DNA from: Heliocidaris erythrogramma
Taxonomy: Eukaryota > Echinodermata > Echinoidea > Camarodonta > Echinometridae
Assembly: GCA_025617745.1 (NCBI GenBank)
Contig: CM046853.1
Coordinates: 4,212,873-4,276,872 of the forward strand
Length of the DNA stretch: 64,000 nt
Direction: 5' to 3'
Under the pieces are notes generated by a model. The model did no database searches and was not told where the DNA came from. It saw only the letters and a list, made by a program, of their open reading frames with translations. Made by a program: the position numbers and the translations under genes. Positions 1 to 64,000 of the stretch are shown in pieces; the stretch's first letter is position 1, and each line of letters opens with the position of its first letter.

Positions 1-1626
1 ACTCAAGACATTTGTTGTACACCTTGATGGCAATTAAATGGTTATCTTCCTGTCATACTTTGATTTTGTTGGACAATTAAAAGACTGGTTGATAAGACTA
101 GATGTGACATCTCATGGGAAGAGGCACAGTGTTCTCTGTCCTCTCCCATCAATGAGATGGCCCAGCCCATAGAGGTCAACAAAGATCAGATCCAGTGCTG
201 TGATAATTCCACCTTGGGTTTCCTCCTCATCTCCAACTAAAAAGTGTTGGATCAAGGAGGAATGGAAACTTCAGAATTCCCAAACCAGGATAAGGATGAA
301 GATGATAAGTTCTTCTGAAACCCTATAGCCCAAGACTAGAGGAGAATCCACATTTCAAACACAGCTGCACTGTCGTCTGGACCTATTTTCTCACAAGTTA
401 TCAGACTTGGTTACATGTGTGAGATAACATTCATTGTATGCCATTGTAGATATGACCTGAAACTTATGTTTAACAAAATATGTGTATGTTCATGCCTGCT
501 TTAGATAGTAGAGATGAGATGCACTACTTGATTGTAAAAATGGAAGAAGAAGAAAAAAACAATGATACTTCCACTTCCAGTTGCAATGCCTATTGGGCAT
601 GGTATAAAAGTAGTTTTTAATTTTAGACTCTCATAATTAAGTGCTCTTCTATCTTCTCATCAGAATCTTATGAATTATGTTCCCGGGAGGAGGGGGGGGG
701 GGGGGTCACTAACCTCATTATGTGCTATGCAACCACGTCCACAAAAAGCATCGAAAAGGGTCAGTTTTCAGCCTTAAGGCATCAACGTTTCCCTTTAAAA
801 AGGGGCGTTTTTCACCTTCAATCACCGTTTAGAGTACCATAATGTCACCAGTCACGGACTGATTTGACAGTTTTGGATTCATAATTTTCAGAAAATACCA
901 TATTTGTTGAGGAATCACCACCCATTTGATGCTGAAAATGCTTGTGAATAAAATCCACTTGAAACATTGCATCTTGCTTCTACGGCGTGAACACCACTGC
1001 GGCGCTTCTGCGGGGCCTCTGCTGCTCCAGTGTCGCCCGCATTGTGCATCAGTGGTGCCGTACCCTTAGCTAATGATATTGTGAAGGAAGGATTAACCTA
1101 AGATAAATCACTCTGTTGTAAAAATATTCACACAGTTCACGGTGCGCTACTAAACCATACGCAGGAAGCTATCTGGCTATGGCATTGTCTTTGCGGCATT
1201 GTGCATGCGCACTGTGTAATGCGCTTGTCGGGCTGCCTATGTCATGATTTGTGTGTTGTAGGAATGGCGCGTCAAGACTGGAGCATATAGCATATAGCAT
1301 ATAGCATCTCGCATCTCGACGAGACAACCAACTTTGAACAAAGATAATTTGTTTCCAAACTGTTTTTCATGCAAAAAAATTGTCTGGCCAACATCTATGG
1401 AAACAGAAAATATGGTACATATTATTTATTTTGCTTCAGTCTGCTAAAGAGGAAGTTCTTTTTTTTCAAAAAAATTAGCAGAACATAAAAGAGCCCTGTG
1501 GATAATTCTTTTTGGAAACAAACTTTTCCAGCCATCATTCTTTGCTTCATCGCAGCCAGCGAATCACCGCATAGTTGTTCCTTATTTATTTTGGTAAAAT
1601 AACTGCTAGCCAATCGCATCCGTTCA
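1..1626. other. non-coding, no gene recognised
   Basis: AT-rich DNA without a convincing exon or long open frame. It contains a poly-G run near 690-706 and a short tandem of the 8-mer catatagc near 1286-1310. I looked for a signal-peptide exon ending in phase 1 that could join laminin exon 1 and did not find one. Confidence 0.6.
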
Positions 1627-2562
1627 TTGCGCTTAAGCCTGAGTCGAATCGATTGGTTAGCCGGTGTTCGATCGAAGACATCGACTCCCGAATACGTTTT
1701 GGCAAATTCGGTGCATCGATTTGTAGTCCGCCAGATTTTTGACTACCGTAGCCGCCATGAAAAAATCAAATAAAAAAAGAAACTCCGTAACGTACAGCAT
1801 ATATACTAGCAGAGAACGTGAAGGCGACTTCAAAGTTCAAACTGTTGGCTAACTTTCGCTAATTCGCTCGCGGAGGACGTCGCGCTTTACCTGTGCTTTC
1901 TCTATGGAAAAATTGTTTTGTCGTTACGAACTGAAGTTTACGATAATTTTCTTGCACTCTCTCTGCATTGTCAATTTGACAATTGTATAATTGAACATGA
2001 TAAATACGGGCATGAGTACGAGTGTTCCTACTTAATTCGCAATAACTAATATCACACTCTCATCAAATTGGCAATTACTTCTGAATGATCTCTGAAGCTG
2101 AATGAAGTCGAGTCTATATTGAGCGACGAAAAGTTTATTTCGTATTGTTTTTTTTTTTTGGCATCGAACAAACGTGTTCCATTCAGCTCTCCAAAGACAA
2201 AGTAAGATTATTAATTCTTTGAATTTGAATCATTGTCGGGTGTGTCGACAATGAGCATCGCTTCGTGCGACACTAGTGACATTTTAGGTAGCCATACGGA
2301 CTAGAAACTTAAGATTTTGGCTCGTCCGCTGTGATTTTTACTAGCCATTGGCTAGCGGGCTATCGTTAATTTCGAGCAGCGAGAGCCCATGCCCGCGATG
2401 CCAGCGGACTGGTCACCGGTGCATGGTGCATACACTGCGTGCAACTGTGTGCAACTCTGTTTTCACCGCACATCATTTATCGATTAACCGGTATTCGATC
2501 GAATCAAAGCCGTCGAATCCCGGTTTATGAAATATTTGATATGACTCAGGCTTAATTGCGCT
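1627..2562. mobile_element. putative TIR DNA element (degenerate)
   Basis: The ends are inverted: TTAAGCCTGAGTC near 1633 and GACTCAGGCTTAA near 2543, each beside a GCGC. A related block of about 40 bp containing TTCGATCGAA also occurs as a direct repeat near 1650-1695 and 2478-2522. No transposase is visible inside. This suggests a non-autonomous element or a rearranged pair; the boundaries are approximate. Confidence 0.4.
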
Positions 2563-2772
2563 CCTGAGAGACTTGGTCAGTTGATGTAGGGCGTTGCAGC
2601 AATGAGCTGTATTACAAGGATGCGCCACGACTGGTGACATTATGGTACCAAATAACCAATTCTGTCTTCGACATTTTTGGTTTAAATTGCATGTTATGAT
2701 AATCTTTTAATCCTTAAATGCTGCTTTTCATCTGTGGTTAATTCTCACAAGTAATTTGTTGATATGAGTAAC

Positions 2773-2813
2773 ACTCCTGATGATGGACAGTCAACCTGTC
2801 CGAAACGTCGAGT
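2773..2813 (+). ncRNA. hammerhead-ribozyme-like motif with minimal stem III
   Basis: All conserved core blocks occur in order. Stem I is ACTC (2773-2776) with GAGT (2810-2813). CTGATGA is at 2777-2783. Stem II is GGACAG (2785-2790) with CTGTCC (2796-2801) around the loop TCAAC. GAAA is at 2802-2805, followed by CGTC (2806-2809), with predicted cleavage after GTC. Stem III consists only of the self-complementary ACGT, so cleavage would need a dimer, as described for hammerhead motifs of Penelope-like retroelements. One extra U lies between CTGATGA and stem II, which may weaken or abolish activity. The open frame across this stretch is a shadow. Confidence 0.5.
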
Positions 2814-2846
2814 CTTCTCCACTCCCAGCCTTCTCATCTGGTTTAC

Positions 2847-2880
2847 AGTCCTTTTCAGGACTACACACTTTCAAGAAAGA
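2847..2880 (+). promoter_or_regulatory. histone-type 3'-end processing signal look-alike
   Basis: A 6-bp stem AGTCCT/AGGACT closes a TTTC loop (2847-2862). It is followed by ACACAC and, 9 nt after the stem, by CAAGAAAGA (2872-2880). That 9-mer is the sea urchin histone downstream element that pairs with U7 snRNA, and the 6-bp stem with a UUUC loop matches the histone hairpin geometry. The stem sequence differs from the usual GGCTCT/AGAGCC but keeps pairing. No histone ORF is nearby. It lies 34 nt downstream of the hammerhead-like motif, so I read it as part of a retroelement-like repeat. Function is inferred, not shown. Confidence 0.5.
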
Positions 2881-2965
2881 TTACTTCTACACTCTCTGAA
2901 TTTCTATCTCGCCTTTCCTTTTCTTCTCCTCTCAACTTTTCTCCACTTTCTTCTTCTTACTCAAT

Positions 2966-2981
2966 AGTCCTTTTCAGGACT
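2966..2981 (+). repeat. second copy of the histone-type hairpin
   Basis: The same 16-nt AGTCCT-TTTC-AGGACT hairpin recurs 119 bp after the first, followed by AACCACA but without CAAGAAAGA. The flanking words GGTTTACAGT (2839-2848) and ACTGTAAACC (about 2993-3002) are inverted, so the two hairpins sit in a weak inverted arrangement. Confidence 0.5.
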
Positions 2982-3009
2982 AACCACATGGTGAACTGTA
3001 AACCTTCTC

Positions 3010-3573
3010 CACGTTATCAGTACCACCATGCAAAGCTCTACCTTCAAAGAATAACACCAATTGGTGATTTGGATTGTTTGCATATCACTAAGGTTTATAT
3101 TCAAAAAGCATTATTTTTTGTTTTCCTGCTAATAGGGGTTATTTATTTTAAACACTATTAGGGGTATTATACTTGGTACCATAGTATTTTATATGCCACT
3201 TAGGGTATTTTTGGCTGGCATGATGACCCTGTTGATGCCATTTAGGGTATGTTTTTCGAGTTCTGTGATAACTATCATAACTCATTGGTTTTTCTGATGT
3301 GACGCCGCCGTATAGGGGTGCAAATTAGACTTTGTGCAATACGCCATTCAGGGTCCATTTTTGAAGTGTGTGGATGTGCTTGGGATGTTATGTTTAGGAT
3401 GTTATGTTTAGGGATGGATTGATTTAGATCCTTTAGTCAGTGGGATTAAATGCCTGATATCAGGTAAGTAGTCATATATGGATAATTGATTGAGAACACT
3501 GATGCAAATACCTAAATGCTATCATTTGACATTCTCTATTGACTACCAGTATTCTGTTATCATACAACTGAAT
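3010..3573. other. non-coding, dispersed TAGGGT words
   Basis: No gene seen. Between about 3130 and 3355 the stretch repeats short words such as attaggggt and gccatttagggta, which suggests a decayed short tandem or MITE. Nothing more specific can be supported. Confidence 0.4.
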
Positions 3574-4103
3574 TTTTATGCCTCCGCCCACCGTAGGTGG
3601 TTCCGGAGGTATTATGTTTTTGGGTCGTCCGTCCGTCCCCTTTTCGTTCTCGCGATAACTTAAAAACCGTGTTTTTTTTTGGGATCAGTTTGTAACTTGG
3701 CCCATGTATGCATATGGGAGGGACGATGAACTGATTAGATTTTGGGGTCTCAAGGTCAAAGGTCATAGAGGTCATTATATACATAAAAATGGTTCGTTCT
3801 TGTGATAACTTAGGAACCGTTTGGCGGATCAGCTTCTAACTTGGCCCATGTATTCATATGGGAGGGACGATGAACTGATCAGATTTTGGGGTCTCAAGGT
3901 CAAAGGTCAAAGGTCACAGAGGTAATTATGTACATAAAAATGGTTAGTTCTCGCAGTAACTTCAGAACTGTTTGACAGATCAGCTTCTAACCTGGCCCAT
4001 GTTTGCATACATGTATGGGAGGGACAATGAACTGATTAGATTTTAGGGTCTCAAGGTCAAAGGTCAGAGGCGTCATTATGTACATGTATAAAAATGGTTC
4101 TTG
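3574..4103 (+). repeat. tandem array of about 150-bp units with DR1 motifs
   Basis: The array begins with a GC-rich imperfect hairpin (TGCCTCCGCCCACC paired with GGTTCCGGAGG, 3580-3612) and a GTCCGTCC stretch. Three units follow, sharing tggcccatgt, gggagggac, tgaactgat and ggtctcaaggtcaaaggtca. Each unit carries AGGTCA-A-AGGTCA (3753-3765, 3897-3909, 4054-4066); unit 2 has a third half-site (3911-3916). A related hairpin start is seen at 31034-31070. Confidence 0.75.
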
Positions 4104-5811
4104 ATGTATGGAGTCCAGGCCTACCTACATGTATTTTAGAAATTTCAAGGGGACAGTGGTCTATTTGCTATAAAATATCTATTTCCTTGGTGTATTTGAT
4201 GATTGTAAGTCATCAATGGTAAGTTTTTTATTTGAAAATGAAATGAAATAAATTTTCTGTCTCCTGTGCTTTTTAAGTGAAAAGATTTGTAATTTTGTTG
4301 GACCAATCCTTTTTAGAATGTACATACCATACATTTCCAATCTGGTGATGGCAGAGGCATAAATTCGGACTAGATTCATCTAGTTCGGATATTACTTTTT
4401 TGTAGGTGCGAGCCATAATTTGCATGTAATTTAGGGCCGGTCTTATGTAACCCTAGTACAGGCCTATATGTAACTCCAAAATCAGAATTTCCTTCTATAT
4501 GTAGTGACTGTATTTTCGTACTGGAACTGTCAAATCTGCTGTTTGTTGTTTGAGAAACATTGACAAGCAAACATGTGGGAGAGCGAAGTAAAGTGATGAA
4601 CCAAGCTGATATGCAGTGATAGCATACCACACATAGCAGGTGAGGTATATAAGGTCATCTGCCCCTCTACATCATCTACCATTGGGTCCACATATTTAAA
4701 GTATGGAACAGTACCTCACCACATCAATCTTCATTTAGGAACAAATGCTATGATACATGTAGGGTCTAACACAGTGGTGCCTGTGTTCTATACCAATCTA
4801 GAACCAAAAGATACATGTAGGCCTAAAAGTTGTCAACATGGTTTAATATTTAGCAGTTTTCTTCACAAATGCCTTTCACTGTGACTTCAGTCCCACATGT
4901 TATTAGTATATTGCATTATTGGTTCAACATTATCCACCCAGTAGTATTGAACAATGGTTAAACATAAATCAAAATAACTGAGATATTACAGCACTTGTTT
5001 TGAGGAGAGTGGTTGGATAAGCTATTGTATTTTGTCTCATACAGTGCATGCTAAATAAAGAAACATACATTGATATTAATTTATGTTAAGACCTATTTAA
5101 ATTGAAGGAACATTAATGATTGTTTCTTGCTTTTGATTGTACCGTATATTCAACAATAGAATGTCAGATATGTGTATGCCTAAGAAACTTATTTAGTACA
5201 TATACACATGTGGTGCAGATTTGATCCAAATAACAAACATGATAAACTGTCATAATGGGTTTATACAGGAACCTGTAGATAGAGGTGTCTGGTCTGTTCT
5301 ATATCCTTCACCCTGCTTACATGGTACACTGACTGCTTTCATATCATTTGTACTCTACCTCAAACTCTACCACCCACCTATTTCTTCAGAATGCATTCTC
5401 TCTCTACCATAGTAAACAAGCCATCCCTTCGTTGGCATTGAAGTGTGTTACTATTATTAGCTGGTGTACACCAACATATTGTCATGTAAAGTTGTTCCCC
5501 CGGTTAGCTGAATAGAAACTATTTTTTAATTTCTCTTGATGGCAGGGTATTCTTTGTTCAACTAAGAAAAAGTTATGGTTCCAGACGTGGAATTCTCGTT
5601 AGATCATATTTTGCCTGGTGCTCTCATTTTGTCTACAAGCTGTGTTGTGAGTTAATTTGTGACTGCCTCTATCTACATTACAAAGAATTAGACGTTTTAC
5701 ATCTAATTAATTAAAGATTATGAAAAGCAGATAGGGCCTATATTTGTAGGAAGAGATAAACCTGACATTTTATCCTGTTCTAGCTTTAATTTAAATCAAT
5801 AATTGATTTGG
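4104..5811. other. non-coding, nothing recognised
   Basis: AT-rich unique-looking DNA. Small open frames show no family resemblance and no consistent splice context. Confidence 0.6.
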
Positions 5812-6820
5812 TTTTGAGGGCTTTCAACGATCACTCACGTAATCACGTCACGGCGCAATATCGCGTTTTGAGTACATTCAAAGAAACACTTCCTCTAATC
5901 TACGAAGTGTTGGGTTACGTGACCTAACATTTTGTTAAAATACGATAAACAAACCATGAATGGTCACGTTACTTGAAGCACACGTTAAAAAATTATTGTA
6001 AATGGTTATTGAGAAGAGACTAACAGAATCGAAGCAAGCCCGGAGTGGCGGGATAGCTGTCATGAGCGGCAGCGTGTGTAGACACTGTGTCAGATTACCT
6101 CTCGACGATGAATGTGTAACTGCAATTTCGAGAAGAGATTGTTTCAATAATTGCCCAACATGACTCGGTTTTTAAAATGTAGAGAAATTATGATAGATCA
6201 CCTTGAAGTGTACAATTTACATTTCTAAATTAACTAAATGTACCTAGGAATTTAACCGTTTTCCCAGCTCTACTCACTCTGTCCTTTTGAAATTAAATCT
6301 CTCAGCAGGTTTGTCAGGACAGTGCCAATTTTGAACTGACAGGACCCAGTAACTTGGCATGATACCATTTTATCTTTAAAAAAAGAAAAGAAATAATAAT
6401 TTAAAAAAAAGATAACCAAAAAAAAAAGAGGAGTCAATTGCATTATTTTAAATGATTAAAGTCTGAAAAAAAAAGTTGTTGGTGATAATAGTCAAAATTG
6501 ACTGATTGCCATATAACAATAATCAACAACAACAACAACATTTTGTGTTGGTGACGTCATTGTATAATCTTATGCAGTCATGACTAGTCTCAATAAAAGC
6601 ATTTGCAATTTTAAGAATCGTAATAAATTGTTAGATAAAGTTAATAAAACCTCATGTCACATAGTGACTATTCGTGGTTTACTGGCAGGTAAAATGCTAA
6701 GTTTAGACCCAACACTTTGTAGATTAGAGGACGTGTTTCTTCGAAAGTATTCAAAGCGTGATGATTGCGCCGTGACGTGATTACGTGAGTGAACGTTGCA
6801 AACCAGTTTTGAGTGACCAA
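5812..6820. mobile_element. non-autonomous hairpin DNA element (about 1 kb)
   Basis: Two arms of about 200 bp are inverted. A 28-bp core is identical in inverse orientation at 5832-5859 and 6764-6791 (CACTCACGTAATCACGTCAC followed by GGCGCAAT). Similarity continues inward through the words TCTAATCTAC and AAGTGTTGGGT. No transposase is encoded; the small open frames overlap the arms. Outer ends are approximate and no clear target duplication was found. Confidence 0.75.
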
Positions 6821-7203
6821 ATGCAACTTGGTTTTATGGAGAAAAAAAACTTTTGACCTTATCTAATTGAGCTGCTGAGTTGGTCCCTAATAACTCTCAC
6901 TGTGAGAATAAGATTGAGGATTGTTAGACAGGCACTGTTGTAGAAGAAAAAAATATGGTTTATTCATAGCATTCCCTATGTCTGGGCTCCATGCAATTTT
7001 TTTTTTAAAGGGGAGTGAGGGTAGATGGTGGAAAGGGGGGGGGGGAGGTCTAAATTGAAATTTTTAGGATGTGTATGGGCCCCACACTAAAAACTTCACA
7101 ATTAGCTTAGCGAAACTTAATGGCACGTGAAGATGTTAATGACAAAATTATTCAAAATCATAATTTTATTCCATAGAGGCAGAACCAAAATATTAGGTTG
7201 TAG

Positions 7204-7594
7204 AATAGAGTACCAAAGTGATGACGTCACAAAAAGCTATTTTTTCATTTTGACATTTTTTATACCATATCTCAAAGGAACATGGTGAAAAACATCCAGA
7301 GCCCAAATTTATGGCTATTGGGCCCTGAGATATGGCCGCATGAATACCTCCTTAGCCCCATTGAAGTCAGTGTTAAATTGGCCTGGTTCTAAACTGTTAA
7401 GAACCAGGCCAATTTTCACTGACTTCAATGGGGCTAATTAGATATTCATATAGCCATAACTTGGGCCACCATGAACTGATTCATGTCAAATTTGATGTGT
7501 GAACGTTTTCCATCATGCTCTACCTAAATATGGTCATAAAAATACTGAAATACAAAAATCAAAATTTGATGACGTCACACTTCGGTACTCTATT
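7204..7594. mobile_element. full-length palindromic MITE (391 bp)
   Basis: The element starts AATAGAGTACC and ends GGTACTCTATT. The arms pair almost to the centre, closing with GGCCTGGTTCT (7380-7390) and AGAACCAGGCC (7400-7410) around 9 nt. The arms differ by scattered substitutions and indels, so it is an old copy. There is no coding capacity. Confidence 0.85.
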
Positions 7595-7700
7595 ATTATT
7601 TAATTCTATTAATAATAATAATAATTAACAATTCTTATATAGCGCATAACACTTTGCGGGGCATGTCTCTATGCGCTTAGCATGTCTCTATGCGATTAGC
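7595..7700 (-). repeat. LINE/SINE 3'-tail fragment
   Basis: Read on the minus strand, GCGCTATATAAGAATTGTT leads into an (ATT)n tail, the usual 3' end of L2/CR1-type LINEs and of SINEs that use them. The tail abuts the MITE at 7594. The body is missing. Confidence 0.5.
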
Positions 7701-9906
7701 ATGTCTCTAATTTGAAGCAAAGCAACAAGAAAATGTTTATTCAGGTAAGACTGATTGTTCATCTAGATGCACAGACAAAACTAGGAATTTTGCTCTTTGC
7801 GCCTTTCCCCTCTTCTTTACATGCCATTACATGTAGGTTTCACTAAGCTACCTTAGTTGGGGGTCCAGACTGTTACAATTTGGGACCCTTAAGACCCCAG
7901 TAAATATGTAGCCCTGCCATGTGATTGATGTGAATCTGGAAGCAGACAGTCAATCACATTATCCATGTTCCACTCCTGACCTCTTTTACCTAAACACAAA
8001 TCTCCCATGACAAAAACCATTATAATGAGGAGAAGTGCTAGGGTGACTCACAATAACCTGCACCCCAAGGCTCACATGAAGCTAATCCCTCTTTCAATAG
8101 GCGCCTTGATAGAAAAGCTCTTGTATGCTAGCTTCCTTGGCCGCTCTCTTTGACCACAGACCAGGGGTGAAGCTCCGAGCTCCTATACTCATCACATCAT
8201 ATACTGCATCTCACATCGATCCTGACAAACTCATGAAAGTTTCATAAATTGTGTGTAGGCTTACATGTAAAAAAAGATGTTCAGTGCTTGACTTTACCTG
8301 TATTTTAGATCTGACAAAAGATGTTACATTTATATTTTTAATTTAAAAAAAAATCAATGTATTCATAACCAAACTGCTATTATGGCATCAGGGTTGGTGT
8401 AAACAGGAACCATATATTATCATTGGTTTTAGAATTTCTTTGAGGAATTTAGTGTTGTAAAGGATATGAGCATAGTTGTAATGCCATGATCTCTGCTTTC
8501 TTTTGTTCACACTCGAAACATGTATGAATTTGTCTTGAAATGCCATAGAAGTATTGGTAATTTGCATTTTATTGAGGTTTCCCCACATTTTAAGATTATG
8601 TTAGTCTTATGCATGTATTGGTAAGCTGTTCCAGAACATGAGTAAAGCCAGTAAGCCTGATCTTTCATCCATTTACTACTAGAGATCAGGAGCAGACCTT
8701 AAGAAAAAGAACAAGTTTGTATGGCTTTATGCTACGCAGTGAGCATCAACAAAAATCCTGGACCTCTATCTTGAGCATATTACAATCTATCTTTGAGCCT
8801 ATTGCACACTTTAAATTCTTTGATAGAAGAAGCTTTGTGTTTTTTCCACAGTTGCGTAACTTGTTGTGCTTGAGTCAACCCAAGAAAGAAATGGATTGAG
8901 GGGTCACAAACTAAATATACCTTAACAATATTACTGAATCTTGAAAACTGAATCTGGGTGAAGTTAGAATGAGTAGAATAGAATGAGAATGAGTTCTGCA
9001 CAAGTTTTAATAATTTTTATTCAAAATAAGGATGAATCATAGTGAAGAATGTTCCAGTTCCCAGTTATCTCATGTGTTTGCCCAAAGTTGCAGAATAATT
9101 CAATTTACCGGTAGGTCAGCTTATTCAAGTCTTTATCATTTAAATGTTAGCTTTCATGTAGAGCTATATTGATATTTTCTCAATAATTTTCATACTCTTA
9201 CATTGTCAATGAAGTAAAATCTGAAACATACTATTCTCTCTTTCTGTGATAACTTCAATATAAGGCAAAATTACCTATAAATTCTTATCTCATTGGCGAT
9301 TTTTAGTTGTAACATATATGCAACAGCAATAGAGTATGAATACATAAGAAGAATTACTAGTAGATTATGGAATCTCACAACATTAAGCCCTCCATTTGCA
9401 TTCCACTTCAAAGAGGGTTTTGTGGACCTGAACAAATGAAGAAAAATAGCTAGAAGAGAATGAGTGTTTGCTGTCCGCAGTAAGGGTTAAGTGTGTAGAG
9501 GGTGAATTGGCCAATTATTTGCACTGGCAGGAAGTCTGATAATGTTAATTGGGACTAGGGAATGACCCCATGCCGAATAAATGTGAAGGGCCAGCTGGTT
9601 GTGGTATGAGGTAATCCAAAGGCCAGGTCCTCTGACTTACAATGGGTATTACTGTATTCTCCATGCTATACCAATATGGTATCAACAGTATGAACTTTTA
9701 CAAGTCAGAAGAATTTGGACGTTTGTAAATGAAAATGTACCAAAATTGGGGAATGTGATGTACATGTTTGATGTAATTTCTGCACCTACACCCTGCTCCC
9801 CAAATCTATTCCTTCATGTAATACTGCTGAAATTAACTAATAAACTGATTGATTTAGTGAATAGTTTTATTACCACTATTCATAAAATGTTGTTATGCCA
9901 TCAATG
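7701..9906. other. non-coding, upstream of laminin exon 1
   Basis: No gene recognised. The missing first laminin exon should end in phase 1 before a GT donor. Donor-like GTAAG words near 7745 and 8611 do not follow a hydrophobic ATG-led reading frame in that phase. Confidence 0.5.
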
Positions 9907-10188
9907 CAGTGGTGCAAATTCATTTTGAAATTCGGGTAGGGGGACACCACATGATTTAACTGTCCGAAATGTCTGAAATTTTCTGACTACCAAAAAGAAA
10001 AAAACAGGGTATCACATTATTTGGGTCTAGTTTTCCTCCCAAATTCTCTGACAAGCAACAAAAAAGAAAAGAAAAAATATTCTTCAAAAAGGTGGGGGGA
10101 GGGGGGACATTGGCCTATCTTCAAAAAGGTGTTGGGACATGTCCCCCTGTCCAACCCCCCCCCGCCCCCCCCTGGATTTGCACCTAGT
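9907..10188. mobile_element. hAT-like MITE, copy 1
   Basis: Terminal words CAGTGGTGCAAATTCA and TGGATTTGCACC are inverted, and the interior shares long stretches with 61484-61730 (for example gatttaactgtccgaaatg). The interior holds G- and C-rich runs. It ends only about 85 bp before laminin exon 1. The target duplication is degraded here. Confidence 0.7.
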
Positions 10189-10273
10189 CTAATGGCAGAT
10201 GAATTGAATTGTGTATAAAGTGCATCTTAAATGATGTAACCTAATTTAATATTATTTTGTTTGTTTCTTTCAG

Positions 10274-10836
10274 CTGTAGTCAGCTATGGCCAGCTCATCC
10301 CTTCCAGTGCATGTGAAGGAGACAGTTGTTACGCTGGTGACCTTCTTATAGGTCGTGAAGACAAACTCTATGCTTCTTCAACATGCGGTCTGAATGGGGC
10401 AGAACCTTTTTACATTGTCAGCCATCTTGAGAACCGCAACCGTGAGATCTTTTACTGCGACTCGCGGACGCCATGGCAGGAAGGTGTCAACGAGCTCAAC
10501 CACGAGATCAAACATGTGGTAACATCCATGGACAACTCTCAGAAGAAACTGAGATGGTGGCAGTCAGAAAATGGCTTAGAACAGGTCTACATCCAGTTTG
10601 ACCTAGAAGCAGTCTTCCATTTCACCCATCTTATCATGACCTTCAAGTCATTCAGGCCCAGGGCTATGGTCATAGAGAGGTCCTCTGACTTTGGGCATAC
10701 ATGGAAGCCATACAGGTATTTTGCCTATGATTGTGAGGGTAGCTTTCCTCAAGTGTCCAGAGCACCCATCAATAATATTAGCCAAGTGATCTGTGAGAGC
10801 AGATACTCATCAGTTGAGCCATCTACAGGAGGAGAG
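10274..10836 (+). CDS. laminin beta exon 1: LN domain
   Basis: Begins in a split codon after TTTCAG and ends GAG before gtaaga. It encodes most of the N-terminal LN domain, with conserved words [38 protein letters not shown] and YRYFAYDCE. The mature N-terminus is near its start, so the signal peptide must be in an upstream exon ending in phase 1. Confidence 0.95.
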
Positions 10837-13800
10837 GTAAGAGACGTGTGCATAATTCATCAGAATATTGATTTGCTCAGAAGCACTGTGTACTTTCTGT
10901 AGTTTAAGTGTTTATAGTTAGAATGAACAAAAGCACTTCATGTTTTGGGCCAAGTCTGGTTCAAACAGGTAGGTCTAACTCAGGATGTATGGGCATCAAA
11001 TGGTATGTCAATTTTATAAAGGAAGGATGTACTACACTCCCACCTGTCATGTTGCCAATACAACTTGTCTTCCTATTGAGGATTACATAGGTAAAATAGA
11101 AGCAGCTAATAGTATTCCTTGTGAAAAGAATTTCTTTGTATTGCTATGGGGTTATGAAAAGAGTACATGAAATCAAGTTATTCTTATTCTTTTACTCACT
11201 CAAATTTGTAAAAATACATGGAGCATTCACCCTCATTCTCACTTCTAAAGGCGATGTACTGAAAAACCTCTTTTCTCTTTACATCTAGATACCTTAAGAG
11301 TTACGATTCATACAAGTTGACATTCATGACTGTATGAGTTACATGTATGTGCTGGGAGATTTAATTTGATGTTTGAACTCTTGTTGAATGCAGGTGATTT
11401 TCCGTGTTCTACCACCCAACATCCCCATTGAAGACCCTTACAGCAGAGAAGTACAAGATATGATCAAGGTCACTAACCTCAGAATCAACATCACTGAGCT
11501 CCATTTCCTTGGAGACCACCTCTTCGATGACGGTGATGAAGTTTTTAACAAGTACTACTACGCCCTCTATGAGATGGTTGTGAGAGGTAGCTGTCATTGC
11601 TTCAACCATGCTTCACATTGTGTCCCAGCAGATGGCATGGAAAGCAAGCAACAGATGGTAAGAATTCCTTTGATAATATCAATAGATATTCAAGATGAAG
11701 TTTTATGTATTTTAATTCTTCGTCAAACATGATAACCCTCTCAGTCCCAAGCCATAAAAACCCCATTGAGTTAATACGCATTCCTGCACCTAAGGGACTG
11801 AGAGGGTTAAACAAGACAAGCAAAACAAAAACGAAAAAACATGTAGCACAAAGTACGGACAATCAGATTTTATTATTAGAGATTTTATTGACAAATATAA
11901 ATGGAAAATGTATTAAAGTATTTCAGATTATGGTTAGGAGAAAAGAAGGTAGTAGTATCTTGCTGATATATCTTTAGGGTCCATACTGTCCGAAAGTTGT
12001 TCTTGCTTTATGAGCATTTGGGTAAAACTCTAAGAGTCAGAATTGTTCAGTGGAGAAAGAAAAGGGGGTTTGGGCTAGCAATGAAAAATTTGTTCTATTT
12101 ATGCATATACTAGATATTATGAAAACATTTAGGGCAGTAAATAAAAGATCAGACTGCTCTAGTTACACCAAAAGTAATAGCATATATCTTAAATGATTTT
12201 CTTTTAACAGTTACATGTAGTACTTGAAATATATTCAGAGAATATGCATTAGAATAATACTTAGTTCTATATACCTTATAAAACGGTGAAGTCTGTATTG
12301 CTTGCAGGAAAGGGTATTGTTTATCCTGATATAGGGTAGACATAACAGTCATAAACGAATTTGGTTTCCTCCTGCAGTCTGTTTTTATACAGTATGGGTT
12401 GTGGGTGTAGGACTTTTTTCCCACCATTGAAAGTGGACTTAACATTCAGTTGTGTTTTTCAGTTATTGATGTTACCATATATATAATGACTCACCATCAT
12501 TATGTTTTGAAGCAGAAAGTAGCAATAATTCTCATTTTATAATCCTGTGTCATAATGTGGTTTACAGAAATTTGAGATTCTGTTCAGTTTGAACGGGGTA
12601 TGCTCCTAAATTGATGAATCCCTTTAAATATCCAGATTTTTGTTGTTTTGTTAATGAGGAAAGTGAAACTTAATTGTGTTCTTTGGTGTTGGTCACCTAG
12701 CTATTGGTATTGTACTTATGTCCTACTGTGATGCCCAGTGGCAGATGGGAAACCGGGTCACCGCACCACTCCTTGACAAAAATCATGAACACTCTAGATG
12801 GACTCTGGGAAAGTTTCTAGTTTTGGTTCTTCCTCTGCCAGTCGGCACCCCCCCCCCCCCCTCTCTCTCTCTCTCTCTCTATTTCATATATCATTTTCGT
12901 CTTTCTGCCTCTTTCTTTATCTCATAGTTTTATTTCATGGGCTCTCTTTTATACTGTTGGCAAAACCACTCTTCTTACACATATACAGCCAACTGTTGCC
13001 TTAAACCTGATAATCACTTAAAGGGAAAGTCCACCATGATATCAAGTTAGTTTTAACAGAAGCAGAAAAATAAAAACAAAGATTAATGAAGGTTTGAAAA
13101 AAATCTGATGAGAAATAAAAAACTTATTAATATTTGAAATTGTAATCAATCAAACACAAATTGGCAAAACTGTGACGTATCTTGCTAGCTCCTCTCCCAG
13201 TTGCCCTGTACTAACAAAATCATAATTTTCCATTTTCTTTATAGAAAATATTCAATCGTACATGCACCATTGATAGAATCATTGCACATATGTTTTACAC
13301 AAAACCTATATGAAACAAATCTATTCTATCATCAACAACTAAGAAAATGAAAATTTAATTTTTAAAAATCTGTATTTAGCAAATGGGAGAGGAGCTCGCA
13401 AAACGTCTCAGAGTTGCCAATTTGTGTTTGATTGACTTAAAGAATTCATAACTTTCTCATTTGTTATCAGATTTTTGCTTGTTTGATTTAAAAAACTTTT
13501 TTTTCTTCTCTGATTTTGCTCAAACTTTCACTACTCTGTTTCTATTAAAATAAACTAACTTCCAGATTGGACTTCCCCTTCAAGCTACATGTACATGTAT
13601 AGAGTTAGGAAATGAGAATAGTGTCCCTCAATTTTTTATAATTATTTCCAGCCAGGTTTCGTCACCCAAAAAAATTGTTAGTTCTGTTCAAGCGCTGTCT
13701 TTGCAGAATTTAAAAAAAAAACTTGTTTTTATCATGTTTTTTTTTTCCACACAATAATGCCTGTTTCAGAAAGAGGAACTCACAGATACTTGCTCTTGTG

Positions 13801-16800
13801 TGAATTACTCACAGACTGAAGTGATTAGGCTTACATTATTAGATTTTGTGTGTTACACGCAGACTTTTCCCAAGTGCGCTTTACTAAGCTCATACCAATA
13901 GTATGGCAGCATTTTCTACTTTCCATTAGTTTGAAGAGGGAAAAGTGAAAACAATTGGATGTTGCGTGTGGGCCTTTTCTTGGAGATCTATACATGTATG
14001 CTATTGTTCAAGGACCTTTATATAGGCTACACCTATCATGAAATGAAATGCTTTTATTTGAGATTTTAGAAGAGGTGGTATGAAAATATTAAATGAACAA
14101 TTTTGTTATGGATTCACCAGCTTTCTAGCATGTTATATGCTAGACATGTAGGCTATATGTCGGCACAACAAATGATGCCTGACATGACTCATTTTTTTGT
14201 GTGAAGTACTGAATAATTCTCAAAAATATATCTATGAATATATATTTTCAACATGATTATGACAAAATACTTTGACATTCCCAAATTTTTCATTTCATTT
14301 TATGTTTGTAGCTCCAGGATTTTATTACATTAGTTAAAATCTGTTTAAAAATTGAGTCACAATATATGACATTGTGAAAAAGTGTAGGTTATGTGTAGCC
14401 TAGAAAGCCAGCAGAGGTGATCTATTTGATCCCTCCCATACCTCATCTTCCATCTCTGTGACATACCAGTTTGATGAAGTGTCTTTTCACTACCCACATC
14501 AATCAAGAAGGTTATCTCATGATAGCCTCCTCTATATCTATCTAAACATTGCAGAGTCAGGCAGTGTGTGTATGTGTTTGTGTTTGGTTTGAAATATTAC
14601 CATCGTCTTATCATGAATAATTTTTTTAATACTCCAAAAGGTGGTCTTAAGTGAAGCAATTCTTATTTTTGATTTATGCCAAATTGTGAACATAATTGTA
14701 CAAATTTTACTTTTGTGAATTGAATTTCAATTTTGGAGAAAGCCCCAACATAAACTTTCTGCATTTATTTTTCAGATTAGTTTTTCAACTGTTGATATAT
14801 TCATAAATCATGGGAGGTTTAAGGATTCTGACATACAAATAGTTATACTGTCACATGAATGACTCTGCCAGTTTCATAACACAAAGAAACAAAGTAAATC
14901 ACCTTTGTATGAGGCTAATGTCATTGATACCTAATTTGTTTTTGCTCATTAGTCAAGCAAGGTCCATTGGCATTGGGTGACTTTATGTCATAGCCGACAC
15001 TGCATTTCAGAGGAGTCAATTACCAGTTCAATGTGAGCTGCAACTTCTGTATAACACATGTATACCTTAATCAGATGTTCAGGTTACTCCTGATATATTT
15101 ATATATGGTAGAGCTCCATTGAGAGTATCATGCTGAACTATCGTTTATGTAACTTGTGGAGGAAGATAACTGTAATACTTGAGAAACTTTTGCTCTCAAA
15201 TGCACATACACACAAGCTGCAGTAGATATCTAATAGAGATAGATAGGTAGGTCAAATTATAAAGTTACATGTAGCAGAAGAGAAGGAGAAAAGAGAAAAG
15301 ATAATTATAGACAGGTCAGGGCTTAGACAGCCAGATGCTAACTGATCTTCAAAAGTTATGTCAAATCTGGTAAAATATATACATTTTTTAAAATCTAATT
15401 ATTCATTTCATAACCTCATTTGTTTGTGCACTGTATGAGATTCCTATCATAATGTAGTATGTATGATCTTTTTAGCATACTAGGCCCAGGGTTATGATGG
15501 CTAAAACTGACCAGGTATAAGATGAATGAGCTAAAGGAAAGATAATCTATTTCTTCCCAGTCAGAACCACAATGATATGAATCATAATTGAGAGAGATTA
15601 CGAGGACTTAATACAAGGACAATGAAGAATGTGTCACTAGTGTGTCAGTCGATCCCTACTCTGATAGAAAGTACATTTGTGGAAGTGTCGCTTGCTTTAC
15701 TATCTTAGGGGGGGGGTTAAGGAAGGGGCCAAAGAGGTGCAGTTTTGCCTTCATTTTACCTGGGAGGACTACTTGTGGGAGATATTAATACAATTTATCA
15801 AAATCAGGAATACTCTTTCAGGGAGTCACTTTATGGTGCATTTATGAAAAATCCCCAAATGTAGGGTTTTTTTAAATGCATAGATTTTAATGATAATTTA
15901 TAATAAAAATTGCAGAAGGTGAATAGTTAAAATCTATCCAAACTAAATCTTATTTTCTTTTTGCATTTTTTGATATATACTATACCAAGTGTATTTGTTT
16001 ATTAATTAACAGACAAACCAGTGTGCGAAAAGAGATATTGGCTTTTTACACTTGTCATAATTTAGAAATTCATTATCTTCAGTTTATTTGGGAAGATATT
16101 CATGAACATCTTCCAAACATGTCGTCTCTTTATAAAAAAAAACACTTGTCATTCAAATGTTTGTGCCAATGTTTTTGCCTCTAAAAGGTTGTTCCGCCTA
16201 AAAGCTGTGTGCCTGTGTGGATGATATTGGATATATCTTTTTCTTTTTAGTTAACTTTAAATTTCATTTATTATGTTATGTTGCAATTTATTGTTTTGTC
16301 TTCCTACATATTCTGCAGCTCATTACTAATGTTATATAGAATTTCTTACAGGGTAATAAATGTACTGACACATCTTTGTTTCCTATGTGTTTCTTGTAGG
16401 TGAATGGCCAATGTGAATGTATTCATTTCACTGAAGGAAAGAACTGTGAGCGTTGTATGCCCTTCTATAATGATCAGCCATGGAGACCTGCTGGATTAGG
16501 GGGAGAAAATAATGAGTGCAAGAGTGAGTAGTACCTCTACTTATATCTTTTCAGTTTAGAAAACCAACTGTTACAGCTTTAATTACTTCCTTTGTAACTT
16601 GTTTAGCCAAGTGAAACCAGCGTTTAGAATACAATTGTCCAGTTTATAAAAACTATTTCCGTAGCATTTACGAGTCAGATGAATGGACATAATTTCACCT
16701 AGCTGTATTCATCATACATGTAGGTGGCACTATGAACTATTTTAAATCACTATAAGAAGAGAGTGTTAACCAGCTGGGTGATAAAATTTCACTGTTGTTA

Positions 16801-19800
16801 AATTGTTTTGTTAGATGCCAAATAAATTTAATATGCTACAAATATTTTTTTTGTGTATTGCAAATTGACTTGCTTTCGTATACAATGTAGATGATGATAA
16901 TAAAAGTTTTACTTTGCAGAAATCATCAGGGGAGAGACATAAGCATTACTTTTGTGATATGTAGCTGATGATAGACGGCTATGTAATATTTACATTGGGG
17001 AGTGAATACCTTTAGACCACATGGGTCTCAAACTAATTAACAAAAGTTCAAGGTTGTACTGTGTATGCAAAGGACTGTTTGCATATGCTGTGCATTGCGA
17101 TGAACTCAATACCGTTATATTTATTGTAAATGATCTTTAAAATTTGAATAATCTTATTTTTTTCAAATCTTTTTGTTGCTATTTGCAGGATGTAACTGTA
17201 ATGACCATGCAACAAGCTGTCACTTTGATGAGGCAGTATACCAACTGACCAACGGTGCTAGTGGGGGTGTATGTGATAATTGCATGCACAATACGGTTGG
17301 TCGTAACTGTGAACAATGCAAGCCGTTCTTCTTCATGCATCCAGATCGTGATATCAGGGATCCAAACATCTGCGTTCGTGAGTTTCTCCATAATTTCTTT
17401 TTATGCTTTATCACTTTTGTGAGGGGTGTGAAGCATGAACAAGTTGTGTTCGGAAAAATTAATTTGATTGAAATTGCACTGTTGATTTAAGATAGCCAGA
17501 TACAGTCCCAATGAGCTAATTAGTTATGAAAAGAAAACCATAATGGTAGCGAGCTTGATATATTCCCCTGAGGCTTCATTGCTCGAAAGAATAAGAACTA
17601 AAACAATTTGCCAATTATTTGTTTTTGTTCTGTGCTTTTGTTTTGTATTCTTTGATTTTGATAGAAAGATTGAACTTTTGATTGATTAATTCAGATTTTC
17701 TGTAGTTAATTGCTTCTTATTGGCATTGATAATGCTTCTTTGTTTATTCCAGTTAGAAGAACAGGATAAGAAACCAGACTCGTCATGCTGTGTCCTTGTA
17801 AATGTTGTGTTACATCGATGTTAATTCTTTTCTGGGTTTCTCTTTGAAAATTTTGCTGTATTTTTCTTTCTGTTTACATTCCCAGTTGAAAAAGAATTGT
17901 TGATTGTTTTTCTAATATATTTTGATCGTTTGTCATTTCTTTCTTTTTATGTTGTAAAGTTCAAGATCTATGTCAAATTTAATTTTGATTGAATGTTGAT
18001 TGGATATTTTTTGTCTGAGTTGTTTGTTCAAGGGATGTGCAAGATATGGTAAACTGCTTATAAATTTTTCTACAAAACCTCAATTTTTGCTGCAAGAAAG
18101 GTTTGTAAAAAGGAAAAAAGGGAGGAGAGCTTACCAAAAAATTTGAAAGAGATGAAAATGAATAAAGCACCATGAAGAACCTACAAAAAATGATTGCTCA
18201 AGGAGAACAAGAAATGTCTTTTAATTTTATGCAAGTGGAACTGAGAAATACTGTTCCATATTATCTTCTGCACATCCTATCAGAACTTGCAGAAAATCTG
18301 TGCATGCAAAGTTGATGAGAGAAAGTTCTCATAATTTCTACACTTGAATCCATCCTTAACACTGATTTTTTTGCTTCTGTGAATGGCCCACCCTCCCTCC
18401 CTCCAATATTCCCTACCCCCAGCATGTAACTGTGATCCTGCTGGTTCTGAGAATGGTGGTGAGTGTGCTAGCCACACCCAAGGGGACATGGTAGCTGGGA
18501 TGTGTCTATGTAAGCGTTACGTGACTGGTCAACGATGTGATACCTGTCAAGATGGATACTGGGAGCTCAGGGAGGATAACCCAGAAGGTTGCAGAGGTAA
18601 CAATGCTATCCCATCAAGAGACGTGACTTTGGAGGAGTTGATTTTTCATTATGATAGTGCCTATAAATAGAAAATGTCAATATTTGGTATTAAACCATGC
18701 AGTCAGAATGATATTACATGTATGTATATTCCAATATGTCATTAAATTTTTACTTTTTATTGGTTTTGATAGTATTTTAAGGTAATGTGCATGACCAGGA
18801 AGAACTTAACAATATGTGTTACATGTATTTGTCTAAAATTCATATTTAGATGATATTTTAGCATAAAAGATTTGTCAGTAATGAAAGAACCAACATTTAT
18901 ACAAATTACCTGCTCCTTAAGAGGAAAGGTAATTTGCCAAAAAGCTTTAAAGTATTTGTAAATTTTTGAATGTACATTATATGCACCATACTGTTCAGAA
19001 AGTGTGTGTACCTGGTTTTGTTATTTAATCCTCCTCAACATGATTAGGGAAGTTATTCTGCATTTATTAATTATATCTATTTATATGTTCCTACTTCAGA
19101 ATGTGCATGTAACCTTCTAGGTTCCGAGAACAACATGGGCTGTGATAAGACTACAGGTAACTGCAGATGTAAAAGATACGTCACTGGCCAGAACTGTGAC
19201 AGGTGTTATGTAAGTCCAAATTTATTTATCACATGGTACTCATAAAAAGTATTGTCTATAGCCAACAATCCTCTGAATTCAGAAATTGAGAAAATGTTAT
19301 TTGTGTAAGCTTGGTAAAAGAAATAATTGCCTCACATTGTACCAGTTGATGAAAGCAGAGATTTCATATAGAGTTTTGCAAGTTCACAACCCCTGCATCC
19401 ATTTAATTGTCTGTGCATATGCATATGATCATCCTTAAACACTATGTTTGCCAAAACAAATTATGATGATAGTATTTATGATTTTATTGATTTTATAATT
19501 GAACAATAACCTGAAATAATAGGTTTTTATATCTTGTAAAATGAATGATATGTAGATATCTTTCCATCAATATGTAGCATTGGTATAGAATTTATGTGAA
19601 TAATCATGTAAGATAGCGTAATTCTGCAATTTCCAGTAACCTCCCCATACCATGAAACCCATGAAGCTTATAGTGACTTCTTTGCAATGTTATTTATGTC
19701 TGTTCATCCCATACAGGAGGGTTATTTTGGCCTGAGTGCAGATCTCTATGGATGCAAACAATGTGATTGTGACCCAGGCGGTTCGTACAACAACTCGTGC

Positions 19801-22800
19801 AACCAGGTTTCGGGACAATGCCCATGCCGACGTAACATTGGAGAACGACAGTGCATCCAAGTCAACTCTGGCTACTTTTACGTCAACATGGACTATTACA
19901 CTTACGAAGCGGAGTATGCACGAGCTGTCGGCGAGCTTTCAGTGAGTACCTGTTTAATTGCTTTGAGTTTTAAGCAGGCTTCATGCCAGTATCTGATATG
20001 CTTACTGTATCAAGCATTTAGTGTACCAAGGATGAATTCACCTAGAATTAGGTAATGAATCATATCGATGAATAATTTAAATTAGGCAAAAACTCTGTCT
20101 TCGTCCTCTACCATCCGATACAGAGACAGTGCTGTAATCCTAGTTCACTTAATTTTACAACAGATTTAAAAATGAAATTAAAGAAAAAATGCTGGAATCA
20201 ATTGCACATTCAATAATATTAATGCATAAAAACTTCAAATGATGAACTAAATGATTTCTGTTGTAAACCAATTGCTGACTTGATTTAGATGGGCTGTGAA
20301 GCTGTGAGATGAGCAAAAAGAGTTTCCTTTAAATTAAGTTTTACCTTAATTTTGAATGAATTTAAACTAAGTAGTAGGATATACTACTGAGTGACATAGT
20401 CATATTCCTATTCCTATTCCTTATATTTATGATTAATTGGAAAACTTTGAATGCTTTCCATATCAATATTTTATTTGTTTACAGTTGGTTGACTATTACC
20501 CTAGGATGAGAGAAACTGAATACATAGGTTGGACTGGCCCTGGTTTTATGAGGGTACATGAAGGAGGTGGTATTGAGTTTACTGTCGGTAATCTACCATT
20601 GTCTGGGGACTATGATCTTATCCTCAGATTTGAACCATTGGTAAGTATCATAAAACACACTGTATCATAACAACCCTTACCCGGTACTTAATTTTACGGA
20701 AAGAAGACTTTATAAATCTATAATAATAATAATAATAATAATAATATGATGTCTTGTTTACCCAGGGTAGTCTCATCAGTACTAAATACTGTTCTCCTTG
20801 AGGGCCCTGCATATTATTACCCCAGCTTTAGCATGGCAACCGTAGCGCTCAGTGCATTCAAGGAATAAATCCTACCAGGTACCCACTTACTACACCTGGG
20901 TCAAGTGTGGCAAATGTAGATTAATGTCTTGCCAAAGGGATCGAACCCTGTACCTTGTGATCTGCAGTCTGGTGACTTATCCATTAGACCACAAACCTCT
21001 ATGATGTTTGCTGAAAGCTAGAAGGCCATTAATCCACATCATATAGCACAGAGTTAATGTCCTCCTGGCTTTCAAAATATGAATTTTTCATAATAATTCA
21101 TTTGCATATCTAATGCTATAAATTCTGCTTGCTGCCAGTAATATGTTTTATTTATATTTAGTTATGTCCTGATATATTTATTGTAAACAAGATGCTATTG
21201 GTATCTTTGATATTTGTGTTGTATTTTATTTATTGCTGATGAATTAATCAAATTGAATTGGATGTTCGATGCAGCTCCCTGGTGTGTGGGAAGATGTACG
21301 AATCACCATCAACCGTCCTGGTGACATCCCAACACAGAGTGTATGTGGTAATACCATCCCTCAAGATGACCTTCTTGTTACATCATTGCCTTCAGGTAGC
21401 AGGTGAGAGTACATCTTACCTAGATATATGTATCATCTGCTCAGAGCAGCACAGGGTTAATGTTTTTCTGAATGTCAGCAAACTGTATGTCACTATTTAT
21501 GGTGGATCATGGATTAATCAACATCGATTACTACATGGTATCTCCCAATAAATAGCAATAGGTCAGTCAACTGTCTAACTTTTCACAAATTTCAGCTTAG
21601 TAATCTGGAGATTTTTTTTTCCTTCAAACTATAGAAGAATGTATGTATATATTCCCCCTGAAATAGTTTCCAGGCAGTCTCTCTCTAAACACAAGTATCA
21701 TTCTTTCGTATATTTTGAAACATATGTTTAATTCATCAACTAATAGAGAGAGACTGATACAGGAAGGTGCTCGTTATTCATTAGTTCTAGGTGTTAGGGT
21801 AGTGTAACAGTAAATTGTATATATTTGTTTGTTTGCAGACATGTTGTCCTGAGTAATCCAGTATGTCTGGAGACTGGGAAGACCTACACCATCCGTGTAG
21901 ACTTCACTAGATACAGCTCAGATAACCAAGATAGCAATGCACAGATTCTCCTCGACTCTGTAAGTAATGTTTCACAAAATTCTCATACTGTAGTAAGCCT
22001 GATATGCCCTCATTATTTGGGGTACATACGGTACATAATTTTATTTCAATTGAAAACAGAATTTAGTAGACAGCATGTCTCACAGCATAAGCTGATTTGC
22101 TTATTGTGTATATAAAAGGTAAATTAACACTTCAAATGTAAGTTGCTTGAATTCCACATGGACTAAAAGTTATGTAAAAATGTTCTATAATATATATTAG
22201 TGCTGTATAAAGATAAAATAGAGATATGGTCGGCAGGGAGAAACCAAAACGAACATAAGCCAAGAAAAATTATCAGTGACGGCTATACTGCAGAAACCTT
22301 ATACATTGTTGAAAAGAAATGTTTTGGAATTTGATGAAAAGATGATGAATTCAGTTTTCTCAAAAGTTTTGAAATTTTGACAACAAGGTGGAGAATGAAG
22401 ACATGTATCTCAGAGTTTACTACAGTGTATGCTAAGAATTGTTATCACTATAGATCTCTCTTTTTTCTTGTTTGTAGTTGGTTGTTATGCCGAGGGCTAC
22501 CATCTACCCCATCTTCCAAGGACCTGACCCAATTGAGCAGTATCGTCGTGAGCAGTGGGAATACTACCGATGTGGAGAGGCACATATGTCTGCTGTACAT
22601 TCACGCCCGTCTGATATCTGTAAAGAACTCATGTTCAGCATGTCTGCACTTGCCTTTGATGGTGCACTCCGTAAGTCATCATCTTTTTTTTAATTACATC
22701 CGTAAACTGGGTATTCTGAGAAAGAAACAAAAACATTCAGAAATGCAATTATGGTGAAATTACTGTTATGAATGCTAAAGATGAATATTTGTTCTTTGTT

Positions 22801-25800
22801 TTATATAATTTAATGTGCATTAGTTTTGTTCAAGCTTTGTAAAACTATCAATACCGGCTCTTAAGCTGCATTTCACTATTTCAGTTCAGTTCTATTAAAT
22901 TTCTTCAGAAAATCAGAGCTGGATGAAATGCACCATTTAGAATGGTCATGAAGATAAAAAGGCCAAAGTGAAATTAATACAGTGTCCAACAGGAAGTAAT
23001 GAATGGAGATTCTAAACAAAGAGTTCATCTTTACATTAAATTCAGCATAAATGTGTTGTAACTGCTCTTATGTTTTTGTCCTTAGCTTGCCAATGTGACC
23101 CAACTGGTTCCATCAGCAACATGTGTGATGAGACTGGCGGACAGTGCCAGTGCAAACCCAATGTGATTGGTCGTACCTGCAACCAATGTGCCCCTGGAAC
23201 GTATGGCTTTGGGCCCGAAGGATGCACACGTAAGTTGTCCATCTGAGCTTATTGAGGATTCTTCGTTGCAAAACTTTTAACAAATAATAAATGATATGTA
23301 AACCATGTCTTGGAGAAGAACATGAGTCCTTTTATGAAATTGCGGATTTTATTTTATATGAATTCCAGTAAGTTTGAAAGGAAAGAGGATTATTAGATAA
23401 GAAGTATTTAGTGTCATTACTGGATTTGATTTTGCAAAGACTTCTGATGTACTTTTTGTGTTTGTTTTAACAAATTTTTCAGTGAATTGACTTCATCCAC
23501 TGTTTTAATAGGTCATTATTTTACTCACTTTATCCAGCCATATTTCATGTATTCATCTGATTATGTCTAGATACATATCTCTTTATCTGCAGCGTGTGAC
23601 TGTGATGGGACAGGCTCGTTGAATGAGTTCTGCAATCAGTTAACAGGCCAGTGCCCCTGCAGACCCAACACATACGGACAGCAATGTAATGAATGTCAAC
23701 CAGGATTCTGGAACTTCCCCAACTGCCAACGTTGCAATTGCAATGGACACGCTGACCTTTGTGACTCACGTACTGGAGAGTGTATCGATTGCCAGAGCAA
23801 CACCGCTGGGTTTGAATGTGAAAGGTACATACAGCTGAAAAAATAAGTTGTAACGATGTCAATTTTAAAAGAGATTTCAAACTGAACAAAAAATGTTTCT
23901 GGTTTCTACATACATGTATAAGGGGTGTTGTAAAGTTGCCATTTATTGAAAAGCTGTATTGTGATAGGACAGAGGGAGGACATATTTCATCTTAGTTTAT
24001 TTTTTTATGTTTTCAAGTTGTAGTAAATATGTATGGTTGACCATGGCAGCAAATTCTTTTGCCAAAGTATCAAAAGATGATGAAACCAATGTTGGATCTC
24101 AATTTGATTGTTTGATTAGATGTAAGCGTGGTTACTATGGGGATCCGACAAGGGGCTCTGCGTTGCCATGCCAGGCATGTCTTTGCCCAGGAGGAGCTGG
24201 TAGCGGGAATCAGTTTGCAGAGACTTGTCAATTAGACCAGGCTACTCAAACCGTACAGTGTGATTGCTTTGAAGGATACACAGGTATGTTATTGAACAAT
24301 GTCTGCTCTTCTATGTGACTTTTGTTTATGATGCAAAGTAGTTTCTGAACCCAGGTGGAGTACCCGACAGAAACTCTTTGAAATAATATGAGAGCTAGAA
24401 ACATGTATTGATAGTTGAGCCAAAGCCAGGGTATTATTTACTTTCATATATAGAGAACTTTTTCAAATTTAGTATACAGAAAGATAGTGTTAAGTGGTTA
24501 AGATGAATTTGTGTGTAAATTGCACTTTGTTGTAAGACCACAGGTTTTGTTTTTTCATCATGATTATGTAATTGATTTCATTTGTAGAATTCAACTCTCT
24601 GGGTTGATTTGTACTGCTTAAAAATGTAAGTATGAATAAAGCCTAATGTATGAATCAAGTAAGTTATAAATTTTATTGAATGAGTTGATACATTATGTAA
24701 TAGTTTTACTTTTTCAATACCAGCCTTTTTTCGTAAGTTTGAAAGTGCTCAGCTGCAGTGTTTACAAATGTGTATATTTTTTTCCCCAGGTATTCGCTGT
24801 GACCAGTGTGATAATAACTACTTTGGCAACCCGACTGAACGTAGAGGCGTTTGTAATCTGTGTAACTGTAATGGTAATACCTTGTCTAGTACACCAGGAA
24901 ACTGTGATGCTAGGTCAGGCCGATGCTTGCAGTGTCTTTATAACACTGATGGCTTCAACTGTGAACAGTGTGCTCCAGGATTCTACGGAGATGCAATCCA
25001 GCGAACATGCAGAGGTATTTCAACGATATATTGATTCTTTCTTTTTTTTCCAAACAATGTTTGCATTGTTGTCGTTATTGTCAACTTAAATCATTTTTCC
25101 TTTACTTTGGTGCCACCAAGTTTGCACCAAGTATCACAACTAAGCTTTCACCATGCACCTTTTTAATCATGGTTCATATTGTTGCATCAAACTTTGAAAT
25201 GCATGAGCTCAGCTGCCAACCATTCCGTTTTTGACAGAATTATTACCACTTTTTAACCAATATTACGGCATTCCGTTTTTTCTTCATGAAATACGTTTTT
25301 TTCTGTTTTTTAAGTGTTTGCGTGTGTTCTGTGTACTAGTATACGAAAATACAGTGTTGTCTATGACTTCCGGGTTTGAGCTATCGATACACGTAATGTT
25401 ACAGTCCCACCGACGAAACCGACCCCAAACTGACCGATGGTATGTACATGTACAGTATATCATTGAAATAACGCAAGTTTCGATCGCTCTTCCGTCGTGT
25501 GACTGGGTCGTGTGACTGCGAAAACATGTTTTATTCGCATGCAGTGCTAGTGGTGCCCATGTAGCGTGCGACCCATGCAAAACGCATGTAAGCACCGCAC
25601 CGATCTCTATATGTGGGACAATGTATTACCGCTTACTGAACTGCGCACGGGCTTTGACGCGATCGTGGATTTAACGGAATTATTTCGCGAAACTGGAGAG
25701 GATTTGATCAAAATTAGTGGAAAACGGTCACAGAAGTTTAAAGAGGAGTACAAACAACGATTTCCTGTCATAAAGCCAATCACAAAAGGCGTTGAATTTG

Positions 25801-28800
25801 CATTTTGCATGTGTAAGTTCTCATTTAGATTTTCAACAAAAAAAATGAAATCCAAAATCTAAAGCATTTTTATCAAAACCAGTGCGGTGTAGCAGGTCAT
25901 GCAATATTCCTGACACTTGTATAATTTTCCTTCTAGTTCTATTACATGTACATGTATATGTTTTTGAAAATTTCTAGTTCTATTACATGTACATTTATGT
26001 TTTTGAAAATCAACCTTGACTCTGTCTCTTGAGTTGGAGATGCTGATTTAATGGCCTCTAATTCTAAATAATGCCCCTCCAATCCTCCATAGTGCTATTT
26101 TCTCAGTTTCAAGGGGACGTTGGCCCCTTGAGACTCCCATCAGGGCGCTGCCCCTGAAAAATGTGACGAGACATTTCAGCATAAGAAATGAGCATTATTT
26201 CTGCAATGGAAGTATGTCGCGCGAGGTTTTAAGTTTTGTTTGAAGGTATTCCTTTTTTTTGCTGTAAATTCCTTTTTTTGGCCATCATGATTCCTTTTTT
26301 TGGTTGCACAAGGTTGGCAGCTCTGCATGAGCTCATTTAAAATTTTACTGGGAAAAAAAAAGTTTTGATGGTCGAAAATTGTAAGGTGAAGTATTGGAAT
26401 TTGTGCGGGTCAAATCCCCTATGACGCTGCAAGTGTTGATACTATATTTGGAATTCCTTTGACTCATTTTAGAATCGATTAATCAAAAATAATTTACATC
26501 TATCCAATTTATTAATGTATGAATAAGAAAAAACTAAAAACGTAGGATTCATATACTGTAAAAGCAGAAATTTTCACAAGCATGAACCTTTTCTGAATTT
26601 CGTGAGTGGTCAAGGTTCACGAAAGTTTCATGCTTCGAATTGATCAAATTACAATTGAAACAACATAAAATTATTGCAATTCGCGAAAGTTTCTTGCTGC
26701 AAAATTGGCTGTCATTAAAGATTCACATAGATATTATGTTTCTGGTTTGACAGTATTGTTAAGAAAGTAGGATAATAATCTGACATTTTATGTTCATGTT
26801 TTTTTACTTCACTCAGATTGTCAATGTAATGTCCTTGGAACGGACCGCTCACAGTGTGATCTGGATAACAACTGTGGTGTATGTGACCCTGTAACTGGTC
26901 AGTGCCCCTGTCTACCCAATGTTCTTGGTCAGCAGTGTGACCGATGTGCTCAAGACCATTGGAAGCTTGCTAGCGGTACAGGATGTGAGGCCTGTAACTG
27001 CTGCTCGTATGGAGCTGTCTCAACCAGATGTGATGAGGTAAACTACAAAAATATGAAATGATTCACAGTTCTCGGAGTGCTGTAGAAGCCATTATCAAAA
27101 TTAAGCTTCTCAAATTTATGATACAGGAAGGAACTGATAATAGCCAAGGACCATTCTTAAGTGTATGTGGTTATACCAAGATAAACATGCATATTGTTTT
27201 GAGGTTGATAATGGATTTTTTGAAAGATCTGAGAACATGTATAGTGGGATAATTATAATCAATTTTGTGTCTTGCTTATGAACTCCGGAATGATATGACA
27301 TTAGGTTCTCTGGCAGACAGAAAACTTTGCTGATTGAGAATTCCTTCCTGGTACCTGTTGACATTACCAGTCTTGATATGGGGCAACTTCAAACTAAATG
27401 AATTCTCTTTGAGCACTAGCATGGGGCATCTTATCTTTTTAACTCACATTTGTTATGCATGTAAATTATTATTGTAGTAATGGCTGTGCTTTAAAATCAT
27501 ACAATGACAGTCACTGCACTGGACTTGTTGAGACGATTGCAGTAGTCCTGATGAAATATTTATGTTTGATCTTACCTACAGTACACTGGTCAATGCGCAT
27601 GTAGGTCTGGCTTTGGTGGAAGGGAATGTTGCGACTGTGAGGCTAACTTCTGGGGAGATCCTAGGATAGGATGCTATGGTAAGATTCTACAAGATCTCAT
27701 GAATTACTTGGAACTCAGAAGGAGCGGAAATAAGAATATATAATTATACTCATGCACCAATGCTCTTAGTATTCTTCTGTATGTGTGATATATGACACAA
27801 CTAATTAAAATAATGTGTATTTTTGTACAGACAATTCTATTTTCGTGCTTTTTCAAATCATTTTATTTACTACACTTCATTTTTTTGTTGTGATAATTTA
27901 TATAATCCAATGTCCCCTTATCACACCCATTCGTTTGTAATGCTAGAATGTGACTGTGATGTCTAAGAGTTTATGTCTATACTAGAGGGTTGATGTTCAT
28001 GTTATCCAATGTCTTATGCTCATTTCTTTGTTCGGATAGCATGTGACTTTATATGCCCAAGGGTTTATGTCTATAATAATGATAACTATAATGGCCATTC
28101 ATATAGGGCTCATATCGTCACGCTGTGATGTTCATGGCGTTTACTCATTATTACCCCGGTTATAGCCAGAGGGTTTATGTTTAGGTAATGCCCTTACCAT
28201 TCTCATTTTGTTGTTGTGCTAGAATGTGACTGTGATGCCCAAGGCTCTGCCACCAGCCAGTGTGAACGTGCTACTGGTCAGTGTGTATGTCTCCCAGGGG
28301 TGACTGGATACAGATGTGACCAGTGTGCTCGTGGTACAACGGGAGAACTGCCCCGCTGTGAACCTTGTGGAGAGTGCTTCGATGACTGGGACCGTATAGT
28401 CCTTGACCTCAGGAGTAAGTTTGATTGCAAAAGCTCAAATAATACCAGTTACATGTATTTAACTGCTCCTCTTTTTTTACATAAACAGGTTATTTATTAG
28501 CAATCTAATAAATGTCAGGTTTGGTTTTTACAGGGTGATCATGTATTCATAACAGAATCCATGTCATTGTATGCTGGACAGGGCATTTTTTAGATAGCTG
28601 GTTTATGAATCTTACTTTCTTTTACAAGATTTAGAATGTACATGATATGCTAAGTAGAATTTAGAAAATAGATGTTAGACTACATTTCGATGAAGCTTCT
28701 ATTCTTCAGAATTTGATGCTGAATATTGTGTATAGTTTTGTTCAAAATATTGGATGTAGACTACGGGATGCTCATAGATATTGGTTTACAAGGAGAAGAG

Positions 28801-31800
28801 TAACATAACTGTCAACCAAAGATGTGCCTGATTTCTGCCCGATCATACATCTAAGAGCATTACTAAAAAGAATACTATTTTGAGTAAATAAATGCATAGA
28901 GATTTTATAGTATTTATTTTTATTCTTGATGTTGTAATGTTTTTCTGTAGATGAGACCTACGACCTGATTGAACGTGCCCGGTCTATCAAGGTGTCTGGA
29001 GTATCAGGTGTCTATGATAGAGAGTTTTCTCGTCTTGAAGGTCTTGTAGATTATGCTGAATCTCTGATCAGAGGAGCGCCCTCTGTGACAGAAACAGATG
29101 TATATAACATTCAGAGTGAGCTAGATGACATCAGGTAGGTTTATGCACTATGAACATGGCGAACAAAGAAGCGGTCAAAATATACAGCTCCTCATTGTAC
29201 CTTCCACAATTGCCCTGGTACACAAAAGAACATCCCTTCATTGCTATTATGTAAAAATATGTAGAACAGGTGTCACATGCATATTCACCTGTTCTACTTA
29301 TTTCACATAATAGTAATGAAGGGATGTTCTTTTGTCTAGTAGAGCAATTGTGGAGGGTACAATGAGGAGCTGTATATTTTGTCCGCTCTCTTTGTCATCC
29401 TATTCATAGTGATGTTTCATATGTCTGGAAATATGACATGTGAATGTTCTGTATGGTTTATTGTTTATTTTTGTCTCTAATGACTTTTGTTCTGCAAAAC
29501 TGAAAACTCTGGTGCTATTTGGAGGATATTCAATTGGATTTTGTACAGGTACTTCAACAAAATAAACACCCCTTTTGAGGGGGGGGGGGCTATTACACAA
29601 GTTTTATGATGCTATTGGCCAAATGTAACATATGACATTGTTTTTTCTGACTTTGGAATTTCTTATTTTGCGGTGAATGAATTTTGGATATGTGCATTTG
29701 TAAACATTATCATTATAACTTGGGTATTATTTTTCAGAGTAACATTATCAGTACCCAATTAGTAACCATTCTAACTTAAAACTTTGATCCAAACTTCATC
29801 TACTTGAATTTTAATTGTTTTCTAACTGTAGTATACAATTGAACAGTTGTTCTTATACCCTTTGAGTTGAAGTTCCAATATAAGATGTAGAGTTCAACCC
29901 TGTTTACAGAGCAACTCTTGAAGATTACCAAGCTCAAGTCCAGGGATTGGAAGACATGCAGAGGCGTACCCGTGGTAACATTGCTCGTGCTAACCGTGAG
30001 CTGGATCTCTTAGAAGAAGAAGCAAATGAACTGAGAGCAGATGCTGAGAGGTTGCAGAGGGAAAGCAATGATTTTGGAACTGCAAATGTAGAAGGTACCA
30101 ATTATCAGCATCAGTTATTTGTGATGTAGTTGTAGTAATTATACATCAGGATATTTAGGAGTATTTCTTTTGTATAAAATGTCAATGCTCTGATATGTGT
30201 ACATAAAAGTGTAAATCAGTAATACAGAGTTGTGCATATAAGATACAAGAATAGAAATAGATCTTGTTTCATCTTTGTTTAAACTCCTGTAACAATATAA
30301 GACAGAGTTCTGTGTTTGCCATCATGTAAGTCATATTTATATATAGGAATCAGCGTACGGTCGGGCGGGCGGGCGGTCGGTCGGTCCGTTGCAAATCTTG
30401 CACATCGTACTACTTCCTCATTTTTCGAGGAATGCTCATGAAATTCGCCACACATATTGGTCTTGGGATGAAGATGTGCAAGACATATTTGTTTAATGTG
30501 TCTGAAACTGCGTTGCCATGGTAACAGCCTATTGCAATAAATCAGGTTGAAATCTTGCAGATTTAACAACTTCCTCATATTTCGAGCAATGCTCATGAAA
30601 TTTGGCACACACATTTGTCTTGGGATGGAGATGTGCAAGACATATATTTGGAATGTGTCGGGAAACCAAGTTGCCATGGTAACGGCATGGCAAGGGCATA
30701 TTATGGCAGTAAATCAGTGGGAAATCTTGCGGATCGAACTACTTCCTCATTTTTCGAGCAATGCTCATGAAATTTGGCAAACATATTTGTCTTGGGATGA
30801 AGAAATGCAAGACATATATTTGGAATGTGTCGGAACTGCATTACCATGGTAACAACATATTATGGCAATAAATCACTTCCTCATTTCTGGAGCAATGGTC
30901 AGAATATTATGGTAATAAATCAGGGGAGATATTACAGATCAAACTACTTCCTCATTTTCAAGCAATGAAGGAAATCAAGAAATTTACCACACACATTGGG
31001 GCGGGGATAATAATCACCTTCAATGATGTTTTTATGCCTCCGCCACCGAAGTAAGTGCTGGAGGCATTATGTTAACAGGTTTTCAGACTTTTGGGTTATA
31101 AGGTGTAAGGTCAAATGTAAAAGAGGTCAATTAACATGTAATTAGAGGCTTTTTATTCTGGTTATCACAATATTTCAAGAACAGTTTGGAGACACAGTCG
31201 CATTCATCTTGTTTTTCTTGTTATTGATGTATAAATAATAAGAAAAAATCAGTATATCAAATATATTTATAGCGTAATATTATGATTATATATTTATATT
31301 ATATTGGATGGCTCTGAATGGGATACCAGAGAATATTCCACGAGTTAGGGCCATTATTGCACGAATCGAAGATGAGTGCAATATTGGCCCTAACGAGTTG
31401 AATATTTCTGGTATTCCATGAAATAAAGCCATGCAATATAATTATTATTATCTATACCCTACAGGAAAATGATTTAGAACTTAGTAAAAATCATTTTAAC
31501 CAACCACATTCAGTTAATAGAGCCCCTCATCATACTTCATTGTGATCACACAAGTTTAACTTAACCTCTTTATGACGTCATGTGCGTATGTGTGTTTGCG
31601 TTGCATTAATTGCGCGCACGCAAACAGACCAGACAAAATACGGCATAATATTGCACGGCAAGTTTAGTACTGTAGCCTATGGGAAATTCAGCGTTCCATG
31701 CAATATGCTCTCATATTGCGCAAATCAAGCGGACAAAAATATGCCTTTTTAATGCGCCGCTAAAATGCCTTATATAGGTAATAATCACAAATATTGAATA

Positions 31801-34800
31801 GAAATTGTATGTTAGAAACTGATATGGTTTTCGGCATCAGAATTGAGAAATGAAGGCCCTCAGCATATAACTTTTATTTTAAACTGCATATGAGCTACAC
31901 CAATTTTTATATCAAATCTAACTTAATCTGCTTTATTTCATAGATTTATTTTTCATAATTAATTTTCAAGGAAACATTAGATGCAGTCATAATGGGTCCC
32001 AAATGTGTTTTGCTGGCGAAAATATAGAGCCAACATTAGCTTGTGCTTTTCATGACCAGTTGCATTAACCCCATTATGCTCTTGACTACCAGTATTGAAT
32101 TGAGTGCTAAAGATCTCACCTCTCTTACTTACCTAGGTGCCATGAACAGCATTCTAAGAAGCCAGAACCTTTCCCGTTCAGCAGAGGATCGTGTTGATGG
32201 CACCCAACCTACTCTCGACCAATCAGCAGCTGTACGTCAGGAGGTAGAAGATCTGATTGGTGAACGTAATGCTGCCCTTGAGTCTGAGAGACAGGGTTAT
32301 CTTGACAGGCTGGATGATATAGACAATCAATTAACTGGATTAGAAGGACTTCTTGCAGGCCTCAATGAAAAGGTAGGGTTATCTTGACAGGCTGGATGAT
32401 ATAGACAATCAATTAACTGGATTAGAAGGACTTCTTGCAGGCCTCAATGAAAAGGTAGGGTTATCTTGACAGGCTGGATGATATAGACAATCAATTAACT
32501 GGATTAGAAGGACTTCTTGCAGGCCTCAATGAAAAGGTAGGATGTCCATCTCATATTGCTTGGTGTTATATTTTACTATATCTGGGAGTCCCAGAGCAGG
32601 GGTTATCTCAATGTAAATTAATTTATTTTGAAATAGTCACAGTCATAGTCACAGTCATTTCGGTAGGCACAAATAGGATATATAAGCAATGTTGAGGTCA
32701 TGGGTTTTAGAAGTGATATCAAAACCTCAACATGCTCAGTTTTCTCATGAAATACCATAAGAGTAGTTCTTAATATTGAGTACTTGATCTGTTGTACCAG
32801 ATTTGTGGCTCACCTGGTGATTCGTGTGATATCTGTGGAGGAGCAGGGTGTGGACAGTGCGGTGGTCTAGGATGTGATGGCTCTGTTCAGAAAGCAGAGG
32901 AAGCCCTTAGACGAGCAGCAGAAGCAGATCAGAAGCTTGATCAGAAAGAAGAGGAGGCTCGTAGTATGCTTGATGAGGTAAATACAAATTTATAGTAAGA
33001 ATGCTTATCAATTGTTTATTCATGTACAGATGAATAGGTATCATCATAACTTTGTGTACTCTCTGTTTGTTGGTAAAGTGTTAATGGGTGCAGGCCAGTG
33101 TGTTAGCCTGTTACTTGTAGAGTAAACCCAGTAATGATATTTAGCTTCTTGCATGGCTCTCATATATGTGCTATAAAGTGCCAGTGAAGCCTTTCAAATA
33201 TTACCTTTTTTTTTAATACCTTATGTGTTTGTGGATTTATAGAAAAAGCATGACGGGAAAGCAATATGTTAATGAAATTCCTAGAAACATCTGTGAGTTG
33301 CAATACACAGAAATGTTCACACAATATTTATGAGATCCATACATGGTAATATTTGATGAAGAGATAGTAAACTAATTTCTTTTCTCCTGTACCAGATGAT
33401 GCAAGCTAAGGACCGCACTGGTGAGGCACAGAGCTTGGCACAGCAGGCCTACGATAATGCTCTCCTAGCAAAGCAGGAGGCAGAAGCAGGTCAAATCAAC
33501 ATCAAAGATCTCATCAACAACATCACAGAATTCCTTAGACGCTCTAAGTCTGAACCAGATGATATCAGGCTGTTAGTGAATGAGACCCTCAATACTAAGA
33601 TTTCCCTCTCACCAGAGGAGATTGAAGGTAAGATTTAACACCTGTATTCATGTTTTAGCTTGATAGTGATATCATCTCCTATGATGTAGAGTATTCTCTA
33701 GCAGCAGTGTTCTAGTACGAGTTTGTTGATTGAGACCTATGTATCTACAGAATACCGGTAAGTCTCGATTGAAGGAGCATTATTTGAACATTCTAAAGTG
33801 CGTGTGCAGAACATTTATTCATCTGCAGGAACACTGTTCAATGATAAGATAAGGCAATAAGGTACATGTGGTAATTATTAGAGAATGTTGTAATGCTTAG
33901 CTTTACTTTGCTTTGCTTTCATCAGACCTTGCCCAGCAGATTGAAGACATCATTGCAACCTTGGAGAATATTGATGAGATCATTGCAGCGACCCGAGATG
34001 ACCTCCAACGTGTCAATGACCTCAAAGAGAGAGCAGATAGAGCCAGGTATTTATCTATTTCATATTTTCATCAGTTGAAATTTAAAAGGTAATAAACCTT
34101 TGATTCATAGAAAGTTGACTTGGTGGAAGCAGAAATACATTGATTTTCTGTTTTGTCTCCGGTCAATTGTTAATGTTGTGTCAGTTCCCCGTAAAATATA
34201 TTGTCAAGTAACAAAAGATTCTACACTCTACCCAACAAACAGAAACGTTCTGACATGGAAGCTTTTTCTTTGCTATAACACATGATATGATCCATATAGA
34301 GGAAGATATAACATTTGTTTTTCATTTTGTGTAGGGCCTATGCTGAAGATGTTTTAGCTTCTGCAGAGGGTGTAGTACGTGCTTTAGAACAAGCAGAGGC
34401 TGCACAGAACATTGCTGATGAAGCTATCAATAATGCTACTCAGGACATCAATGATGCTGGAGAGGCTCTTGTTCAGGTTAATTTATAAATTAAGTTGTAA
34501 TGAAATAGAAGAGATGAAGGGAAGAGATGGAGATAGGGATCATGGAAAGACAGATAAGGAAACGGGAGACAGAGAGAGAGAGAGAGAGAAAAAAAAAATA
34601 TTGCAATAAAGAATAATATGGTTTTGGGGATAGGGTATGAATGAAGATGAAGAATATGTATAGACCTCATTTAAAAATAAAGCTGATAATGGAAAAGGCC
34701 TTTACCCCTGTATGAATATACAGCTTCCTGTAATAAAACTTGCCTCCCAGAAGTGCTGCATGTTTGTTTTTATGGAGCTTGTGAAATGAGTATCCTCTTT

Positions 34801-37800
34801 GACAATTTGAAGTTAAATCTGACATTTAATTTACTTTTTATTATTGATGAGTTGCAATGTTTCAAAGGGTAGGTCATTACACATGTGTTATTTTATGCTT
34901 TATTTCAGATTGAATCTGAGGCTATCAATGCCAAGGATAAATCCAATGACCTTCTAGATAAGATTGAAGCCATGAAAGAGCAACTTGAAGGTGTTCAGCT
35001 CAAGGTCACAGATAACAAGGAGAAGGTCACACAGGCTGTTGACCTGGCACAGATGGCTGAGAGCCAAGCTGAAGATGTAGAATTGGTAAGTCACATCTCT
35101 TTACTCACTCATAGCTTAACACAAATTGATGTTAATTGTTCTTCAACAAGACAAATTGTTTCACATTCCATGCCTTTATAAAATTTCCTGCAGGAAAAAG
35201 TTCCAATTTATGAATGCTACTACCTTCAAGTATTTCATTTATGAAATCATATATTGCTGTGAAGGGTGGTGGTGGAATCTAATTCATCTTTTCTAAGTTG
35301 TCAGAAGGAAATTGGAAAAGAAATATATGACACAAGTTGTTACTATTGTTATTTACCCAATATCAGAATAGAATGCAGGAAAAAGTACCCTGTGGTGGAC
35401 ATTTCAAATAAATGGGCCCCAGGGCTTAAATTCCAGGTAGCTGAATATCCAGTTTTACTTAAAACATATCCATCTACCTGTGCCAAATTTGGTGCTTTTA
35501 TCACAAAATGCACAATTAAATTGCTGTGCCGCCCCACTATCATGCTTGTTGTACATTGTGAAACTCAATGTGAGAAATTCAAGTTACAAAGCTCTAACCG
35601 GAATGGTCTGCAACGGGAGATTTTCGTAATGAAAAACTTATTCTTAGCGTAAAATGAAGATTCATAATTAGATGTGTGTTATAATGGGATATACATATAT
35701 ACATATATGTGACCCGATGCCTCAAAACCTACAATAAGTCGCCAAAATTTTTTTTTGTTTTATACATTTTCTGAAAGTAGAGATTCTCAGCTTTCCAATG
35801 GTATATCACTTGCCTAGTTTACTCAATGATAACAATTTTAAATATCACATTTAGAATCGGTATGTAACCGGCAATCAATAACTCCTTTTCAGAGAAAATG
35901 GCCATTTAAGTTCGGAACAAAAGAGTGCTAAACCTTCGCTCTCTGTGTGCGCCCAAGTAAAACTGGGTATTCAAATGGCCATAGCAACCGGTATGAAGGG
36001 TTTTATCAGATTAGGCTGAATTTTGGCACACTGCTCTGGGAGGACTTACTCACTCCAAAAATCAATTTAATAGCTTAAGAGGTAGTAATTTGGCATTGAA
36101 TGAAAGTATTACAAATGCTCTCCAAACATTCATTAGCTCGACAGGTGAAAAATAGGAGTAATTTAAAATGCCCCCAAAACATATTTCTAAGTAGAATTAC
36201 GACTCACAAACTTGAGACATGATAGAATGATAATGAAACTACCCATTTCTATCAAAAACAGAAAATTGACTGATCCAAGCAAATTTACTATTTTGGGCTG
36301 TTTGCTACGTTGTGGTCCGTGCGACTTATTGTAGGTTTTGAGGCGGTGGGTCACATATATATATATATGTAAAGTGGGATGAAAACAGTATGTGTCCAGA
36401 AATTGTGTGCACTCTCTAAAAACATCCCATTCACATTCTTTATTTACAGAGAGTTGATAACCTTGGGACAGATTTTGAAGAGACGTCGGATGCCGTCATG
36501 GAAAAGGTCGCAGAGGTTGATGAGGCCAAAGGTCGTGCAGATACTCTCTTCCTCAATGTCATCGTATTTGAGGAAAAGATTGATAAAGATCATAAAGAAC
36601 TCTTAGGTAAGTTATGATTGAACTGGTTTTGTTGTAAATACATATTTATTAATTATTAATCAAACTAGTATCACCTCAGTGTTCTAGTATCACCTCAGTG
36701 TTAAAACAAAAAGGAAATATGAATGAAACTTGATGAATTTGTCCTCATACTGTTCCACTTATACCAAAAGGTGCATGTGCCAGATTTTGCGATGTGCTTT
36801 CCATAATATTTGATGAATTTTAGAATATATAGTGAAGGAACACCAGCCTACCAGTCATCTCAGACTCTGTAGGAGCTCAAGGCATAGCAATAAAAACTTT
36901 CGGATGTTCATCACTGCACATATAGCTGTCTGTCAGTTATTTTTCGCCATTCATTTGCTTAATACACACATACATGTATTCCATGTGTACAGCAGATTGG
37001 AGATGTTAGCAGCATCTTATTTAAATGAAAGAATTTGGAAAAAAAAAGTTTGAGGATCTTTGGAAAAACCTCAAGAAACCTTGGGAATATTAGTCTACAC
37101 CTTTATAGCTCAGAGCCGATAATATTACCGCGTTTAGACATTGATCAGACTCACGGGTTCAACACGAAAGTCGTGTTGAACACAGCAATTTTATGATGTA
37201 TAAACGCTATCAGTGTGATCCGAGACTCGGGTCGAACACACATTTTTAGCTCCGTTACAATAGTACATTTCGATTTGAGAGTCGTAGCAGACACAGCAAT
37301 TTTTTCAATGTATGAACAGAAAACCGTGTCGAACACAGCAATTCGTAAAAGAGGGGAAAAAAGAAAACAAAAACAAAAATAGAAAAGATGAAAGAAGGAA
37401 AAACAAAGAAACTCATTAAGAATTGAGAGGAGACAAAGGAATACATAAGCAAAAATAGAAGAGAGAAGACAGAAGAAAAACAAAAAAATTCATTAAGAAT
37501 AAAGAGGAAACAAGGAAATACATTGTCAAAAATAGAAGAGAAGACGAAAGAAGGACAAACAAAGAAATTTATAGGAATTAAGGGAAAAACCAAAAAAACA
37601 TAAGAAAAAAAATAGAAGCAGAAGACGAAAGAAGGAAAACAAAGAAATTCATTAGGAATTATGAGAGGAAACAAATAAAATATATAGACAAAATAGAAGA
37701 GAGAAGGCGAAAGAAAGAAAAACAAATTCCTTAAGAATTATTGGGGAAATAAAGAAATACATAAGCAAAAACAGAAGAGAAAAAAGTGAATGAAGGAAAA

Positions 37801-40800
37801 ACAAAGAAATTACAAGAGAGAAACAAACGAAAGAGAAGTTTGTAAGGGCTTGCCAATCAAACATCCATTTTTGTGATGATATTCTACTCCCGTCTGTGAT
37901 CCGCACGCTGGGTCAAACTCCCCAATTCAATACCTGTATAAATGCGTTCACAGTTGTCCTCCTGTTGGACCTTGAGGCCGGATCAATGTATAAACACAGT
38001 ATAGGTTAGCTTTGGATCTTTCCGACTTGCTGCTGTTATGAATCAAATGTTAATCATGACTTGATGTGGTCTATATATTCCTGAGAGATGATATTAAGCA
38101 CAATCTGTAAATGTTATTTATTTACAGAGAAACATAGCGATAATTTAATGATAGTCTGGACCCCTTATGTAGACATTGAAAAATCTATTTATATTTACCT
38201 GTGTATTGTTTTTGTTGTAATCCCAACAATCTCTGATTCATGCAAATGTATAATACCACTGTAAATGTAAGCGTGGAAGCTGATCTGACATATGCTCCAG
38301 GCAAAGGAGAAGGTTTGGGCTTACGGTTCAAGCTTAGGTTTTGTTTTTCTATACTTGTAGTTAGGTATAGTTTGGGCTCGAGAATTGAAGTTGGAAATGT
38401 AATGTAGAAATCATAAATTGACTATGGAAGTAATTATCTCAGAATGTTGTGCAATATAAGGTAAAACTGGTTGATTGGAAGCATTATCTCTTATTGTATC
38501 CCCCGGCAGTATGCCGGAGGATACTTTGGATTCAGCAGCGTTTCGCCGCCGCCGCCGCCGCCGCCGCGTCACATTCTTGTGTGCGCTCTAGCGGTCACAT
38601 TTCTCGACGAATTTCTTTCAGACTTCCTATGGACGTGTATCTTGGTAAAATCTGGACCCCTATAGTTTCTGGTGATGCTGCCCCCAGTGTTCCGTCTTTT
38701 ATAGGGTAAAAGGCCATATTTTTGGGGAAAGTTTGTGTGCGCTCTAGCGGTCTCATTTCTCAACGGATTTTGTTCAAATTTTGTATGAAGGTGTCTCTTG
38801 GTAAAATCTGGAACCCTATAGATTTTGGTGATGCTGCCCCCAGTGTTCCGTCTTTTATAGGGTCAAAGGTCATATTTTGATAGATGTCTTGTGTGTACTC
38901 TTGTGTGCGCTCTGGCGGTCACATTTCTCAACGGATTTTGTTCAAATTTTACATGAAGGTGTCTCTTGGTGTAATTTAAAAACCTATAGTGTTTGGTGAT
39001 GCTGCCCCCAGTGTCCCGTCTTTTATAGGGTCAAAGGTCATACTTCAGGACATGTCGTGAGTGCACTCTGCAGGCCACATTTCTCAATGGATTTTGTTCA
39101 AATTTTGTATGGAGATGTATCTTGGTATAATCTACACATGTTTAATTTTTCGTGATGCTGCCCTCATTGTTCCGTCCTTTATAGGGTCAAAGGTCATTTT
39201 TCCATTTCTTGCACTATTCTGCATTTCTTGACGGATTTCGTTCAAATTTTGCATGAAGGTGTCCCTTGGTGTAATCTAAAAACCTGTAGTTTTTGGTGAT
39301 GCTGCCACCAGTGTCCCGTCTTTTATAGGGTCAAAGGTCATACTTCAAGGGATGGCGTGAGTTCACTCTGCAGGCCACATTTCTTGATGGATTTCTTTCA
39401 AATTTTGTATGGAGATGTATCTTGGTATAATCTACACATCTTTACTGTTTGGTGATGCTGCCCTCATTGTTCCGTCCTTTATAGGGTCAAAGCTCATTTG
39501 TCCCTTTTGTGCACTCTTACTTCTGCATTTCTTGACGGATTTCATTCAAATTTTGTATGGAGATGTATCTTGGTATAATCTACACATATTTAATTTTTGG
39601 TGATGCTGCCCTCATTGTTCCGTCCTTTATAGGGTCAAAGGTCATTTTTCCATTTCTTGCACTATTACTTCTACATTTCTTGACGGATTTCGTTCAAATT
39701 TTGCATGAAGGTGTCCCTTGGTGTAATCTAAAAACCTGTAGTTTTTGGTGATGCTGCCACCAGTGTCCCGTCTTTTATAGGGTCAAAGGTCATACTTCAA
39801 GGGATGGCGTGAGTTCACTCTGCAGGCCACATTTCTTGATGGATTTCTTTCAAATTTTGTATGGAGATGTATCTTGGTATAATCTACACATCTTTACTGT
39901 TTGGTGATGCTGCCCTCATTGTTCCGTCCTTTATAGGGTCAAAGCTCATTTGTCCCTTTTGTGCACTCTTACTTCTGCATTTCTTGACGGATTTCATTCA
40001 AATTTTGTATGGAGATGTATCTTGGTATAATCTACACATATTTAATTTTTGGTGATGCTGCCCTCATTGTTCCGTCCTTTATAGGGTCAAAGGTCATTTT
40101 TCCATTTCTTGCACTCTTACTTCTGCATTTCTTGACGGATTTCGTTAAAAATTTGCATGAAGGTGTCCCTTGGTGTAATCTAAAAACCTGTAGTTTTTGG
40201 TGATGCTGCCACCAGTGTCCCGTCTTTTATAGGGTCAAAGGTCATACTTCAAGGGATGGCGTGAGTTCACTCTGCAGGCCACATTTCTTGATGGATTTCT
40301 TTCAAATTTTGTATGGAGATGTATCTTGGTATAATCTACACATCTTTACTGTTTGGTGATGCTGCCCTCATTGTTCCGTCCTTTATAGGGTCAAAGCTCA
40401 TTTGTCCCTTTTGTGCACTCTTACTTCTGCATTTCTTGACGGATTTCATTCAAATTTTGTATGTAGGTCCATTATAGATTACACCTCTACAGTTTTTGGT
40501 GATGCTGCCTCTAGTGTTCCGTCTTTCATAGGATCAAAGGTCATATTTTAGTGGATGTCTTATGTGCGCTCTGAGGTCATATTTCTTCTGAATTTTCTAT
40601 AAAAATGCATTATACTCTAATCTACACAAATCGTTTTGGTAATGCTGCTCCTGGTGTTGACAATATTCCGGGCCACTGGCGGCAATTTCTACACCATCCT
40701 TTTGTTTGAGGGAGGGGATGGGGGAGGGTCTTTGTCCCTCCTTCAAATCGCTGCCAGCGCCGGGGGATACATTTCGCATTGCGCGGCACGAGGAATGCAC

Positions 40801-41033
40801 ATTTCTAGTTGCATATTGATTTCACCCATGATTATGTTCAATCCTGATCATTATCTATTATTTGTTCATCTTTTACAGCTATGCAAAATACCTTTAACAA
40901 CAACAATGCCACGCTACATGACCTAACAGCAGAAATCAACGCACTGAATATGAAAATGATGCAGATACTAATGGATATACAAACCAAAGCAGCGTATTAC
41001 AGGAGCTGCACTGAGAGTCCAACTCCCCCATAA
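10274..41033 (+). CDS. laminin subunit beta (28 exons, lacks signal-peptide exon)
   Basis: Secreted basement-membrane chain that forms alpha-beta-gamma trimers. The 28 exons listed separately total 5288 nt: a split first codon, 1761 codons and TAA. Every junction has an AG acceptor and GT donor and keeps frame. Domains in order: laminin N-terminal polymerisation domain (exons 1-2), five LE modules (2-7), laminin IV type B/LF globule (7-11), eight LE modules (12-18), then coiled coil (19-28) interrupted by a cysteine-rich beta knob (22). Thirteen LE modules plus LF plus knob match vertebrate LAMB1/LAMB2 (about 1780 aa), so only the leader is missing. The C-terminal cysteine, eight codons before the stop, corresponds to the one bonded to laminin gamma. 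Orthology to LAMB1 rather than LAMB2 cannot be decided; invertebrates usually have one such gene. Confidence 0.95.
11394..11657 (+). CDS. laminin beta exon 2: LN end and first LE
   Basis: Follows TTGCAG and ends CAGATG before gtaaga. It carries VIFRVL, the [12 protein letters not shown] motif and the first LE cysteines ([10 protein letters not shown]). Phase 0 on both sides. Confidence 0.95.
11658..16399 (+). other. laminin beta intron 2 (4.7 kb)
   Basis: AT-rich intron containing a CT-repeat after a poly-C run (12849-12880) and a hairpin MITE (13019-13584). The remaining 13.6-16.4 kb shows no exon, RNA gene or recognised repeat apart from a poly-G run near 15708. Confidence 0.7.
13019..13584. 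mobile_element. hairpin MITE in intron 2
   Basis: Arms start AAGGGAAAGTCCA and end TGGACTTCCCCTT and are inverted over about 190 bp. Inner pairing includes AGCTCCTCTCCCA (13189-13201) with TGGGAGAGGAGCT (13384-13396). AT-rich central loop, no ORF. Confidence 0.8.
16400..16523 (+). CDS. laminin beta exon 3: LE 1
   Basis: Follows TTGTAG; starts [13 protein letters not shown] and ends in split codon A before gtgagt. It completes the first LE module including the [12 protein letters not shown] segment. Confidence 0.95.
17189..17377 (+). CDS. laminin beta exon 4: LE 2
   Basis: Follows TTGCAG, phase 1 in and out. It contains [13 protein letters not shown], the [10 protein letters not shown] motif and DIRDPNIC, close to vertebrate beta chains. 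Confidence 0.95.
18423..18596 (+). CDS. laminin beta exon 5: LE 3
   Basis: Follows CCCCAG and ends before gtaaca. [28 protein letters not shown] and a terminal GC pair define a complete LE module. Phase 1 on both sides. Confidence 0.93.
19100..19209 (+). CDS. laminin beta exon 6: LE 4 first part
   Basis: Follows CTTCAG and ends TAT before gtaagt. [14 protein letters not shown] and [12 protein letters not shown] place it as LE 4. Enters in phase 1 and exits in phase 0. Confidence 0.93.
19717..19941 (+). CDS. laminin beta exon 7: LE 4 end, LE 5, LF start
   Basis: Follows [19 protein letters not shown] closes LE 4, [13 protein letters not shown] opens LE 5, and [16 protein letters not shown] is the start of the beta-type laminin IV (LF) domain. 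Confidence 0.93.
20485..20640 (+). CDS. laminin beta exon 8: LF domain
   Basis: Follows TTACAG and ends before gtaagt. WTGPGFMRV and YDLILRFEP match the LF domain of beta chains. Phase 0 in and out. Confidence 0.93.
20722..21002 (-). mobile_element. tRNA-derived SINE in intron 8
   Basis: On the minus strand the head (from about 21002) reads GTGGTCTAATGGATAAGT (A-box-like) and GGGTTCGATCCC (B-box). A body related to 58381-58733 follows, ending in an (ATT)n tail at 20722-20745. It is diverged from the copy at 58.4 kb, so not recent. Confidence 0.8.
21275..21402 (+). CDS. laminin beta exon 9: LF domain
   Basis: Follows ATGCAG and ends AG before gtgaga (phase 2). [13 protein letters not shown] and CGNTIPQDD align with human LF. 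The upstream gtagca word 8 nt earlier is not used, because the GSR codons are conserved. Confidence 0.92.
21839..21959 (+). CDS. laminin beta exon 10: LF domain
   Basis: Follows TTGCAG; completes the split Arg codon and continues [13 protein letters not shown] through QILLDS. Ends in phase 0 before gtaagt. Confidence 0.92.
22478..22670 (+). CDS. laminin beta exon 11: LF domain end
   Basis: Follows [21 protein letters not shown], then WEYYRCGE and [17 protein letters not shown] finish the LF globule before the second LE block. Exits in phase 1. Confidence 0.93.
23086..23229 (+). CDS. laminin beta exon 12: LE 6
   Basis: Follows [19 protein letters not shown] and [19 protein letters not shown] form one full LE module, very close to vertebrate beta chains. 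Phase 1 on both sides. Confidence 0.95.
23593..23824 (+). CDS. laminin beta exon 13: LE 7 and LE 8 start
   Basis: Follows [19 protein letters not shown] completes LE 7, then [17 protein letters not shown] opens LE 8. Ends AG (phase 2) before gtacat. Confidence 0.94.
24120..24283 (+). CDS. laminin beta exon 14: LE 8 end, LE 9 start
   Basis: Follows [14 protein letters not shown] closes LE 8 and [17 protein letters not shown] opens LE 9. Ends in phase 1 before gtatgt. Confidence 0.93.
24790..25014 (+). CDS. laminin beta exon 15: LE 9 end and LE 10
   Basis: Follows [20 protein letters not shown] closes LE 9; [15 protein letters not shown] with [13 protein letters not shown] is LE 10. Ends in phase 1 before gtattt. 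Confidence 0.94.
25575..25812 (+). other. possible transposon-derived zinc-finger exon fragment
   Basis: An open frame in laminin intron 15 encodes [15 protein letters not shown], then VEFAFCM, and stops at a good donor (gtaagt at 25813). A second Cys two residues after the first would have to come from a following exon, giving the FC-x2-C start of BED-like fingers of domesticated or hAT-type transposases. No such exon was found before 26816. Local CpG content is higher than in flanking introns. It is most likely a transposon remnant; a nested gene is less likely. Confidence 0.3.
26540..26720. repeat. degenerate dispersed repeat in intron 15
   Basis: Contains TACTGTAAAAGCAGAAATTT followed by two diverged copies of a TTCGTGA/TTCACGAAAG-TTTC-TTGC block with imperfect inverted pairing. 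It looks like a short palindromic MITE; the ends are uncertain. Confidence 0.35.
26817..27037 (+). CDS. laminin beta exon 16: LE 11 and LE 12 start
   Basis: Follows [19 protein letters not shown] with [15 protein letters not shown] is LE 11; [13 protein letters not shown] opens LE 12. Ends GATGAG before gtaaac, phase 0. Confidence 0.94.
27582..27678 (+). CDS. laminin beta exon 17: LE 12 end
   Basis: Follows [23 protein letters not shown] and FWGDP complete LE 12. Short 97-nt exon ending in phase 1. Confidence 0.93.
27941..28060 (+). repeat. pseudoexon-like copies of exon 18 start
   Basis: Positions 27941-27961 are identical to 28217-28237, the acceptor and first 15 nt of exon 18. A third, weaker copy (atagcatgtgac) lies near 28037. 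Splicing into the first copy would read ECDCDV and then a stop, so it is non-functional. Confidence 0.7.
28075..28175 (-). repeat. SINE body fragment
   Basis: The stretch ataataatgataac, then a diverged atatagggctcatat, cgctgtgatgttcatggcg and attattaccccggtta resembles the tail-side body of the SINEs at 20.7 and 58.4 kb. Head and B-box are absent. Confidence 0.45.
28223..28414 (+). CDS. laminin beta exon 18: LE 13 and linker
   Basis: Follows [20 protein letters not shown] with [16 protein letters not shown] is the last LE module; [17 protein letters not shown] leads into the coiled coil. Ends in phase 1 before gtaagt. Confidence 0.94.
28951..29134 (+). CDS. laminin beta exon 19: coiled coil start
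   Basis: Follows CTGTAG. Its [18 protein letters not shown] segment resembles the vertebrate region after the last LE. Heptad-like helix, ends phase 2 before gtaggt. Confidence 0.92.
29152..29402. mobile_element. palindromic MITE in intron 19
   Basis: Arms of about 115 bp pair around a short loop near 29278. Examples are ACAGCTCCTCATTGTACC (29188 onward) with its inverse GGTACAATGAGGAGCTGT (29356 onward), and GTAGAACAGGTG with CACCTGTTCTAC. No ORF. Confidence 0.85.
29910..30094 (+). CDS. laminin beta exon 20: coiled coil
   Basis: Follows TTACAG. Rich in Glu, Arg and Leu with heptad spacing ([18 protein letters not shown]). Enters in phase 2 and exits in phase 1 before gtacca. Confidence 0.9.
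30353..31070. repeat. tandem array, units of about 160-170 bp, in intron 20
   Basis: Starts with a (GGGC)n/(GGTC)n stretch. Units follow that share acttcctcat, gcaatgctcatgaaatt, cttgggat and gccatggtaac, at about 30412, 30568 and 30740, with shorter copies near 30880 and 30942. A GC-rich hairpin word TGCCTCCGCCACCG lies at 31034 and GGAGGCATTATG nearby, as at 3574. Confidence 0.75.
31296..31440. mobile_element. small palindromic MITE in intron 20
   Basis: Arms beginning ATATTGGATGGCT and ending AGCCATGCAATAT pair through ATACCAGAgAATATTC and TAGGGCCA/TGGCCCTA. Total about 145 bp; AT-rich flanks. Confidence 0.7.
32137..32372 (+). CDS. laminin beta exon 21: coiled coil
   Basis: Follows ACCTAG and ends AATGAAAAG before gtaggg in phase 0, which matches the next exon. 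The last 79 nt belong to an 82-bp unit copied twice more downstream; only the first donor keeps the reading frame. Read-through gives VGLS then a stop. Confidence 0.9.
32294..32539 (+). repeat. 82-bp unit, three tandem copies over exon 21 donor
   Basis: Units start with gggttatcttgac at 32294, 32376 and 32458 and end with the same AAAAGGTAG donor; the copies look identical. 82 is not a multiple of 3, so use of the second or third donor would break the frame. The near-perfect identity points to a very recent duplication or an assembly artefact. Confidence 0.9.
32801..32977 (+). CDS. laminin beta exon 22: beta knob
   Basis: Follows [25 protein letters not shown] then GGLGC gives six cysteines of the beta-chain loop between the two coiled-coil halves, a mark of laminin beta chains. 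Coiled coil resumes after it. Phase 0 both sides. Confidence 0.94.
33396..33627 (+). CDS. laminin beta exon 23: coiled coil
   Basis: Follows TACCAG. Long Ala/Glu/Gln heptads, then a segment resembling vertebrate NLIKQIRNFLTQ (here [20 protein letters not shown]). Ends phase 1 before gtaaga. Confidence 0.92.
33926..34046 (+). CDS. laminin beta exon 24: coiled coil
   Basis: Follows ATCAG; encodes [18 protein letters not shown] and further heptads, ending in phase 2 before gtattt. Confidence 0.9.
34335..34476 (+). CDS. laminin beta exon 25: coiled coil
   Basis: Follows GTGTAG. Ala-rich helix ([19 protein letters not shown]). Donor is the less common gttaat; the frame into exon 26 supports it. 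Confidence 0.88.
34909..35085 (+). CDS. laminin beta exon 26: coiled coil
   Basis: Follows TTTCAG. Starts IESEAINAK, comparable to vertebrate IESETAASE. Ends in phase 0 before gtaagt. Confidence 0.9.
35709..36354. mobile_element. TIR MITE (646 bp) in intron 26
   Basis: Ends GTGACCC and GGGTCAC begin inverted repeats of about 33 bp sharing CCTCAAAACCTACAATAAGT in inverse. Flanks on both sides are (AT)n, consistent with AT-rich targeting; a target duplication cannot be separated from the microsatellite. No transposase. Confidence 0.85.
36450..36606 (+). CDS. laminin beta exon 27: coiled coil
   Basis: Follows [23 protein letters not shown] onward. Ends in phase 1 before gtaagt. The longest 3' intron (4.27 kb) follows. 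Confidence 0.9.
37130..37998. mobile_element. fold-back element holding an A-rich tandem array
   Basis: The inverted ends GTTTAGACATTGATC (37132-37146) and GATCAATGTATAAAC (37981-37995) enclose repeated words gtcgaacacagcaatt (37150-37350). A purine-rich array of about six units of 76-81 bp follows (about 37370-37825), each with aatagaagag, gaaggaaaaacaaagaaa and cattaagaatt. The antisense open frames over the array are low-complexity shadows. Confidence 0.6.
38498..40769 (+). repeat. 2.3-kb satellite-like array in the last laminin intron
   Basis: Bounded by inverted words GTATCCCCCGGC (38498 on) and GCCGGGGGATAC (to 40769), the left one forming a CCGGCAGTATGCCGG hairpin, then (CCG)n. Inside are 13 units of about 145-168 bp sharing ttgatgctgcc-like words and ccgtc-tttatagggtcaaaggtca. 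A higher-order repeat of exactly 452 bp is seen: gcatgaaggtgtcccttgg at 39251, 39703 and 40155. Open frames of 64 codons recur because of the repeat and are not genes. Confidence 0.9.
40879..41033 (+). CDS. laminin beta exon 28: C-terminus and stop
   Basis: Follows TTACAG. Final heptads, then [12 protein letters not shown] and TAA (41031-41033). The Cys corresponds to the C-terminal cysteine that links beta and gamma chains. The tail beyond it is 7 residues, longer than the single Leu in vertebrate beta-1. Confidence 0.92.
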
Positions 41034-43000
41034 CCACATCTAGATATTTACACATCAGAAACATAATGGTACAAATGTTCCACTTCTCCACAAAAGTTGT
41101 AGATCATTGAATACCACTTTCTTTGATTAACCTGGGAAATATGGTTATTAGAAAATAAACTTTAAGAATCATTTCCCCTTTTACAATACCTCTGATGAAT
41201 TAATAATGATGTCTAGTGAATATTTTATTCTAAAATTCTGCTAGCTTTTCTGTTAATTGATCACATTAGTTATGAAAAAATGATGCCTTTTAAAAATACA
41301 GTGTATTCTGGGGCATTCTTTGATCTTTTCCAAATAGCTATTGAAGACAACTTAGAATATAATTATCTATTATTGAATTCTTGGTTGATCTTTAGTGTAA
41401 GGTGCACATCTCTACCTTCATATATTTAAAGACTGTTCTAGTGTGCTATACATGTGGCTGTCATTAACTTTGTGCACAAGAAGAATTTCTACTTTTGCTT
41501 TAGAAAAAGAGGCTAAATTGCATAGCTCTGTTTTTATTAAAATGCTGTGTTTTCAACTATACAAACTGTTTATGCGTGCATAAATGCAAACATTTTTATC
41601 GACATCACTGTCTGTTGTTTTTGTATTTTGTAACCTTAAAGTATTGAGTCTTGCATTCTGCTATTAATAGCAAGATCTGATAAGTATATGAATGATTGTT
41701 TGATATACATGTATATGACTAGACACTTTTCACTATGGTGCTGAGCAAGTTATTTGCATTTTTACAGTGATTATTGAGGTTTAAATTTCTTAATTTTCAT
41801 TCTGTATTCTCACAACTCAATTTACACGTACTGTAGAGATTTAAAGATGATAAATAACCCTTGGAATGTGTACTTTGGTGAATTGGTTTATTGTTAAAGT
41901 GGTTTATATTGTTTGATATTGGACAAAATCGTTGCTGAGAGAAAGTATTTGCACAGAAGCTTTTTTAAAGTTCAAAGGAATTGATATCCATGAATTTTTA
42001 GAACTTTGAATTCTGTGCTAAGGATTCTTAGATTTTGAACAAAAATGAAGTGAAATCACTGCCCTATTTATCCCCTTTCACCTTAATTAATCCAAGATTT
42101 ATCCATGATTCCCAGTTCCATGCCTCAGATAATCTGTGGAAGAGATCATGTCTTTTGAGATAATGCATTATCATGATTTGATTGTAAGTAGTATAGAATT
42201 TTACTGTACAAAAAGAAACAGATTGGCGAAGTAAGTGAAAAAAAATGTGAAGCTCTTTGTATACATAATAATAACTATTTAATCAGTAGATATCACTTCA
42301 TAGATAATTTTCTAATTTCTGTACAGAATTTGAAAAGACCAGTCAGTATAACACAAAATAACATTGTTGAACGTTGTTTGAACATATTGTGTATGTATTA
42401 TATGGTATGCGATTGGGTGCTTATATGTAGTTTTGTTTATTTACAATTTTTGTTGTTATCATATCTGTTGTTATCTATTTATGTTTGACTCTAGGTTTAG
42501 ATTTCTATGTTTGAGTACTTACTTTTCTGATTTGTCCATTCTTTATATCTTTGCCAGTAAGAAAATCATGTCAATACACTTCTCTGAGCAATCCAGTAGA
42601 GAAAGTCTGGTCTTGTTAGAAGATGAATGCAAGTGATGTGAAGAGAATGACATTCTAGAGGGACAAAAATATAATAATATAACAAGAAACTGAAGGAGTC
42701 TGATGGTTAAATTCATCATAATTGAATATGAACACTTGGGCATGGATACTTCTGAAGATTAGAAGAAACACTTAATTAAGCAAAGTTAATGCATTTGTGA
42801 ATTCATATCGTATTTCAGTAAAAATGTTATTAAGGATGAAGTAGCTTCCAAATATGTTAGAATGGGCTTTCATACTGGCATGCAGCAAGTATAGCTATGC
42901 AACACTTTTGATACTTTTTGCAAACTGAGAAAAAGAATCATGTATCAGTCATATTTTAATAAACCCACTTCATGTAAATAAATTGATGCTGTGATACTTG
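41034..43000 (+). other. probable laminin beta 3' UTR
   Basis: AT-rich, repeat-free DNA after the stop. AATAAA occurs early at 41154-41159 and as a close pair at 42958-42963 and 42977-42982, so a long 3' UTR of about 1.95 kb is likely, with an alternative early site. No open frame of note. Confidence 0.5.
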
Positions 43001-46000
43001 TACTCATTTATCAAATGGTAAAATCTTGTATGATGTAAATGAATAATACATGGAACATTATATTAAAAGGGACCAATCATGATAACAATATGACAAAATC
43101 ATACCAAAAATTTTATGAGACATTCAAAAGATTAATGATAAAAGATAACAACTAGCCGCCTCAAAAGTTGCTTTTATCTCGATTTAGGGTGCCATTTGGT
43201 CTTCCCTCATTATATCGTACCAAGGTAGTATTCAAGGCTAAATATATTTAGCCTAAAAGACTAAATTTAGTCTTTTTACCATGCAGAACAAAGACCTAAT
43301 TAGGAAAGAAGAGGGGGGGGGTGGAGGAGAGAGAGAGAGACAGACAGGAAGAGAGGGGAGGAGGGAGAAGAGAGTAGAGAGAGATATAGGATTATTATCT
43401 TACCAAGGTAGCATTCACAGCTAATATATTAATATAATATAATTTTTTACCATGCACAGAAAAGACCTAATTAGGAAAGAAGAAGGGTGGTGGAGGAGAG
43501 AGAGAGAGAGAGAGAGGTGATAATGGAGAAGAGAGGCGAGAGAGACGAGGGGGAGAAGAGAGGAGAGAGATGGGGTGTTTTTTAAGAGAAACGTGATGGA
43601 GATGGAATCCTGGCTGGATTAAAATGGTGCACTGGAAATTCAAATCCCCTCCCATCATGTCCATGTTGCTCTTAGAGGACTAGCAATTCCTTGCCCTAAC
43701 CCCCCACACGAACTACCAGGAGCACAGGTACAATTACCATAGACATCAACACCAAATAATACGCTACTGTCAAAACAACTTCCATAATGAAATTGTGATT
43801 AAAAAGACAATACATGATCACTCATGCATAAACTTTTTGAATTCATAAGCCATGTCATTCACTGCACAAACCCATATCCATCATGATTTATCATAAACTC
43901 ACCAGACAATCAGCAATTTCTAAACTGGACAACTTTTCACTAAACCCAAAGTGGATAGCCAATTCCTGCGCAACGTAATTTTCATGTACTTTACAAAAGT
44001 GGGCAGTGCTCACTCAAGTATATAACATTTTCGGACTTTTTGGTGTCATAAATTATGATATAAGAGACTTTCAGCTATCCATATTTATAAAAGATTTCCC
44101 CAAATTCAATAAAAGAATTATTTTGGGGCCATTTAAAAAAAAGTTGGGGGGGGGGGGACACACGGTATTAGCGCAAAAGGCTATGATATTCTTTTCAACC
44201 TTCCACATAAACAAGCATTTGTTTGTGGTTCCTGATATAAAATAGGGGCCTATAGTCGTAATAGTATTATGGGGCAAGAGAAGAAAGGGAAGAAGAGGGG
44301 ATTCAGGGAACATGAAGAATATGAACTATGAAATATTTTAACAGACAGGGAAAAGAAGAACCATCATGACTACATAAATGATAATATTGGAAAAACGAGT
44401 ACGAGTATGAAAAGGGGGCCTCTTAAGAAGAATACGAAGCTGAATAAACTGAAAATGACAAAATCTCCAAAATGTCCTTTCAAGAAGTTATTCTTTAAAA
44501 TTCCTTCAAAAACCCCGCCCACTCCGTTCACTCATTTTTAGTCACTGTGAATCAATCATTTCTATGTAAATTGTATCCAAACTGCTTTTAAATAAAGGTA
44601 TAATCTTTAACAATATGGAGTAGATGCTAAGCCAACCATGAAAAAGATCAGCATTGATAATATTGTGGCACACATGAAGTCAAACAATGGAGAATTTGAA
44701 ATCCTCTGTAAGTAATTCAAATATATGCTGCAATATCTTAAACTAGACAAGTTAAGTATGGTTTTTACATGAATGAGAAAGAATCAAAGCATTTCAGTCA
44801 AGATGGAATGAGGCCATTTTTTTTCTCGCTCGCTTCGCTCGTTTCCAATTAGCTAGTATGAATATACTGTGCCAATACTAATCAAACTACAATGGATCAA
44901 AATATAAAAAGAGGTTATTATATGAAAATTATGATTGTAATGTAAATTGTGGATATATGAATTGAAGGAACAGCTGACGTTCTACCCTCCCATATACATG
45001 TATACCCTTTTTTTCTCGATCAGTCTTGATGCGTCAAACAATTGATTTTTATTTGCCGCCGCAAAAGAGATTGGTTAATAATGAGCAAACAGACTGCGAG
45101 TACATGATATCTAAGGTTAACATTATGACTAACCTAGACATGACATATCTTATATTTGAAATCGAAATACCTCTCCGAAACAAAGAAGTTTGTCTTCATT
45201 TAATAAAGGATCACACACTCACTGTACGATTGCATCGGGGAATATGAACGATATTACAATCCTTCCCTCTTAGTAGGCCTTCACTGTCCAATGAATTACC
45301 GAATGACATGAATTTGATAAAATACATTTTTTTTTTAGTTTGTGAATGAAAGTACAGTAATAAACCTCTGCAAACAGTAATACAAGTCATTGCTGTGTGT
45401 GGTAGATATAAAAGAATGCATGATGATGCTCCTTTCACAAACATTTAAGTTTTTATTGGGAGTCATGATGAACTTGAAGTATAATGCCAGATATTAATTA
45501 CTGAGTAATCTAGCTCTTTGTTATTTCTAACATTTATATCATATCGCAATTTTAAAAATACTTTTGTCATTTTGCAAAGATATTTTTTAAATGTAATCCA
45601 TGTCAATTCAGTCCTAGGACTGCGATTAATAATTTTCCAGTAAAATCTCTCTCTCTCCCTCTCTATCATTATTTAATGTATAACTGTTTGCACACTAATG
45701 AAAATCAAATGAATAATACATTGATAGGTATAAATCATAATACATTATTGAATTTACTATTAAAAATATAATACATGTATATCGCAAGTGTGATTGCTGT
45801 ATAAAGCACCAATAAAGGATAGGGTAGGAGGCGGTAGGGACCGAGGAGCCTGGAGCTAGGCGCAACCCTATCCCTAAGGATTTTCAAAGTTCCTACTCGG
45901 GCAATCATCACCTCATATTCGGGCAGCGAGGTGCCCGAATATATCATTTTCATATATTATCTAATGTTTTTTGATGGTGAAAAAGTACTCTTTTACTATA

Positions 46001-46600
46001 GTAAATTATCTTGATATTCCGGCAAGAAACATCAGCGCCCCCCGTACGCCTATGCAATAGACTGACGTAGACCCAGATCAGAGGCGGTACTCCGGGGCAG
46101 GGGGTACAGTGCCACCCTTTCAAGTACCCCCAAAAATGCCCCCTTTCTCTCTGATAATTATCCTTTTACTACCAAAAGTGCCCATTTTCCTTTCTAATAA
46201 GTGCCCCTTTTTCTCCTGATAAATTTCCCCATTGAAATCTGGTAATTGTCCCCTTATCTCTCTAGTAAGTAATAAAGAAACGTACTAGAGAAACTAATCC
46301 TTTTCCCTGAAGCTGTAAAGCTTTAGAACACTCTACCCCACTGATTGTAGACATGAGGTGAAGGTACAAGGTACAAAGTTCAAATTAACGATGTCACTGA
46401 GCTAATGTTATTGTGTCAATAATGGTCATAATCTAAATGACATTGTAAAGGCTTTATGAGCATCAATTTTAAATTGAACATTTCGTTATTTCTACAGCAT
46501 TAAAATTAATCGATGCCTTGAATAGCGTATTCGTGGTATACGTTCACTTGCTATTTCTGTTCATAATCAAAAGATGACGGCAAAGCAGCCCCCCCCCCCC
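43001..46600. other. intergenic, no gene recognised
   Basis: Contains a tandem pair of about 185 bp (listed separately), a poly-G run near 44146, a perfect 11-bp hairpin ATATTCGGGCA/TGCCCGAATAT (45917-45944) and pyrimidine-rich repeats near 46130-46265. A 73-codon open frame near 45030-45247 resembles nothing I know. Confidence 0.5.
43215..43572 (+). repeat. tandem duplication with (GA)n tracts
   Basis: Two copies of about 185 bp share accaaggtag-attca, taccatgca, aagacctaattaggaaagaag and ggtggaggagagagagag (starting near 43220 and 43403). Purine tracts expand in each copy. Confidence 0.75.
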
Positions 46601-46685
46601 CCCCCCCTGTAAAAAAAAATTGCCGTTTTTTCACGGGAAATTCCTGGCAGTCAGGATGCCGGGAATTCCCGTTTTTCTACAGTAC
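46601..46685. mobile_element. short palindromic MITE next to poly-C
   Basis: CTGTAAAAA at 46607 and TTTTTCTACAG ending at 46682 are inverted, with inner words CCTGGCA/TGCCGGG and CGGGAAATTCC/GGAATTCCCG. A poly-C run of about 20 lies just upstream. Confidence 0.6.
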
Positions 46686-48490
46686 ATAGACCGCGGTTTA
46701 AATTATGAGAAAATTGTTTTTTTAACAGTGTTTTATCTCGGGCGATTGTAAATATATGCTGGTAAACCAACAAACTTGCTGTTGTTTTACAGGGAAATGA
46801 CTCTCTCTCTCCTTCTCTCTCTCTCTCGCTCACTCACTCACTCACTCACCCTTTCCCTTTCATATTTTTCTCTCTTTTATTCCGTAATGTCTTGTATTGT
46901 GGAGACAGCAGTCAGCTTTAAATTTCCTACACACGTCGCATATCGCTAAATATTCAAATTTAACACATATGTATAATATAAGCAGTTTACAGAAATATAT
47001 TGAGAAGTAATAAATCATGCGTTTTTATTTCTATGACATCACTTGAAATATTATTACAAGCAAGTTTATTGCACGTACCGTAATAATTTTCAACTTCTGA
47101 TTTATAATATAGGAATATTGTATATTAATTCAGCCTTTGGGCTGTGATGAATATTTTCTAATAAAACATACAATTATTATTATACATATATTATGTGGAA
47201 TAAGAATTTAGTCCAAATTGTAAACATTATACTACTATAATATTCTTCCGAGAGAATGAAAAAAGGAAGAGATTTTCTCACAATTGTTGAGAAAAGCAGA
47301 CTGTTAGGCTGGTCTATAGCTGGTCAATGATATTATCTTCATCTTTCAAAGCTAATTGAAGAGAAGTGATAATTGGTTCGGTCAACGATCAGCTAGATAC
47401 ATTACATTTTCACCAAATCCATTATCCAGACAAATACTCTCAATAAATATATATTCCAATATGAATAGAATATTTTCAAATTGAAACAGAAAGAATCGTA
47501 TGGGGAAAACTTCAAAATAAATAGGTAAAGTATCGAATTCAATCTTATATTGGTATAGTCTGAATCTACGATATTAAAGGTGAAATGAATTCTAGTCAAA
47601 TTGTTGAGTTTCAGGTTCAAAACTATTGAATAGATGTTCTATACAATAACAAAAATATGAATAGGTTGTCACGAGAGTGTGTGTATTTAGAAGTGCCTCG
47701 TATTATTCGCAGTGAATGGAAAAGAGATAATGAAAGACAGGAAATATATGCTTCCGTCCGTATGACGTATTCCAGCTTTGATGAATTCCATGCAGCTAAA
47801 ACTTTAAAAGGTGATCAATATAAATGAAAAATTATAGTATGTGAGTGTGAATTCATGGTATTTTCTGCAGAGAAATAAGTCTTTAACTTCATTTACCTTG
47901 TAGTTAAAGAAAACCCATGCAGGTTTTCCTTTTCGTTTAATATATAGGTTTTCCCGCCCAATTTCATCAGAGTTGCATTCGAATTCATGAATAGGCGTTC
48001 AAGTTCGAATGCTTTTCGTCAACTCTCCGCTCTCATGGTTCATTTTCATCCTCGATCTTAATTCACTTTCTTTTGTATTGCATGTTAATATCAATGTTAT
48101 ACTGTAATATAATTTCATGTTTATATCTCAATCTGTAGATTTTTATGATCGTGAATAAAACCAAACCAAACCAATCCTTTGAGCATTCAATTTCGTCATT
48201 CCTTTTAACGTTTATTTCATTCAATTTAGAGAGAAATTCATTCAATTTAACGACGCGCAGTTTTCATTCAATTTCGCGCCAGCTGGATAGACGTTCAATT
48301 TCGTCCAAAATACCAATTTCAATTTCACTTATAGGCACACACTTTCGCGCTTTGAACGTTCTGTAGTTCTATGTAATACTTACCTCGTTTTGTTCACGTC
48401 ATATGCACCCCTTTCACTGTTTTTGATTATATAATTTCCTTCTCATTTTCAAACTTTCGTTTTCAGAGTTTATTTTAATCATATTTCATG
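46686..48490. other. intergenic, no gene recognised
   Basis: CT- and ACTC-type microsatellite at 46801-46850. At 48185-48310 the word attcaattt recurs several times, often followed by cg. Otherwise AT-rich DNA without support for a gene. Confidence 0.5.
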
Positions 48491-48499
48491 TTTATTCCT

Positions 48500-51400
48500 A
48501 GAGTGTCGGCCAGTTCTAGGTAGTCTTGCTGGTTGTCAAATGCTTCAGCCAACCGAGCTCTATCCGTTTTCGATATTTTTACGCATGGCAGAAAGTTATG
48601 GTTTACGTCAACTAATTACAAATCCGACAAGGATTACCAACACAAGTTCATCTCTAATTGACCACTTTTACACTAATATTTCCTCCTATCCTATTCGGGC
48701 AGGATGTCTTAAGTTTCTGATTATTTTCCGGGGTAACCTCGCTAGTCATAAGGACCGCTATCCATAACGCGTGACTAAATGAATAGCGGTTTTCTATGGA
48801 TAGCGGTCCTTCTAAATAGCGAGCAAACAAAAGACAAATTACCTCGCTATTCATAAGGGCCTCCATTCATAAGGACCACTATTCATAACTATTCATAAGG
48901 ACCGCTATTCATAGCGCGTGTTAAATGAATAGCGGTTTTCTAAGAATAGCGGTCCTTATGAATAGCGAGCGGACCCGCATTTTCCGGTGTACGCTGTTTT
49001 CGAGAATTTTAAGTGTATTAAACCGGCCATGAAGAAAGTGACATGCAGAAATTTTCGCAATTTTTCGTTGGATTTTTTTTTGTAATGATTTAATTAATAA
49101 CAAATGGCTGGATGTGCTCAGATGCTCTGACCCAAATGAAGCGTACAATATTTTTCTTCGCCAGTTTTCATATGTATGTGACAAACATGCACCGAAACCC
49201 AAAATATTAAATTGAAGAAAAATAAATAAATAAGATAAACCTTGGATTACACATGCTACTAAGCGCTCAATATTAAGAAAACACAAACACTTTTTTTCTC
49301 AAGTAATTAAGTCTAAATATAATGACGAGGTTCTTGGAAAGTATAAAAGGTAATAAAAATAAACGTCCTAACTACAGTTCTCAGAACGGCAAAGCAAACA
49401 TATTATAATCAACAATTTGAACGACATAAAAAGAAAAAAAAAACATAGGAGCACATTAATGAACTCCTGAATAAGAAAAGTTCAGCAAAAACTGATGGTA
49501 AAATTCACAAAGTCGTTTACTGATGGATAACTGTTGAGGTTTCTTCATCAGAAGATATTGCAAATGTTTTCAACGCAAGTAAAATAGAATATACAGACGT
49601 TGACTATAATAGATATTTAGGTTCCTATACCAGAATGAATCATTCGTTTTCTTCCGGTAACAAGTTATGAAATAAAAGAAGTGATAAGTAACCTTGATCA
49701 GTCTAAGGCCAGTGGATATGATGATTTATCAGTTCGACTATATATGCACAGAACTATATGTTTGCCAACCACTCGCGCATATATTAAACCTATCATTCAC
49801 AATTAAAAGTAGCGAGAGTTGTGTCTGTATTTAAAAAGGGAGACAAAAGTTTGCCGGGTAACTATAGGCCCATATCAATTTTACCAGTTGTGGATAAATT
49901 GTTTGAAAAACTTGTAAATATTCGAGTGGTGAAATTCTTGCAGAAAAAAAAATTATATAATCATCAGTATGGATTTAGACATGGATATATTACAAAACTG
50001 TCGCTTATAAACTTGATCAATCAAATTACTCAATCTACTGATGAAGGGAGCTTGACAGTAGGAGTATTTATCGAATTTGCTAAGGCATTCGATACAATTA
50101 ATCACTATATTTTTTCAAAAAAAGTGGAGCATTACGGAATTTGGGGAAAGTGTTACAGTGGTTTAAGAATTATTTTTGAAAAAGACAACAATTTGTAACT
50201 TATACGACTCTGTGAAATCTGATTATAAATTTATTTCATGCGGCGTCCCCCAGGGCTCGGTGTTAGGCCCGACATTATTTCTCGTCTACTTTAATGACCT
50301 ACCAAATTCATCAAATTATTTCAATTTCAATTATTTGCCGATGATTCTAACCTATTTCATACATTTAAGCATGATGAACGTAATATTGATTTATCAGAAT
50401 TTAACCGTAACCTGAAAGCTGTTACAGATTGGTGCAACTCAAACAAACTTACAATAAATACAAAAAACTCAACTAATTACATGTTATTAAAAAATCGACA
50501 AAGACATTTCTCAATTTCAGGTCAATGGCTCATTAATGAAACCATTTTAGAGTCAGTTGAGTCAACATCGTTCCTTGGAATCGTATAGACAAAAAAATGA
50601 CCTGGAAGAAACACATTGATAATTTACGCAATTTACTAAGTAAAAAGATTGGAATATTGTATAGATTAAGACACTTCGTGTCAAGAAAAATAATGGTCAT
50701 CTTATATAATTCTTTTATTTTACCCCCATATAACGTATGGATTAGAAGTTTGGGGTGCTACATGTAAGAAAACTCTGAATCCTGTCCTAATCTTCAGAAA
50801 CGAATGGCCAGAGTAATTGCTTTCAAAGGTTCGAGATATCACTCTGCTCCTTTACTTTATGATCTTAAAGTGCTAAATATTTTCAAAGAATATCGCCATG
50901 TAATTGGTATTTTTATGCATAATAATAATGTATAACCGTCTGCCTCATACTGTATCTGTACTTTATAGTACTAGAACACCCTTATCATACAAGAAACAAA
51001 GAGAAATCTAATTTGAATTTTTCAATCAGTAATACAAATCTGGGGAAATAATTTCATATTCAGGACCCGTTATGTGGAATAATTTGCCAAAAGAATTAAG
51101 GAATATAACCAGTCGCAGAAGTTTTGGACGGGCATTACAAGAATACTTAATTGGAAAATACCAACTTGAAAATCAATTTTAGAATGTTCATGAAGGTCAT
51201 TATCATTCATTTTATTTATTTTTAGCTCACTTGATATTCGTTAGTATTGTTGTTGTTGTACTGCTATTACTACATTTATTGATTGTAAATAATGTACATG
51301 TGTTATTTAAAAAAAAAGAAGATATATGAGATGTTCATTTCAATTAATTTGCTAACTATTGATTTATGTAATCAATTTTACGGGGCTAACCTCGATTAGC

Positions 51401-51505
51401 ATATGCTATATGTTGGCTCCTTTTACCAAGACGTTATTGTGATTTTTACCAAGACGTATGTATCATTGTGATTTGGTAATAAACTCATTCATTCATTCAT
51501 TCATG
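48500..51505 (+). mobile_element. decayed CR1/Jockey-type LINE
   Basis: 5'-truncated non-LTR retrotransposon. The endonuclease C-terminus shows GLRQLITNPTRIT and SLIDHFYTN (48600-48690). The reverse transcriptase has FKKGDKSLPGNYRPISILPV, QYGFRHG, FAKAFDTINH and CGVPQGSVLGP (49830-50290). The catalytic FADD box follows in a shifted frame near 50330. After it come WKKHIDNLRNLLSKKIGILY and HTV-type C-terminal words. Several frameshifts and stops make it inactive. The 3' end is an (ATTC)n tail at 51486-51503, typical of this group. It is interrupted by a hairpin element at 48733-48979. Confidence 0.85.
48733..48979. mobile_element. hairpin element nested in the LINE
   Basis: 247-bp insertion flanked by a 9-bp target duplication ATTTTCCGG (48724-48732 and 48980-48988). 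Removing it and one duplicate rejoins the LINE frame (SDYFP to VYAVF). It consists of two tandem hairpins built from CGCTATTCATAAGGACC-type words and their inverses; terminal words CCTCGCTA and TAGCGAGCGG are inverted. Confidence 0.85.
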
Positions 51506-52153
51506 TAATCCCCATCTATGATGAAAAATATATAATAGGTGGATACATATACTCTAAAATTTGAAATTCATAGATTTCTTGTTAAATTCTCTGGTTTGCT
51601 AAATAGAAATCGATTTCTAGGACTTGCCTGGCAAAGCAGAACATAATTTATACAAAGCGCATTCTGACTATTGAAGTCCATTATCTCAAAGCAGGTGATT
51701 GCATAGTTTGTCACTATTAACGCTCGGGAAAGTTATCATCCATAAATTTGAATAATCTTCATTTATACCCATCACGTAGATTTTAATGCAAAATTACGGA
51801 AGATAACGTATGCAAACTGGATTCCAGTTGATTGTTAGTCCAAAAATAGATGTGAATAGGACAGAAAGTCCCCCCAGGTGCACGCGGGAGATGTTTCCTT
51901 GACACACTACAATCATGGAGCTACAAATAGCTTCCTGCTATACAATGCAGCGCTCAATGCCATGAGCATGAAAAGACATAACACTACCGAAGTTCGGGGT
52001 ACTCGTGTGTGGAAATAGATATTTACTTTGATCTGGTCGGAAATGATCAGGAACTCACTATTTCAGTCGTATATAGTAGTAGGCCGATAGTACGGCATTT
52101 GAACCAACAAGAGCCGCTGAGACGGAGTCAGTTTGAGAAATAGGCTGTACGTG
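51506..52153. promoter_or_regulatory. upstream region of the UGT gene
   Basis: No gene here. TATATA at 52070-52075 lies about 80 nt before the first ATG and could be a core promoter. A TTTCAG word at 52061-52066 could instead be an acceptor for a 5' UTR intron. Neither is proven. Confidence 0.3.
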
Positions 52154-53755
52154 ATGCTTCTAAATCGTACCAAGATGTTGTTTCTTGGATGGATTTCACT
52201 CCTCTTGGTTATGCCACTTGCGAAATTTGGCAGTGGTCATAATATTCTAATGAATGCTATCCTCGGTGAGGGAAGTCATTTCTTATGTGCAGCTTCAGTA
52301 GGTGAACGTCTTGTCCAACAAGGTCATAATATAACATTCCTCATCAGTAATGCCTACGCACACCGGGCCAGTGACCCCAAATATTCAAATCTTTTTGATT
52401 TTGTAATATTCCGTCATCCTATTCCAGTGGAGAAAGTTCATGAGCAATTCGATGCTTTCAATAAGCGTGCCTTCATGCCTGCTTCAGCACAGATGTGGAC
52501 CCTTACGGAGGTCTTGAGAGACGGTCGAGCAGCCGATTGCGATGCCTTGCTGGCTGATGCCGACATTATGAATCGTTTTCGGAGTGCCAATTACAGTATA
52601 GTTATCTTTGACATTAGTTGGTTGTGCCCTATGATCATTGCCAAACGATTCAATATACCTTACATTGCTCTGTCACCTGTATCATCACCATGCACTATCA
52701 CTGTTACATCTGGATCGGACAATTCACCAGCCTACGTGCCCGCATTATTCAGTGGCTTCTCCAACAAATTGAACTTTCAGGAACGCTTTCAGAATTCGCT
52801 AGCTCACATATTCATAAAACTCTTTGGAAAGTACTTTAACAGGCCTTATGAAACACTGAAAGTGAAATATGATATCGCACCAGACACTTCATTAGAGCAA
52901 CTCTTTGCACAAAGTGAATTATTTTTAGTAAATTGTGACTTTTCAGTAGAGTTTCCGTGCGCCATACCACCTAATGTTATCCCAGTTGGAGGTCTTACAA
53001 CACGGCCATCCAACCCACTCCCAGATGGTCTAGAAAACTTCATGCAGGGCTCTGGGCAAGATGGAGTCATTGTCTGCACTATGGGAACCTATTTCACATC
53101 AGTTCCTATTCAAGTCATAAATGACTTTTTAAATGCTTTTGGACGTCTTCCTCAAAAGGTCATCTTCCAATTACAGAGCATCCCTCCTGGTGTCATCCTT
53201 CCTCCCAACGTGCATACGTTACCATGGTTACCTCAGAATGATCTTCTAGGTCACGAGAAGACACGTGCGTTTATGTACCAAGGAGGAAACAACGGTTTCT
53301 ATGAAGCATTATACCATGCCGTACCAATCGTAGTCGTACCCATTCACGGTGATCAATATGATACTGGAGCTAAGGTCAACGCTCACGAAATCGGCATCGC
53401 AATCGACAAACTCATCCTTACAGAGAATAGAATTTATGATGCTCTCCGAGAGGTCATCACAAATGAATCTTACTCACGTAATATCCAGCGATTATCTGCT
53501 ATGTTTCTTGATCGGCCTATGACTCCTTCTAAAAGAGCAGCATTTTGGATTGATCATATCATCAAACATGGTGGGGCACAGTATCAGGTTCCTATTGTCA
53601 ACCTAAGTTTTGTTGAACGCAATCTCATAGATGTATTCTGTTTCTTCATTGGATGTCTCCTTATCGTCTCCTTTTCCCTCATGTTTATTGGAAGGTTATG
53701 TTTAAGCGTTATCAGACATCTTTTACAAAGGATACCAAAAAATAAACTTGAGTGA
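52154..53755 (+). CDS. UDP-glycosyltransferase (UGT family), single exon
   Basis: GT1-family enzyme that transfers a sugar from a UDP-sugar to small lipophilic acceptors, anchored in the ER membrane with a lumenal active site. From the ATG at 52154 it is 533 aa, normal for the family; a second ATG at 52175 has an A at -3 and also suits the signal peptide (MLFLGWISLLLVMPLA). His42 in GEGSHF and Asp153 in FDISW fit the catalytic pair. The donor-site signature runs WLPQNDLL to HGDQ (Asp400-Gln401). The family's HGG is replaced by QGG (Gln376) in FMYQGGNNGFYEA. A C-terminal membrane helix (about 493-513) precedes a basic tail KNKLE. The ORF is intact and intronless, flanked by LINE debris on both sides; a retrocopy or a naturally intronless UGT are both possible. 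Confidence 0.93.
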   Translation: MLLNRTKMLFLGWISLLLVMPLAKFGSGHNILMNAILGEGSHFLCAASVGERLVQQGHNITFLISNAYAHRASDPKYSNLFDFVIFRHPIPVEKVHEQFDAFNKRAFMPASAQMWTLTEVLRDGRAADCDALLADADIMNRFRSANYSIVIFDISWLCPMIIAKRFNIPYIALSPVSSPCTITVTSGSDNSPAYVPALFSGFSNKLNFQERFQNSLAHIFIKLFGKYFNRPYETLKVKYDIAPDTSLEQLFAQSELFLVNCDFSVEFPCAIPPNVIPVGGLTTRPSNPLPDGLENFMQGSGQDGVIVCTMGTYFTSVPIQVINDFLNAFGRLPQKVIFQLQSIPPGVILPPNVHTLPWLPQNDLLGHEKTRAFMYQGGNNGFYEALYHAVPIVVVPIHGDQYDTGAKVNAHEIGIAIDKLILTENRIYDALREVITNESYSRNIQRLSAMFLDRPMTPSKRAAFWIDHIIKHGGAQYQVPIVNLSFVERNLIDVFCFFIGCLLIVSFSLMFIGRLCLSVIRHLLQRIPKNKLE

Positions 53756-54171
53756 TGTATACTGACTTTCATTTACTTAATATATTTAGTAACAGAATGT
53801 ATAGTAAAAGGCCGATTCCGAATTTTAATAAGTTCCAGTCTATTGAATGAATATATGTATTTTGAGAAAATCAAAAATTACTACTCCAATATGATATCAA
53901 CAAATCGCTGGTTAGTCTGATTTATCAGTAATTTCATTATAAATGAAAAATAACTCGACTTGACATTTGACAATTATTTTCTTCTGATATGTATAGTAAC
54001 CAAAAAATACTTTTTAATGAGTAGTCATTAGGATTAACTTCCTTTAGTCGTTAGTTTTACATCCATATCTAGTCATTTGAACAGCTCGAATTAAATCCCC
54101 AGAATATTCTGCCATTCTCTGGCTGTGACGGTATCACGATTAAAATATATATATATATTAATGGAATTGCC
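53756..54171. other. UGT 3' flank
   Basis: AT-rich DNA without a recognised gene. No poly(A) tract follows the stop that would mark a recent retrocopy. I see no AATAAA close to the stop; one occurs at about 54714. Confidence 0.4.
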
Positions 54172-54665
54172 ATTCCTTTAACTCACGAATTGAATGTTTC
54201 TTTGACCATGTTGTCAAAGGGAATAGTTAAAGATAAAATGAAAATAGCTAAAGTACTTCCAATATATATTTGTTTAAAAGGGTAAGAAGCAAGATACCGG
54301 AAACTCTCGTATCTAACTCATAACATCATTTTCTAAGATTCTCGAAAAAAATAGTATATTCTCGCACTGTTGAATTCCTACATAAGTAGAACATTCTTGT
54401 CTAAGTCCCAATTTGGTTTCCGAAAAACCCTCAACTACATATGCATAAATGTTTAACAACAAAGCATTGATGATTCCTGGACTTCTCCAAGGCCTTCGAT
54501 ACCATCGATCACGGTGTTCTTTTCTATAAACTTGCCCACTATCATGACTATGGAATTCGTGGGAAGGCCTTGGAGTGAAAGAGGAGTTCGGAAGATAAGT
54601 CACGGATCAGTGTTCATTTTAAATTTTCTTCTTCTTGTATATAACCAACTTGTAATCATGGTGGA
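54172..54665 (+). mobile_element. LINE reverse transcriptase fragment
   Basis: In changing frames: KDKMKIAKVLPIY, KLSYLTHNIIF, KIVYSRTVEFLHK, QFGFRK, FLDFSKAFDTIDHGVLFYKL, YGIRGKALE and GSVFILNFLLLVYNQL. This follows the order of CR1/Jockey-type reverse transcriptase up to the PQGS-LGP-LF-YINDL block, with deletions and frameshifts. It is a separate copy from the LINE at 48.5 kb. Confidence 0.8.
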
Positions 54666-54894
54666 CCTTCCCTTTATAGGAATGATCAAAGTAAATAATT
54701 TATATTAAAATGAAAATAAAAGTTCATGTCAAGCATGTGTGCTGACCTGCAGTCAGTGTTCTTCCTGATGAAATTCTTTAAATATGGAAACAATAAAACC
54801 TATATTTATATATGTCTTAATTCTGAATTTTAAAGGACCATTTTACCTGTCGTACACTACAGAGTGGTAGTTTTGTTTGCACTATTTTGTTCTT

Positions 54895-54960
54895 GAGAGA
54901 GAGAGAGAGAGAGAGAGGGGGGATGATGCTTATGTGGGAGAAGAAAACGGAAGGGAGAGG

Positions 54961-54991
<31 letters not shown>

Positions 54992-54996
54992 ATAGA
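54895..54996 (+). repeat. (GA)n microsatellite
   Basis: Two GA-rich tracts separated by about 45 bp. The overlapping Arg-Glu open frames are low complexity. Confidence 0.9.
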
Positions 54997-55627
54997 GAGA
55001 GCGAAGCAGACAGTGAAGAGCCAGGTCAGGTCATGGGAAATGAGCGTAGTGAAAAATGGCTTGGAATGAAATGTCAGACCATATCAAAATACGTGTAGGT
55101 CAACAAGGTGATATGCCTGTATATAGCCTAATATCCAGGCAAAGTAAGTTTTCCTCCTCTTTAAAGGAAATGTATAACCGCGAGTAGGAAATATGTAGAC
55201 TAACCCCAGTTTCGCACTAAATCCAAACATTCACCCTTTTTATATTGCAGAGAAATCTAGATTAGTCTGAATACTCCAAACTCCGTAGATTCAATCCCAA
55301 TACGTCAACAATGAAAGGGCGGGGTCTGAAAGTTTAGGAACCAGGCTATAAGGAATGGGAATTTCGGGGGTTTTAGTAAAAAAAAAATCGTCTTGAAAAG
55401 TAATCGGGAATGACGGGGACAAAGCACTTTAGTAGTATGGGGCCTACATCTTACATGATTGTATACGGAGCTGTCATGTAAGTATAGCGGGTTAGAGAGA
55501 ATGGTGAAATAGGAGACAGAAAACACGAAAAAAAAAACTACTTCCGAAAAATAAACTAAAAGGGCAATTTATGAGGCATATTATACTGCCAATAGATATC
55601 ATGTTCTGATTACGTTATACGCCACTT

Positions 55628-55796
55628 CAAGGCGCGGATCCAGAGGGGGCGCAAGGGGCGTGCGCCCCCCCCCCCCCCATGAACGGTTTTGTCTGACAAA
55701 GTATGGCCCCGGACCCCCTAGATGGCCGTTTGGCTTCGTCAAACGAAGGGTTCCTCAGTGTGCGCCCCCTTTCTGAAAATCCTGGATCCGCCCCTG
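55628..55796. mobile_element. short TIR MITE
   Basis: CAAGGCGCGGATCCAG and CTGGATCCGCCCCTG are inverted, with inner GGGGGCGC/GCGCCCCC words and a poly-C run. 169 bp; no ORF. Confidence 0.75.
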
Positions 55797-55994
55797 ACTT
55801 TGCAAACTTCAAAAGGTGATAGACAGCAGGGCTATGCCTTCAGTAGATTTTTCGAAAGTAGTTTTTATCGTGTTTGAAGGAGATCGATGAAGAAGAAGGA
55901 AAGACGATGAGATGACGATATAGGTAGAACGAAGAAGAAGAAGAAGAAAAAAGAAAGAAATAGGACTATACTGAAGGAGAAGGAGAACGCCGTA

Positions 55995-56021
55995 GTAGTA
56001 GTAGTTTTAGTAGTAGTAGGC

Positions 56022-56083
<62 letters not shown>

Positions 56084-56117
56084 TAGTAGTATAGTAGTAT
56101 AATAATAATAATAATAA
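55995..56117 (+). repeat. (AGT)n then (ATA)n microsatellites
   Basis: Long AGT tract with a few interruptions, then atagt and aat repeats; the aat part is the inverse of the LINE tail that follows. Confidence 0.9.
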
Positions 56118-56194
56118 CGTGTGTTGAGAGCCAGAAGGGCGTTAACTCTGTGTTAAAGCATACGAGTTAACGCCCTTCTGGCTCTCAACACACG
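56118..56194. repeat. perfect 31-bp stem hairpin
   Basis: 56118-56148 and 56164-56194 are exact inverse copies (CGTGTGTTGAGAGCCAGAAG and 11 more bases) around a 15-nt loop. It sits between an (AAT)n tract and LINE 3'-end sequence. Confidence 0.9.
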
Positions 56195-56495
56195 ATATGA
56201 ACATTTATATAGCGCCGGTATCCGCCAGGCTCTGACGCTCATGGCGCTTTACAATTTAACAATAATGAACAAATATATACATGTATATCGAATTCTTACA
56301 CTAAAGTAGAGTTATATGTATACTAAAAACATAAATTATAACTGTATTCATTAAATAGGACTGTTTTGAAAAAGATGGGTTTTTAGAGCAGATTTGAAGT
56401 CCTGAAGGGATGCAAGGCTACGAATACTGAGTGGTAGTTTATTCCATAGGGACGGACCAGATTGAGAAAAAGCTCTATCCCCCAGGAAGTGCGTG
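56195..56495 (-). mobile_element. L2/CR1-type LINE C-terminus and 3' UTR
   Basis: The minus strand encodes GDRAFSQSGPSLWNKLPLSI then RSLASLQDFKSALKTHLF, the familiar C-terminal end of L2/CR1-like reverse transcriptases, to a stop near 56351. Its 3' UTR contains TTGTAAAGCGCCATGAGCGT and GGCGCTATATAAATG, the usual tail preceding (ATT)n. Confidence 0.85.
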
Positions 56496-56511
56496 AGTAT
56501 AGTAGTAGTAG

Positions 56512-56677
56512 CAGGCGCCGCGGAACGTCTTGGAATTAAAGTGGAGGGGCTTAGTGGGGGATGCGTGTATACCACATTTTTGCACTGTCATACGTTTGCT
56601 CGTGTTTACTGAAAAAGTGGGGGGGGGGGGGGCTACAGCCCCCAAGCCCCCCCCCCCCCCCGGTTCCGCGGTCCCTG
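56512..56677. mobile_element. G/C-rich TIR MITE inserted in (AGT)n
   Basis: CAGGCGCCGCGGAAC and GTTCCGCGGTCCCTG are inverted ends. Flanks are agtagtag on both sides, compatible with an 8-bp hAT duplication but not provable in a microsatellite. The inside holds facing poly-G (56618-56630) and poly-C (56647-56661) runs. Confidence 0.75.
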
Positions 56678-57478
56678 AGTAGTAGTAGTAGTAGTTATAG
56701 TAGTTGTCACGGTGGTGGTTGTGGTGGTGTTGGTGGTAGTAGTAGTAGTAGTAGTAGCAGCAGCAGCAGTAGAAAGACCAGTTAGGTAAATGCAGCAACT
56801 TTATCCAGTGGTCATTTCTTTGCTACAGATAAGAGAAGCCTTAATGTTTTTACTTTACTTGTTTACCTTTCGCAACCAGGTGACCAGACGTATTTTGTAA
56901 TACACAGTGATCGCATCAAAATTGGTGTAAATATGCATTACATAACAAAAAGTAAATAGGCAGAAGCCGGCTAAAGTACATGATAACCGCATCTCCTAAG
57001 AATTGTTGAGGTACTTATTATTCAGCTACATGTATGTATTTCCACGTCATTATTTTATGACTGGCACGTGGTAGTGACAGAGTGTAGAAATAAGGAAATA
57101 ATCATAACTTTCATTTGAAATGAAAAAATAATAGTACAATATCATACACCAGGAACTGGCATGTCACTCAAAATGTTTCTTTATCATCTTCTTCTTGGGC
57201 CTAATAATATTGAACACAGCTCTTAACATAGGTGACCAGTGTCTATAATCATCTCTTTGCGCGTAGAGTAGGCCTATTTGATAATTCCAGTGTTGTATCT
57301 TACTCCACTCTTGAATTCCTTTCAGACAATTAAGTCATTCTTCGTCTTCCTCACCGTAAACGCGAAAGTACGGTAATGCAATTATTGTATTATAATTCAT
57401 ATTATAACAATGTTTCTTCTTCTTTCGTATGAGGTAGTTCAGTAGTAGTAGCGTTATACATGTACATCAGGCTATTTG
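56678..57478. other. non-coding with (AGT)/(GGT) microsatellites
   Basis: AGT, GGT and AGC repeats at 56680-56772; the rest to 57478 shows no gene. Confidence 0.5.
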
Positions 57479-57720
57479 TTAAAGCTTGGTAAGCCAGTTG
57501 ATTTGTGCGTCCTTTGGGCTTGATAAGTCAGTCATCCCGTCAGGGGGTTTGAGGTCGGGGCAGTTGTAGATAATATATGGTCTGCCGTCTGCTCATCTGC
57601 GCCACAGGTACATGCCGGTGAATCCCTAAGTTTCCATTGGTACATGTTAGCGTTGCCGTTGAACCTTCCAACCCCAGTGTTACCCACTCCCTCCGAGGTA
57701 GTTCAGAGCCAGCAGGAGCT
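57479..57720 (-). mobile_element. second LINE-family C-terminal fragment
   Basis: Minus-strand frames give VGRFNGNANMYQWKLRDSPA, CTCGADEQTADHI, then after a frameshift NCPDLKPPDGMTDLSSPKD and INWLTKL before a stop at 57479-57481. The zinc-knuckle-like C-C...H..C end is typical of non-LTR elements distinct from the L2/CR1 type. Confidence 0.75.
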
Positions 57721-58109
57721 TTGATGCCAGCTGGGGGGAACAGTGAACTGCCGTGGTACATCTGATTTTCATAACTTGCTTTCATAAGAAGCGTTAAACT
57801 TTTCACATTGAAAGAGTTAAGAAATGGAGTGGCGTAAAATACAGCAGTTCAAAATGTGTGGAAACTGAAATTTGACTGAGGGATGACACCCCCTCTCCCG
57901 AAACCCCACTTTCGAAACTACAGTGCATGATTTTCTCTTTTGGCAAATCAAAACCATATAATTTATACGTATCAGTAAATCATTCAAAAATTATAACAAT
58001 TATGCATCACACCAGCCATTCCACGCAACGCTTTGAAACCTTAATTGGGTCATTTATAATTCATTTATAATCCATAATCCAGGTTACAATACGTGTTATG
58101 GAATGGTAG

Positions 58110-58380
58110 GTGCGATCCACCATTGTATCCTCGTGTCCTAAGATGGGAGAACATGTTCAGGTTCATACAGGGGCGGTGGAGCATCTTTCAGAGTTGGGGG
58201 GGGGGGGGGGGGTAATAACTCTTTTTCCAGCGTTAGGGGGAATCCTTTTATCTCAGCCTATTGTTATCATTCCCTTTAACGCACGGTTTCTTTCCCCGTA
58301 ACGTCGAATTTCTATTGTGACCGAATAAACCGCATTTTTGTTAGAATTTCCCCCTAACGTAGGAAATAATGTTGTAATAC
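58110..58380. other. non-coding, poly-G and GTTA-gg words
   Basis: A run of about 17 G at 58196-58212. Around it the words cgttaggggg and ccctaacg recur in inverse, suggesting a decayed palindromic element. Confidence 0.35.
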
Positions 58381-58733
58381 TAACAATAATAATAATAATA
58401 ATAATAATACCTAGCATTTATAACGCGCTTTTCCCATAGTGGCCCAAAGCGCTCATAAGTACAGATATTATTACCCCGGTCATTGGATTATGGCATGCCC
58501 GCACACAATGTATGCACATTCTCCACTCCCTGGGGCGTATTCCAGCAATGGGCAGTACAGTAACGCTCACGTTGCTAACCAAACGACATTAACTTTCGCA
58601 TCCGGGTACCCATTTAACACCTGGGCAAATGTAGATTAACGTCTTGCCAAAGGACGCTATAGTGCTGCGGTGGGATTCGAACCCCGGATCTCGTGGTTCA
58701 CAGTCCGGGGACTTATCCACTGATCCACAACAC
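58381..58733 (-). mobile_element. tRNA-derived SINE, well preserved
   Basis: The minus-strand head of 72 nt (58662-58733) still folds as a tRNA. A 7-bp acceptor stem forms from GTGTTGT and GCAGCAC; ATCAGTGGATAAGT gives the A-box and GGGGTTCGAATCCC the B-box. The body is shared with 20722-21002, ending in TAAATGCTAGG and an (ATT)n tail (58385-58408). Poly-III promoter boxes look intact. Confidence 0.9.
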
Positions 58734-59620
58734 CCTCCACCACACCCTCCACCCTCCAAAATTATAATTTTACAAATATCAATATGTTTTTTTTCTTATT
58801 CAATTATGGGTAAGGGTCTGTTTCATCGGATGATACTTCGAGTATTGACAATATTTTACGCTTGAGTGAGTACTGGCCACTTTGGTAAAACTCGAAAAAA
58901 TTGTTTTGCGCAAAAATGGCTCAGTCTTGAATTTGATCAAAGTGCCGATCAGGCAATAACGGTTTATTCTTTGTCAACTATCAATAATTGATTTGAACAA
59001 TCATTTAATCCTTAATCCTATATCTATACTAGTCGAACATCGATCCCCACCCCTCACTTCCACACTCTTTTTATTTCTTTCCCTTTTCACATAATCACAT
59101 ACAAATTATATCACACATTGAAAATAATCACACAATCACATACAAATTATATCATACATTGAATGCAAAGTATACAAGTAAATCATAATGGACTTAAAAG
59201 TTTTAAAGTTAAGACGTGCTTCACCAAAATAAAAAAATAATAAAAAAGCAGGGATAGGCACCTAATCACATACAAAAAGTGTAGACATGTAAATCATTTA
59301 AATGGACACAGACACAAACACCCATCTATGTTTTCTATTGTTCGAATTTCAACCGATGACTCCACTATTGAATTGCGTCACAAAATTCATTGACGGAATA
59401 AACCTCACCAATTGTTGACAACCGATGACCTATTGAATTACTACCGATGACCCATTGTTCTCTTTGTTCGATGTCATCGGTTTGAAAACGTACGCATGTT
59501 CACACGCACACACGCGCGCACACGCACACGCACCCCCACGCATCCAGATCCTCCCGTTTCTCCACTCATTTGTGGAGACCCTAATCCTTAGCCTTTATCT
59601 CAAGTTCCAACAATCGTACA
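58734..59620. other. non-coding, nothing recognised
   Basis: AT-rich with a duplicated 40-bp stretch (acaatcacatacaaattatatcac near 59090 and 59130) and a CACACGC-type microsatellite at 59500-59535. Confidence 0.5.
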
Positions 59621-59621
59621 T

Positions 59622-60385
59622 GAGGGGGGGGGGGGGGGGGGGGGGAGGAGTTGCGCGGGGAGAGGGCATTGTCGTAGAGGGTAGTTGCCCAGGAGATTAG
59701 TTGTAGGTTGGTAGTTGTCCGGATACGGACTTGGAAATTGCCGTGAATTTGTTTTTTTTATTTTGGGGTGGAATATCAAGCCCTTGTAGCAATATTTTCA
59801 TAATACACCTGTACGTGATTTACAGAGTGACCCTGTTTATGGCCATGGACGTGGGAATGGAGTATGTCCTCCCACGGTTGGGACTTTCAAATTACCCCGA
59901 GTTAAAAATCACCTTTCAGAGCATTTGAGTGTGGTTTCATGGAAATTACTAACTTGCTCAATTTCATTATTTTCTTTGAAATCTTGATTTCAGTCTTCCT
60001 AATCATAATATTTAAAAACTCATAACAAAAATTATGACCATGTTGATCGATTGTGATCCTATGAATAATAATCATGGTCATCCTCCTCCTCCTCCTGATT
60101 ATTTGAGCATTGCATTTATTGAAGGTGGATTATTGGGGGTGATGATACAGGCCATCCCCCCTCCTGAACTATATTTGGGGAATATATCACACATCCTCCC
60201 CTCCCGGGATCGACACCCATGCTTCCATAGCATTTGAAATATAAATTTAGTACTGGAACCGTCGTTTATGAACTCCCCTCTTGAAAAAGGTACATGGTGT
60301 ACATGTATATGTCGTATCCGGACAACTACCCCTTGGACAACTACCCCCGGGCAACTACCCCCCCGTACATCTATCCCCCAGACAA
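59622..60385. mobile_element. putative TIR element with GTAGTTGTCC ends
   Basis: GGTAGTTGTCCGGATACG (59711 on) and CGTATCCGGACAACTACC (60312 on) are inverted, surrounded by further GTAGTTG and CAACTAC words. It begins with a poly-G run. No transposase found inside. Confidence 0.55.
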
Positions 60386-60439
60386 CTTAGGCCAGGAGCC
60401 TTCCCGAAATAGTCACCCCATTTTATCTATAATATTTTA

Positions 60440-60750
60440 CCCCTTAAACTTACTTAGACGATCTAAGTCATTGACAAATCGATTTCACCCCATCTCCCCC
60501 ATGCACCAAATTTTGTCAGTAGGAAGTAGTATGACTGGACATTACAAAGCACAAACAACTGACAATAACTTCCGTCGGAATGGGGTGTCAGACGGCCCCT
60601 AAAAATTGGGGTAATTTTTTCCCCTTGAAGCCCAGTACCAAATTTTGTCATAAGGAAGAGCTATGGATGTACATTACAAAAAGATAAAAACTGACAAAAG
60701 TGTCCATCGGGAAGGGGGTGTCAGACCCCCTGAAATGAAAACTCCAAAGT
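60440..60750 (+). repeat. two tandem units of about 132 bp
   Basis: Shared words accaaattttgtca (about 60506 and 60638), gacattacaaa/gtacattacaaa, aactgaca and ggggtgtcaga. Imperfect, old. Confidence 0.7.
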
Positions 60751-60885
60751 GCCCTTTGACAACGTTTTGCCCCCCCCCCAATGATTTGTTGTATACATTC
60801 AAAATCAGCAAACTTAGTTACATTTATTAATGCGATATGTATCATAATTATTATGACTTTTTTCATACATTTCTGTGTTGATACA

Positions 60886-61850
60886 GTTATGGCAACTGCC
60901 GCTTGAAGTAACAAGGAACAATGTCGGTTAAAAGTGCATTACAATGAACTCACGCCTGCATGGGAGAGAGATTTCGAAAAAACATATTCCAGTTCCTGGT
61001 TCCCCCTTTTTTTTTTTTTTGCTACATTGAAATGTTGGATTTTACATTGTTGATGTGTGACCTCCAAATTCACAATGCAGTTCAGGTATAAATCAATATG
61101 TGATTCTACAAAGAGAATTTATATTCACTCATAATCATGGTATTGAAGAATATCCTTTAGTTAACGACCTTAAACAGGCAAGAGAAGATTAATGAAGATA
61201 TATACTTGAGAAGTCGCAATCGTCTCAGTGTCATACCTGCGTTTATATAGACTTAGTTATGTTAACTGCTGTTTGAAGTAACAAAGAAAAACGATGTTTA
61301 AAAAGTACACGCAAGATATATCTGTGTGGGAGGAGTACTTCGAAAAAGAAATGTCACTGTTTGGTTCGCTGGCTTTCAACAATGAAAGGTTTGTTAGATA
61401 CAATGAAGCCATATATGGGAGAGGGATTTTTTTTTTAAATTTTGTATTGTTGGTGTGAGACCTCGAAATTCACGGTATGTCAGCAGTGGTGCAAATCCAT
61501 TTTGAAATTCGGGGGGGGGGGGGGGACACCATATGATTTAACTGTCCGAAATGTCTGAAATTTTCTGACAACCCCCCCCCCCCCCCCCAAAAAAAAAAAC
61601 AACAAACAAACAAAACAAACCACATTTTTTGAAGGGTGAGTCTTCCTCCAAAATTCTCTGACAAGGAAAAAAAAAAAAGGTTCTTCAAAAAGGGGGGGGG
61701 GGGACATGTCCCCCTGGATTTGCGCCCATGTATGTCAGGAATAATCAAAGGATGTTTTTAAAAGGACAGTGTATCTTGACTCATGATCACATAATCCTGG
61801 TAATGAATAATGTTCTGTTAATGAATGGGTGAAACATGTAGTCTAGACAT
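60886..61850 (+). repeat. tandem duplication of about 370 bp, split by a MITE
   Basis: Unit 1 starts at 60886 (gttatggcaactgc), unit 2 at 61256 (gttatgttaactgc). Both contain ttgaagtaacaa, tgggagagag and ttgttggtgtgagacct-type words. Unit 2 is interrupted at 61484-61730 and its remainder (tcatgatcacataatcctgg) follows the MITE. Confidence 0.7.
61484..61730. mobile_element. hAT-like MITE, copy 2, with 8-bp duplication
   Basis: Flanked by TATGTCAG at 61476-61483 and 61731-61738. Ends CAGTGGTGCAAATCCA and TGGATTTGCGCCCATG are inverted (13 of 16). Same family as 9907-10188 but with longer G and C runs. The 8-bp duplication and CA...TG ends fit the hAT superfamily. Confidence 0.88.
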
Positions 61851-62060
61851 ATTCAATACAAGCGTCCATTGACAATGAACATGATCTTTCTGCATCGTTC
61901 TTTTTCCTTTTTGTTGTAAAATACCAGAGACGTACTCAGCATAACCCTGACAGACCCAACTGCTTTCCACAACGGCCCTGTCAGCATTTGCTATGTACAT
62001 GACAATATTTTTAAAGATTGACATGCAGATAAAAGAATATAATCCCCTGTAGAAATTGCT

Positions 62061-62370
62061 ATGGAAGAAGAGGGTCGCTATTCATAATGGAAGAAGAGGG
62101 TTGCTATTCATAATGGAAGAAGAGGGTCGCTATTCATAATCGAAGAAGAGGGTCGCTATTCATAATCGAAGAAGAGGGTCGCTATTCATAATGGAAGAAG
62201 AGGGTTGCTATTCATAATGGAAGAAGAGGGTCGCTATTCATAATCGAAGAAGAGGGTCGCTATTCATAATCGAAGAAGAGGGTCGCTATTCATAATCGAA
62301 GAAGAGGGTGACTATTCATAATCGAAGAAGAGGGTTGCTATTCATAATGGAAGAAGGGGGTCGCTATTTT
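62061..62370 (+). repeat. 26-bp minisatellite, 12 copies
   Basis: Unit atggaagaagagggtcgcta plus ttcata, with alternation of tgg/tcg at the start and gtc/gtt in the middle. The last copy is diverged. The unit has no spacer structure, so it is not a CRISPR array. Confidence 0.95.
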
Positions 62371-64000
62371 GTTGAGTGGAGGGATGTCAGTTATAAAACA
62401 AAATTATGTCCCATTGTTCGGGTGCATGTATTCCCATTCATGTACCTCCATGATACATTATAGTCCAATTAAAGTTTAATTTATAACCTCAAGGCTGCTT
62501 AGTCAGGAAGAATGTAAAACTGGGTTGATAGTTTATAGTGAAAACTATCTTCCTGCAATGAAATATTCAGATAATTAAAGACCAGCGAATATTCAGACTA
62601 AAGAACAATACAAATTAAACAAGTTGCAAATCCAAGCGTGTGTACATTTGTACATATACCTTGTTACACAATTATTCTTTGACAGTACTGCAGCCTACAT
62701 GGAAATGAAGAAACTATCCCTCCCCTCCGAACGGGAACAAAAAAAAGACAAAACCAAAAAGAAACAAAAACAAGCAAACAAAGAAAAGCAAACAAACACA
62801 TACATAATTCTGACTAAATACACAAAACTAAAATCGGAAAGTATGGAGGATTCAAGTTTTCATACAGAAATTTATTAATGACATTGTAATGTTTGGAAAA
62901 TAATAAATTTCTTTCACAAAACATGAATTAAACTAAGCTTGTGAAATAATCTGGGTTAGATGAAAATGTTGAGTTTCTTCAGACACAGTGAGAGAACTAA
63001 ATACTTTTTCAACTTCATTTCTATTATTTTCTGTGTGTTTTTCAAAATGAAGAAATTTAATGGCATGTAGTGTTTTGATATGAATTTCAGTTTGAACCGT
63101 TATAAATTTCACTTTTTTTAAGAATGTACCTTTATAATCAAGATTGAAATATATCAGCATAAAATAAGAGTAATTGCCCAGCAGCAGTCTTGGATGTAAG
63201 TCTATCCAGGAATATGATTAGTATATATATGCATGTACATGTATATGCAAGTTGTACAACATTTACACATAATTTTGCAGTGGTACAATGGTACTTGCAC
63301 ATTCAAATACTTTTACCACATTACTAAAACATGTTTGCAAGATGTTTCTTTTGACATTTTGATTGGTTGGAGCTTTTATTACAGAATGATTTATGTATGC
63401 AGGTTTTTTATTCTTCATTAAATTCCTTGTCTAATATGCTAACACTGGAAGGGATATACAACTCTTAACCCTTTTATATCCTCTTGCTAATTATCCCATA
63501 TAAAACACTGGCATCTTCAGTGTACAGAGGAAACTCACTGTAACGAGGACTTTGGGACCATGAAAATTACTTTGTAATATCAGGACTCTCCTTATATCAG
63601 GGTTAAAAACAAAGGAAAGTAAAGACCTGGGGTGGTATTCTGAGCACCATTTTATCTTTAATTTTAAGTTTTTTAATTTAATCTTTTAAAACAAACTTTG
63701 TATTCTGAGACGTTTTATCTTAGTCTCGTACCTCTGGAGTGCCTATACAGTTGTACACATGATATGCGCAGCTTTAAAGGCTTACACCCATCATATTTTG
63801 TGGGAAAGATAAAATAGGGTAGGGGTAGGGTAGGGTAGGGGCTATTTTTAGGGGGGGAAAAAAATTTGGGGAAAAAAAATTGGGACAAAAATAAAACTTA
63901 AAATAGGGTGGGGGCTATTTTATCTCTAGAATGCATGGTGTGTGCGATTTTTTGGGAAAAGTACATGTATTGTGCTAGTCTAGATTCTATCCGTTTTTTA
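62371..64000. other. non-coding, nothing recognised
   Basis: AT-rich DNA. A short GGGTA/GGGGTA run near 63817-63843 is too short and irregular to call telomeric. Small open frames have no family resemblance. Confidence 0.5.

Follow-up and report, generated by a model that had tools for sequence, protein, structure and literature searches.

The window analysed here, a stretch of 64,000 nt of the Heliocidaris erythrogramma genome (contig CM046853.1, positions 4,212,873 to 4,276,872), carries a hammerhead ribozyme (HHR) core followed by a hairpin and a downstream box of the kind found at the 3' ends of histone messages. This locus raises the question of which element joins both signals and whether its RNA could be ended in the histone manner. 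The repeat to which the motifs belong suggests, from its sequence, that the histone way of ending messages was borrowed by a Penelope-like element (PLE).

All motifs of the window copy were located by direct reading of the letters (Table 1). The HHR core, the hairpin (SL1), the histone downstream element (HDE) at 9 nt and the second hairpin (SL2) listed in the initial annotation were all present, the gap between GAGT and SL1 being 33 nt and not the 34 nt first reported. The elements by which a type I HHR is recognised (CUGAUGA, stem II, GAAA, stem I and a NUH site) were found in the window copy, which is without stem III and has a two-pair palindromic ACGT in its place; cleavage is predicted after C2809. 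SL1 consists of 6 bp and a UUUC loop, with a G-C second pair and a U-A closing pair. Histone-type cleavage takes place about 4–5 nt past the hairpin, and a cut of this type in the window copy would fall at about 2866–2867. In longer copies of the repeat, CTTCAAAGATCATC replaces CTTCAAAGA as the 3' terminus. A 9-bp inverted repeat, GGTTTACAG/CTGTAAACC (2840–2848 and 2996–3004), flanks both hairpins and is exact in the window copy; it was discarded as a functional feature, since the right arm deviates, mostly by one base, in about 25 of the 30 aligned copies of the same family (family A), as CCGTAAACC or otherwise, and the left arm is absent from family B. Elsewhere in the window, positions 3643–4108 hold three to four diverged tandem copies of a unit of about 150 bp containing AAGGTCAAAGGTCA, and an open frame at 49788–50198 resembles by eye a LINE reverse transcriptase fragment.

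Table 1. Features of the window copy and three SL1-to-SL1 units found elsewhere in the genome (pLTR, pseudo-LTR).
Feature	Position	Strand	Basis
Short solo-pLTR-type copy, family A of a GIY-YIG PLE	2772..3050	+	Genome search and boundaries of the 30-copy alignment
Minimal type I HHR core	2773..2813	+	Sequence; predicted ribozyme
HHR stem I, ACTC / GAGT	2773-2776 / 2810-2813	+	Sequence
HHR CTGATGA	2777-2783	+	Sequence
HHR stem II, GGACAG / CTGTCC	2785-2790 / 2796-2801	+	Sequence
HHR GAAACGTC (GAAA = 2802-2805)	2802-2809	+	Sequence
SL1, histone-type stem-loop AGTCCTTTTCAGGACT	2847-2862	+	Rfam Histone3 below gathering score; compensatory changes
9-nt spacer between SL1 and HDE	2863-2871	+	Sequence
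HDE CAAGAAAGA	2872-2880	+	Identical to host histone-gene box
SL2, second hairpin identical to SL1, without HDE	2966-2981	+	Sequence
Block CACATGGTGAACTGTAAACC	2985..3004	+	Alignment of copies; CACATGGTGA...GTAAA common to families A-E
ACCATG context and CTTCAAAGA 3' terminus	3025..3050	+	3' ends of copies; putative ORF start
SL1-to-SL1 unit	C5:25880474-25883603		
SL1-to-SL1 unit	C8:3605840-3608968		
SL1-to-SL1 unit	C9:29423626-29426754		

Each motif was weighed against chance. At fixed spacing, the HHR pattern gave one exact site in the window and one at three mismatches, the chance expectation at up to three mismatches being about 1.6. The hairpin alone gave two sites at up to three mismatches, both exact, and is weak evidence because 19 of 100 shuffles also reached two. 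The histone-type stem-loop followed at 8–14 nt by A[AC]GAAAG was found once in the window, in none of 60 first-order Markov windows and nowhere in 744 kb from 81 unrelated loci. In 122 kb from 38 host loci, stem-loop and HDE occurred together once, at a locus of a second element type (L003) that had been recruited by its HHR pattern alone. The Rfam model Histone3 scored 23.9 bits on positions 2842–2886 (E = 2.6e-4 in a search of 601 bases) and did not reach its gathering score of 34; a scan of the whole window at gathering score reported no match, and this threshold alone would therefore miss the signal. A hammerhead model check, which the initial annotation had proposed for dimers, came out negative on the window: Rfam hammerhead families gave no match, either at gathering score across the whole stretch or at E up to 10 in 2600–3200.

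The genome (1.064 Gb in 26 contigs) was searched with a 251-bp query, which yielded 60 matching pieces; the 40 best of 2004 candidates, which were scored, comprised the window itself and 39 others at 96–98% identity. In the 30 family A copies that were aligned, GTCCGAAA was kept throughout and CTGATGA in 29, the HHR core with its stem II side and GTC/GTT was retained in 28, and both the six SL1 pairs (loop changes allowed) and the exact CAAGAAAGA were intact in 26 copies each. Eighteen of the 30 start 0–6 nt before CTGATGA and 12 extend further upstream, where the longer ones carry TTATACCCC, placed 34 nt before CTGATGA in L031. The 3' ends lie around CCACGT (~3011–3016) in 10 copies, at CTTCAAAGATCATC in 18 and between both in two. 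All 30 extend beyond the two hairpins, which means that some template RNAs, at least, escaped cutting there. The 30 family A copies, like the 20 of family B described below, are the best-scoring ones of the genome search, a sampling that favours complete copies and would miss copies ending at SL1. The copies sampled are single or head-to-head pieces. Genome-wide, the exact succession GAAACGTC, 25–50 nt, AGTCCTTTTCAGGACT, 8–14 nt, AAGAAAGA was found at 181 sites, the reversed control giving 0.

The retroelement had initially been guessed to be Penelope-like, and the coding sequences confirmed it. L028 contains coding sequence for a reverse transcriptase (RT) and a GIY-YIG domain, interrupted by a frameshift and one stop, that runs into a family A pLTR; in L192 and L206, GIY-YIG coding sequence precedes the pLTRs of family B. 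In the downstream pLTR of L028, SL1 is damaged and the HDE is gone, and an inverted pLTR sits at the 5' truncation, where the RT is truncated. The same C-terminal reading as in L028, QDFTSTTSGFLFSTTRLLHP, stands in L031 upstream of an intact family A HHR, SL1 and HDE. RT coding sequence was also present in L198. Pfam searches of the PLE coding sequence gave RVT_1 at E 7e-4 and 1.7e-4 and GIY-YIG at E 0.011 and 0.0024 (7e-4 and 0.011 for the sequence that runs into family A), all below the curated cut-offs, and one single coding fragment gave no Pfam match. AMGSPLSP and CGKVYIGETGR were taken by us to be PLE protein motifs. RT and a C-terminal GIY-YIG in one element, direct pseudo-LTR repeats, 5' truncation and inverted partial copies, by which a PLE is recognised, were all observed, and head-to-head pieces were seen among the family A and B matches. 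In the C-terminal region of the PLE, L028:2668-3171 matched an eIF4E-binding protein family (PF05456, E 5e-4) with 20.4 bits, below the cut-off of 24.

Further families with the same signals were found. Family B comprised 48 pieces (the best 40 of 138 candidates were scored), and 20 loci were aligned. In its layout, TATATATA follows several CCAAT boxes and precedes an HHR whose stem II differs, after which come SL1 AGTTCTTTTAAGAACT, CACGAAAGA and SL2. The six SL1 pairs are kept in 16 of these 20 copies and the HDE region is deleted in two; at least two CCAAT boxes are present in 17 and the tested TATA motif in 19. We take this arrangement of CCAAT and TATA to be reminiscent of histone gene promoters. 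In the 190 nt upstream of the HHR, family B loci including L191 hold 0–4 CCAAT and 0–1 inverted CCAAT per copy. When ten loci were scanned with Histone3, E 0.5 was reached by five of six family B loci (20.8–23.6 bits) and by none of four family A loci. The GIY-YIG fragment of a family B element was then compared with the genome (the best 150 of 2233 candidates were scored), giving frames of up to 954 aa. Family C (L222 and L227, with the 954-aa frame) has the family A HHR, SL1 AGTCCTTTTCAGGACT 110 nt on and CACGAAAGA after 11 nt; family D (L223 and L228) is alike except that the sampled copy has CACAAAAGA, with one HDE mismatch. SL2, present in A and B, was not seen in the sampled copies of C and D. 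Family E (L225 and L229) carries SL1 AGTCCTTCTAAGGACT, after which no clear HDE was seen, and a degenerate HHR core with CTGGTGA and GGAAC and a re-paired stem II. Family F (L224), whose protein is 67% identical, has the HHR and no histone-type stem-loop, and a 44% identical relative (L226) has neither. Overall, three of the five GIY-YIG matches whose downstream sequence was read have SL1, two of these with a recognisable HDE.

In the five pLTR families A to E the order is TATA, HHR core 34–37 nt later and then SL1. The linker from HHR to SL1 is 6 nt in B, 37 in A, 110 in C and D and 120 in E, so that the motifs behave as conserved islands. An HDE follows SL1 in four of the five families (A to D, with the mismatch in D), at 9 nt in A and B and at 11 nt in C and D. 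The order TATA, HHR, SL1 with HDE, downstream of the GIY-YIG domain, is thus plain from the sequences. Constant spacing had been set initially as a test: the near-constant 9–11 nt between SL1 and HDE agrees with it, while the 6–120 nt between HHR and SL1 in different families does not. Both motifs do recur together; some PLE relatives have an HHR without histone-type signal. Among 30 other loci from the Pfam GIY-YIG search (L040–L069), an HHR-like motif as defined by our criteria was found in 22, of which 21 belong to one other type, and none of the 30 has a histone-type stem-loop with HDE in the vicinity, one hairpin without HDE being flagged. In that other PLE type (21 of 30 loci, such as L044, L045 and L047), the HHR core CTGATGAAGCCCTATGGGCGAAAATTT lies 282–527 nt after the GIY-YIG match.

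The linkage between the coding sequence and the histone-type signal was also found at genome scale. The family C string of SL1 plus HDE occurs at 634 sites at up to one mismatch, with 0 in the control, and that of family D at 510, of which only 19 are exact; the two counts overlap, a site being able to lie one mismatch from both, and are not additive. Of the 112 GIY-YIG matches on contigs C1 to C13, 34 are followed on their own strand by an exact family C site, at a distance of 674–677 nt in 27 cases, and 78 have none. With family D sites included, 18 of the 25 matches on C1 and C2 have a site and seven have neither. In three units, defined by the SL1 plus HDE repeats and the GIY-YIG match alone (Table 1), direct repeats of SL1 lie 3128–3129 nt apart and flank the match, with SL1 and HDE at both ends.

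Covariation in the hairpin and hammerhead stems, which the initial annotation had named as a test, was found in both. In the HHR stems of eight sequences, including two that belong to other PLE types, five pairs are changed on both sides, with 13 cells and a score of 0.396; in 500 shuffles, values as high were reached 0 times for cells, 0 for the score, 26 for pairs and 249 for pair types, and 90% of cells are paired versus at most 40% when the strands are slid. SL1 was analysed in 15 distinct PLE variants, L033, L036 and L204 having been left out because of indels or a broken stem, so that the counts lean toward intact hairpins: two pairs are changed on both sides, with six cells and a score of 0.251, reached in 500 shuffles 0 times for cells and for score, 34 for pairs and 477 for pair types, and 96% of cells are paired versus at most 51% when slid. 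By this measure, pairs and pair types are unexceptional in both stems. These shuffle counts are not probabilities, since the families are related. With three host rows added, the SL1 values rise to three pairs and 12 cells. The bases expected for binding of SLBP type are kept, the second pair being G-C in 14 of the 15 distinct rows and the closing pair U-A also in 14; UUUC and UUUA loops prevail, and the first pair is A-U, not G-C.

The host's own histone ends were examined for comparison. Of 75 Histone3 matches scored in the host genome, 73 were over the cut-off, and of ten loci read, five follow histone genes, named by their reading frames: H2B (L216), H4 (L217), H3 (L219) and H2A (L220 and L221). 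These five ends consist of GGCTCTTTT[CA]AGAGCC, 10 nt and then CAAGAAAG or, in H4, CACGAAAG. The family A HDE CAAGAAAGA is the box of L216, L219, L220 and L221, and the HDE CACGAAAGA of families B and C is that of H4, so the PLE boxes match the host in sequence and, at 9–11 nt versus 10 nt in the five genes, in spacing. A U7 search of the host genome gave nothing over the cut-off of 34, the best match having 27.3 bits; pairing of the PLE boxes with U7 would be implied by their likeness to the host HDEs. With motifs that recur together, an HDE that matches the host and compensatory changes in the stems, the test that had been set in advance for the initial proposal was in the main withstood.

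From these data we consider it probable, at about 0.6, that the window repeat is the pLTR of a GIY-YIG PLE combining a promoter, a minimal HHR and a histone 3'-end signal of host type. Among the points counted against it were the A-U outer pair of SL1 versus the canonical G-C, the missing HHR stem III and the Rfam scores below threshold. Given the near-constant distance from TATA to HHR, the transcript would carry the HHR right at its 5' end; with transcription starting about 28 nt past the TATA, the transcript would open with the first strand of HHR stem I. At the downstream pLTR, SLBP on SL1 and a U7 snRNP paired with the HDE would bring about a cut a few nt past SL1, and the resulting mRNA would be capped, non-polyadenylated and histone-like, with the HHR-to-SL1 segment at both ends, a terminal repeat comparable to the R region of an LTR retrotransposon. 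As stem III is only the self-complementary ACGT, two HHR halves would have to pair as a dimer, and the partners could be the two ends of one such RNA. Reverse transcription would begin internally near the ORF start, as in the Anolis PLE Poseidon PAc, for which this start and a need for the first 172 nt of the ORF are described (PMC11167929). If the unit-length mRNA ended at the downstream SL1, only the stretch from the ORF start back to the cap would be copied, and this product, from start site to ATG, would resemble the abundant copies of about 280 nt, which presumably run from the start site to near ACCATG; full or longer copies would need read-through into a second unit. A single scheme, all of whose RNA steps are inferred, may thus join the copy ends and the histone signal. 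It would require skipping of the upstream copy, because SL1 stands directly behind the presumed start as well. As for the combination of self-cleavage and a borrowed histone end proposed initially, the recurrence of the motifs together and the identity of the HDE with host boxes favour it; however, the 30 copies pass SL1 and SL2 and have their two favoured end points beyond them, which argues against a simple reading in which the RNA ends there.

Other explanations were weighed against the same observations. The stem-loops may bind host SLBP without being cut, as part of the 5' leader of the PLE mRNA, tying its export, stability or translation to S phase. Such binding would fit the place of SL1, 6–120 nt past the HHR and close to the presumed start, its presence ahead of the coding region as well in the three units, and the retention of SL2 in A and B despite its having no HDE; binding would not need an HDE, however, and A, B and C have one that matches the host at host-like spacing, so we regard this as unlikely. 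SL1 with HDE might also act as a promoter-proximal terminator, by which most transcripts would be cut about 95 nt in, leaving a short hammerhead-hairpin RNA, and read-through transcripts alone would be mobilised. Its position right after the presumed start site agrees with this, as do the 30 of 30 sampled copies that pass through SL1 and would derive from read-through templates, in a sample that favours complete copies. Histone-type processing close to a start site may nevertheless be weak, and the terminator seems to us rather improbable.

A quite different possibility is that the PLE protein recognises its template by the hairpins and that their likeness to histone ends is superficial. The two near-identical hairpins do stand directly before the region of copy ends, but recognition of this kind leaves the match of the HDE to host boxes aside, SL2 is absent from the sampled C and D copies, and another host PLE group has an HHR without these hairpins. 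In addition, the Anolis PLE needs RNA in the first 172 nt of its ORF (PMC11167929). We consider this explanation very unlikely. Least probable of all is a chance resemblance spread by copy number: the hairpin alone is not rare and family A copies are 96–98% alike, so that conservation within the family says little, but separate families with different linkers keep the SL1 pairing, four of them keep the HDE at near-fixed spacing, compensatory changes are present and the background of stem-loop plus HDE is near zero. The comparison of families has largely refuted it.

Beyond the combination of signals in the pLTR, we propose tentatively, as something that may well turn out otherwise, that a PLE lineage hijacked the histone 3'-end pathway, its R region being set by the transcription start and the cleavage site. 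Its mRNAs would be non-polyadenylated, tied to S phase and terminally redundant, and a half-HHR at each end, working only when the ends meet, could cut and circularise the RNA. Among metazoan mRNAs, only the replication-dependent histone messages are known to lack poly(A), according to PMC10388802. If the proposal is true, this class would be widened to mobile elements by a lineage in which the signal is present in hundreds of copies, PLE expression would have a means of being tied to S phase, and the unexplained PLE hammerhead would acquire a concrete role.

Minimal hammerheads in PLE pseudo-LTRs were reportedly noted by Cervera and De la Pena in 2014 and by Lunse in 2017. They are described in PMC7761336, where their role is called "still a mystery". 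The PLEs with minimal HHR of PMC7761336, PMC6155905 and PMC7229834 are like the present one in PLE coding sequence, direct pLTRs and a type I HHR without stem III; unlike here, a histone-type stem-loop or HDE is undescribed in the available portions of these papers. The word "histone" does not occur in the main text of these three papers or of PMC11167929. Poseidon PAc also has an HHR at the junction of pLTR and ORF and an internal RT start that explains copy tails, but its printed template has GAAACGUC just past the start codon (PMC11167929), whereas the HHR of the present element precedes the hairpins and coincides with the presumed start of transcription; hairpins and histone signals are not mentioned in that paper. 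With the 3' end of histone mRNAs, formed by SLBP and U7 (PMC10388802 and PMC7026596), the PLE signal shares the 6-bp stem, the 4-nt loop, the second G-C pair and an HDE at 9–11 nt; it differs in the outer pair, A-U instead of G-C, and in lying by a presumed start site rather than after a histone ORF. Metazoan non-LTR retrozymes are likewise short non-coding repeats with a type I HHR, but in PMC7229834 they are short tandem repeats of 150–450 bp, with canonical HHRs in the coral example, whereas single or head-to-head copies with a minimal HHR were sampled here. The initial annotation knew of no described element with both motifs. In our search, no publication linking a histone-type end to PLEs or to any other mobile element was found among the papers listed, subscription journals being outside its scope. 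In the accessible text of works naming Penelope-like, hammerhead, histone and stem-loop together, "histone" refers only to chromatin or to an enzyme. The PLE hammerheads themselves are already known from this literature.

Searches in other sequence collections were also performed. The only exact match of the 19-nt hairpin in prokaryote genomes, in a Bacteroidetes assembly (L001), had no HHR core within 8 kb and was taken as chance. Nothing was found in IMG/VR, which was scanned with the hairpin, with a longer hairpin string of coral repeats and for a relative of the GIY-YIG protein, or in a phage collection. An IMG/VR scan for the HHR core gave at least 120 stretches; under a criterion of a stem II with at least four pairs, none of the 80 loci listed had a histone-type hairpin within 250 nt. 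These scans being negative, the signal was not shown in a second species.

Within the host itself, at least two other repeat families have fully canonical histone ends, and the borrowing of histone ends may thus be a recurrent strategy of mobile elements. The remaining five of the ten Histone3 loci belong to two repeat families. The dispersed repeat of L213–L215, and partly of L212, has a canonical histone stem-loop above the Rfam gathering score, followed after 10 nt by CAAGAAAGA, and from its sequence it appears to be a second, mobile-looking family with a histone end. It lies at C3:10410640, C6:20498930 and C12:26587335, with 14 copies at up to two mismatches; the L213 frame ends in ..SSDDDFE and the L215 fragment has no Pfam match. 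At L218 (C14:17757390-17757810) a DDE transposase frame (PF13358, E 4e-11), presumably of Tc1/mariner type, precedes a canonical histone stem-loop with CAAGAAAG. This end string has four exact copies, of which three lie on C14 in a stretch of 26 kb and the fourth on C20.
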